A stretch of 41,171 nt of DNA from Nitrospirota bacterium. GTDB taxonomy: Bacteria > Nitrospirota > Thermodesulfovibrionia > Thermodesulfovibrionales > SM23-35. Below, in pieces: positions 1 through 41,171 of this stretch. The notes under the pieces were generated by a model. The model was given only the letters and a program-made list of their open reading frames with translations, had not been told where the DNA came from and made no database searches. The DNA is taken from positions 1-41,171 of the forward strand of contig JACAFF010000016.1 in the NCBI GenBank assembly GCA_013388455.1, written 5' to 3'. Position 1 is the first letter of the stretch, and each line of letters begins with the position of its first letter. Made by a program: the position numbers and the translations under genes.

Positions 1-166
1 TAAAAAAAGCAGGCACAAGGCAGAGTAAAACATGCTCCCGTGCATACCATTTGGTCAAAGCCAGTGATTCGTTTACTGCATTGGTAAATCGTGCGTTCTC
101 AATCGGCAGAAAATAGCAGGTAAGAAAGGTGATAAATATTAAAATGAATTTATATCTTTCTTTCAC
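1..166 (-). CDS. Permease N-terminus (COG0701/DUF318-like), partial
   Basis: The frame opens at a GTG at 166-164, six bases past the hypC stop, and stays open to the window edge (55 codons). The product starts with a charged residue cluster, then a membrane segment (roughly residues 7-20), and carries the phrase KWYAREHVLLCLVPAFL, which resembles the start of COG0701 permeases. Those proteins are often neighbours of ArsR and small CxxC thioredoxin-like proteins, as here, and some (ArsP) export organoarsenicals. The substrate cannot be told from this fragment. It is the last visible gene of the minus-strand arsenic operon. The start is GTG with only a weak AGAG in front, so translational coupling to hypC is likely. 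Confidence 0.6.
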   Translation of the reverse strand, partial: MKERYKFILIFITFLTCYFLPIENARFTNAVNESLALTKWYAREHVLLCLVPAFF

Positions 167-171
167 TATCT

Positions 172-417
172 CTAAGGATCTACTCGACTTTCTTTTTCTA
201 ATTCTTCTAAATACTGTTTGAAATATCCCAGGGTTTCCTTGGCCTCATCCTCATGAAGTTTTTTAATTGCAAAACCTGCATGAACAATCACATAGTCACC
301 AATGTTCACAGGCTCATCCATAACAAGCAAACTGATATTACGATGTGCGCCATAAACGTCCACTGTTGCATTTGTGTCTTCAATCTTAATTATCTTTGAT
401 GGAATTCCAAGACACAT
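172..417 (-). CDS. hypC: HypC/HupF-family hydrogenase maturation chaperone
   Basis: An 81-residue protein that begins MCLGIPSKI and carries VGDYVIVHAGFAI-type residues (NIGDYVIVHAGFAIKKL), the HypC/HupF signature. The Cys2 that HypC uses to bind the Fe(CN)2CO precursor and the hydrogenase large subunit is present. HypC proteins are normally 75-95 residues, so it is full length. A strong ribosome site (AAGGAGG) precedes the ATG. HypC usually sits beside hypD/hypE, but here it lies between acr3 and a permease in an arsenic operon, with no other hydrogenase gene in view. Either a hyp/hydrogenase block continues to the left beyond the permease, or this paralogue has a local job. Confidence 0.9.
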   Translation of the reverse strand: MCLGIPSKIIKIEDTNATVDVYGAHRNISLLVMDEPVNIGDYVIVHAGFAIKKLHEDEAKETLGYFKQYLEELEKESRVDP

Positions 418-452
418 TTAAATCCTCCTTATAATTTCTGGAAAATCTCCAT

Positions 453-1529
453 TCATAACGGCTCAGTCTTTTTAATCTGGCAAAACTCAGCAGGGAAATA
501 TTTCCTCTGAAAGTATAATGCTACATTTACCAGACCTATTAAAACAGGCACTTCTACAAGAGGACCTATGACTGTTGCAAAGGCAGCACCTGAATTAATT
601 CCAAAGACTGCTACTGCTACTGCAATTGCCAATTCGAAGTCGTTTGAAGCGGCAGTAAAACTAAGGGTGGCGGATTTAGGATAATCAGCACCGATTTTCT
701 TTGCTATATAAAAGGTAATGAGAAACATAAATACGAAATAAATAAACAGAGGAATTGCTATCTTCATCACATCGAGAGGAAGTTTTATAATATATTCACC
801 TTTAAGTGAAAACATTACGATTATAGTAAAAAGAAGTGCAATAAGCGTAATGGGGCTTATCTTTGGTATGAATTTTTCATGATACCAATGTTTACCTCTC
901 AATTTAACAAGTGTGAAACGGGTGATCATCCCGCCGATAAAAGGTATGCCGAGGTATATGAATACACTTTTGGCGATCTGGCCAATGGTAACATCAACTA
1001 CAACTCCATGCAATCCGAGCAATGGTGGTAATTTTGTTACAAAAATCCATGCATAAATTGAATAGGTTAAAACTTGAAATAAAGCATTAAAAGCAACAAG
1101 TCCGGCAACATAATCAGGGTCACCACAGGCGAGATCATTCCATACAAGCACCATTGCAATGCATCGGGCAAGTCCAACAAGAATTACACCAACCATGTAA
1201 TCAGGATAATTTTGGAGAAAAATGATTGCGAGAATGAACATGACAATAGGTCCGACAATCCAATTCTGAATAAGACTTAAGCCAAGGATCTTGTAATTGC
1301 TGAATACCTTTGGTAGCTCTTCATAGCGAACTTTCGCCAATGGAGGATACATCATAAGGATTAATCCTATTGCAATTGGAATATTCGTTGTCCCGACCTG
1401 AAAAATATTCCAGAAATCAGTGATCTGGGGGTACATATAACCTGAAGCAACCCCTACGCCCATTGCAAGGAATATCCATAAGGTAAGAAAGCGATCAAGA
1501 AACGATAATCTTTTTACTACTTCAGCCAT
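453..1529 (-). CDS. acr3: ACR3-family arsenite efflux permease
   Basis: A 358-residue, highly hydrophobic protein with about ten predicted membrane helices, the usual size of ACR3 (bile acid/arsenite symporter superfamily). The conserved Cys lies in GLARCIAMV at residue 123 and the conserved Glu in [10 protein letters not shown] at residue 299; in characterised ACR3 proteins such a Cys and Glu are needed for As(III) transport. It would export the arsenite made by the ArsC encoded just upstream, whose stop codon overlaps this gene's start by 8 bases. It is part of the operon controlled by the ArsR at 1938-2303. Confidence 0.95.
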
Positions 1530-1941
1530 TCTGTATCTCGCTAATAAAAACTTTTAACCTTCTCTCTATTTCATCCCTTACTCTTCTAAATTCATTCATT
1601 ATTTCATCTTCTGTTCCTGTAGCTTTTGCAGGATCTTTTATTGACCAGTGGATACGTTTGATTTCAGGTGGTGTCCATGGACAAGATTCTGCTGCATCGT
1701 CACAGAGTGTAATAATAATATCCATCTTTTTAAGTAAATCCATGTCTATTGATTTTGATTGCTGATTCGAGATATCTATTCCTACTTCTTTCATCACCTT
1801 TACAGCTCTTTCATTGAGTCCGGCTGGATTGAGGCCTGCGCTATAAGGTTTCAGTATGCCTTTACCAAATTCTCGGGCAAACCCTTCTGCAATCTGTGAA
1901 CGGCAGGAATTCCCTGTGCATAGGAACATAATGTTTATCAT
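1522..1941 (-). CDS. arsC: Arsenate reductase, thioredoxin-coupled (LMW-phosphatase type)
   Basis: A 139-residue protein with the P-loop CTGNSCR (Cys8 to Arg14) near the N-terminus and a downstream pair, Cys80 and Cys87, in [11 protein letters not shown]. This C-x71-C-x6-C layout matches the thioredoxin-dependent ArsC of the Bacillus/Staphylococcus type, which reduces As(V) to As(III) by passing a disulfide along three cysteines. The reductant could be a thioredoxin system elsewhere or one of the small redox proteins in this operon (inference). The start codon overlaps the arsR stop in an ATGA arrangement and the 3' end overlaps acr3 by 8 bases, so the three genes are translated in close coupling. 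Confidence 0.95.
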
Positions 1942-2303
1942 GAAACTAACCTTGCTCTGTCTATATTTATTATTTTTTTCTGCTTCTTCAGTAAAAACTC
2001 AGCAAGCCTTTTTCTATCTGATTGAAGAATTTCATTATCAATACGTTCGAGGATAGAAATTATCAGGTATCTGCGAAAGATGTCAGAATCAGCAAGACGG
2101 TAATGAATCCATTTGCCCTCTTTTCGGTCATTGATCAAACCCGCTTCTTTTAAAGTGCTAAGGTGAAATGAAATTTTCGGTTGAATGGTATCTATCGCTG
2201 CTACTATGTCGCAAACGCACAATTCGCCGTGTTCGAGCAACTTTAGTATCCTTAGCCTGGTTTCGTCAGATAGTGCTTTGAATACATTTATAAGATCTTT
2301 CAT
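1938..2303 (-). CDS. arsR: ArsR-family As(III)-responsive repressor
   Basis: A 121-residue winged-helix protein of the ArsR/SmtB family. It has the opening [17 protein letters not shown] and the metal-binding motif ELCVCD, with Cys29 and Cys31, in the recognition helix region, as in classic As(III)/Sb(III)-sensing ArsR proteins. A helix-turn-helix follows ([17 protein letters not shown]). It is the third gene of the operon, one base after the thioredoxin-like gene, and it presumably represses the whole unit from the AT-rich region upstream of 2858. No operator can be assigned with confidence. Confidence 0.95.
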
Positions 2304-2304
2304 A

Positions 2305-2544
2305 TCATGCTTCTTCTTTTATTAGTGATTTAACCTTCTCGAGATCAGGAAGTGGTTTCCCTTTATGTTTGAGTTTTCCATTGATAACCAGACCCGGCGT
2401 TGACATAGTATATTTCATGATTTCAAACATGTCTTTAACCTTCTCAATTTTTGCTTCGATCCCGAGTTCTTTAACCGCTTTTTTTACAATTTCTTCAAGC
2501 ATTAAACAATTCGGGCAACCCGGCCCCAGAACCTTTATTTCCAT
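2305..2544 (-). CDS. Small thioredoxin-like redox-active disulfide protein
   Basis: A 79-residue thioredoxin-fold protein with an N-terminal CPNC active site (Cys10, Cys13) in KVLGPGCPNCLMLEE and a later cis-proline region (STPGLVING). This is the pattern of the redox-active disulfide protein 2 family, often encoded beside ArsR and COG0701 permeases. It probably acts as an electron donor or metal/thiol carrier for an operon product (inference). Its start codon lies inside the end of the upstream selenoprotein gene once that gene is extended through its TGA (10-base overlap), which argues that the extension is real. Confidence 0.9.
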   Translation of the reverse strand: MEIKVLGPGCPNCLMLEEIVKKAVKELGIEAKIEKVKDMFEIMKYTMSTPGLVINGKLKHKGKPLPDLEKVKSLIKEEA

Positions 2545-2858
2545 TTTTGACTCCTTTCTTTCTTTAATAATTTTTGGATTGTTTCTACTGAAGGAACAGG
2601 CATGAGTCTTCCCGACTCATCGACGAACATTCTTCATGAGAATCCTTCAATATTAAGTGGCTGAACCTCTATACCGTTAATAAATATAGAGGGTGATCCC
2701 TTAAGTTTCAGTTCATCTGCCTGTGAGTTGTCAACCCGTTGGAAATTAATCACTGCTTTCAAGCCTTCACGAATTAAAGCCTCTTCTATGTTTTTTCTCA
2801 GCATAGGTTCTGAAGGACACCCTAATGATAAATAACAATCAATCTTTATTTCTTTCAT
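2535..2858 (-). CDS. Thioredoxin-fold selenoprotein with in-frame UGA (Sec75)
   Basis: A conventional reading stops at the TGA at 2634-2636 after 74 codons. Reading through gives 107 residues and a TAA at 2535-2537. The extension has the composition of a folded C-terminus (VPSVETIQKLLKK), and the context around the TGA reads GFS-U-RMF. From memory this matches a family of ~100-residue thioredoxin-fold proteins (named DF family (seleno)protein in databases) with GFSC/U-R-x-[YF], where Cys homologues carry Cys at this exact position. The N-terminal LGCPSE motif (Cys14) and the GSPSIFINGIEV strand also fit. A SECIS-like hairpin lies 20 bases downstream of the TGA. It is the first gene of the arsenic operon; its role is unknown, probably thiol/selenol redox chemistry. 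Confidence 0.82.
2602..2620 (-). promoter_or_regulatory. Bacterial SECIS-like hairpin
   Basis: On the minus strand, 13 bases after the TGA, a perfect 7-bp stem ATGAGTC/GACTCAT closes a 5-base loop GGGAA. The apical loop begins with G and lies 20 bases from the UGA. Known bacterial SECIS elements have a small apical loop with a G in its first two positions, about 16-37 bases after the UGA, so this hairpin fits. It lies within the coding extension, as bacterial SECIS elements do, and would recruit SelB with Sec-tRNA. Confidence 0.75.
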
Positions 2859-2947
2859 AATTTTATAAAATATAATTTATATAAGAAAATTAATTCAATC
2901 AAAAAAGATAATAAATAAAAAAAGATTATAGATATCTTTATTTTTAA

Positions 2948-2977
2948 TATATAAACAAAAATTAATATGAAAGTCAA
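2948..2977 (-). promoter_or_regulatory. Possible sigma-70 promoter of the arsenic operon
   Basis: The divergent intergenic region 2859-3103 is very AT-rich. On the minus strand it holds TTGACT (2977-2972), then TATATA (2953-2948) with an 18-base spacer, about 90 bases before the selenoprotein ATG. Nearby, AAAGAT-N7-ATCTTT (from about 2921) is a small dyad that could be an ArsR site. AT-richness makes chance matches likely. No good Shine-Dalgarno precedes either divergent gene. Confidence 0.35.
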
Positions 2978-3103
2978 TATATTTACATTTCCAGAACTAT
3001 CAACTTTGTCATTTTTAAAAACTTTTGATACTATCTTATGCTCACTGAATACCAAAACATTAATATTCATTATTTTCAATGAATGATATTTTTATAATAT
3101 GTT

Positions 3104-3952
3104 ATGCGTAGGCTTGGTGTTCATACTTCTATTGCTGGCGGTTTACATTTGAGTTTGGAGAGGGCATACGAACTCGGATGTAATACTATTCAGATATTTT
3201 CTCATAATCCAAGGGGTTGGGCCATTAAAGAACTTTCTGAAGAAGATGTTTCATTATTTAAAAAGTTAAGATTAATACGCGATATCACACCTGTGTATAT
3301 TCATTCTTCTTACCTTATTAATATAGCATCTTCAAACAAGGTATTGAATAAAAAGTCTATCAGTTTACTCATAAAGGAAATGGACAGGGCTGATTTAATT
3401 GGAGCAGATTTTGTTATCCTTCATCCTGGAAGCGCATCAAACGAATCAGGAAAGATTGCGAGGAAAAGAGCGATTGATGCGTTGAATGAAGTGGCAAAAA
3501 AAGGAAAATGGAATGCTGGTTTGCTTATAGAAAATACATCCGGTGAAAGAGGAGATATTTCTACTTCAATAAAAGATATCGCAGAGATTATTCAAGGAGT
3601 AAATGAATATTTAATATCAGGTATATGCATCGATACCTGCCATTTGTTTGCAGCAGGATATGATATACGCAGGACAAAAGTGATTAATAATATTTCGAAC
3701 GATATAGAGAAATATATAGGATTTAAATATGTCAAACTCATACATCTCAATGACTCAAAAACAGATCTCGGAAAACATATTGACAGACACGAACATATCG
3801 GAATTGGAAAAATCGGCATAGCAGGTCTTCGTAAATTTATAAATTACAAGACTTTCAGATCCGTCCCTCTGATACTCGAAACACCGAAAAAGACAGAATC
3901 TAACGATCTGATGAATATTCAAAAAGTGAAAAAAATGACTAATTATATATAA
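3104..3952 (+). CDS. nfo: Endonuclease IV (AP endonuclease)
   Basis: A 282-residue TIM-barrel AP endonuclease, the usual length. The residues that bind the three zinc ions are all recognisable: His67 (IHSSY), His107 (LHPGS), Glu143 (IENTSG), Asp177 and His180 (IDTCH), His214 (HLNDS), Asp227 and His229 (DRHEHIG) and Glu259 (LETPK). It cleaves DNA 5' of abasic sites in base-excision repair. It is divergent from the arsenic operon with a 245-base AT-rich gap. No clear Shine-Dalgarno is seen before the ATG. Confidence 0.95.
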   Translation: MRRLGVHTSIAGGLHLSLERAYELGCNTIQIFSHNPRGWAIKELSEEDVSLFKKLRLIRDITPVYIHSSYLINIASSNKVLNKKSISLLIKEMDRADLIGADFVILHPGSASNESGKIARKRAIDALNEVAKKGKWNAGLLIENTSGERGDISTSIKDIAEIIQGVNEYLISGICIDTCHLFAAGYDIRRTKVINNISNDIEKYIGFKYVKLIHLNDSKTDLGKHIDRHEHIGIGKIGIAGLRKFINYKTFRSVPLILETPKKTESNDLMNIQKVKKMTNYI

Positions 3953-4035
3953 TAGTTTACGATTTATATACAGTTGTTCCTAATATAGAATCGTTTACAA
4001 TTTTGCATTATATGTTCATAAATATAATTTTTTTG

Positions 4036-4064
4036 TTGACAAATAGAAAATTTTATTGTATAAA
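4036..4064 (+). promoter_or_regulatory. Near-consensus sigma-70 promoter
   Basis: TTGACA (4036-4041) and TATAAA (4059-4064) are separated by exactly 17 bases. The expected transcript start is near 4071, eleven bases before the ATG at 4082, so the leader is very short and holds only the ribosome site AGGTGAT. It drives the winged-helix gene and probably the short Lys/Ala peptide that follows. Confidence 0.75.
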
Positions 4065-4081
4065 TTTTTACAGGTGATAGA

Positions 4082-4627
4082 ATGTTAAAAAGTTTATTTT
4101 CATCATCAATACGTGCAGATGTCCTCTCATTGCTGTTGAACAGCCCTGATGAACAATTCTACATAAGGGAAGTTGCTAAGCTCCTCAGAAAAAATCCTTC
4201 CGGTATAAAAAGGGAACTTGACAATCTCGAAAAAATGGGTATTGTTACCAGTGAGAAGATTGTCAATCTGAAATACTTCCAGGCTAATAAGGAATCACCT
4301 CTTTTTTCTGAACTAAAAAATCTTATTACTAAATCTCTTGGTTTGCCCGGTGCATTGAAGGCAGTCCTCAGGGCATCCGGGGCAAAAGCCGCATTTCTTT
4401 ATGGACCATATGCAGAAGGATATGATGTGCAAACAGTAGATCTTTTTGTAATTGGTGCATCATTATCACTCACAAAGGAACTTAAAGACCTTGAGAAGAG
4501 ATTCGATTTAAAAATCAATTGTACTGTTGTTGATGAAGATGAGTATAAGGTAAAAAAGAAAAAGCGTGATGCAAATCTGAAGAGAATTTTGTCAGGTAAG
4601 AGAATAACCTTAATAGGGAGACTTTAA
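4082..4627 (+). CDS. Winged-helix regulator with a degenerate nucleotidyltransferase-like domain
   Basis: A 181-residue protein. Residues 1-70 form an ArsR/MarR-like winged helix (FYIREVAKLLRKNPSGIKRELDNLEKMGIV). Residues ~95-135 resemble the MNT-type minimal nucleotidyltransferase core (AAFLYGPYAEGYD, then TVDLFVIG), but the GS signature reads GP and the first acid of the DxD pair is replaced (TVD), so catalysis looks lost. Such wHTH-NTase proteins are probable transcription regulators; targets are unknown. The gene has its own strong promoter, suggesting it is well expressed or autoregulated. Confidence 0.7.
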   Translation: MLKSLFSSSIRADVLSLLLNSPDEQFYIREVAKLLRKNPSGIKRELDNLEKMGIVTSEKIVNLKYFQANKESPLFSELKNLITKSLGLPGALKAVLRASGAKAAFLYGPYAEGYDVQTVDLFVIGASLSLTKELKDLEKRFDLKINCTVVDEDEYKVKKKKRDANLKRILSGKRITLIGRL

Positions 4628-4635
4628 AAAGATCT

Positions 4636-4658
4636 CCCGCATATGATAAATATGCGGG
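4636..4658 (+). other. Stable RNA hairpin in the leader of the Lys/Ala peptide
   Basis: CCCGCATAT (4636-4644) pairs perfectly with ATATGCGGG (4650-4658) around a 5-base loop. It begins nine bases after the stop of the winged-helix gene and ends just before the strong ribosome site of the 20-codon ORF at 4680. There is no U-tract, so it is not a typical terminator. It may protect an mRNA end or separate the two cistrons. Confidence 0.55.
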
Positions 4659-4679
4659 TAGAAAGGGGGTGAAGACTGA

Positions 4680-4742
4680 ATGGCAACAAAGAAAGCAGCC
4701 ACAAAGAAAAAAGCAGCAAAGAAGACCGCAAAGAAGAAATAG
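4680..4742 (+). CDS. Very short Lys/Ala-rich basic peptide (20 residues)
   Basis: ATG at 4680 follows an unusually strong ribosome site (AAGGGGGTGA). The ORF encodes 20 residues made only of Met, Ala, Thr and Lys in KKAA/KKTA-type blocks, like the C-terminal tails of histone H1-like or AlgP-type DNA-binding proteins. A strong intrinsic terminator follows 31 bases after the stop. The sandwich of ribosome site, ORF and terminator supports a real gene, but it could also be the relic of a longer nucleoid protein. A GTG at 4669 opens a second frame encoding a Gln/Arg/Lys-rich peptide; the Lys/Ala frame is the more natural one. Confidence 0.45.
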   Translation: MATKKAATKKKAAKKTAKKK

Positions 4743-4773
4743 TTTAAGTCTCAAGTAGAATAACGATTTTAAA

Positions 4774-4805
4774 GGCTGGAGGAGAAATTCTCCAGCCCTT
4801 CTTTT
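4774..4805 (+). terminator. Rho-independent terminator with GAAA tetraloop
   Basis: A 10-bp stem (GGCTGGAGGA with TTCTCCAGCC, one G-U pair) is closed by a GAAA tetraloop at 4784-4787 and followed by CTTCTTTTT. It ends the transcript that begins near 4071 and separates it from the convergent lpxC. Confidence 0.9.
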
Positions 4806-4885
4806 TGCGGTCTTCATAATTATGAAACTCTATTTTGGTTAAAAAAAGCAAGTATAATTTGTAACTTATTGAAAAAAAAGAAAAA

Positions 4886-5764
4886 TTATAAATATGCAGG
4901 AATAGGTTGATGAACCTTTTCTGATATTAATTCCCATTGACTGGGGAGTGATAATAGTTTTTTCAGGAATTTAAGATTTGTTGAATGTCCTGATTTATTT
5001 GCAATAATATGACCACAGATGGGGTAACCGAGCAGAGACATATCACCAATTAAATCCAGTATCTTATGTCTTACAAATTCATCTTTAAATCTCAAACCTG
5101 TAGAATTCAAAATACCATTTTCTCCAAGTATTATGGCATTATCAATTGAACCACCCTTTGCAAAACCATTTGCCCTCAGAGATTCAACCTCCTTAAGGAA
5201 TCCAAAGGTGCGAGCAGGGGCGATCTCGAGCAGGAAATTTTCCTCATTCATGTCCAGACTTAATTTCTGTTCGCCAAGCAGATTGTGGTTGAAAAGGATT
5301 CTGTATGTTATGCGAAGGCTGTCATAAGGTAGTGCTGTTAACTCGGCATTTCCGTCAGTCAGAACTACTGGCTTTGTTATACGAACATAAGGTCTCTTTT
5401 TGCTTTGTTTTGCAATTCCTGCATCCATAATAAGTTTAGTCAATTCAGCGGAACTACCGTCAAGAATAGGGATTTCCGGGCCGTATACATCTATTATAAT
5501 ATTGTCTACACCGAGCCCAGCCAGAGCAGCAAGAATGTGCTCAACAGTTCTAATTTTTGCCCCATTGTAACCTATTGTAGTTGCAAATGCAGTATCAGTA
5601 ACAGAATTTACGCATGCTTTTATTGCCGTATCCTTGTCTTTTCTTATAAAAAGAATACCAGTATCACGTGATGCTGGTTTCAGGCAGACTTTAGAATATC
5701 GGCCTGTATGGAGCCCGATGCCATCGAAACATATTTCTTGTTTTATGGTTCTTTGTAATCGCAT
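4886..5764 (-). CDS. lpxC: UDP-3-O-acyl-N-acetylglucosamine deacetylase
   Basis: The ATG at 5764 gives 293 residues opening MRLQRTIKQEICFDGIGLHTG, the normal LpxC N-terminus. An in-frame upstream ATG at 5839 would add 25 hydrophobic residues found in no LpxC I know and would lie upstream of the sigma-54 promoter described below, so it is rejected. Zinc ligands His76 (TVEHILAA), His233 and Asp237 (HKILDLIGD) and the catalytic His260 (SGHSTN) are present. LpxC performs the committed step of lipid A synthesis in the cytoplasm, so the organism makes lipopolysaccharide. The gene is isolated from other lpx genes. Confidence 0.95.
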   Translation of the reverse strand: MRLQRTIKQEICFDGIGLHTGRYSKVCLKPASRDTGILFIRKDKDTAIKACVNSVTDTAFATTIGYNGAKIRTVEHILAALAGLGVDNIIIDVYGPEIPILDGSSAELTKLIMDAGIAKQSKKRPYVRITKPVVLTDGNAELTALPYDSLRITYRILFNHNLLGEQKLSLDMNEENFLLEIAPARTFGFLKEVESLRANGFAKGGSIDNAIILGENGILNSTGLRFKDEFVRHKILDLIGDMSLLGYPICGHIIANKSGHSTNLKFLKKLLSLPSQWELISEKVHQPIPAYL

Positions 5765-5796
5765 TTTTAAAAAAATAATTAAAACCTCTAAAAAGC

Positions 5797-5812
5797 TGCA
5801 AATATAATGCCA
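5797..5812 (-). promoter_or_regulatory. Putative sigma-54 promoter of lpxC
   Basis: The minus strand reads TGGCATTATATTTGCA, which matches the sigma-54 consensus TGGCACGRNNNTTGCW at all but the two CG positions, with the required 10 bases between the -24 GG and the -12 GC. Transcription would start near 5787, giving a ~23-base leader with AGAGG before the lpxC ATG at 5764. The pattern was found by eye; no search of the genome was possible. Confidence 0.55.
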
Positions 5813-5842
5813 AAAAAAAATTTTGTAACAATTTAACAATTA

Positions 5843-5860
5843 AAGACAATTAATTGTCTT
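5843..5860. promoter_or_regulatory. Perfect 18-bp palindrome upstream of lpxC
   Basis: AAGACAATTAATTGTCTT equals its own reverse complement. It lies 31 bp upstream of the -24 end of the putative sigma-54 promoter. It could bind a dimeric regulator such as an NtrC-type activator; one is encoded at 6849-8219. AT-rich DNA makes palindromes commoner, but 18 perfect bases is long. Confidence 0.5.
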
Positions 5861-6060
5861 CAGAATGGCTTAAAAAGAGGTTCTAATAAAAGACTATAAT
5901 TAATATCCCGATAACTTTTGTTAGTTCAGAAGAGTATATGTGTTGTTCCTTAGCAATGGTGTGTGTATTATTTAACACAATATTCTCTATCTCATATATA
6001 GTTGAATATGTTAAAATTCATGATGAAAAATGGAAATTATATCTTAATTAGAATTAGAGT

Positions 6061-6843
6061 ATGATAGGTATTATAGGAGGTAGTGGACTTTATGAAATTG
6101 AAGGGATTACTATTAATGAAGTTAGAGAGCTATCAACCCCTTACGGAACTCCATCAGATAAATATATAATTGGTCAGTTTTCAGGAAAAGATATTGTTTT
6201 CCTTCCAAGACATGGTTCTTTGCACTGCATTCCACCCCATAAGATTAACTACAGGGCAAATATTCAGGGATTTAAAGATATTGGTGTAAAGAGACTTATA
6301 TCCATTGGTGCTGCTGGAGGAATAAGTCCAGGGATGTCACCTGGCACAATAGTTGTTCCAGACCAGATCATAGATATGACAAAAGGAAGAGAATCTACCT
6401 TTTTTGAAGGTCAGGATGGGGTAATACATATTGACCTGACAGAGCCCTATTGTAATTTAATGAGGAGTGCGATTTTAGATGCTGCAAGGAATGCTAAAAT
6501 AGAGGTTAAAGAATCGGCAACTTATATTTGTGTTGAGGGGCCACGGCTTGAAACAAAGGCTGAGATAAAATATTTTTCTCTTATAGGAGCGGATATAGTT
6601 GGAATGACAGCAATGCCGGAGGCAGTTCTGTCAAGGGAAGCAGAGATATGCTACGCAGGTATCAGTATTGTTACAAATTTTGCTGCTGGTATAAATGAAA
6701 AAAGATTGACTGCTACGGAGGTAGTGGACATGATGAAAAATAGGTCTCAACAGATTAAGGATATTTTAAAGGAATTGCTTAAAATTATACCTATTGAGAG
6801 AAATTGTTCATGCAGTGAAGCCCTTCGGGAAGCAAAGATATAA
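6061..6843 (+). CDS. mtnP: Methylthio-nucleoside phosphorylase (MTAP family, probably inosine-type)
   Basis: A 260-residue protein of the PNP/MTAP family with the phosphate-binding GGSGLYE near the N-terminus, LPRHGSLHCIPPHKINYRAN (residues 48-67), and VEGPRLET and GMTAMPEAVLSREAEICYA. Where adenosine-specific MTAP enzymes have a DYD-type segment, this one has TNFAAG with Asn206. An Asn there is associated with 6-oxopurine specificity, as in PNP and the methylthioinosine phosphorylase of Pseudomonas. So the substrate may be methylthioinosine or inosine/guanosine rather than methylthioadenosine (inference). It acts in methionine/purine salvage. It is followed after 5 bases by an NtrC-type regulator, suggesting one transcript. 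Confidence 0.88.
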   Translation: MIGIIGGSGLYEIEGITINEVRELSTPYGTPSDKYIIGQFSGKDIVFLPRHGSLHCIPPHKINYRANIQGFKDIGVKRLISIGAAGGISPGMSPGTIVVPDQIIDMTKGRESTFFEGQDGVIHIDLTEPYCNLMRSAILDAARNAKIEVKESATYICVEGPRLETKAEIKYFSLIGADIVGMTAMPEAVLSREAEICYAGISIVTNFAAGINEKRLTATEVVDMMKNRSQQIKDILKELLKIIPIERNCSCSEALREAKI

Positions 6844-6848
6844 AGAAG

Positions 6849-8219
6849 ATGGAAAATATTCTTATTATCGAAGATAAAGAATCAATGGCAGAGATGCTTA
6901 AACAGATACTTGAGTCTGAAGGGTATACAGTTATATTAGCGCGCGACGGCGAGAAGGGGATACAATGTTTGAAAGAAGGAACAATTGATCTTGTCCTGAC
7001 TGACCTTAAACTACCTAAAATGGATGGTATAGATGTGCTTAAGGCTTCCAAGGAAGAAAATCAACTCAGGCCAGTAATTGTTATGACAGCTTTCGGTTCT
7101 ATTGAGACGGCTGTTGCTGCCATGAAAAGCGGTGCTTTTGACTTTATCACAAAACCCTTTGACCCAGATTACCTTTTAATGTTGATTAAGAGGGCAATTG
7201 AGACTCAGAGACTTATTAGAGAAAATATTTTATTAAAGGAAGAGTTTGCATCAAAACTCGGTTTGCCAACAATAATCGGTAAAAGTCAGGAAATTGTTAA
7301 CGTTGCACAGCTTGTCCAGAAGGTTGCACCAACAAAAACGACTGTGCTTTTACTTGGTGAAAGCGGTACTGGCAAGGAATTATTTGCAAGAGCGATACAT
7401 TACCTTAGTAACAGAAAGCAGTACCCTTTTGTGCCAATTAACTGTGCTGCTATTCCAAGAGATTTGCTTGAATCAGAACTATTTGGTCATGAAAAAGGGG
7501 CATTTACAAGTGCAGATGCTAAAAAGCTTGGAAAGTTTGAACTTGCTGATAAGGGAACTATTTTCCTCGATGAAATTGGAGATATGGATCTGGCTATCCA
7601 GTCAAAGCTACTTAGAGCTATTGAAGCAGGAGAGATTGAGAGAATTGGAGCAGTCAAGCCAATAAAAGTAGATGTGAGGATTGTTGCGGCAAGCAATAAA
7701 GACCTTGAAAAATCTGTTGAAGAGAAGAAATTCAGAGAAGATCTTTTTTATCGGTTGAACGTATTTCCTATAAAAATCCCACCATTAAGAGAAAGGAAAG
7801 AAGACATACCTTTACTTGTAGAATACTTTATAAAAAAATATTGTATGGAGATAAAAACTCCGGTAAAAAATATCTCTAAGGATACTCTTAATATCCTTAT
7901 GAATTCCAGATGGAAAGGCAATGTAAGAGAACTTGAAAATACGATTGAGAGGGCGGTTATTCTATGTGATGGAGAAATGATAACATCTGAACATTTTATT
8001 ATCGATACAAGTACTATTTCAAAACATGATGATAAAACTTTATCTGAGGAAGGAACCTTAGAAGCTGTTGCAAAAGAGGCATTAAGAGTTGCAGAGACAC
8101 AACGAATTATGCACGTTCTTAAAGAAACCAGAGGTAATAAAAGCAGGGCAGCAGAAATCCTTCGTGTAAGCTATAAGACCCTTCTTACTAAAATAAAAGA
8201 ATACGGCATTGAGGCTTGA
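6849..8219 (+). CDS. Sigma-54-dependent NtrC-family response regulator
   Basis: A 456-residue protein with three domains. A receiver (1-~120) has the phosphoacceptor Asp52 in LTDLKLPKMDG, MTAFGS and TKPF. The AAA+ domain (~140-375) has Walker A GESGTGKE, the sigma-54 contact loop GAFTSA and Walker B FLDEIGD. A Fis-type helix-turn-helix (~415-456) includes NKSRAAEILRVSYKTLLTKIKEYGI. It activates sigma-54 promoters when phosphorylated. No cognate kinase gene is adjacent; the nearest kinase, at 19563-21692, carries its own receiver. The putative sigma-54 promoter of lpxC about 1 kb away is a candidate target (inference). Confidence 0.95.
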   Translation: MENILIIEDKESMAEMLKQILESEGYTVILARDGEKGIQCLKEGTIDLVLTDLKLPKMDGIDVLKASKEENQLRPVIVMTAFGSIETAVAAMKSGAFDFITKPFDPDYLLMLIKRAIETQRLIRENILLKEEFASKLGLPTIIGKSQEIVNVAQLVQKVAPTKTTVLLLGESGTGKELFARAIHYLSNRKQYPFVPINCAAIPRDLLESELFGHEKGAFTSADAKKLGKFELADKGTIFLDEIGDMDLAIQSKLLRAIEAGEIERIGAVKPIKVDVRIVAASNKDLEKSVEEKKFREDLFYRLNVFPIKIPPLRERKEDIPLLVEYFIKKYCMEIKTPVKNISKDTLNILMNSRWKGNVRELENTIERAVILCDGEMITSEHFIIDTSTISKHDDKTLSEEGTLEAVAKEALRVAETQRIMHVLKETRGNKSRAAEILRVSYKTLLTKIKEYGIEA

Positions 8220-8294
8220 CAGTAGGTTTCTCATAGAATTATCATAAAATATTCTTGATCAAACTAATCAAAAAATCTTTTCGGAGGAAAAATT

Positions 8295-9050
8295 GTGGCT
8301 GGACACTCCAAGTGGGCACAGATAAAACACAAGAAAGCTCACGTTGATGCAAAGAAAGGCAAAATCTTCAGCAGAATTGTAAAAGAAATATCTATTGCTG
8401 CCCGTTTGGGAGGTAGTGATATATCTGGTAATCCGAGGTTGAGAGTAGCTATAGAGAAGGCAAAAGAGGTGAACATGCCCAGTGATAATATAAAAAGGGC
8501 TATAATGAAGGGAACTGGAGAGCTTCCAGGTATGGCTTATGAAGAAGCTATATACGAGGGTTATGGACCTGGGGGTGTTGCCATTTTGCTGTATGTGCTC
8601 ACTGATAATAAAAACAGAACAAGTCCAGAAATCAGACATATAATGACAAAATACGGTGGCAATTTAGGTGAAGTTGGGTGTGTTTCATGGATGTTTGAAA
8701 AGAAAGGATATATTCTTGTTGATAAAACAAAAGTTAATGAAGATTCTCTTATTACATCTGCTCTTGAAGCTGGAGCTGAAGATCTGAAAAACGACCCCAA
8801 AGAGGATAATTTCGAAATTATTACTACGCCAGAGAATTTTAATGAGGTTAAGAATCTATTAGAAGCATCTGGTATCCCTATTTCTCATGCAGAGGTTACT
8901 ATGTTACCAAAAAATTATGTTACAATCGATAAAAAACAGGCAGAACAGATGATTAAACTTATAGATGCCCTCGAAGACCATGATGATGTGCAGAATGTTT
9001 ATACCAACTTCGATGCCCCTGACGAAGTAATTGCAAAGGTTATAGATTGA
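8295..9050 (+). CDS. yebC: YebC/PmpR-family protein
   Basis: A 251-residue protein opening [31 protein letters not shown], the typical YebC/PmpR/TACO1 N-terminus, and full length. It starts at GTG (8295) behind AGGAGG, because homologues start with the MAGHSKW motif. Members were described as DNA-binding regulators and, more recently, as factors that help ribosomes translate polyproline-type stretches. The 3' end overlaps the next gene if that gene uses its TTG start. Confidence 0.95.
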
Positions 9051-9052
9051 CA

Positions 9053-9670
9053 ATGCGCATATCAATCCGTGCAACCTTCAAGCGAAGGTTTTTTGCAGGC
9101 CTCCTCATCTCGATACCTGCTATTATTACCCTTCTTATTATTATATGGTTTTTTAATTTTGTTGACGGGCTTCTTGAACCAATTTATTTTAAAATTCTGG
9201 GATATCATGTCCCTGGCTTAGGTTTTATTTCTGCAATAATTCTTATATTTATTGTGGGTGTTATATCAACAAATGTTATAGGTAAAAAGGTGATAGAATA
9301 TACTGAAAAATTAATGCTCAAGATACCTGTATTTAAAAGCATTTATGTTGCGATTAAGCAACTTGTAGATGCCTTTTCTCCAGAGAGTAAAAGTGCCTCT
9401 TTCAAAAAATTTGTTATTGTAGAGTATCCACGACCCGGTGTTTTTGCTTTTGGTTTCCTCACGAAGGAGAGCACTGTTTTAAAAGGGAAAGACGGTTCTG
9501 AAATCTGTATGATGGCTGTTTACATTCCAACGAATCATCTGTATTTTGGCGAAATAGCACTTTTCAAAGAGAGTGATGTATTTTATACCAGTATATCTAT
9601 AGATGACGGAGTAAAAATTATCCTTTCAGGGGGAATAACAGCCCCTGAAAGGATACCAGAGGTATCATAA
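9053..9670 (+). CDS. DUF502-family membrane protein
   Basis: About 205 residues. Two hydrophobic segments near the N-terminus (LLISIPAIITLLIIIWFF and LGFISAIILIFIVGVIST) are followed by a soluble part with VFKSIYVAIKQLVDAF, the DUF502 pattern. Function is unknown; family members are widespread in bacteria and also occur in plants as COV-like proteins. I chose the ATG at 9053; a TTG at 9047 in the same frame would add two residues and overlap yebC. The stop overlaps the glmU ATG at 9670. Confidence 0.85.
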   Translation: MRISIRATFKRRFFAGLLISIPAIITLLIIIWFFNFVDGLLEPIYFKILGYHVPGLGFISAIILIFIVGVISTNVIGKKVIEYTEKLMLKIPVFKSIYVAIKQLVDAFSPESKSASFKKFVIVEYPRPGVFAFGFLTKESTVLKGKDGSEICMMAVYIPTNHLYFGEIALFKESDVFYTSISIDDGVKIILSGGITAPERIPEVS

Positions 9671-11085
9671 TGCATATTGTTGCTGTTGTTTTAGCTGCTG
9701 GACTCGGAAAAAGAATGAATACTTCAATTCCTAAAGTTCTCAATTTAATACATGGTAAACCTATGCTCCAGCATGTTCTCGATGTGCTCAAAGGACTCGG
9801 GCCTCAAAAAGTTCTGGTTATAGTAGGCAAGAATAGTGATAAAATAAGAAAACATATTACAGATACTGAAAAGATACTTTTTGTTCTTCAAAAAAAGGCA
9901 AGAGGCACAGCAGATGCCATGAAAAAAGCTCTCCCTTATCTTACAGAGTTCAGAAAAACAGTTCTTGTTGTAAACGGAGATACCCCCCTAATCACTAAAG
10001 AAACTATTCGGAATTTTCTCGTTCTTCACAAAAAGAAAAAGAATTCTCTTTCCGTTCTTTCGTTTTTATCCAGCGAACCTTTTTCATATGGAAGAATTTT
10101 AAGAGACTCAAGCGGAAATATCATCAGAATAATAGAAGAAAAAGATACGACATCGGAACAGAAAGAAATAAAAGAAGTAAACAGCGGTATATATGCAATT
10201 GAGCATAATGCTTTAGAACTTATTAACAAAATAAAAATAAATAAATCTAAAGGCGAATATTATCTAACTGATATTGTTTATCTTGCAAAAGAGAAAGGAT
10301 TGAAGATTGATGCTTTTAGTATTGCTTCAGAGGATGAATTGACAGGTGTAAATACCCCGAATGAACTTGAAAGAGCAAGGAAAACTTTAAAAGAAAGAAT
10401 CGTAAAGAAATTTAGAGATAGAGGGGTTAATTTTATTGATTCAGGGGCAGTATATATATCGACTGATGCTAATATTGGTAAAGGCACCACAATTTATCCT
10501 AATGTATATATTGAAGGAACTTCGAGGATCGGGAAAGAATGTATAATTTATCCTAATGTCAGGATTATCGATAGCATAATCCATGACTATGTAATTATAA
10601 AAGATTCAACACTTATCGAAAATTCAATTATTATGGAGAGAGCTTCTGTTGGACCTTTTTCTCATTTAAGGCCACAATCAGAAATCGGAATGGATGTTAG
10701 AATAGGCAATTTTGTTGAAGTAAAAAAGTCAAAGATAGGTTCTGGCACAAAGGCTTTGCATCTTACTTACCTTGGAGATTCCGTAATAGGAAAAAACGTG
10801 AATATCGGCGCTGGCACTATAACATGTAATTATGATGGCTACAAAAAGTATGTTACCAATATTGAAGATAAAGTCTTTATAGGAAGCGATTCTCAACTTA
10901 TTGCACCTGTCAGGATTGGAAAAGGTGCATATGTTGGAGCAGGCACTACTGTAACAAAAGATGTTCCTCAGAAAGCTCTGGCAATCAGCAGGGTGGGACA
11001 GAAAAATATTGAAGGCTGGGCACTTAGAAGAAAGTCAAAAATTCAAAGTTCAAAGTTAAAGGTTAAAAAGAGTGAGAAAAGATAA
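9670..11085 (+). CDS. glmU: Bifunctional GlcNAc-1-P uridyltransferase / GlcN-1-P acetyltransferase
   Basis: A 471-residue GlmU. The N-terminal pyrophosphorylase domain (1-~230) has LAAGLGKRM, and the C-terminal left-handed beta-helix acetyltransferase (~250-455) has LRPQSEIG, LHLTYLGDSVIG and GAGTITCNYDG. It makes UDP-GlcNAc for peptidoglycan and lipid A from the product of GlmS, encoded next. The last ~17 residues (Lys/Ser-rich, from about RRKSKIQSSK) are encoded by tandem TTCAAAG-type heptamers and look like a repeat-derived tail, not part of the fold. Confidence 0.96.
   Translation: MHIVAVVLAAGLGKRMNTSIPKVLNLIHGKPMLQHVLDVLKGLGPQKVLVIVGKNSDKIRKHITDTEKILFVLQKKARGTADAMKKALPYLTEFRKTVLVVNGDTPLITKETIRNFLVLHKKKKNSLSVLSFLSSEPFSYGRILRDSSGNIIRIIEEKDTTSEQKEIKEVNSGIYAIEHNALELINKIKINKSKGEYYLTDIVYLAKEKGLKIDAFSIASEDELTGVNTPNELERARKTLKERIVKKFRDRGVNFIDSGAVYISTDANIGKGTTIYPNVYIEGTSRIGKECIIYPNVRIIDSIIHDYVIIKDSTLIENSIIMERASVGPFSHLRPQSEIGMDVRIGNFVEVKKSKIGSGTKALHLTYLGDSVIGKNVNIGAGTITCNYDGYKKYVTNIEDKVFIGSDSQLIAPVRIGKGAYVGAGTTVTKDVPQKALAISRVGQKNIEGWALRRKSKIQSSKLKVKKSEKR
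11035..11069 (+). repeat. Degenerate TTCAAAG heptamer repeat inside the glmU 3' end
   Basis: Five consecutive 7-base units run TCAAAAA, TTCAAAG, TTCAAAG, TTAAAGG, TTAAAAA. They encode the Lys/Ser-rich tail of GlmU. A different short repeat, TGACTAT twice (11145-11158), lies just before the glmS start, so the whole junction between the two genes is built from simple repeats. Confidence 0.6.
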
Positions 11086-11162
11086 CATTGGATTTTTTTT
11101 ACACGGCATCGGTTATCAGTCATTGGCCATTTATTTTTTACTAATGACTATTGACTATTGAT

Positions 11163-12989
11163 ATGTGCGGTATAATCGGATATATAGGGAAGAAGAATGC
11201 AGTATCTATAGTACTCGAGGGTCTTAAACGTCTTGAATACAGAGGATATGATTCAGCAGGTATCGCTTTTTTTTCTAATAAAGGAATCGAGGTTCGAAGG
11301 CGAACTGGAAAAATAAAAGAGTTAACTGCCCTTATCGAACGTGAAAATCCAACAAGTCATACAACTATAGGACATACGAGATGGGCTACCCATGGAAAGC
11401 CATCTGAGGAGAATGCACACCCACATAGATTTCAGGGTATAGTGTTAGTACATAACGGAATCATAGAAAATTATATTTCACTAAAAAAAGAATTAATTGG
11501 AAAAGGTCACAATTTCACATCAGAAACTGACACAGAGGTCTTCTGTCATCTTATTGCTGATTATGCAGGAACCCTTCCTTTTGAGGAAGCGGTTAGAGAG
11601 GCTCTTAAGAATATTACAGGAACATATGCGCTCGCTATTATAAAAGAAGATGAGCCTAATAAAATCATCGGAGTAAAAAAAGATAGTCCTCTTGTTGTTG
11701 GTTTAGGAGAAGGAGAATTTTTTTTAGCATCTGATGTGCCTGCTTTCTTGAATTACTCAAGAAACGTTATTTTCCTTGATGATGGAGAGATTGCAGTATT
11801 GACACCTAATGGAGTGAATATTACGACACTAAATGGTCAGCATATTAATAAACAGGTGCACTCTATCTCGTGGAGTGCCTCGATGGCAGAAAAAGGTGGC
11901 TACAAACACTTTATGCTTAAAGAAATACATGAGCAGCCAAGAGCTATCGCAGATACATTAAGGGGTAGATTTAATGTTGAGACCGGCGATATTTATCTTG
12001 AAGAATTTGGCCTGAATGAAGTGGACATAAAAAATATTAAGAAGATATTCATTGTAGCCTGTGGCACATCATATCACGCAGGAATGATCGGGAAGTACAT
12101 GATAGAAGAAATGGTAAGAATCCCTGTTGAAGTTGATATTGCTTCTGAATTCCGTTATAGAAAACCGATAATTGAACCTGATAGCCTTGTGATTGTAATA
12201 ACACAGTCAGGAGAGACAGCAGATACGATTGCAGCTCAACGTGAAGCAAAAAAACTTGGGGCGAAAACACTCACCATATGTAATGTTGTTGGTAGTACCT
12301 CATCAAGGGAGGCTGATGCAGTTTTTTATACACATTCCGGACCGGAGATAGGTGTAGCATCTACAAAAGCATTTACCTCGCAGATCGTAGGGCTTTATCT
12401 TTTTGCCATTGCTGCTGCGAAGATTAGAGGTAACATATCTAATCTCAGATCAAAAGAGTTATTGATTGAGCTTTTATCACTTCCTGGGAAAGTGGAAGAG
12501 GTTTTGAATAATGACGAAACTATTAAGATAATTGCAAAGGAAGTTTTCAAAGCGAAAGGATTTCTTTATCTCGGCAGAGGAATTAATTATCCAATAGCAC
12601 TCGAAGGCGCATTAAAATTGAAAGAGATATCCTATATTCATGCAGAGGGTTATGCTGCTGGAGAAATGAAACATGGGCCTATAGCCTTAATCGATGAGGA
12701 ACTTCCTGTTGTTGTTATTGCCCCGAAAGACAATCTATATGAAAAGATAATTGCAAATATTCAGGAAGTTAAGAGCAGGGGAGGAAGGATTATTTCAATC
12801 ACAAATAGTGTTGATGACAATGCATGCGAGCTTTCGGATTATTGTCTTGTTACTCCATATATAAACAATTATCTTTCAACAGTATTAATGGCTATACCCA
12901 TTCAACTTCTCGCATATCATATCGGAATCTTAAGGGGTTGCGATGTTGATCAGCCAAGAAACCTTGCTAAAAGTGTTACAGTTGAATAG
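11163..12989 (+). CDS. glmS: Glutamine-fructose-6-phosphate aminotransferase (isomerizing)
   Basis: ATG at 11163 gives 608 residues beginning MCGIIGYIG. GlmS needs Cys as the residue after Met, because the N-terminal Cys is the nucleophile once Met is removed, so this start is preferred to the upstream in-frame TTG at 11151. An N-terminal Ntn glutaminase domain (~1-215, with HTRWATHGKPSEENAHPH) is followed by two SIS isomerase domains (GTSYHAG, TQSGETADT; then GRGINYPIALEGALKLKEISYIHAEG, GEMKHGP). It makes glucosamine-6-phosphate, feeding GlmU. There is no clear Shine-Dalgarno because the upstream bases are a TGACTAT repeat. Confidence 0.96.
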   Translation: MCGIIGYIGKKNAVSIVLEGLKRLEYRGYDSAGIAFFSNKGIEVRRRTGKIKELTALIERENPTSHTTIGHTRWATHGKPSEENAHPHRFQGIVLVHNGIIENYISLKKELIGKGHNFTSETDTEVFCHLIADYAGTLPFEEAVREALKNITGTYALAIIKEDEPNKIIGVKKDSPLVVGLGEGEFFLASDVPAFLNYSRNVIFLDDGEIAVLTPNGVNITTLNGQHINKQVHSISWSASMAEKGGYKHFMLKEIHEQPRAIADTLRGRFNVETGDIYLEEFGLNEVDIKNIKKIFIVACGTSYHAGMIGKYMIEEMVRIPVEVDIASEFRYRKPIIEPDSLVIVITQSGETADTIAAQREAKKLGAKTLTICNVVGSTSSREADAVFYTHSGPEIGVASTKAFTSQIVGLYLFAIAAAKIRGNISNLRSKELLIELLSLPGKVEEVLNNDETIKIIAKEVFKAKGFLYLGRGINYPIALEGALKLKEISYIHAEGYAAGEMKHGPIALIDEELPVVVIAPKDNLYEKIIANIQEVKSRGGRIISITNSVDDNACELSDYCLVTPYINNYLSTVLMAIPIQLLAYHIGILRGCDVDQPRNLAKSVTVE

Positions 12990-12990
12990 G

Positions 12991-13020
12991 TTTACTTTAA
13001 AGTTTTTTAAAGTAAAAAAT
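12991..13020 (+). terminator. AT-rich hairpin after glmS, possible terminator
   Basis: TTTACTTTAAA (12991-13001) and TTTAAAGTAAA (13006-13016) form a perfect 11-bp stem around GTTT directly after the glmS stop. The stem is AT-rich and the following run (AAATTTTATTT) is a poor U-tract, so termination would be weak; it may instead stabilise the mRNA 3' end. Confidence 0.4.
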
Positions 13021-13089
13021 TTTATTTAAGGAAACAGTAGATTTCACAAAGAAAAATTTGTTAACATGAATATGTCAAAGGAGAGCTTA

Positions 13090-15183
13090 ATGCATGATTT
13101 AAATCCCCAGCAGAAGGAAGCCCTCACTTATACGGATGGTCCTTTACTCGTATTTGCAGGCGCAGGAAGCGGAAAAACAAAAGTTATTACACATAAATTC
13201 TCATACCTTGTTAAATATAAAAGAATTCCTCAAGATTCTATTTTCGCTGTAACATTTACAAACAAAGCATCAGATGAGATGAAGGAACGGATAAGCTCAA
13301 TTCTATGTAGAGATATCAATTGCTCATGGATAGGAACATTTCATTCGCAGTGTAGTAAGATTCTCAGGAGAGAGATAAAAGCTCTCAATTATGAAAACAA
13401 TTTCTCAATTTATGATGAGGATGATCAATGTACCCTTGTGAGACATATTTTGAAGGAGTTCAGAATGTACGAAGCACTTTACAAGGGCATTGTATCCCGT
13501 ATCAATTACTTAAAGTCTGCTCTTATAGGACCTGAGAAATTTCTTTCCTCAGGTGACGGATTTGGTTTTGACGAAAAACTGGCAAAAGTATATGTAAGAT
13601 ATCAGGATGAACTGAAAAGATGTAATGCTCTCGATTTTGACGACTTGATTATGTTTACAGTGAAACTCTTTGAGCAGTATCCCGGATTGCTCGAAAAATA
13701 TCAGCAGAATTTCTCGTATATTCTTGTTGATGAATTCCAGGATATAAATTATGCACAATATTATCTACTCAAACTTCTTGCCTCTGCCCACGGTAAGATA
13801 TGTGTTGTAGGAGATGATGATCAGAGTATTTATAAATTCCGTGGTGCCGATGTTAATAATATTATGCATTTTAGCAGAGATTTTCCTAATGTGAAGATTA
13901 TAAAACTTGAGCAGAATTATCGATCTACCCAGAATATACTCAATGTTTCTAATGCTGTCATTTCAAAGAACAATACAAGAAAACATAAACGTCTCTGGAC
14001 ACAAAGGGGTAGTGGCGAAAAGGTTCATTACTGCTGGCTTGACACATATGAAAATGAGGCTAAGTATATAGCTCGTATGATTAAAGAATTCTATCTAAAA
14101 GGGACATACAGTTACAGAGATTTCGCTATATTTTATCGGGTTAATCTTCAGTCGAGGGTCATCGAGGAAGCCCTTTACAGAGAGGGACTTCCATATAAGA
14201 TTGTAGGAGCTGTGAGTTTTTATCAGCGCAAAGAAGTTAAAGACCTTATTGCATATATGCGTCTTTCACTGAATTCTGGAGACAATGTAAGTTTTAGAAG
14301 AATTATCAACACACCACCACGAGGGATAGGAACTTCAACTCTGTCACGAATAGAACAAGAAGCAAAGAGAAAATCTTTATCACTCTTCAATACATCTAAG
14401 GCTATGTTGCGAGGTGATAATTTCCCTGCTTCAGTAAAGGAAAAGATCTCCGAATTCATTAGACTTATCGAGATGTTTGCTTCTGGAAAATTCAGAAATG
14501 CTTCGGATATGTTAAAGAGTATTTTTGAAAGATCAGGATATGCAGAAATAATCGATGACGAAAAGTTAAAAAACATTTCTGAACTGATAAAATCTGCTGA
14601 TGGGATGGAAATAAAAGAATTTATTGATAAGGTATCACTGTTTACTAATCTGGATGAAACTTGTAATAATGATTATATTTCTCTTATGACCATCCATAAT
14701 GCTAAAGGTCTTGAGTTTCCGGTTGTTTTTATAGCCGGACTCGAAGAAGGCTTACTGCCATATTTCAAGGCATTAAATAATGAAGATGAAATATCTGAAG
14801 AGCGGAGATTATTATATGTTGGTATGACACGTGCAAAAGATTTACTATGGCTTACAGGTGCCAGCAAACGTAAATTATATTCGAAAGTTCAGGATCAGGA
14901 TCCTTCAAGATTTCTAAAAGACATACCGAGGGAATGTTGTAACTGGATCGAAAAAATAACAGGACGTCATACTATAAAACTTACATCAGTCAAGAAAAAA
15001 GTTACGCCTAAGGATACTTTTACACTTTACACAACTGGATGCAGGGTTAAACATCCTGCATGGGGAATTGGCGTTGTTCGTGATTGCTATGGTGATGGAG
15101 AAGACCTCAAAGTAATTATCAATTTCCCGAAAATAGGAATAAAGAGACTTGCAGTAAGATTTGCAAATCTTGAGAAAATTTAA
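13090..15183 (+). CDS. uvrD: UvrD/PcrA-type superfamily 1 DNA helicase
   Basis: ATG at 13090 follows AAGGAG at a good distance and starts MHDLNPQQKEAL, as in PcrA/UvrD; in-frame ATGs at 13066 and 13072 would only add a few residues. All helicase motifs are present: GAGSGKT (I), TFTNKAS (Ia), LVDEFQD (II), GDDDQSIYKFRGA (III), QNYRST (IV), MTIHNAKGLEFPVVF (V), LLYVGMTRAKD (VI). The C-terminus has the Tudor-like segment (HPAWGIGVVRD...) found in PcrA that binds RNA polymerase. It works in nucleotide excision and mismatch repair and removes stalled complexes. About 697 residues, the usual size. Confidence 0.95.
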   Translation: MHDLNPQQKEALTYTDGPLLVFAGAGSGKTKVITHKFSYLVKYKRIPQDSIFAVTFTNKASDEMKERISSILCRDINCSWIGTFHSQCSKILRREIKALNYENNFSIYDEDDQCTLVRHILKEFRMYEALYKGIVSRINYLKSALIGPEKFLSSGDGFGFDEKLAKVYVRYQDELKRCNALDFDDLIMFTVKLFEQYPGLLEKYQQNFSYILVDEFQDINYAQYYLLKLLASAHGKICVVGDDDQSIYKFRGADVNNIMHFSRDFPNVKIIKLEQNYRSTQNILNVSNAVISKNNTRKHKRLWTQRGSGEKVHYCWLDTYENEAKYIARMIKEFYLKGTYSYRDFAIFYRVNLQSRVIEEALYREGLPYKIVGAVSFYQRKEVKDLIAYMRLSLNSGDNVSFRRIINTPPRGIGTSTLSRIEQEAKRKSLSLFNTSKAMLRGDNFPASVKEKISEFIRLIEMFASGKFRNASDMLKSIFERSGYAEIIDDEKLKNISELIKSADGMEIKEFIDKVSLFTNLDETCNNDYISLMTIHNAKGLEFPVVFIAGLEEGLLPYFKALNNEDEISEERRLLYVGMTRAKDLLWLTGASKRKLYSKVQDQDPSRFLKDIPRECCNWIEKITGRHTIKLTSVKKKVTPKDTFTLYTTGCRVKHPAWGIGVVRDCYGDGEDLKVIINFPKIGIKRLAVRFANLEKI

Positions 15184-15191
15184 AATTTGCT

Positions 15192-15479
15192 ATGAGAATA
15201 TCAAAGGAAGAGATTGAACATATTGCAATGCTTGCAAGGCTGAAGTTTACATCTGAGGAAAAAGAGTTATTAGTTTTACAATTGAGTAGTATTCTTGATT
15301 ACATGGAAAAACTAAATGAGCTTGATACAAAAGATATCGAGCCAACTTCTCATGTATTGTCTCTTATCAATGTCATGCGTGATGATATAATGGTTAAATC
15401 AATTCCACAAGAAGAAGCACTGATGAATGCTCCATCACGTACGGATAAATTTTATCGCGTGCCGAAAATCATAGATTAA
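15192..15479 (+). CDS. gatC: Asp/Glu-tRNA amidotransferase subunit C
   Basis: A 95-residue GatC: begins MRISKEEIEHIAMLARLKFTSEE and ends RTDKFYRVPKIID, both typical. It stabilises the GatA/GatB complex that converts Glu-tRNAGln or Asp-tRNAAsn to the amide forms. gatA and gatB are not next to it, unlike the common gatCAB order; gatC follows uvrD by 8 bases. It may be co-transcribed with uvrD and the following genes. Confidence 0.93.
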   Translation: MRISKEEIEHIAMLARLKFTSEEKELLVLQLSSILDYMEKLNELDTKDIEPTSHVLSLINVMRDDIMVKSIPQEEALMNAPSRTDKFYRVPKIID

Positions 15480-15486
15480 CCAACCA

Positions 15487-15897
15487 GTGAAGCTTCTTCT
15501 TTTCTATGCTCATAAATGGTGGTTCAAGACAGCATATAAGAGTCTTCAACATGTTCAAGATGTTGAGATGGAAGATTCCATAGAAAATGCAGTTGTAGTT
15601 TTTTTTCATGCAGAAAAAGATGACGAAGAGAAAGAAAAAAGCGTTCTTGATAAATTTGTAAAGAATACAAAATGGCTTGCTGGAAAGTTTAAAACGAAGA
15701 ATGTGGTCATACATTCATTCAATCATCTGTCTTCAAGTAAGGCATCACCAGAATTTTCTGAACAGCTTATAAAACGGGCTACTGATAGGCTTATGAATTC
15801 AGGGTATAAAGTTTTATGCACTCCTTTTGGATATTTTAACGAATTTATGATGCATGTCGGTGGTGAAAGTCTTGCAAAAGTTTTCAAAGAGTTCTGA
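15487..15897 (+). CDS. Free-standing archaeal-type threonyl-tRNA synthetase editing domain
   Basis: A 136-residue protein starting at GTG (15487), eight bases after the gatC stop. It resembles the N-terminal editing domain of archaeal ThrRS (tRNA-Thr_ED, D-aminoacyl-tRNA deacylase fold): MKLLLFYAHK at the start, NAVVVFFHAEKDDE, FNHLSSSKASPEF with His80, and CTPFGYFNEF at 111-120. Archaeal enzymes have a PFGWYK motif whose Lys is catalytic for removing Ser from tRNA-Thr; here it reads PFGYFN, so that Lys is replaced by Asn. Function is therefore uncertain: a tRNA proofreader with altered chemistry, or a ligand-binding relative. The gatC neighbour fits a tRNA role. Confidence 0.75.
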   Translation: MKLLLFYAHKWWFKTAYKSLQHVQDVEMEDSIENAVVVFFHAEKDDEEKEKSVLDKFVKNTKWLAGKFKTKNVVIHSFNHLSSSKASPEFSEQLIKRATDRLMNSGYKVLCTPFGYFNEFMMHVGGESLAKVFKEF

Positions 15898-16063
15898 CAG
15901 GATTGAATTTATAGCTAAAAATTTGCATAATGAAATTATTAATGTTCCAGATCTGGTAAAAAAGATTTATTTCGTCTCCGAAAGCATCTGGGTCGAAATC
16001 TTATATTTTGAGAAAAGATTGCGACAGGAACATTATAAGTTTGTGGAGATAATAAATGTTTAG
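15854..16063 (+). CDS. Small ORF of uncertain reality before panD
   Basis: A 69-codon frame that overlaps the previous gene by 44 bases and panD by 8. I recognise no family. No convincing ribosome site precedes the ATG, and its C-terminal half (YFEKRLRQ) lies over a sequence that recurs at 28567-28585, a repeat-like word. It may be an open frame over intergenic repeat DNA. If it is not coding, 15898-16055 holds only that repeat word. Confidence 0.2.
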   Translation: MSVVKVLQKFSKSSDRIEFIAKNLHNEIINVPDLVKKIYFVSESIWVEILYFEKRLRQEHYKFVEIINV

Positions 16064-16412
16064 ATGTATATTGAGAGCAAAAATACATACCGCAACTGTG
16101 ACAGATGCCAAGCTCGAATATGAAGGAAGTATTACCATCGATGAAATAATAATGGAAAAGGCGGGGCTGAAACCTTTCGAACAGGTTATGGTTAGCAATA
16201 TGAATAATGGTGAAAGATTTGAGACCTATGTAATACCAGGGAAGAAAGGAGTCGGAGAGATATGTCTAAATGGTCCAACTGCGCGTAAAGGAATAATTGG
16301 AGATAAAGTAATTATATTTTGTTACGCTTACCTTGAAGAAAAGGAACTGAAGAAGTTCAAACCTACGATAGTGATTCTCGATGAAAAAAATAAAATTCTG
16401 AGTGTAAAATAG
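16056..16412 (+). CDS. panD: Aspartate 1-decarboxylase proenzyme
   Basis: A 118-residue PanD. The self-processing site Gly24-Ser25 lies in EYEGSITID, where cleavage produces the pyruvoyl cofactor on Ser25. The family patterns RAKIHTATVTDAKL, NGERFETYVIPG and NGPTARKGIIGDKVIIFCYA are all present. It makes beta-alanine for pantothenate and coenzyme A. No other pan genes are adjacent. Confidence 0.96.
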   Translation: MFRCILRAKIHTATVTDAKLEYEGSITIDEIIMEKAGLKPFEQVMVSNMNNGERFETYVIPGKKGVGEICLNGPTARKGIIGDKVIIFCYAYLEEKELKKFKPTIVILDEKNKILSVK

Positions 16413-16482
16413 AATTTTTAGCAGTTTAAAAGCCTTTTCAGGAAACTCGTTTTATATGCTAAATTTTATATAAGGAGAATTT

Positions 16483-16740
16483 ATGACAGATCAAAAAAAG
16501 AAAGTGCGTTTATACGCATTGAGTACATGTCCTACCTGTAAAAAGGTAAAAAAATTTCTTGATGAAAATAACATTCAATATGAAATAATTGAGGTTGATT
16601 TACTTGATAGCGGTGAACAGTGGCTTATGACAAAGGAGGTTAAAAAGTATAATCCTTCAGCAACATATCCAACTCTTGTAGTCGAAGAAGTTTTTACAGA
16701 GTTTGATGAAGATGCTATAAAGGGAGCTTTAGGAATTTAA
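16483..16740 (+). CDS. Glutaredoxin-like protein (CPTC)
   Basis: An 85-residue thioredoxin-fold protein with CPTC (Cys16, Cys19) near the N-terminus and the cis-proline region ATYPTLVVEE, typical of glutaredoxin-like/NrdH proteins. A good AAGGAG site precedes the ATG. The stop overlaps the start of the ferredoxin-thioredoxin reductase gene by one base, so the two are probably translated together and this protein is a likely substrate of that reductase (inference). Confidence 0.9.
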   Translation: MTDQKKKVRLYALSTCPTCKKVKKFLDENNIQYEIIEVDLLDSGEQWLMTKEVKKYNPSATYPTLVVEEVFTEFDEDAIKGALGI

Positions 16741-17066
16741 TGACCGCTGAGAGACTTTATGAAGTTCTGAATAAATATGCTCAAACACAGGGCATACAGT
16801 TGAATAAAGATAAAGATTATGTAATAGAAATACTCGAAGGTCTTCTTACCAATGAATCCCGCTATGGTTACCGTTCGTGTCCATGTCGTCTTGCTTCAGG
16901 AATTAAAGAGGAGGATAAAGATATTATATGCCCTTGTGTTTACAGGGATCCTGATATCAGAGAATACGGTAGTTGTTACTGTGGGCTTTATGTCTCCAAG
17001 GAATGGAATGAAGATAAAATAAAACATCAGAATGTGCCAGAAAGAAGGCCACAGAAAAAATTATGA
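16740..17066 (+). CDS. Ferredoxin-thioredoxin reductase, catalytic subunit
   Basis: A 108-residue protein with the six-cysteine pattern of the FTR catalytic chain: CPC (Cys47, Cys49), CPC (Cys64, Cys66) and CYC (Cys79, Cys81). These hold a [4Fe-4S] cluster and the adjacent redox disulfide that pass ferredoxin electrons to a thioredoxin-like partner. The variable subunit found in phototrophs is absent, as is usual in anaerobic bacteria and archaea. Its partner here is probably the glutaredoxin-like protein encoded directly upstream. Confidence 0.92.
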   Translation: MTAERLYEVLNKYAQTQGIQLNKDKDYVIEILEGLLTNESRYGYRSCPCRLASGIKEEDKDIICPCVYRDPDIREYGSCYCGLYVSKEWNEDKIKHQNVPERRPQKKL

Positions 17067-17081
17067 CGGAGGTGTTGATTT

Positions 17082-17456
17082 ATGATGTTTGACAGATTGG
17101 CTTCGCTAAGTGATATCAAAGTAGATAATCATGTAATTGAGCATATTATATGGGATATAGAACCCAAGCAACTTATGGAACCAAAGTATAGGAAAAACGA
17201 AGACGGTAAGATCGAGAAAAAAATTTTGCGAGGATATATGTTCTATATAGATAAAATGGCTAAGAAAAAACCAACACTTTTCCTCATGTGTCATACAACA
17301 ATGGGTTATGCAGAAACAGTAGCAATGATAGAAGAAATTCCTGATGAAATGATTGTTGAAGCTATGGAAGAAAATAAAGACAGAGAATATTTCGGAATGT
17401 TTCCAATAAATAAAAAAATCGAAAACTGGCTCAAAAAGGAACTTGCAAGACAATGA
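17082..17456 (+). CDS. Conserved-looking hypothetical protein
   Basis: A 124-residue soluble protein that I do not recognise. It starts at ATG 17082 (a second ATG follows at once) after a good GGAGG site. Its composition is acidic/lysine-rich with a cluster FLMCHTTMGYAET in the middle containing its only Cys, and it has no membrane segment or signal peptide. The gene lies 15 bases after the FTR gene and its stop overlaps the glyS start by 4 bases, so it is part of the same transcript. Confidence 0.65.
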   Translation: MMFDRLASLSDIKVDNHVIEHIIWDIEPKQLMEPKYRKNEDGKIEKKILRGYMFYIDKMAKKKPTLFLMCHTTMGYAETVAMIEEIPDEMIVEAMEENKDREYFGMFPINKKIENWLKKELARQ

Positions 17457-19546
17457 CTATGTCACAGATAATAAACAATAAGTCATCCTTTATTCTTGAG
17501 ATAGGCACTGAAGATTTACCAGCCAGATTTTTACCGTTAGCTATAAAACAGCTTGGTGAAAATACAAAGGCTATCTTAACAGAAAATCAAATACAATTTT
17601 CTAAAATAAAAACCTATGGCACTCCTCGAAGGCTTGTAGTTATTGGAGAAGGTGTTCCAAGGATGCAGGATGATAGAATAAAGGAAGTTTACGGACCGTC
17701 ACGTAAAGTGGCTTATGATGAAAATGGAAATCCAACAAAAGCAGCAATTGGTTTTGCAAATTCACATGGAATTAATGTGGAGAATCTTGTAATTAAGAAA
17801 AAAGATAAGGGTGAATATATAGTTGCAATAATAGAAGAGAAAGGCAAGGAGATTCAGGAAATACTGCCTGAAGTTTTTAAAAGGATTGTGCTTTCAATTC
17901 ATTTACCAAAATCTATGAGATGGGGCAATGGAAACATACGTTTTGCAAGGCCTATACGCTGGCTTATGGCTTTTTTAAATGATGAGATTATAAATTTTGA
18001 GATTGATGGAATAAAGTGTGGAAATTTAACAAGGGGTCATAGATTTCTATCTCCAGCAGCTTTTCAGATAAAAGAAATACCTACTTATAAAAAATTACTT
18101 GCTAACAATTATGTAATAGTTGACCCGGAAGAGAGAAAAAGAATAATTATTGACAGAATGGATAAAATTTTATCATCTCTTGATAAAAAAGCTGTTGAAG
18201 ACGAAGAGCTTCTCGAAACAGTAATAAATCTTGTTGAATATCCTGTCCCTGTTCTGGCGACTTTTCCAGAAAAATATCTCGATCTTCCAAAAGAGCTTTT
18301 GATAACAGTCATGAAAGGTCATCAGAAATATTTTGCGGTTCAGGGAAAAGATGGCATGTTAAGTAATTATTTCGTTGTAATAAGTAATACCACTAAGGAA
18401 AATTCGGATACTGTAAAAACTGGTGCTGAAAGGGTTATCAGAGCAAGATTTGAAGACGCTAAATTCTATTATGAGGAAGACTCAAAAAAATCACTTGCTG
18501 ATAGGATTAACGATCTCAGAAAAGTTACTTTCAATGAACGTCTTGGAACACTCTATGAAAAGACAGAGAGAATAGTTAAGGTTGCTGAATTTCTTGCAGA
18601 TAGAACTCTTCCTTCTTCAAAGGATATTTTACTACGTGCTGCATGGCTTGCCAAAACAGATCTGCTAACCGGTGTTGTTAGAGAATTCCCTGAACTTCAG
18701 GGTGTTATGGGTAAATACTATGCTTTAAAAAATGGAGAGACAAAGGAAGTTGCAAATGCACTTGAGGAACAATATCTGCCAGCACATTCAGGTGGAAAAT
18801 TGCCAGAATCCGATATCGGTTCACTGCTCAGCATATCTGATAAGATTGACAATATAGCAGGATTTTTTTCTATCGATCTTGCTCCTACAGGGTCTGAAGA
18901 CCCTTTTGCGTTAAGGAGGCAGGCGCTCGGGATACTGGCGATTATACTCAACAGGACTTTCGAAGTTACACTGAATGAGCTTGTTAGTAAATCCCTTGAG
19001 CCTTTTCAGAATCTTCAGGGCTCTGCTGAAATAAAAGGTAAAATCCTTAAATTTTTCAAGAACAGGCTTGAAAATATTTTATTGGAGCAGGGCTATAGCA
19101 CAGATATTGTCCAATCAGCTTTACCATTATCGTCTGATATATATTTAAATCAATTAAAAAATAGGCTAGACTCTCTGAAAAGATTTAAAGAAAAGAACGA
19201 ATACAATGATTTTCTCACAGCTATAAAACGTATTAGCAACATTCTGCCAGAGAAAGTGACTCTGCCATCTTTCAATGAAATTCTGCTGAAAGAGGAATCA
19301 GAGAAAATGCTTGCTCAAAAACTCGATTCTATCACATCTATTCTTAAAGAAAGTTTAGATTTGAAGGATTATGATTCAGCTATAAATATTCTCACATCAT
19401 TAACGGATTATATAAATTCTTTTTTTGATAATGTCCTGGTTATGGATAAAGATGATAATATCCGTCTGAACAGGTTGTCTCTTTTAAACGAAGTCTGGAA
19501 GAAAGCCTCAGAGGTTACAGATTTCTCAAAGCTATTACCAAAATAA
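17453..19546 (+). CDS. glyS: Glycyl-tRNA synthetase, beta subunit
   Basis: A 697-residue GlyS of the alpha2beta2 type: opens with FILEIGTEDLPARFLPLAI, has PKSMRWGNGNIRFARPIRWLMAFL, and ends with the DALR-type anticodon-binding region NVLVMDKDDNIRLNRLSLL. The alpha subunit (glyQ), usually immediately upstream, is not in the window. ATG at 17453 overlaps the previous stop; an ATG at 17459 is equally possible. The gene is convergent with a sensor kinase; only 16 bases separate the two and no terminator is visible. Confidence 0.95.
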   Translation: MTMSQIINNKSSFILEIGTEDLPARFLPLAIKQLGENTKAILTENQIQFSKIKTYGTPRRLVVIGEGVPRMQDDRIKEVYGPSRKVAYDENGNPTKAAIGFANSHGINVENLVIKKKDKGEYIVAIIEEKGKEIQEILPEVFKRIVLSIHLPKSMRWGNGNIRFARPIRWLMAFLNDEIINFEIDGIKCGNLTRGHRFLSPAAFQIKEIPTYKKLLANNYVIVDPEERKRIIIDRMDKILSSLDKKAVEDEELLETVINLVEYPVPVLATFPEKYLDLPKELLITVMKGHQKYFAVQGKDGMLSNYFVVISNTTKENSDTVKTGAERVIRARFEDAKFYYEEDSKKSLADRINDLRKVTFNERLGTLYEKTERIVKVAEFLADRTLPSSKDILLRAAWLAKTDLLTGVVREFPELQGVMGKYYALKNGETKEVANALEEQYLPAHSGGKLPESDIGSLLSISDKIDNIAGFFSIDLAPTGSEDPFALRRQALGILAIILNRTFEVTLNELVSKSLEPFQNLQGSAEIKGKILKFFKNRLENILLEQGYSTDIVQSALPLSSDIYLNQLKNRLDSLKRFKEKNEYNDFLTAIKRISNILPEKVTLPSFNEILLKEESEKMLAQKLDSITSILKESLDLKDYDSAINILTSLTDYINSFFDNVLVMDKDDNIRLNRLSLLNEVWKKASEVTDFSKLLPK

Positions 19547-19562
19547 TTTTAATGATTTCCTG

Positions 19563-21692
19563 TTATCTCTCAAGAACCTCTTTTACTTTCTTCAAAAGAC
19601 CCTGTGGGGATACAGGTTTGGAAAGGAAGTCTAAGCCTTCATCAAGAATCCCTTTTTTGTGCACAATATCTGCGGTGTATCCACTCGTAAATATTGTTTT
19701 TATATTAGGATTTATCTTTTTTATTTCATCATAAGCCTCTTTCCCGTTCTTCTTCGGCATAATCACATCAAAGATTATTAGAGCAATTCTGTCTTTATTT
19801 TCATGAAATAATCTTACTGCTTGTTCACCATCATCAGCTTCCAGAACTTCATATCCGAATTCACACAGAATCTGTTTATAGAGTCTTCTTACCTCTACGT
19901 CGTCTTCTGCAAGGAGTACTGTTTCTAAAGATCCTTCAAGAGGTGAGATATCAGTAGTTTGTTCACCTTCAATTATTTTGTCAATTAATGGAAGATAAAT
20001 TCTGAATATAGTCCCCTTACCAATTTCACTATATACATTAATATATCCTTCATGTTGTTTAATAATACCGTATACAACAGATAAACCAAGTCCTGTCCCT
20101 TTACCTGTTTCCTTTGTAGTAAAAAATGGCTCAAATATCTTCGCCTGTGTCTTAAGATCCATGCCGTAACCTGTATCTTTTACTGAAACAAGAGCATAAA
20201 ATCCTGATTTTCCAAAACCGTGTGCGTGTATAAATTCTGAATTTATTCTTGTTTTTTCGGTACTTATTATCAGATTGCCTCCTTCAGGCATAGCGTCTCT
20301 CGCATTTGTCACCAGGTTCATTAAAATCTGTTCAATGAGTGTTGCATCTGCCATGATGATCAAGTCTTCTTCTGAAAGAGAAGTTGAAAGTTCGATGTCT
20401 TCGCCGATAATTCTTGAAAGAATTTTCTCAAATGTTAAAATAATATCATTAAGGTTAACGGGTTTTGGGTTAATAATCTGTTTTCTGCTGAATGCAAGAA
20501 GTGCTTGTGTAAGATGGGAAGCTCTTTGTGCTGAATACAGTATGTGGGATGTATATGTATGCAAATGGCTTTTTCTTGATATTTCCATTTGCAGAAGGCT
20601 CCCATATCCTATGATAGTTGTTAAAATATTATTGAAATCGTGGGCAATCCCTCCCGCAAGCTGACCAATAGCCTCCATCTTTTGTGCTTGCAGTAACTGT
20701 TGCTCGAGTTTCTTTCGTTCTGTTATATCTACGTTCACCTCTGCGACCAGCCATTCACCTTTTTCATTCTGAAATGGAATGGTAGTGACCTGCACTGGCC
20801 TGTTTGCTTCTTTGCACAGAATCTTTTCAGTAACAGTTATTGTTTTGGTTTCGAGCGCTTTTTTTACACCGCACCCCATGCATATCTGATTACTTCCCAT
20901 GAAATATTCATAACATTTCCTGCCTTTCGGATTACCGTATACTTCCTTCCATTCAGGGTCTATATAAATTATGTTATATTCAGAATCAATAATATCAAGT
21001 CCCGTTTTTGTTGCTCCCAGAATAAACTCTATTTGCTTCTTGAGAGTTTTTACTTCCTTCTCTGCCAGTTTTCGAGTTGTGATGTCTTTAAAATCCTCAA
21101 CTATTCCGATCAGTTTACCTGTATAGTCTCTGAAAGGCGTCACCGTCACTATGCAATCTATATTTACGCCGTCTCTGCGCTGCTTAACAGATTCAATCTC
21201 CACCCTATCATTACCTTTGAGAATTTGGCTTAAAGAACAATCTGGTGTATGGCACTGAGAACCAGGAAACATTTCATAACACTTTTTCCCTTTTGCTTCT
21301 TCAGCACTAACACCTGAAAGCTTTGCTAAAGTCTTATTCATCCTTATGATATTGAAGTTTTTATCAATAATTCGCATTCCATCTGCGGCAGTCTGAAATA
21401 TCTGGTCGAGTTCAGTTAATGCGTGAAGTGTATTTTCTTCAGCACGTTTACGTTCATTTATATGAGCAATTAATGGACGGAATCCGAAAAAATAAATGGC
21501 AGGAGAAATAAGAATGGTCAGAAGGACCGCATCTAAAAGGATCCAGATTTGAAGTGTGGGGGTGAAAATATATAAAGAGAGCATTATGAGTGCCTCAGCT
21601 ATAAAAACAGAAGCGATTATTAACAAAATTAGCCTTAAAGGAGATGTGTAAATATCTATTTTTTTCTTTATCATACGAATAAATTTAAGCAA
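19563..21692 (-). CDS. Hybrid PAS sensor histidine kinase with C-terminal receiver
   Basis: 709 residues. Two membrane helices (~20-42 and ~48-70) are followed by two PAS domains (~90-205 and ~215-325), each with Cys-containing inserts (FPGSQCHTPDC; SNQICMGCG). Next come HisKA with His351 in AHDFNN, HATPase (NLVTNARDAMPEG, KDTGYGMD, GKGTGLGLSVV) and a receiver (~590-709) with Asp642 in FDVIMPKKNG and Lys692. No large extracytoplasmic loop exists between the helices, so sensing is probably by the cytoplasmic PAS domains or the membrane. No separate output regulator is adjacent; it lies divergent from the polysaccharide locus, which it might control (inference). Confidence 0.93.
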   Translation of the reverse strand: MLKFIRMIKKKIDIYTSPLRLILLIIASVFIAEALIMLSLYIFTPTLQIWILLDAVLLTILISPAIYFFGFRPLIAHINERKRAEENTLHALTELDQIFQTAADGMRIIDKNFNIIRMNKTLAKLSGVSAEEAKGKKCYEMFPGSQCHTPDCSLSQILKGNDRVEIESVKQRRDGVNIDCIVTVTPFRDYTGKLIGIVEDFKDITTRKLAEKEVKTLKKQIEFILGATKTGLDIIDSEYNIIYIDPEWKEVYGNPKGRKCYEYFMGSNQICMGCGVKKALETKTITVTEKILCKEANRPVQVTTIPFQNEKGEWLVAEVNVDITERKKLEQQLLQAQKMEAIGQLAGGIAHDFNNILTTIIGYGSLLQMEISRKSHLHTYTSHILYSAQRASHLTQALLAFSRKQIINPKPVNLNDIILTFEKILSRIIGEDIELSTSLSEEDLIIMADATLIEQILMNLVTNARDAMPEGGNLIISTEKTRINSEFIHAHGFGKSGFYALVSVKDTGYGMDLKTQAKIFEPFFTTKETGKGTGLGLSVVYGIIKQHEGYINVYSEIGKGTIFRIYLPLIDKIIEGEQTTDISPLEGSLETVLLAEDDVEVRRLYKQILCEFGYEVLEADDGEQAVRLFHENKDRIALIIFDVIMPKKNGKEAYDEIKKINPNIKTIFTSGYTADIVHKKGILDEGLDFLSKPVSPQGLLKKVKEVLER

Positions 21693-21739
21693 AAATCATG
21701 CTAAAAATTGTAGCAGAAGCTTTATTTTAAAGATATAAC

Positions 21740-21767
21740 TTGACATTTATTCATCCGTTTCTATAAT
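21740..21767 (+). promoter_or_regulatory. Consensus sigma-70 promoter of the polysaccharide locus
   Basis: TTGACA (21740-21745) and TATAAT (21762-21767) are both perfect, with a 16-base spacer. Transcription would start near 21774 and leave a ~140-base leader before the ATG at 21915. The leader contains CTCGA-N8-TCGAG near 21847. I found no ops-type sequence in it. Confidence 0.75.
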
Positions 21768-21914
21768 TAAATCTATATATTTTATTAAACCTTAAGGATA
21801 TTAAAAACTGTTTTGGTAATTTTTTCATTCTGAATTTATTTGCACTCGATTTTTCAGTCGAGGGATGTGGAATGTATATTTATTACAACTTTAGTTTATA
21901 AGTGAGGTTTAAAA

Positions 21915-22655
21915 ATGGTCACAAGAAAATACAACTTAAGTTTAATTTTATTAGTGATTTGTTATTTAAACCTAATCCTTATCCCTGATGTAACAGCAAG
22001 TGATACTTTTGCATATGGTGAAGTTAATAGCTCAGGAGATGTAAGCATTGATTCATCAACTGGAAAATGGGTTAAGATGCAAAGGGTTTATCCATTGCTT
22101 AAGAATACAAAACTCAAGACCCTTGAAGGAGTTGCCTTCATACATACTAAAGAAGGTTCAAGGATTGACCTGTCTCACAATACAGAGTTATCAATGGATT
22201 CACAGATCGGGAAATATGAAATCAACCTTATTTCTGGAACGATATCTTTTAACATTACTCCTGCTGTATCTTTAAACATAAATACAAAAGATGCAAATAT
22301 ATCAGTTTCGCATCAGATAGGAGGTATTTATACACTTGTAGCCGGGCCAGGTGCAACACCAGTTAGAAATATACAGGGTATAGTCTCTATTACTAAAGAA
22401 GGAACCTATGTCAGAAGTATTTCAGGAAAAATAGGTATCAGACCAACAGGGTTGCAGGCACGCATACTGAACAGTGGAGATAGTTTTTTTAGTGGAGAGC
22501 AAGGATCAATGACTTCTGCAGCTTCTTATGCAACAGAACAAGAAAGAATTTTGCAAGGTTTGATTGCTGGTGCATTTTTTACAACAGGAACCACTGTCCT
22601 CTACGATGTTTTCCGTACTCATGACCATGAGATTGGTAGTCCATCCGGTTTTTAA
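21915..22655 (+). CDS. FecR-domain secreted protein
   Basis: A 246-residue protein with a signal peptide (hydrophobic residues ~8-24, cleavage probably near TASD). A FecR-like domain (~45-130) includes a loop of the type LKTLEGVAFIHTKEGSRIDLSHNTEL. The C-terminus has a hydrophobic stretch (LIAGAFFTTGTTVLYDVF) that may anchor it. FecR-domain proteins are common as the first gene of polysaccharide export loci, where they are thought to bind cell wall or glycans; that role is inference. It is the first gene after the strong promoter at 21740, with a GAGG site before the ATG. Confidence 0.75.
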   Translation: MVTRKYNLSLILLVICYLNLILIPDVTASDTFAYGEVNSSGDVSIDSSTGKWVKMQRVYPLLKNTKLKTLEGVAFIHTKEGSRIDLSHNTELSMDSQIGKYEINLISGTISFNITPAVSLNINTKDANISVSHQIGGIYTLVAGPGATPVRNIQGIVSITKEGTYVRSISGKIGIRPTGLQARILNSGDSFFSGEQGSMTSAASYATEQERILQGLIAGAFFTTGTTVLYDVFRTHDHEIGSPSGF

Positions 22656-22675
22656 ACGAATAATTAAATAAAAAC

Positions 22676-23725
22676 ATGTTATCTAATAACTTAAAGCGAG
22701 CAATGAGGATGTCATTGCGAGTTCTACGAAGCAATCTAATCTTTCGAAGCGAGATTGCTATTTTATGTATATTTTTTCTTATCAGTTGCAGTAGTGAATA
22801 TGCTTCAAAAACCCCTCCTATTATTGATTACAGTTCAAAAAAAAAGACTGAACAATTGAATGAAGTAATCATGTTACATTCAGCAACAAGGTCCGGCGTT
22901 ATTGAGGATTATCGTATTGGGCATGAAGACCTTCTTGAAATTGAGGCTTATAATATTGATGACCTGAAAAAGATAGTAAGGGTTAATTGTCAGGGTGATA
23001 TAGCATTGCCTTTGGTTGGTGTTATCAAGGCAAATGGTATGACTGTTTCAGAACTTGAACAGGAGATTGCAAAACGCCTTGAGAAATATGTACAGGAAAC
23101 TGTTGTTACTGTATTTGTTAAAGAATATCGCAGTCAGCGGATATCGGTTATTGGAGCAGTAAATAATCCACAAACATATGCTGTTACAGGACAACGATAT
23201 CTTGTTGATATGCTTATGCAAGCAGGTGGGCTAAGAGAAGAAGCAGGAAATATCTGCTACGTTATTCGTCCTTCTGCAAAGGACATCCCTGACAGCAGGA
23301 CTGAGACACTTGTTATTGATCTTAATGAACTGTTGATAAATGGTAATTTCGATCTAAACATTCCTGTCTTTGCTGGAGATGTAATAAATATTCCAAAAGG
23401 TGGGGTTGTTTTTGTTGACGGAGCTGTAAAAAATCCTGGTATTTTTACTTTGAAATCAAGAACAACCTTCATACAGGCTATCTCAATGGCTCATGGTCTC
23501 AATCCTGATGCAGTGTTGAATGATATCAGGATATTCAGAGATAATGGAAAGGGTGAAAGAGATGTGATTCGTGCTGACTACGAAGCGATTTCTAAAGGAC
23601 AGAGCTCAGACATTGTCCTTGCAGATAATGACATAATAATTGTGCCGAAAAGTGGTATTAAAAATTTCTTTAACGGTTTTATCAGCACGATCAAGGGCTT
23701 TATTTCATTCGGTAAAGGACTTTAG
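22676..23725 (+). CDS. Wza-like polysaccharide export outer-membrane lipoprotein
   Basis: A 349-residue protein with a lipoprotein signal: hydrophobic core AILCIFFLISC with the lipobox Cys at 38. It has the poly_export domain (RIGHEDLLEIEAYNIDDL...; residues ~70-150) and two SLBB domains (SVIGAVNNPQTYAVTG...; FVDGAVKNPGIFTLKS...). It forms the outer-membrane channel of a Wzx/Wzy-type export machine together with the Wzc-like kinase encoded 13 bases downstream. The n-region of the signal peptide (residues ~12-27) is encoded by a REP-like element (22711-22758), so the N-terminus has been remodelled; an internal start at the ATG of residue 10 or 12 is possible. Confidence 0.9.
   Translation: MLSNNLKRAMRMSLRVLRSNLIFRSEIAILCIFFLISCSSEYASKTPPIIDYSSKKKTEQLNEVIMLHSATRSGVIEDYRIGHEDLLEIEAYNIDDLKKIVRVNCQGDIALPLVGVIKANGMTVSELEQEIAKRLEKYVQETVVTVFVKEYRSQRISVIGAVNNPQTYAVTGQRYLVDMLMQAGGLREEAGNICYVIRPSAKDIPDSRTETLVIDLNELLINGNFDLNIPVFAGDVINIPKGGVVFVDGAVKNPGIFTLKSRTTFIQAISMAHGLNPDAVLNDIRIFRDNGKGERDVIRADYEAISKGQSSDIVLADNDIIIVPKSGIKNFFNGFISTIKGFISFGKGL
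22700..22758. repeat. REP-like palindromic element within the Wza-like signal peptide
   Basis: GCAATGA (22700-22706) and TCATTGC (22712-22718) form a hairpin. Then GTCATTGCGAG (22711-22721), a GAAGCAATCT word and GAGATTGC (22751-22758) follow in the order seen in small intergenic palindromes common in bacterial genomes (ATTGCGAG ... GAAGCAATCT). Here the element is in frame inside a coding region. Confidence 0.55.
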
Positions 23726-23738
23726 GATATAACATAAG

Positions 23739-25985
23739 ATGACAGAAGAAAACAGGTCAGACAGAGAAAAGGCACTCCAGAGAACAAGTCAATATCCTTT
23801 AACATCTTCAATACCTTCTTATGATTATATACAGACGAAAGAAGAAGAGGTTCATCTAAGAGATTATCTTAGTGTTATAATAAGGCGCAGATGGATTTTA
23901 ATTACTTTTCTTATTGCTGTTGTTACTACAGTGACCATCGGGACATTCCTTGCAAAACCAAAATATAAATCAACAATCACGATTAAGATAGATAAAGAAA
24001 ATCCAAACATTCTTAGTTTCAAAGATGTTGTTGGTCTCGAGAGGGTTGAAGAAGACTATTATCAAACACAATATAAGATACTTAAGTCAAGAAATCTTGC
24101 AAAACGTGTTATTCGTTCCCTCAGACTCAATGAACATCCTGAATTTGTCTCTCCTCAGAAGATTGAAGCCCATGCGAGTGAAGCTAATTCCGGTCAACTT
24201 CTTAAACAGATTGATCCACTTGAAGATGGCATTAGTTCAGGAGTTATTGATACTTTTCTCAAAAAGGTTGAAGTAAGCCCTCTTCAGAAATCCAGACTGG
24301 TAAATGTGAGCTTTATATCTTATGACCCTGAATTATCAGCAAATGTATCAAATGCAATCGGTGAAGCCTTTATAGAATTGAACATTGAATCGAAGTTTGA
24401 GGCTACTCATCAGGCGAGGGCATGGCTTGAAAAACAGCTTGAAACAATGAAGGCGAAGGTAGAGCAGGCTGAGGAAAAGCTCAATGAATATGCTGCAAAA
24501 AATGAGATCATATTCATTGAAAAGACCGATGAACAGGGAAAAGGTACTCAAAGTGAAAATATTGTTACAAAAAAGCTATCTGAACTCTCTTCAGAACTTA
24601 CAGAGGCTACATCAGACAGAATAAGCAAGGAAGCTCTATACAAAGAGATTCGTTCTGATGATCCTGAGTCGAGTTCTGTAATAATGAACAATCCACTTAT
24701 ACTGGAACTGAAGAAGACATTAGCAACACTGGAATCTGAATATAATGAACAGTTAAAAGTTTACAAGCAAGATTACCCAAAAATGGTAAGGCTGAAAGAG
24801 CAGATAACACAGATAAAGAAGAAAATAGATACAGAGAGCAGAAAACTCATAACAAGTATCAGGAAGGATTATGAGGTTGCAGTAAAACGTGAAAACCAGC
24901 TAAAAGCAACCCTCGAATCTCAGAAAAATAAAGCTCTTGATTTGAACCAGCGTATTATTCAGTACCAGATCCTCAAAAGAGAGGCAGATACCAATAAAGA
25001 ATTATATAACGGTTTGCTTCAGAGGCTCAAAGAGACAGGTGTTTCGGCAAGTCTTACTGCAAGCAATATACAGCTTCTCGACAAAGCCGAGATTCCAAAA
25101 AGTCCTTATAAGCCAAATAAAAAATTGAATATCATGTTATCTCTTGTAGTAGGTCTTCTTGGAGGTATAGGGCTCGCATTCTTTACTGAATATCTTGATA
25201 ACACCATCAAAACACCTGAGGATATCGAAAAGAGGGTTTCCCTGCCACCCCTTGGTTTTATTCCTGATTATTCAGACAAAAAAGAAAATCTTGCCATCGA
25301 ATACGTCGCACATGAGAAAGCGAACAGCCCAATTGCAGAAGCTTACCGCTCTATCAAGACATTCTTGCTTCTTTCTACCGGTGGAAAACCACCCAGGATA
25401 ATAATGATAACAAGCCCGATTAGAGAAGATGGCAAAACAACTACAGCTATTAATACCGCTATCAGCCTTACAAAGTCTGATGCAAAGGTCGTTTTAATAG
25501 ATGCAGATATGCGTCGGCCAAGAATACACGGTATTTTTTCTAATAGCAGTAAGATTGGTCTATCAACATTTCTTTCAGGAAATATAGAATTCGGGAATGA
25601 CTTAATACAGAAATCATACATAGAAAATTTATATATTATTCCATCAGGACCTGTTCCACCAAATCCCGCTGAACTTTTGAGTTCTTACAGATTTCGTGAA
25701 CTCTTGCAAGCCTTATATTCAATATACAACTTTGTTGTTATTGATACACCACCTGTTATCGGTATTTCTGATCCGCTTATTATAAGTCAATCGGTTGATG
25801 GAGTTGTAATGGTCGTTAGATCAGGTAAGACACCAAAAGAAGCTGCACATGAGGCAAGAAGATTGCTCCTGGGAGTAAATGCAAAGATTCTTGGAGTTGT
25901 GCTGAACTCAATCAACCAATCAGAAATGAGATACAGTCACTATTATCATTATTACAAACACTATTATAGTAATGAAGATCAATGA
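23739..25985 (+). CDS. Wzz/Wzc-like chain-length determinant and BY-type tyrosine kinase
   Basis: 748 residues in one chain. A Wzz domain is flanked by two membrane helices (~52-71 and ~464-483) with a long periplasmic coiled-coil (~220-430). A cytoplasmic bacterial tyrosine-kinase domain (~530-725) has Walker A SPIREDGKTTTA (Lys566), Walker A' VVLIDADMRRP and Walker B VVIDTPPV. The tail RYSHYYHYYKHYY has seven tyrosines, the usual autophosphorylation cluster. It controls polymer length and gates export through the Wza-like channel. The loop reads REDGK rather than the common GEGK, a mild variation. The stop overlaps the next start. Confidence 0.95.
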   Translation: MTEENRSDREKALQRTSQYPLTSSIPSYDYIQTKEEEVHLRDYLSVIIRRRWILITFLIAVVTTVTIGTFLAKPKYKSTITIKIDKENPNILSFKDVVGLERVEEDYYQTQYKILKSRNLAKRVIRSLRLNEHPEFVSPQKIEAHASEANSGQLLKQIDPLEDGISSGVIDTFLKKVEVSPLQKSRLVNVSFISYDPELSANVSNAIGEAFIELNIESKFEATHQARAWLEKQLETMKAKVEQAEEKLNEYAAKNEIIFIEKTDEQGKGTQSENIVTKKLSELSSELTEATSDRISKEALYKEIRSDDPESSSVIMNNPLILELKKTLATLESEYNEQLKVYKQDYPKMVRLKEQITQIKKKIDTESRKLITSIRKDYEVAVKRENQLKATLESQKNKALDLNQRIIQYQILKREADTNKELYNGLLQRLKETGVSASLTASNIQLLDKAEIPKSPYKPNKKLNIMLSLVVGLLGGIGLAFFTEYLDNTIKTPEDIEKRVSLPPLGFIPDYSDKKENLAIEYVAHEKANSPIAEAYRSIKTFLLLSTGGKPPRIIMITSPIREDGKTTTAINTAISLTKSDAKVVLIDADMRRPRIHGIFSNSSKIGLSTFLSGNIEFGNDLIQKSYIENLYIIPSGPVPPNPAELLSSYRFRELLQALYSIYNFVVIDTPPVIGISDPLIISQSVDGVVMVVRSGKTPKEAAHEARRLLLGVNAKILGVVLNSINQSEMRYSHYYHYYKHYYSNEDQ

Positions 25986-27231
25986 GCAAAAGATTATCTT
26001 CCTATCTTTCATCTTTCCTATATATCTTTTCCTGATATGGTTTATTGTTGGGCCTTTTATCAGTAAAATTTATATTAGCAAATCAAATAAACAAGTTAAT
26101 GAACAAGCGATTTATTCAGCCATCTCTTATGATAAAAGAAATGCTACATATCCTTATTTCCTCGGAAGGTATTATCATTATTATTCAGAAGACCCTGACA
26201 ACATCAAGGCAATAGGTTTTTACATAGAGTCTTTAAAACATTGTCCTTTACAGGGAGGTTGCTGGCTCGATCTTGCAAAAGCATATAGAACAGCAGGTAT
26301 GACTGCACAGGCTGAATATGCAATAAATAGAGCAATAAGTATTATGCCGAAAAATCCGGTTGTTATGTGGGAAGCTGGAGTTTTATATCTGATAGCCGGT
26401 GATATTGAGAAATCAATAAGGAATTTCAGGGAATTCATTGTTCTGCGTCCTGACAGACAGCAGGATGCATATGATATGGTCTGGAAAATACCGCTTAATT
26501 CAGAATACATTCTTAAAAATCTTATACCTGCTGAGTATAGCTATTACAAAAATTATCTCCTGTATCTTATTTCAATAAATAGAATTAATGAGACAAGAGA
26601 TCTTTGGAGAACAATGAATGGATTGAAAATAGAAGATGATATTTTCATAAAATATATTGATTTTATGATTTTGAATCATCAGTATGAAGATGCTGAAAAT
26701 ATCTGGAATAAATATGTGCATGATAGATTCAAGGTTTCTATCAATGATAATACATCAATTCTCTGGAATGGCAGTTTTGAGCTTGATATTCTTAATGGTG
26801 GTTTTGACTGGAAGGTATCAGAGACAAAAGGGGTTGATGTATTTCTCGATAGAGACATCCACATCTCAGGCAGAAATTCTCTTGGTGTTACATTCGATGG
26901 CACACAGAATCCTGATATTACAATCGCATCTCAGATTGTCAGGGTTAATCCGGGGTCGAATTATTTATTGACAGGCTTTATTAAAACTAATTCAATAACA
27001 ACTACAAACGGTCTTTTCCTCTCAGTTCAGGGGCATGATTGTAAAGGATTTAATAAAAATTCTGATATATTAACAGGGACAAATTTCTGGAAGGAGCTTA
27101 ATCTGGAATTTAATATACCACCTGAATGCAATGCAATTATCGTTAAGATACGCAGGGATAGGTCACATAAATTTGATAACAAGATAAGCGGGAGTGCATG
27201 GATAGACGGAATCAGCTTGACACAAAGATAG
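25972..27231 (+). CDS. Membrane-anchored TPR protein with C-terminal jelly-roll domain
   Basis: 419 residues: one N-terminal membrane helix (~8-30), TPR-like repeats (~60-160, e.g. GCWLDLAKAYRTAGMTAQAE), a helical middle, and a C-terminal beta-rich domain from ~265 (NGSFELDILNGGFDWKV ... AWIDGISL), which resembles carbohydrate-binding (CBM4/9-like) jelly rolls. Proteins of this architecture are found beside O-antigen ligase/polymerase genes in exopolysaccharide loci. A role in binding or handing over the glycan is inference. It overlaps the previous gene by 14 bases and the next by 34, so the three form one translational unit. Confidence 0.7.
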   Translation: MKINEQKIIFLSFIFPIYLFLIWFIVGPFISKIYISKSNKQVNEQAIYSAISYDKRNATYPYFLGRYYHYYSEDPDNIKAIGFYIESLKHCPLQGGCWLDLAKAYRTAGMTAQAEYAINRAISIMPKNPVVMWEAGVLYLIAGDIEKSIRNFREFIVLRPDRQQDAYDMVWKIPLNSEYILKNLIPAEYSYYKNYLLYLISINRINETRDLWRTMNGLKIEDDIFIKYIDFMILNHQYEDAENIWNKYVHDRFKVSINDNTSILWNGSFELDILNGGFDWKVSETKGVDVFLDRDIHISGRNSLGVTFDGTQNPDITIASQIVRVNPGSNYLLTGFIKTNSITTTNGLFLSVQGHDCKGFNKNSDILTGTNFWKELNLEFNIPPECNAIIVKIRRDRSHKFDNKISGSAWIDGISLTQR

Positions 27232-28547
27232 TATATATACTGTTAATAATACTTATTTTTTCTGTAATCAGTTTTGGAGCAGTTGAGATATGGTCATTAA
27301 CTATAGTTGAGTTTTCTATATTTACTGTTTTTATTTTTTATCTGATTGTCATAATTCAATATAAATACGCCAATCAAAATCCTGAGAGGGAACAGGTAAA
27401 AGAAGAAAAATATTTACTGATAGTCCTTTTAGGTTTCATTGCTTATATATTAATCCAGACATTACCTATGCCAGCACCTTTCCTGAGATTTATATCTCCG
27501 AAATCTTATGAGATTTATTCATTTTATTCAGTCGAAAAAGTTCCTTCAATGTCTATAAGTCTTTACACCTATAAAACAAAATTTGAGTTTGTTAGGAGTC
27601 TTTCTTATTTTGTTTTTCTCATCCTTATCATACAGAGCATAAGAAATAGAATGTCTCTTGAGAGAATGCTCAAAATCATGTGTTATTTTGGTTTTGCACT
27701 TGCTGTTTTTGCCATTATACAAAAGGCTACATGGAACGGAAAAATCTATTGGCTAAGAGAACTCACAACTGGAGGAACGCCATTTGGCCCATTTGTTAAC
27801 AGAAACCACTATGCAGGTCTGATGGGGATGCTCATACCTCTAAGTCTGGGACTTGCTTTGACGCGTGAGAGATTTGCTCGAAAAATATTATTTGGATTCC
27901 TCGGACTGATTATGGCTGTATCTTTATTCCTCTCGCTTTCGAGAGCAGGCATCATAAGTTTTTTTGCAGGTGTCAGTATCTTTACATTATTCCTGTTCTG
28001 GAATAAGCTCAGGAGAAAAAAGGTTCTGGTTATACCAGTTTTTCTTTTTATCCTGTTTTTATATCTACTTTATCTCGGGATTGATCCTGTTATAGACAGG
28101 TTTTATCAGACAGATATTACAAAAGAAGCAAGATTCAAGCTCTGGTCAGAGACAATGAGCGCCTTTAAGGATTTTTATCTTACAGGAAGTGGAATGGGCA
28201 CTTTTATTTATCTATACCCTCTCTATTCAAAAGAATCATTTTCAACAATCTACGATCATGCACATAATGATTACATCGAGTTCATGCTTGAATGCGGTGT
28301 TATTGGTATATTATTATTTCTTCTGCTTTTATATTTTTATATACGTATTTTATTAAAAACTGATTGGGATTCAAAATCAGGTATTATAAATTTATCCCTG
28401 CTCGCTTCAGTCATTACCATAGCTGTCCACAGTTTTTTTGATTTTAATCTGCATATACCCTCAAACGCACTATTGCTCTCAGCTATTATTGGTATATCTG
28501 TTGCAAATTCGAGAATCATTTCTCCATCCTTGAAGGAAGAGGATTAG
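27198..28547 (+). CDS. O-antigen ligase/polymerase (Wzy/WaaL family)
   Basis: A 449-residue membrane protein with about eleven predicted helices. It has the large periplasmic loop and the motifs GPFVNRNHYAGLMGM, FLSLSRAGIISF and YDHAHNDYIEFMLECGVIG, which are typical of the Wzy_C/O-antigen ligase family. It would polymerise or ligate undecaprenyl-linked glycan in the inner membrane. The family does not allow polymerase and ligase to be told apart by sequence alone. The gene overlaps the TPR/jelly-roll gene by 34 bases. Confidence 0.9.
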   Translation: MDRRNQLDTKIVYILLIILIFSVISFGAVEIWSLTIVEFSIFTVFIFYLIVIIQYKYANQNPEREQVKEEKYLLIVLLGFIAYILIQTLPMPAPFLRFISPKSYEIYSFYSVEKVPSMSISLYTYKTKFEFVRSLSYFVFLILIIQSIRNRMSLERMLKIMCYFGFALAVFAIIQKATWNGKIYWLRELTTGGTPFGPFVNRNHYAGLMGMLIPLSLGLALTRERFARKILFGFLGLIMAVSLFLSLSRAGIISFFAGVSIFTLFLFWNKLRRKKVLVIPVFLFILFLYLLYLGIDPVIDRFYQTDITKEARFKLWSETMSAFKDFYLTGSGMGTFIYLYPLYSKESFSTIYDHAHNDYIEFMLECGVIGILLFLLLLYFYIRILLKTDWDSKSGIINLSLLASVITIAVHSFFDFNLHIPSNALLLSAIIGISVANSRIISPSLKEED

Positions 28548-28566
28548 GGTGGAGCAGAATCTGTAT

Positions 28567-28585
28567 TTCGAGAAAAGATTGCTAC
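28567..28585. repeat. Short repeat word also found near 16011
   Basis: TTTCGAGAAAAGATTGCTA here matches TTTTGAGAAAAGATTGCGA at 16015-16033 except at two bases. Both copies lie in or near gaps between genes and share GATTGC with the REP-like element at 22700. They may be worn copies of one family. The surrounding gap, 28548-28651, also contains an open frame from GTG 28549 to 28680 that I do not regard as coding. Confidence 0.35.
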
Positions 28586-28651
28586 GTCAGATTAGGAGAA
28601 TTTCTAAATATTTGAAGATGGGGAAAGGGCGGTGTTATCATAGACATATAG

Positions 28652-29143
28652 ATGTGGTATGCGATATATACAAAACCTAATAAAGAGGATGGTATTGCTG
28701 TTCGGCTTCAGGACATCGGGATACAGGTGCTGAACCCGAAGATCAGGTTAAAAAAATTCAGAAGCAAAAAACTTGTCGAAGTTATCGAGCCACTTTTCCC
28801 ATGTTATTTATTTGCAGAATTCGATAAAGATAAATATTCTCATCTCATAAAATATACAAGAGGAGTTCGTTACATAGTTGGTAAAGATAATCCCATCACA
28901 GTACATGAGGAGATTATCTTATCCATAAAAGAAAGAATGACCGAAGGCAATATAATTATTCCACGTCCTCAGCATTTCAAAGCAGGCGATAGAGTTTTGA
29001 TAAAGGATGGACCATTCAGGAATTTCTATGGCATCTTCGAAAGGGAAATCAGAGGTCCGGAGCGAGTTATGATTCTTCTTGATACACTTTATTACAAAGT
29101 CGAGCTTGACGTAAGTCTCTTAGATAAAGCAGGCAGTAACTAA
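28652..29143 (+). CDS. RfaH-like NusG paralogue (specialised antiterminator)
   Basis: 163 residues: an NGN domain (MWYAIYTKPNKEDGIAVRLQ..., with EPLFPCYLFAEFD, close to the EPLFPNYLFVEFD of E. coli RfaH) and a KOW domain (~105-160, GDRVLIKDGPFRNFYGIFE). It lacks the insertions of housekeeping NusG and is the size of RfaH. Such proteins (RfaH, UpxY, LoaP) join RNA polymerase at an ops-type signal and prevent Rho termination and pausing across long polysaccharide operons. An ops-consensus sequence lies 82 bases after its stop and before rfbA, so it most likely acts on the sugar-nucleotide half of this locus. Confidence 0.88.
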   Translation: MWYAIYTKPNKEDGIAVRLQDIGIQVLNPKIRLKKFRSKKLVEVIEPLFPCYLFAEFDKDKYSHLIKYTRGVRYIVGKDNPITVHEEIILSIKERMTEGNIIIPRPQHFKAGDRVLIKDGPFRNFYGIFEREIRGPERVMILLDTLYYKVELDVSLLDKAGSN

Positions 29144-29224
29144 AGCCTGTTAAAAAATTACCTGAGGTTTATTTTTTGAAATTCAGGTATGAAAAGTAAC
29201 AGCATGTTCTTATAAAACATGAAG

Positions 29225-29236
29225 GGCGGTAGCTTG
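29225..29236 (+). promoter_or_regulatory. ops-type RfaH recruitment element
   Basis: GGCGGTAGCTTG matches the E. coli ops consensus GGCGGTAGCnTG at every fixed base. It sits between the RfaH-like gene and rfbA. It is preceded by two hairpins: TACCTGA/TCAGGTA (29159-29189) and CATGTT/AACATG (29203-29221). A partial relative, GGGCGGT, occurs at 28628 before the RfaH-like gene. A TTGATG-N18-TAATAT promoter-like pair (29255-29284) is too close to the rfbA start to be convincing. Confidence 0.7.
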
Positions 29237-29292
29237 TTTTTAGAATAAAAAGGCTTGATGGCTGGTATGCTAAACAGCTAATATAAGAAATT

Positions 29293-30165
29293 ATGAAAGG
29301 TATTATATTAGCAGGTGGAAGCGGGACACGACTATACCCTGTAACAATAGGTGTATGCAAACAATTGTTGCCAATTTATGATAAACCGATGATATATTAT
29401 CCGCTCTCTGTGTTGATGCTCGCGGGGATAAGAGATATCCTTATAATTTCAACTCCTCATGACCTGCCAAGATTTATAAATATATTCGGTGACGGTTCTC
29501 ATTTAGGGCTTAATTTTTCATATAAAGAACAAAAACGGCCAGGTGGAATAGCAGAGGCATTCATTATAGGAGAGGATTTTGTAAAAGATAAAACTGTCTG
29601 CCTTGTGCTTGGAGATAATATTTTTTATGGGCATGGATTAACGGAATTGCTTAAAAAGGCAGTCAAAGATGTGCAGGAAAGTGGAGGTGCTACTATATTC
29701 GGATATTATGTCAATGACCCTGAAAGATATGGTGTAGTTGAATTCGATGAACATGGAAAAGTCCTGTCATTGGAAGAAAAGCCAGAAATGCCGAGGTCAA
29801 AATATGCTGTCACAGGACTGTATTTCTATGATAATGAAGTAATAAATATAGCAAAGAAAATAAAGCCATCACTGAGGGGAGAGCTTGAGATTACAGATGT
29901 AAACAAGGAATATCTGCAAATGGGAAGACTGAGGGTGCAACTTATGGGACGAGGCTATGCATGGCTTGATACAGGAACTCATGAGAGTCTCCTTGAAGCA
30001 GGAGAATTTATTGCCACAATCGAAAAAAGACAGGGATTGAAGATAGCCTGTATAGAAGAAATAGCTTACAAATTAGGCTATATTAATAAAGATCAGATAT
30101 TGAAACTTGCCCAGAATCTCAACCATAACGAATACGGGAAATACCTTATCAGAGCAGTCAAATAA
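29293..30165 (+). CDS. rfbA: Glucose-1-phosphate thymidylyltransferase
   Basis: A 290-residue Rml[15 protein letters not shown] nucleotide-binding loop, [27 protein letters not shown] with the metal-binding Asp, [19 protein letters not shown] and [14 protein letters not shown]. It joins glucose-1-phosphate and dTTP to give dTDP-glucose, the first step to dTDP-L-rhamnose. It heads the rfbACDB cluster, just downstream of the ops element. Only a weak ribosome site is seen. Confidence 0.97.
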
Positions 30166-30177
30166 TAATAGGTAATC

Positions 30178-30729
30178 ATGCCATTTATATTTAAAAAACT
30201 CGAAATTCCAGGAGTAATTTTGATTGAGCCAAAGATTTTTAAGGACAATCGTGGATATTTTATGGAGACATATAAATACTCAGATTTTGCCGAAGCAGGT
30301 ATAAAGGAGAATTTTATTCAGGATAATTGTTCAAGTTCTGTGAGGAGAGTATTGAGGGGATTACACTATCAGAAGAATCCCAATGCACAGGGAAAATTAG
30401 TCCAGTGTCTGAAGGGAAAAATATTTGATGTTGCAGTGGATATTAGAAAAGGTTCAGAGACATTCGGGAAATGGATAGGACTGGAACTGTCTGATGAAAA
30501 TAACTATATGCTGTATATCCCTCCTGCCTTTGCTCATGGCTTTATTGTATTGAGTGATACAGCAGACGTTATATACAAATGCACAAAGGAATATTCGCCT
30601 GAAGATGATAGAGGGATTATATGGAATGATCCTGAAATAGGCATAATCTGGCCTTTGCATAATCCTATCCTTTCTGAAAAGGATGCAAAACATCCTCGTT
30701 TAAAAGAGGCTGATATTAATTTTGAGTAA
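30178..30729 (+). CDS. rfbC: dTDP-4-dehydrorhamnose 3,5-epimerase
   Basis: A 183-residue RmlC cupin: begins PFIFKKLEIPGVILIEPKIF and has DNRGYFMETY, RGLHYQKNP with the catalytic His, QGKLVQCLKGKIFDVAVDIRKGSETFGKW and YIPPAFAHGF. It epimerises dTDP-4-keto-6-deoxyglucose at C3 and C5. It is third in the pathway order but second in the gene order, 12 bases after rfbA. Confidence 0.97.
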   Translation: MPFIFKKLEIPGVILIEPKIFKDNRGYFMETYKYSDFAEAGIKENFIQDNCSSSVRRVLRGLHYQKNPNAQGKLVQCLKGKIFDVAVDIRKGSETFGKWIGLELSDENNYMLYIPPAFAHGFIVLSDTADVIYKCTKEYSPEDDRGIIWNDPEIGIIWPLHNPILSEKDAKHPRLKEADINFE

Positions 30730-30786
30730 TCAGTAAAGAAGTAAAGATATTTGACTGACAGGTCACTATGTAATAAAGAGGGGTAA

Positions 30787-31647
30787 ATGAAATTCCTTAT
30801 CACAGGCGCTAATGGACAACTTGCAAGAGAATTTCTGAATAAACTGAAGGAATCCTCATATAAATTCACAGCACTAAGCAAAGATAGCCTTGATATAACA
30901 GATGAAAAAAAAGTGAATGAAGTCGTTTCAAATCATAAACCAGATGTATTGCTGAACTGCGCAGCATATAATTTTGTTGATAAGGCTGAAAATGAGGAGA
31001 CTGAAACAGCCTTCAAAGTAAATGCTGATGGAATAAAGATTCTTTCAAAGGTGTGTAAAGAAAATAGGGTATTAATTGTTCATTACAGCACAGATTATAT
31101 CTTTGATGGAAGGAAAGAGGATTTTTACACTGAAGATGATGAGCCAGCCCCGATTAATAAATATGGTGAGAGCAAATTGCATGGTGAGAATTTTTTAGTG
31201 CAGGAGTCAGATGACTATCTCTTATTCCGTGTTAGCTGGGTTTTCGGAGAAGGCAAGCAGAATTTCCTGTATAAATTATCCGAATGGGCGAAGAAGAAGA
31301 AAGTTTTGAAGATTGTCTGTGATCAGATTTCTATTCCGACATATACAGAAGATATTGTAAATCTCACAATTTTTGCTATAAATAAGGGCCTGAGAGGACT
31401 GTATCATCTTACTAACAGTGGCTATGGCTCTCGATATGAAGTAGCGCGCTACTTTCTTGAAGGTCTTGGTATGGATAATCTGGTGCTGCCAGCAAATTCA
31501 GATAACTTTCCATCTCCTGCAAAAAGGCCTTTTTTTTCTGCAATGTCAAATCGTAAACTTTCAGAAGCATTAAATGTTGCTATACCGGACTGGAAACTGG
31601 GAATAGAAAGATATATAGAGAAGCACTACAGAAATGAGGGATTATGA
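30787..31647 (+). CDS. rfbD: dTDP-4-dehydrorhamnose reductase
   Basis: A 286-residue RmlD short-chain reductase: NAD(P)-binding ITGANGQLARE at the N-terminus, YSTDYIFDG and the catalytic YGESKLHGE. It reduces the 4-keto group to give dTDP-L-rhamnose. The start follows AGAGGGGTAA. The stop overlaps the rfbB start as ATGA, so the two are coupled. Confidence 0.96.
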   Translation: MKFLITGANGQLAREFLNKLKESSYKFTALSKDSLDITDEKKVNEVVSNHKPDVLLNCAAYNFVDKAENEETETAFKVNADGIKILSKVCKENRVLIVHYSTDYIFDGRKEDFYTEDDEPAPINKYGESKLHGENFLVQESDDYLLFRVSWVFGEGKQNFLYKLSEWAKKKKVLKIVCDQISIPTYTEDIVNLTIFAINKGLRGLYHLTNSGYGSRYEVARYFLEGLGMDNLVLPANSDNFPSPAKRPFFSAMSNRKLSEALNVAIPDWKLGIERYIEKHYRNEGL

Positions 31648-32618
31648 ATATGAGAATTTTGGTTACAGGCGGTGCTGGTTTTATAGGTAGTGAATTCGTC
31701 AGGCAGGGAGTAAGAAATGGATATGAAATCATTGTTATTGATAAACTCAGTTACGCAGGTGATCCTGAGAGACTAAAAGAGATCAGGGGTTTAATAAAAT
31801 TCCACAGAGTTGATGTGACAGACAGAAAAAAAGTTGAAAATATCTTCAGAAGATCAAAACCTGAAATTGTTGTGCACTGGGCTGCAGAAAGCCATGTTGA
31901 CAGGAGCATTGAAGATGCAACACCATTTATGGATACAAATATTAAAGGCACGCAGGTTATGCTGGATGTTTCAAGAAAATATGGAGTAGAAAAATTTATA
32001 AATATATCAACAGATGAAGTATATGGAGAGCTTGGTGAAGATGGCGAGTTTTTCGAAACAACTCCCTTGAATCCAAATTCACCGTATTCAGTCAGCAAGG
32101 CATCTGCTGACATGCTCGGAAGGGCATATTATAGAACATACAACGTTCCTGTGATAACTGTAAGACCATCAAATAATTATGGCCCCTGGCAGTATCCAGA
32201 AAAGCTGATTCCTGTAATCATAATAAATGCAGTGAATAATAAAAAAGTGCCGGTCTATGGAAAAGGACTGAATATAAGAGAATGGCTGTTTGTAACTGAT
32301 TGTGCTGAGGCAGTTTTTAAGATAGTGAAAAAGGGTAGAACAGGAGAGATATACAATATCGGAAGTGGCATAGAAAAAAGGAACATAGAGGTCGTCAGAA
32401 CAGTCCTAAAACTTTTAGGAAAATCTGATGAGCTTATCGAATTTGTAAAGGACAGGCCAGGTCATGATTTCAGATATTCATTGAATTCGAACAAGATAAC
32501 AAAAGAAATCGGATGGAAGAGCAGAACAGATTTCAACGAGGGAATTGAAAAGACCGTTAGATGGTATGTGGAACATATGGAATGGGTAATGTCTAAAATA
32601 GTGAGCAGTAAGAAGTAG
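31644..32618 (+). CDS. rfbB: dTDP-glucose 4,6-dehydratase
   Basis: A 324-residue RmlB: Rossmann loop TGGAGFIGSEF, AAESHVDRSIEDATPFMDTNIKGT, STDEVYGELGEDGEF and YSVSKASADML, the full dehydratase active site (Thr, Asp, Glu, Tyr, Lys). It converts dTDP-glucose to the 4-keto-6-deoxy form. ATG at 31644 overlaps rfbD by 4 bases; a second ATG lies at 31650. The stop codon lies within a perfect hairpin (32615-32634). Confidence 0.96.
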   Translation: MNMRILVTGGAGFIGSEFVRQGVRNGYEIIVIDKLSYAGDPERLKEIRGLIKFHRVDVTDRKKVENIFRRSKPEIVVHWAAESHVDRSIEDATPFMDTNIKGTQVMLDVSRKYGVEKFINISTDEVYGELGEDGEFFETTPLNPNSPYSVSKASADMLGRAYYRTYNVPVITVRPSNNYGPWQYPEKLIPVIIINAVNNKKVPVYGKGLNIREWLFVTDCAEAVFKIVKKGRTGEIYNIGSGIEKRNIEVVRTVLKLLGKSDELIEFVKDRPGHDFRYSLNSNKITKEIGWKSRTDFNEGIEKTVRWYVEHMEWVMSKIVSSKK

Positions 32619-32648
32619 CGAGATTCCTCGCTACCTCGGAATGACAAC
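32615..32648. repeat. Hairpin/REP-like remnant at the rfbB stop codon
   Basis: GTAGCGAG (32615-32622), ATTC loop, CTCGCTAC (32627-32634) form a perfect 8-bp stem overlapping the TAG of rfbB. The following CGGAATGACAA resembles the end of the REP-like family (GAGATT ... AATGACAA). A CTTTTT run begins about 14 bases after the stem, too far for a classic terminator. Confidence 0.45.
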
Positions 32649-32678
32649 TTTTTATCGCTTGATCTAGTTTTTAATCAA

Positions 32679-34091
32679 ATGATGATTGACAGGGTTTTTA
32701 GAGAATACGACATACGTGGAATTGTAGAAGAAGACCTTACAGAGAATTTTGTATTTCTACTTGGAAAGGCATTCGGAACATACCTCAGAAATGTGAATCC
32801 TGTGGCAAGACAGGTGAGCGTTGGAAGAGATGGGAGGCTCAGCTCTGAATCGTTTGCCAGAAATGTAATCAGAGGTATTATCTCAACAGGAATTAATGTA
32901 TATAATATTGGACTCTGTCCAACTCCAGTTCAATATTTCTCACTTTACCATCTGAATCTTGACGGCGGAATTATGGTTACAGGAAGTCATAACCCTCCTG
33001 AATATAACGGCTTTAAAGTGAGTATAGGCAAAGAGACAATATTTGGAGAGGAACTACAGAATTTAAAAAAAATTTTACAAAGTAACAAGTGGTATAAAGG
33101 TAATCATGAAGGGAAGGTTACAGATTTTGATATCATAAAAGCTTATACAGATTTTATGAGAGAACGATTTTCATATCTCTCTGATAAAAAATACCGCAGA
33201 TTAAAGATAACGGTTGATGCAGGAAATGGCACAGCCGGTGTTGTAGTGCCTAAAATCCTTGAGGAGATGGGATGCGATGTAATCTGTCTTTACTGTGAGC
33301 CTGACGGAAGGTTCCCTAATCATCACCCTGACCCAACTGTTGTTGAGTATATAAAGGATTTGATACAGAAAACAAAAGATGAGAGAGCAGACATCGGCGT
33401 TGGATATGACGGGGATGCTGATAGGATAGGGATTGTTGACAATAAAGGAGACATTATATGGGGTGACCAGATTATGATTATACTATCGAGGGATATCCTT
33501 AAAAGAAAACCAGGCTCTACAATCATCGGTGATGTAAAGTGTTCACAGGTAATGTTCGACGATATAGAAAAGCATAAAGGTAATCCTGTTATGTGGAAGA
33601 CAGGCCACTCGCTCGTAAAAGATAAGATGAGAAAAGAAAAAGCATTACTTGCAGGTGAATTTAGCGGGCATATCTTTATTGCAGATGATTACTTTGGATA
33701 CGATGATGCTATGTATACAACATTCCGTCTAATCGAAATAATGAAGAAAACAGGACGTGGAATAAAAGAGCTTCTTTCAGACATTCCAGAGATGTGTTAT
33801 ACTCCTGAAATACGCATAGAATGTCAGGAAGACCAGAAAAAGAGATTAGTAGAAAGCCTGGTGCTCAGATGTAAAAAATACAAAGAGTCAGGAAAAAGCC
33901 CGATACCTATCAAGAAAATATACGATATTGATGGTGCAAGGGTTGTATTTGGAAAAGGGTGGGGATTAGTCCGTTCAAGCAATACCCAGCCTGTTATAGT
34001 CATGCGCTTCGAGGCAGAGGATGCACAAAGCCTGGAAGCCTATAAAAAATTCATGGAGGATGAACTGAAAAAGGTAAGGGATATTACATGA
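32679..34091 (+). CDS. manB: Phosphomannomutase/phosphoglucomutase
   Basis: A 470-residue alpha-D-phosphohexomutase. The active-site Ser lies in MVTGSHNPPEYNGFK, the metal-binding loop in GYDGDADRIGI, the sugar-binding loop in GEFSGHIF and the phosphate-binding loop in RSSNTQPVIVMRFE. It converts mannose-6-P to mannose-1-P (and likely glucose-6-P to glucose-1-P), feeding manC downstream. The stop overlaps the manC start in an ATGA arrangement. No clear ribosome site precedes the ATG. Confidence 0.95.
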   Translation: MMIDRVFREYDIRGIVEEDLTENFVFLLGKAFGTYLRNVNPVARQVSVGRDGRLSSESFARNVIRGIISTGINVYNIGLCPTPVQYFSLYHLNLDGGIMVTGSHNPPEYNGFKVSIGKETIFGEELQNLKKILQSNKWYKGNHEGKVTDFDIIKAYTDFMRERFSYLSDKKYRRLKITVDAGNGTAGVVVPKILEEMGCDVICLYCEPDGRFPNHHPDPTVVEYIKDLIQKTKDERADIGVGYDGDADRIGIVDNKGDIIWGDQIMIILSRDILKRKPGSTIIGDVKCSQVMFDDIEKHKGNPVMWKTGHSLVKDKMRKEKALLAGEFSGHIFIADDYFGYDDAMYTTFRLIEIMKKTGRGIKELLSDIPEMCYTPEIRIECQEDQKKRLVESLVLRCKKYKESGKSPIPIKKIYDIDGARVVFGKGWGLVRSSNTQPVIVMRFEAEDAQSLEAYKKFMEDELKKVRDIT

Positions 34092-35503
34092 AGGCTTTAG
34101 TTCTTGCAGGTGGTTCAGGAACGAGACTCTGGCCTCTTAGTAGAAAAAATTTTCCCAAGCAGTTTCTTAGACTGAATTCAAAAAATTCACTTTTACAGGA
34201 AACTGCAAAAAGACTCCTGCGCACTTTTTCCCCTGAAGACATAGTAATAATGACGAACAGTGAGTATAAATTCCATGTTATGTCTGATTTGAATTCACTA
34301 CTGCATTCTCAGCAAAATCTTGTTTTCAGCAATATCATACTGGAGCCAGCTGGTAGGAACACAGCACCAGCTATTGCGCTCGGCATTAAATATTGTATTG
34401 AAAAACTCGGAAGTAATGAAAATGAAGTCCTTTTTGTTTCTCCATCAGACCACATAATCAGACCTGCTGAGAAATTTTCAGAATATATCAGGTTTTCAGA
34501 AGATATAGCTAAAAAAGGCTATATAGTAACATTTGGCATAAAGCCAACAAGACCAGAGACAGGATATGGATATATAAAAGCAAGCAGATTTGAAAGTTTG
34601 AGTGATATATATTTCAAAGTTGAGCAGTTTACTGAAAAGCCTGATTCTGAAACCGCTGAGAAATATTTGAATGAAGGCATATATTATTGGAATTCAGGTA
34701 TGTTTGCCTTTACCATAGGCACGATGATGGAAGAATTTAAAAAACACGCACCAGAAATTAGCAAAATGCTCGATATGAGCTTTGACGATTTGAAAACTAA
34801 CTTTGAAAAAATGCCGAACATATCCATAGATTATGCTATAGCTGAAAAATCAGACAGAATATCTATAATGCCACTTGATCTTTACTGGAACGATATAGGC
34901 TCATGGGACTCACTATACGAAGTTCTCGATAAAGATGAAAAAGGCAATATGAAAACAGGCGATGTCATTTTTATAGATACACATGATTCACTCGTCGTGA
35001 GCAGTAAAAGGCTAATATCAACCATAGGTATTGATGACTGTCTGATAATTGACACAGAAGATGCCCTGCTGATAGCAAAAAGAGGTGAGACACAAAAAGT
35101 AAAGAATATTGTGAACATATTGAATAGCAATAATAGAAAAGAGGCACTGGAACATGTAACCACTTTTCGTCCATGGGGCAGTTACACAGTGCTTGAAGAA
35201 GGTGAAAGGTATAAGATTAAAAGAATTGTTGTTAATCCTGGAGAGAGGCTGAGTCTCCAGATGCATTATCACAGGTCAGAGCACTGGGTTGTAATAAAAG
35301 GAGCAGCAAGAGTTACCATAGGTGATAAGGAAATAAACATTCATGAGAATGAATCAGTATATGTCCCAAAATCAACTTTACACAGGCTTGAAAATCCGGG
35401 TAAAGTCCCGCTTGAGATAATAGAAGTCCAGAACGGTGAATATGTTGGTGAAGATGATATCGTGAGAGTGGATGATATATATGGAAGGCAGAAACCTGGA
35501 TGA
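34088..35503 (+). CDS. manC: Mannose-1-phosphate guanylyltransferase / mannose-6-phosphate isomerase
   Basis: A 471-residue bifunctional ManC/AlgA-type protein. The N-terminal guanylyltransferase has [42 protein letters not shown] and FTEKPD. The C-terminal cupin isomerase (~355-465) has RPWGSYTVLEEG, LSLQMHYHRSEHWVVI and NESVYVPKSTLHRLENPG. It makes GDP-mannose, the precursor for Gmd and Fcl encoded downstream and for mannose residues. Confidence 0.96.
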   Translation: MKALVLAGGSGTRLWPLSRKNFPKQFLRLNSKNSLLQETAKRLLRTFSPEDIVIMTNSEYKFHVMSDLNSLLHSQQNLVFSNIILEPAGRNTAPAIALGIKYCIEKLGSNENEVLFVSPSDHIIRPAEKFSEYIRFSEDIAKKGYIVTFGIKPTRPETGYGYIKASRFESLSDIYFKVEQFTEKPDSETAEKYLNEGIYYWNSGMFAFTIGTMMEEFKKHAPEISKMLDMSFDDLKTNFEKMPNISIDYAIAEKSDRISIMPLDLYWNDIGSWDSLYEVLDKDEKGNMKTGDVIFIDTHDSLVVSSKRLISTIGIDDCLIIDTEDALLIAKRGETQKVKNIVNILNSNNRKEALEHVTTFRPWGSYTVLEEGERYKIKRIVVNPGERLSLQMHYHRSEHWVVIKGAARVTIGDKEINIHENESVYVPKSTLHRLENPGKVPLEIIEVQNGEYVGEDDIVRVDDIYGRQKPG

Positions 35504-35516
35504 GGAGGCTATAAGC

Positions 35517-35690
35517 ATGACAATAGATAAAAAGCTTCTCGAAATCCTTGCATGTCCGAAGTGTAAGGGAGATATAAAGTATTCGGATGACGGCAGGGGT
35601 ATTATCTGTGAAAAGTGCAGATTAGTATATCCTGTCCAGGATGATATACCTGTGATGCTTATAGATGAAGCAAAGCCACTCGACTCATAA
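35517..35690 (+). CDS. Trm112-like zinc-ribbon small protein
   Basis: ATG at 35517 behind GAGGAGG gives 57 residues: MTIDKKLLEILACPKCKGDIKY-type start and a second Cys pair in CEKCRLVYPVQDDIPVML. This is the Trm112/YcaR family, a zinc ribbon often encoded near cell-envelope sugar genes. In eukaryotes Trm112 activates methyltransferases; the bacterial role is not settled. An in-frame upstream ATG at 35472 lies inside manC and lacks homologous sequence. Confidence 0.9.
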   Translation: MTIDKKLLEILACPKCKGDIKYSDDGRGIICEKCRLVYPVQDDIPVMLIDEAKPLDS

Positions 35691-35734
35691 TCAAATGAAT
35701 AATCCTCAGGGCTTCAAATTTTTTATCTTTCTGG

Positions 35735-35756
35735 ATTCCTGATTCCGTAGGAATGA
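35735..35756. repeat. Small palindromic intergenic repeat
   Basis: GGATTCCT-GATTCCGT-AGGAATGA forms a 6-bp stem (ATTCCT/AGGAAT) in the 92-base gap between the Trm112-like gene and cysC. It resembles widespread intergenic GGATTCC...GGAATGA palindromes. Confidence 0.4.
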
Positions 35757-35782
35757 TAGAACCTTGGTGATAGGAGAAATGA

Positions 35783-36412
35783 ATGAGAAAAGCTATTGTA
35801 AACAATAATCATGTAATCTGGCATGATGGTTATGTGAAGAGAGAGGAGAGAAATCAACTTAATAATCACAAAAGCGGTCTTGTCTGGTTTACAGGACTTT
35901 CTGCATCTGGAAAGTCAACAATTGCCCATTATGTAGAAAGACAACTGTTTAAGAAAGGCATTCGCACATATGTGCTTGATGGAGACAATGTGCGGCATGG
36001 AATCAATAGTAATCTCGGTTTCAGTCGGGAAGACAGAAGAGAAAACCTGCGGCGTATTGCAGAGCTTTCTAAACTGCTCGTTGATGCAGGAATGATTGTT
36101 CTTGCTGCCTTCATATCTCCTTATCATGAGGATAGGGCATATATAAGGAAGCATTTTCAGGACGATAATTTTCTGGAGATTTATGTGAAGTGTTCAATTA
36201 AGGAGTGCGAAAGACGTGACCCGAAAGGACAGTATAAAAAAGCAAGAGCTGGAATTATCAAGGAATATACTGGTATCTCTTCACCATATGAAGAGCCGAA
36301 AAACCCCGACCTTATTCTTGACACAGAGAGAATTGATATAAATACAGCGGTGAAGAAAGTAATTGATTTATTCGAGAAGAAAAAATTTATTTTACTTGAT
36401 AAAGAAGATTAA
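35783..36412 (+). CDS. cysC: Adenylylsulfate (APS) kinase
   Basis: A 209-residue CysC: N-terminal [20 protein letters not shown]-like segment, P-loop [40 protein letters not shown] and FISPYHEDR, the full APS kinase signature. It phosphorylates APS to PAPS, the donor for sulfotransferases. No sulfate assimilation gene and no sulfotransferase is near; its place between GDP-mannose and GDP-fucose genes suggests supply of PAPS for a sulfated glycan (inference). A GGAGAA site precedes the ATG. Confidence 0.95.
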
Positions 36413-36423
36413 GAGGTGATTAT

Positions 36424-37590
36424 ATGAAACGTGCCTTAATTACAGGAATAACAGGTCAGGATGGTTCATATCTTGCAGAGTTTCTTCTTTCAAAAAACTA
36501 TCAGGTGCACGGCCTGATTCGCCGAGCAAGTTCATTTAATACTGGAAGGATTGATCATATCTATACAGACCCACATGTTAGGGGGACAAAACTATTCCTT
36601 CATTATGGTGACCTATCAGACTCAGGACAACTTGTAAATCTTATATACAATGTAAAACCCGATGAAATTTACCATCTCGGTGCCCAGAGCCATGTAAGGG
36701 TAAGCTTTGATATGCCTGAATATACAGGTGACATAACAGCATTAGGGACAACAAGGTTATTAGAAGCTGTAAGGAGGAGTGGTATCAAAACCAGATTTTA
36801 TCAAGCATCATCATCAGAGATGTTTGGTTCTGCCGCACCACCGCAGAATGAAAATACACCATTATGCCCGCGCAGCCCGTATGCAGCAGCAAAGGTTTAT
36901 TCTTACTGGATAGTTGTTAATTACAGAGAAGGCTTTAAGATGTTCGCATGTAACGGCATCCTTTTCAATCATGAATCACCACGTAGAGGAGAGACATTTG
37001 TGACCAGAAAGATAACAAGGGCTATAGCAAACATCCTTGCAGGAAAACAGAAGAGGCTCTATCTTGGGAATCTAAATGCAAAAAGGGACTGGGGATTCGC
37101 ACCTGAATATGTTGAAATGATGTGGCTTATGTTACAGCAGGACAAACCAGATGATTATGTTGTTGGCACAGGTGAAAGTCATTCAGTAAGAGAATTCGTT
37201 GAAAAGGCATTCGAATATGTCGGGATAGAGTTAGAATGGAAAGGAAAGGGCACACATACAAAAGGCATCATTAAATCCTTATCTTCTAACTATACATCTA
37301 CCTTTCCCGCTACTGTTAAAGTCGGAGAGACTTTGATCGAGATAGACCCCAAGTATTTCAGGCCAACAGAAGTAGACTTTCTTCAGGCTGATATAACCAA
37401 GGCAAGAAAAAAACTTGGCTGGCAACCCAGAACAACCTTTGATGAGCTCATCAAAATAATGGTTGATTATGATTTAAAGATGACAGGGCTGAAACCTGTA
37501 GGTGAAGGAATAGATATATGTCTCCAGAAAAAGTTTACTTACACCAACCATGATTTTTCATTTTATGAGAAGATAAGAGAAAGATGCTAA
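36424..37590 (+). CDS. gmd: GDP-mannose 4,6-dehydratase
   Basis: A 388-residue Gmd: [57 protein letters not shown] with the catalytic Tyr/Lys, and [16 protein letters not shown]. It has a ~25-residue insertion before [14 protein letters not shown] relative to shorter Gmd proteins, a variation known in the family. It converts GDP-mannose from manC to GDP-4-keto-6-deoxymannose, the substrate of Fcl. A strong AGAGGTGA site precedes the start. Confidence 0.96.
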
Positions 37591-37659
37591 CAAGATAGCA
37601 AGCGAGCAAGCTAACAGGCGTGCAATCCGGAAAGCCTGCAAGCTGACGAGCAGATTGTC
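37591..37659. repeat. Repeat-derived gap between gmd and fcl
   Basis: The 69-base gap is made of related words: GCAAGC, GAGCAAGCTAACAGG, GCCTGCAAGCTGACGAGCAG. CCTGCAAGCT recurs in inverse orientation as AGCTTGCAGG just after fcl (38787-38796), so fcl is flanked by inverted copies of a short word. Function unknown. Confidence 0.4.
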
Positions 37660-38754
37660 ATGAACAAGGACTCAAAAATATACATTGCTGGACATCGTGG
37701 ACTTGTTGGTTCAGCAATCCTAAGAAAGCTAAAAGAAAAAGGTTACAGAAATATTGTAACAAAGACAAGCAAACAGCTTGACCTCAGAAATCAAAGTCAT
37801 ACCGAACGTTTTTTCAAAAAAGAAAAACCAGAATTCGTCTTTCTTGCTGCTGCGAAAGTTGGCGGCATAATCGCAAACAACACATACAGAGCAGATTTCA
37901 TCTACGACAACATAATGATAGCAAGTAATATTATTCATGCTGCTTATAAATATGGAGTCAAAAAACTCCTCAATCTCGGTTCTTCATGCATCTATCCGAA
38001 ATATGCACCACAGCCGATGAAAGAGGAATATTTACTAACAGGTCAGCTTGAACCTACAAATGAGCCATATGCAATTGCCAAGATTTCTGCAATCAAATTA
38101 TGCAGGTATTTTAACGAGCAATATGGAACAGATTTCATATCGATCATGCCCACAAATCTTTATGGCCCGAAAGATAATTTCAATCTTGAGACCTCACATG
38201 TTCTTCCTGCAATGATTCGAAAATTTTACCTTGCAAAATTGTTTTCTGAAAACAGATTCAATCTTATAAAAGAGAATTTTCTAAAATACGGCAATAACGA
38301 AATAATAATAGGTGGATCAAGATTTGAGATAAATAAAGATACTCCTGAAGATAAGGTTTTGGAGGTCCTCAAATACTATGGTATTTATCAGGACACAGTT
38401 CATGGTTCAGGTAAGATGGTAATTAAACTCTGGGGAAGTGGTGAGCCCTATCGTGAATTTCTTTATGTTGACGACCTTGCAGAAGCCTCTATATTTCTTA
38501 TGGAGCGATATAGTTTTAAGGATGTAGGGGAGTTTATCAATATCGGGACAGGAGAGGATATAACCATAAAAGACCTCGCTAATCTTATCAAAGATATTGT
38601 AGGATTTGAAGGGATTATACTCTGGGATACCACAAAACCAGATGGAACACCTCGCAAACTTCTTGACGTAAGCAGAATTCAGTTACTCGGATGGAAGCCT
38701 TCTATATCACTCGAGGAAGGCATTAGAAAGACATACAAATGGTACCTTTCTTAG
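37660..38754 (+). CDS. fcl: GDP-L-fucose synthase, long form
   Basis: A 364-residue GDP-4-keto-6-deoxymannose epimerase/reductase: YIAGHRGLVGSAI, AAAKVGGI, LGSSCIYPKYAPQPMKEE, EPYAIAKISAIKLC with catalytic Tyr/Lys, and SGEPYREFLYVDDLAEA. The common E. coli form is ~320 residues; the extra ~45 lie between MIRKFYLAKLF and KLWGSGEPYREF (residues ~190-245), a charged, partly repetitive insertion also known in Bacteroides-type Fcl proteins. Together with gmd it makes GDP-L-fucose. It ends the polysaccharide locus in this window. Confidence 0.95.
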   Translation: MNKDSKIYIAGHRGLVGSAILRKLKEKGYRNIVTKTSKQLDLRNQSHTERFFKKEKPEFVFLAAAKVGGIIANNTYRADFIYDNIMIASNIIHAAYKYGVKKLLNLGSSCIYPKYAPQPMKEEYLLTGQLEPTNEPYAIAKISAIKLCRYFNEQYGTDFISIMPTNLYGPKDNFNLETSHVLPAMIRKFYLAKLFSENRFNLIKENFLKYGNNEIIIGGSRFEINKDTPEDKVLEVLKYYGIYQDTVHGSGKMVIKLWGSGEPYREFLYVDDLAEASIFLMERYSFKDVGEFINIGTGEDITIKDLANLIKDIVGFEGIILWDTTKPDGTPRKLLDVSRIQLLGWKPSISLEEGIRKTYKWYLS

Positions 38755-38848
38755 TTTTTTAACGCAACAGGCTTTCAAGCTTGATAGCTTGCAGGTTAAG
38801 GTCTTTATAACTTGCTTACGCACTCACATTATACGCCTTACCCTCCTT
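38755..38848. other. Gap after fcl without a gene
   Basis: A short stretch with AAGCTTGATAGCTTGCAGG, which carries the inverse of the word before fcl. The run TTTTTTAACG directly follows the fcl stop but has no stem before it. I see no gene. Confidence 0.5.
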
Positions 38849-38958
38849 ATTCCCCTCTTGAGAGGGGTGGCACGAAGTGACGGGGTGTGTGCCCTCTTGA
38901 GAGGGGTGGCACGAAGTGATGAGGTGTGTAAGCCTTGACGCTACACGCCGTTGTCGTT
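38849..38958. repeat. Left copy of a ~100-bp composite direct repeat
   Basis: Starts ATTCCCCTCTTGAGAGGGG, with the palindrome CCCCTCTTGAGAGGGG, then GGCACGAAGTGACGGGGTGTGT. The palindromic unit is then repeated once and followed by GACGCTACACGCCGTTGTCG. The right copy (39981-40080) is nearly identical apart from a ~10-base deletion in the second unit. The two copies flank the toxin-antitoxin pair. Confidence 0.85.
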
Positions 38959-38986
38959 TGCCGTTATCTTTCCCCCCCTTTTTATT

Positions 38987-39091
38987 AACGCTATAACGCT
39001 ATAAACGCAATTAACGCTATGAACCCTATTAACGCAACAACGCTATAACTCAATTAACGCAATCAACGCAATAAACGCTATAAACGCTATT
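38987..39091. repeat. Degenerate tandem array, consensus AACGCWATN (12 units)
   Basis: Twelve units of 8 or 9 bases, each close to AACGCTAT or AACGCAAT plus one variable base, run head to tail with no spacer. Two units are worn (AACCCTATT, ACTCAATT). The array begins 28 bases after the end of the left composite repeat. The mixed 8/9-base period means it cannot be a protein-coding repeat. Confidence 0.8.
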
Positions 39092-39155
39092 GTCAAAAGT
39101 CAAAAACGGACACCAAGAGTTACCGAAGTAGATGTAAAATATAAAAATATGTAAA

Positions 39156-39170
39156 ATATGATTATCATAT
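39156..39170. promoter_or_regulatory. Palindromic operator candidate of the toxin-antitoxin pair
   Basis: ATATGATTATCATAT is a perfect 7+1+7 palindrome directly before the ribosome site (GAAGGAG, 39174-39180) of the antitoxin gene. Phd/VapB antitoxins normally repress their own operon by binding such sites. Confidence 0.5.
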
Positions 39171-39189
39171 ATTGAAGGAGTAGAAATTT

Positions 39190-39468
39190 ATGAAGACAAT
39201 TAATGCAACAGATGCGGTCAGAACTTTTTCTGAACTGCTGAATTCTATTAAATATAAGGGCGACCGCTATACAGTCTTAAGAGGTGGTAAACCTGTAGCA
39301 AATATTGTTCCGTTTGAATCTGTTCCTGTCAGACGCACATTGGGAGAATTAAGGTCGCTCATAAAAAACCTTCCCAGCCTTGGAGATGATGCAGACCGTT
39401 TTGCCAATGACATTGAAAAGATCATCCGCGAACAACCTTCAATGCCTGAGAAAGCCTCATGGGAATAA
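39190..39468 (+). CDS. Phd/YefM-family antitoxin
   Basis: A 92-residue protein starting MKTINATDAVRTFSELLNSI, followed by a strand with YTVLRGGKPVANIVPFE, the Phd/YefM fold that binds DNA with its N-terminal half. The C-terminal half (charged, helical) should wrap the toxin. The gene has a strong GAAGGAG site and overlaps the toxin gene by 10 bases, the standard antitoxin-toxin arrangement. It lies between two direct repeats. Confidence 0.9.
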   Translation: MKTINATDAVRTFSELLNSIKYKGDRYTVLRGGKPVANIVPFESVPVRRTLGELRSLIKNLPSLGDDADRFANDIEKIIREQPSMPEKASWE

Positions 39469-39860
39469 TCTTTGACACAAGCGAAATTATTGCCATAGAG
39501 CGGAACAGGCAGGAAGTAGAAGCTCTAATTTATGGCCGCGAAGAGGAGACGTTCGGAATAAGCGTGGTTACAGTGGCTGAACTGCTTCATGGTGTTGAAC
39601 GCGCTGATACCGAAGCACGGAAGGTGAAGCGACAGGCTTTTGTTGAGAAAGTTATCGAATTTTTTCCTGTACTCGCCTTTGATATGCCTACGGCACGGAT
39701 TTACGCAAAACTCTGGTCAACAATATCCATGAAAGGAATTACTGTTGGTTCTCATGATCTTATCATTGCTGCAACGGCAATTGCGCTTGACTATACGGTA
39801 GTGACCGCTAATATGAGGGATTTTCAGAAGATCGAAGGACTCAAAGTCGAAAAACGATAG
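39459..39860 (+). CDS. vapC: VapC-type PIN-domain toxin ribonuclease
   Basis: A 133-residue PIN protein. The acidic metal-binding residues are Asp6 (IIFDTSE), Glu41 (VAELLHG), Asp100 (GSHDLIIAATA) and Asp121 (TANMRDF), all in the usual places. VapC toxins are Mg-dependent RNases that cleave tRNA or rRNA and are neutralised by the partner antitoxin encoded upstream. All catalytic residues are present, so it is probably active. Confidence 0.93.
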   Translation: MGIIFDTSEIIAIERNRQEVEALIYGREEETFGISVVTVAELLHGVERADTEARKVKRQAFVEKVIEFFPVLAFDMPTARIYAKLWSTISMKGITVGSHDLIIAATAIALDYTVVTANMRDFQKIEGLKVEKR

Positions 39861-39980
39861 AATAGCCTATGGTAATCAATAATCGGAATAATGGAGTTAA
39901 GAGTGGAAAGATTTATAGGGCGTTCAGTCTTTTATGGTATCGGATATCGAGAATCAGTTTGTTTTGCCATACTCTGCATA
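39861..39980. other. Gap after vapC without a gene
   Basis: An apparent open frame from 39891 continues through the palindromic repeat at 39981 and is not believable as a protein. I see no promoter or RNA gene here. Confidence 0.5.
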
Positions 39981-40080
39981 ATTCCCCTCTTGAGAGGGGT
40001 GGCACGAAGTGACGGGGTGTGTGCCCTCTTGAGAGGGGTGCAGGGGTGTATAAGCCTTGACGCTACACGCCGTTGTCGTT
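39981..40080. repeat. Right copy of the composite direct repeat
   Basis: Begins with the same ATTCCCCTCTTGAGAGGGG and ends with the same GACGCTACACGCCGTTGTCG as the left copy at 38849-38958, in the same orientation. It lies 121 bases after the vapC stop. A G/C hairpin (CCCCCTT-TGTC-AAGGGGG, 40088-40105) follows at once; the left copy has only the C-rich half there. Confidence 0.85.
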
Positions 40081-40087
40081 ATCCTTT

Positions 40088-40105
40088 CCCCCTTTGTCAA
40101 GGGGG
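40088..40105. repeat. G/C-rich hairpin after the right repeat
   Basis: CCCCCTT, loop TGTC, AAGGGGG is a perfect 7-bp stem, followed by ATTAAGGGGGTTGTC. It resembles small G/C palindromes common between bacterial genes. Confidence 0.5.
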
Positions 40106-40149
40106 ATTAAGGGGGTTGTCTATCCCTTTGTAATGTTGTTGTTTTAATA

Positions 40150-40200
40150 AACGCAACGAACGCTACAACGCAATGAACGCAATAACGCAATGAACGCTAT
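40150..40200. repeat. Second AACGCWATN array (6 units)
   Basis: Six units of 8-9 bases (AACGCAACG, AACGCTAC, AACGCAATG, AACGCAAT, AACGCAATG, AACGCTAT) follow the right composite repeat as the 12-unit array follows the left one. It ends nine bases before the promoter of the ATPase gene. Confidence 0.75.
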
Positions 40201-40209
40201 ACATACTCC

Positions 40210-40245
40210 TTGACATAAGGATAAACATATTATAAATTATCCTTA
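40210..40245 (+). promoter_or_regulatory. Promoter with perfect 9+9-bp dyad before the ATPase gene
   Basis: TTGACA (40210-40215) and TAAATT (40233-40238) are spaced by 17 bases. TAAGGATAA (40216-40224) and TTATCCTTA (40237-40245) form a perfect inverted repeat with a 12-base spacer that covers the spacer and -10 region, as an operator would. The transcript start would be near 40245, 15 bases before the ATG. Confidence 0.6.
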
Positions 40246-40259
40246 TTAAAAGGACAAAA

Positions 40260-41171
40260 ATGATTAGCAAACATGTATTAAAAGACACTCTCGTATCGAA
40301 TGAAGAATATATCCTTAAACATGTCAAAAAGATTATAAAGAGAGAAGGGGTATTTTCTCCAAGAACCTTGAATAAAACAGTAGTATTTTATGGTGTAAGG
40401 AGAAGCGGAAAGACATTCATATTATATGATTTATTTAAAGACAATACCGAAAATTCTATATACTTAGATTTTGAAGATGACCGACTGTCGGAGTTTAAAC
40501 TTGGGGATTTTGAGAGTCTTAAAGAGGCAGTTCTGGAATTAAAACCACATCTAATAAATAAACAAATTATTTTCTTACTTGATGAGGTTCAAAATATAAA
40601 GGGGTGGGAGAAATTCTGTAGAAGAGCTGTGGAGCGTGAAAATATAAAAGTATATGTTAGTGGTTCATCCTCTAAAATTATGCCTTCAGAGATACATACA
40701 GAATTAAGAGGAAGATTATGGAGTGTAGAAATATTGCCATTTTCATTTCGTGAGTACCTTGTTTCTAAGGGATTAAATCCTTTAAATAGTCATATCTTAT
40801 ATGGTCAACGGAAAGCTGTTGTTAAAAATCACTTTTCCGAATATATCAGATGGGGTGGTTTCCCGGAGATTTCGTTTCTTAAATCAGAGTTTGAAAAGAC
40901 GAAACTCCTGAAAGAGTATCTGGGTGCAATGTTTTTCAGAGACTTAGCTGAGAGGTATATGATAACTAATATCCCGCTTTTAGAGGTTCTTATGGATAAA
41001 CTATTCTCATCCTTTTCGATGAAAATTTCTCTCACATCTTTTTACAAACAATATAAAGAGAAGTTTCCTTTTTCCAAGGACCTTCTTTTCCGATACTATA
41101 AATATTTTCTTCAGAGTATGCTCATATTTGAGGTAAGAAAATTTGCTGAATCTACTTATAAGAGAATGAGA
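40260..41171 (+). CDS. AAA-family ATPase with DUF4143-type C-terminus, partial
   Basis: The frame opens at ATG 40260 behind AAAGGAC and is open to the window edge (304 codons, no stop). It carries Walker A GVRRSGKT (45-52), Walker B IFLLDE (104-109), a sensor VSGSSSKIM (133-141) and LRGRLWSVEILPFSFREYL (149-167), the pattern of the AAA_14/DUF4143 ATPases. These are abundant, horizontally moving genes in anaerobic bacteria and archaea whose role is not known. It sits directly after repeat arrays and has its own promoter, which fits an accessory cassette. Confidence 0.9.
   Translation, partial: MISKHVLKDTLVSNEEYILKHVKKIIKREGVFSPRTLNKTVVFYGVRRSGKTFILYDLFKDNTENSIYLDFEDDRLSEFKLGDFESLKEAVLELKPHLINKQIIFLLDEVQNIKGWEKFCRRAVERENIKVYVSGSSSKIMPSEIHTELRGRLWSVEILPFSFREYLVSKGLNPLNSHILYGQRKAVVKNHFSEYIRWGGFPEISFLKSEFEKTKLLKEYLGAMFFRDLAERYMITNIPLLEVLMDKLFSSFSMKISLTSFYKQYKEKFPFSKDLLFRYYKYFLQSMLIFEVRKFAESTYKRMR

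Follow-up and report, generated by a model that had tools for sequence, protein, structure and literature searches.

Does the TGA that closes an apparent reading frame at the head of an arsenic operon end translation or specify selenocysteine (Sec), and what would a selenoprotein contribute at such a place? We analyzed this locus in a window of 41,171 nucleotides from a Nitrospirota genome, the window being the whole stretch of DNA under analysis, which starts at base 1 of contig C16.

Gene structure and operon context

On the minus strand, an ATG at 2858 opens a frame that runs in register through the TGA at 2636-2634 and continues for 32 sense codons up to a TAA at 2537-2535. With the TGA translated as U, positions 2538-2858 encode a protein of 107 residues, and the gene overlaps the following arsE gene by 10 bases. 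A rule-based search for open reading frames instead reads it as a 74-residue protein ending at the TGA. The operon continues with arsE, arsR, arsC and acr3, followed by a HypC-like gene and by the first part of what seems to be an ArsP-type permease gene (Table 1). A sequence-only reading of this DNA had proposed the same start codon, TGA, extension, stop and overlap, which proved exact on re-reading, and the arsenic operon that it had named is confirmed by profile matches for ArsE, ArsR, ArsC and ACR3. Upstream, no ArsR operator could be distinguished among the AT-rich palindromes. The small HypC/HupF-like gene, of a hydrogenase maturation chaperone family, lies 35 bases behind acr3 on the same strand, and a homologue is also found near ars genes in another genome (L103).

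Table 1. Features of the locus and of fused homologues, with their coordinates and supporting evidence.
Feature	Position	Strand	Description	Basis
DF-like selenoprotein gene	2535-2858	minus	107 codons, Sec TGA is codon 75, TAA 2535-2537	translation with TGA as U; TGA kept in homologues; conservation beyond the TGA
Sec codon TGA	2634-2636	minus	residue 75, motif GFS-U-R	same codon in 30 aligned homologues; Cys in distant ones
SECIS-like hairpin AUGAGUC-GGGAA-GACUCAU	2602-2620	minus	apical loop starts 20 bases after the TGA	synonymous constraint on codons; energy not above shuffles
arsE	2305-2544	minus	MTH895/ArsE-family thioredoxin-like protein	TIGR00412, 87.6 bits (cut-off 62)
arsR	1938-2303	minus	ArsR/SmtB-family metalloregulator	NF033788, 100.5 bits (cut-off 55)
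arsC	1522-1941	minus	thioredoxin-type arsenate reductase	TIGR02691, 183.3 bits (cut-off 174.3)
acr3	453-1529	minus	arsenite efflux transporter	TIGR00832, 453 bits
HypC/HupF-like gene	172-417	minus	small protein	TIGR00074, 80.1 bits (cut-off 48)
Fragment clustering with ArsP_1 permeases	2-166	minus	gene cut by the contig end	shared blastp cluster
Sec domain-MerB fusion	L129:6001-6984; L134:6001-6984; L135:864-1847			

Conservation across the in-frame TGA

The chance of 32 open codons beyond a stop is about 1 in 5, which makes the extension unremarkable by itself, and the local fold energy of the downstream hairpin was no better than that of shuffled sequences (z = -0.20), so that folding energy was rejected as evidence. 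As neither feature is remarkable alone, we built the case on comparison. Using the read-through protein as query against 199 related whole genomes (Nitrospirota), we obtained matches in 45, the window's own genome among them, with a TGA inside the match in 44 of these, representing many genera. Base-by-base inspection of 30 loci placed the TGA at the identical codon in every one, with an open frame behind it. Over the 18 codons following the TGA, pN/pS was 0.25, indicating purifying selection; third positions beyond the TGA differ at 0.57 compared with 0.18 for the first two, about three times more, and in most sequences both other frames are interrupted by stops. Distant, stop-free homologues from Nitrospirota and Actinobacteria (L053, L054, L060, L155-L158) carry Cys in the column of U75. 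Both homologues aligning across the TGA and Cys homologues at its position, as the sequence-only reading had anticipated, were thus found.

A candidate SECIS element

Bacterial SECIS elements are stem-loops 3′ of the UGA, with the apical loop about 16-37 nt away and a G among the first two loop bases. The window hairpin, with a stem of 7 bp beginning 13 bases past the TGA and a 5-nt loop at 20 bases, conforms to this description, its loop base G25 being invariant in 30 sequences. Its geometry is as the sequence-only reading had described it. Across the same 30 sequences the GG at loop columns 25-26 is kept, and the inner five stem pairs are kept in most; a few clade members, which have GCC or CCC where others have GAG, are unpaired in this register.

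RNAalifold returned no consensus structure for the SECIS region, and stem pair counts, with 76% of cells paired, were not above column shuffles and revealed no compensatory covariation beyond them. For these reasons covariation was dropped and codon constraint was used instead. Glu81 is encoded by GAG in 22 of 22 sequences, where about half would be expected, and Leu85 by CTC in 24 of 30. These residues form the two sides of the stem and show the strongest codon constraint among the conserved residues tested in the gene, the same residues elsewhere in the gene having mixed codon use; the z-values for this constraint overstate its significance, because the sequences are related, and the within-gene contrast holds. 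The hairpin codons therefore appear to be conserved beyond what the protein requires. A bias in the Ser codons of the hairpin was not counted, as Ser is preferentially encoded by TCN along the whole gene.

Selenocysteine machinery and decoding of the TGA

The source genome, which is 99.4% complete, encodes SelA, SelB, SelD and tRNA-Sec, all four of the components for which a search had been proposed. The selA match reached 622 bits, selB matched over its cut-off, a tRNA-Sec with anticodon TCA (UCA) was found, and selD (L048) is itself a selenoprotein gene with an in-frame TGA in the motif AGUASK. Co-occurrence with SelB was discarded as uninformative, since 183 of the 199 relatives have SelB. 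One TGA-containing genome (G002) gave no SelB match at a strict threshold; it holds two tRNA-Sec matches over the cut-off (L182; G002:C16:80860-80959).

From the gene structure, its conservation and the machinery we infer that Sec is inserted in vivo: UGA codon 75 is almost certainly decoded as Sec by the genome's own SelA, SelB, SelD and tRNA-Sec, with the downstream hairpin as SECIS. The selenoprotein reading is in this way strongly supported by TGA conservation, Cys homologues, Sec machinery and codon constraint. The view that the TGA is an ordinary stop, yielding a 74-residue protein followed by a leftover frame, agrees with the rule-based search and with a hairpin energy no better than chance, but it conflicts with the protein-level conservation beyond the TGA, with the in-frame fusion partners 3′ of it described below and with the distant homologues bearing Cys in its place, and we consider it extremely improbable. 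That a Cys or Trp codon was misread in sequencing or has recently mutated to a stop, for which nothing speaks beyond the one-base difference from Cys codons, has a probability close to nil: homologues in 44 genomes, spread over many genera, carry the TGA, and a scan of 84,980 species genomes with patterns covering the Cys-codon form turned up no close Cys member.

Family placement

The NCBIfam entry NF049942, "DF family (seleno)protein", is named after hypothetical protein DF of deep-Sep, of unknown function (PMC12013277). Protein DF, from Desulfosediminicola flagellatus, was reported as one Sec member with no other TGA homologue and no conserved domain (PMC12013277), and a 2026 review lists it again without a function (PMC13188914). 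Previous knowledge of DF thus amounts to a hypothetical protein with one reported Sec case. The GFSC-R family that the sequence-only reading had proposed for the window protein does exist in the form of NF049942; the window protein, however, scores 46.9 bits over residues 9-96, short of that model's curated cut-off (70 bits), and falls in a separate clade. The TGA-containing L055 (92.7 bits to NF049942) and the Cys members align with it at U75. In the tree, the window clade stands apart from NF049942-type sequences with 100/99 support and a long branch, long branches elsewhere leaving its deeper placement unsure.

This clade, with Sec in every complete member examined, occurs in Thermodesulfovibrionales and some other lineages. 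Because the scan of 84,980 species genomes, run with alignment queries, returned no close Cys member, it appears from its sequences to use Sec exclusively. The absence of Cys members from the close clade, the link to mercury and the domain fusions go beyond the sequence-only reading.

Among more remote matches to the DF profile, L066 and L070 are Cys-rich and seemingly distant DF relatives, that of L070 being assigned to DUF2703 by Pfam. The actinobacterial Cys-type DF genes L157 and L158 are followed by a glutathione-reductase-like flavoprotein gene scoring below the MerA cut-off.

Predicted fold and invariant residues

An AlphaFold2 model derived from 33 sequences predicts a thioredoxin fold with a pLDDT of 81.9, and both Foldseek (probability 1.00) and VIA (Z up to 8.6) relate it to thioredoxins. 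A weak alignment to MTH895 (PDB 1ilo) places Cys14 at the first active-site Cys, and on this basis the CxxC of thioredoxin corresponds to CxxE here. Indeed, no CxxC active site is present: all aligned Sec members have C14-x-x-E17, and Cys8, Cys14, Glu17 and Sec75 are invariant in 30 Sec sequences, whereas the aligned Cys relatives lack Cys8 and Glu17. Judged by its distance from Cys14, Cys8 would occupy the position of the buried Asp of thioredoxin. The model thus predicts a thioredoxin-fold product in which Cys14 would replace the first active-site Cys and Glu17 the second, with Cys8 and Sec75 as two extra soft ligands; the roles of Cys8 and Glu17 are likewise putative.

Genomic neighbourhoods and in-frame fusions

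We compared 46 Sec loci of the clade with 20 control regions, drawn from some of these genomes and scored identically. Arsenic genes (ArsE, ACR3, ArsP, ArsC) lie within 4 kb at 15 of the 46 Sec loci and mercury genes (MerA, MerT) at six, the MerA neighbour matching over its cut-off; together, ars or mer genes accompany 21/46 Sec loci compared with 0/20 control regions. At the remaining 25 of 46, the stretch examined holds neither ars nor mer genes, in part owing to short contigs, and the role may therefore be broader. In two genomes (L115, L116) the Sec gene lies away from metal genes, behind rpoA-like and ribosomal-protein-like genes.

In three genomes the frame past the TGA continues into an alkylmercury lyase domain (MerB, PF03243, 101-104 bits; Table 1). 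It continues into ArsE in L020 (TIGR00412, 98.8 bits), and at L140:2217-3215 into a methyltransferase nearest MduS (284 bits, below cut-off). As the downstream domain could start on its own, fusion is the simplest reading of these stretches and no proof; taken so, they would be true fusions of the Sec domain. A similar frame in L133 ends soon past the DF domain. In the Cys-type homologues L056-L059, the DF domain precedes an ArsC-type domain, which lacks one usual Cys (CTGNAVRS). If read by standard gene callers, such genes would be systematically mis-annotated, being truncated at the active residue and, for the MerB fusions, split.

A putative role in arsenic and mercury handling

ArsC, MerB, ArsE, ArsP/ACR3, MerA and MerT all make or use a soft species that seeks thiols, either As(III) or Hg(II). 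A thiol/selenol protein that receives this product and hands it on would suit both metals. The neighbourhoods and fusions point to a step of metal handling or transfer. We propose that the protein would accept As(III) or Hg(II) from the enzymes generating them (ArsC, MerB) and pass them on to efflux or reduction (ACR3/ArsP, MerA), the selenolate speeding capture and exchange of these soft electrophiles. That the gene encodes a selenoprotein and that this protein assists arsenic and mercury detoxification as a thiol/selenol accessory are, jointly, on balance probable.

The main rival retains the Sec gene and assigns its product the part of a dedicated redox partner, which would reduce the ArsC disulfide and keep MerB or MerA thiols reduced by way of a Cys14-Sec75 selenenylsulfide. 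The predicted thioredoxin fold, the thioredoxin-dependent type of the operon's ArsC, the frame shared with thioredoxin-like ArsE in L020, and a Cys relative whose fused ArsC-type domain retains CX5R and two Cys further downstream are all consistent with such a function. An ArsC reductant suits the arsenic half of the data better than the mercury half, however: MerB fusions and MerA neighbours, working by the usual mechanism, can do without a thioredoxin-type reductant, ArsC is missing from the vicinity of many ars loci, and the classical second Cys is Glu17 in this clade. We regard this function as rather unlikely, though it is a serious competitor.

Considerably less probable is a catalyst that cleaves carbon-mercury or carbon-arsenic bonds. 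MerB uses a CxxD...C triad, and the CxxE...U of the present protein could be analogous; Cys14, Glu17 and Sec75 occur without exception in the 30 Sec members, and neighbours include ArsP-type permeases and MerA. Against the analogy stand the genuine MerB domain fused to the protein at three mercury loci, the lack of Glu17 in the Cys relatives aligned and a fold that is that of thioredoxin.

Extending the accessory role, we tentatively suggest, with some doubt, that the apparently Sec-exclusive thioredoxin-fold domain may be a general plug-in for toxic-metal(loid) chemistry, capturing and handing on As(III) or Hg(II). One selenol module, lying next to its partners or fused to them in frame, would serve arsenate reduction, organomercurial cleavage, methyl transfer and efflux. 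If true, this plug-in would amount to a soft-metal shuttle based on selenium, for which the literature examined describes no counterpart, and the accessory role would make it possible to test directly why some bacteria handle arsenic and mercury with selenium. The arsenic and mercury operons and the in-frame fusions to MerB, ArsE and a methyltransferase provide, in any case, a functional handle on DF.

Comparison with known systems

With NF049942 the window protein shares homology over nearly its whole length and a common column for Sec or Cys. It differs in scoring under the cut-off within a separate clade, in whose members Cys8 and Glu17 are invariant and not missing as in the aligned Cys relatives, and in that the deep-Sep paper reported one Sec member whereas the window clade has dozens, and no member with Cys. 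Some Cys-type proteins matched by the DF profile belong to DUF2703 (PF10865), whose members are longer, Cys-rich and weakly similar to the window clade. The small ArsE/MTH895 thioredoxins (TIGR00412) have the thioredoxin fold in common with the window protein, neighbour it in the operon and, in L020, lie in frame with a DF-like domain, but they form a separate family with a CxxC active site and without Sec. The Sec-assisted organometallic (SAO) system, comprising SaoT, SaoL, SaoE and SaoC (Haft and Gwadz 2023, cited in PMC13188914), resembles the present case in tying selenoproteins to organometal handling, and among the relatives the fused MerB domain is nearest SaoL and a neighbouring permease nearest SaoE, both below cut-off. 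The window protein, in contrast, has no SaoT match, and its operon is an ordinary arsenic operon.
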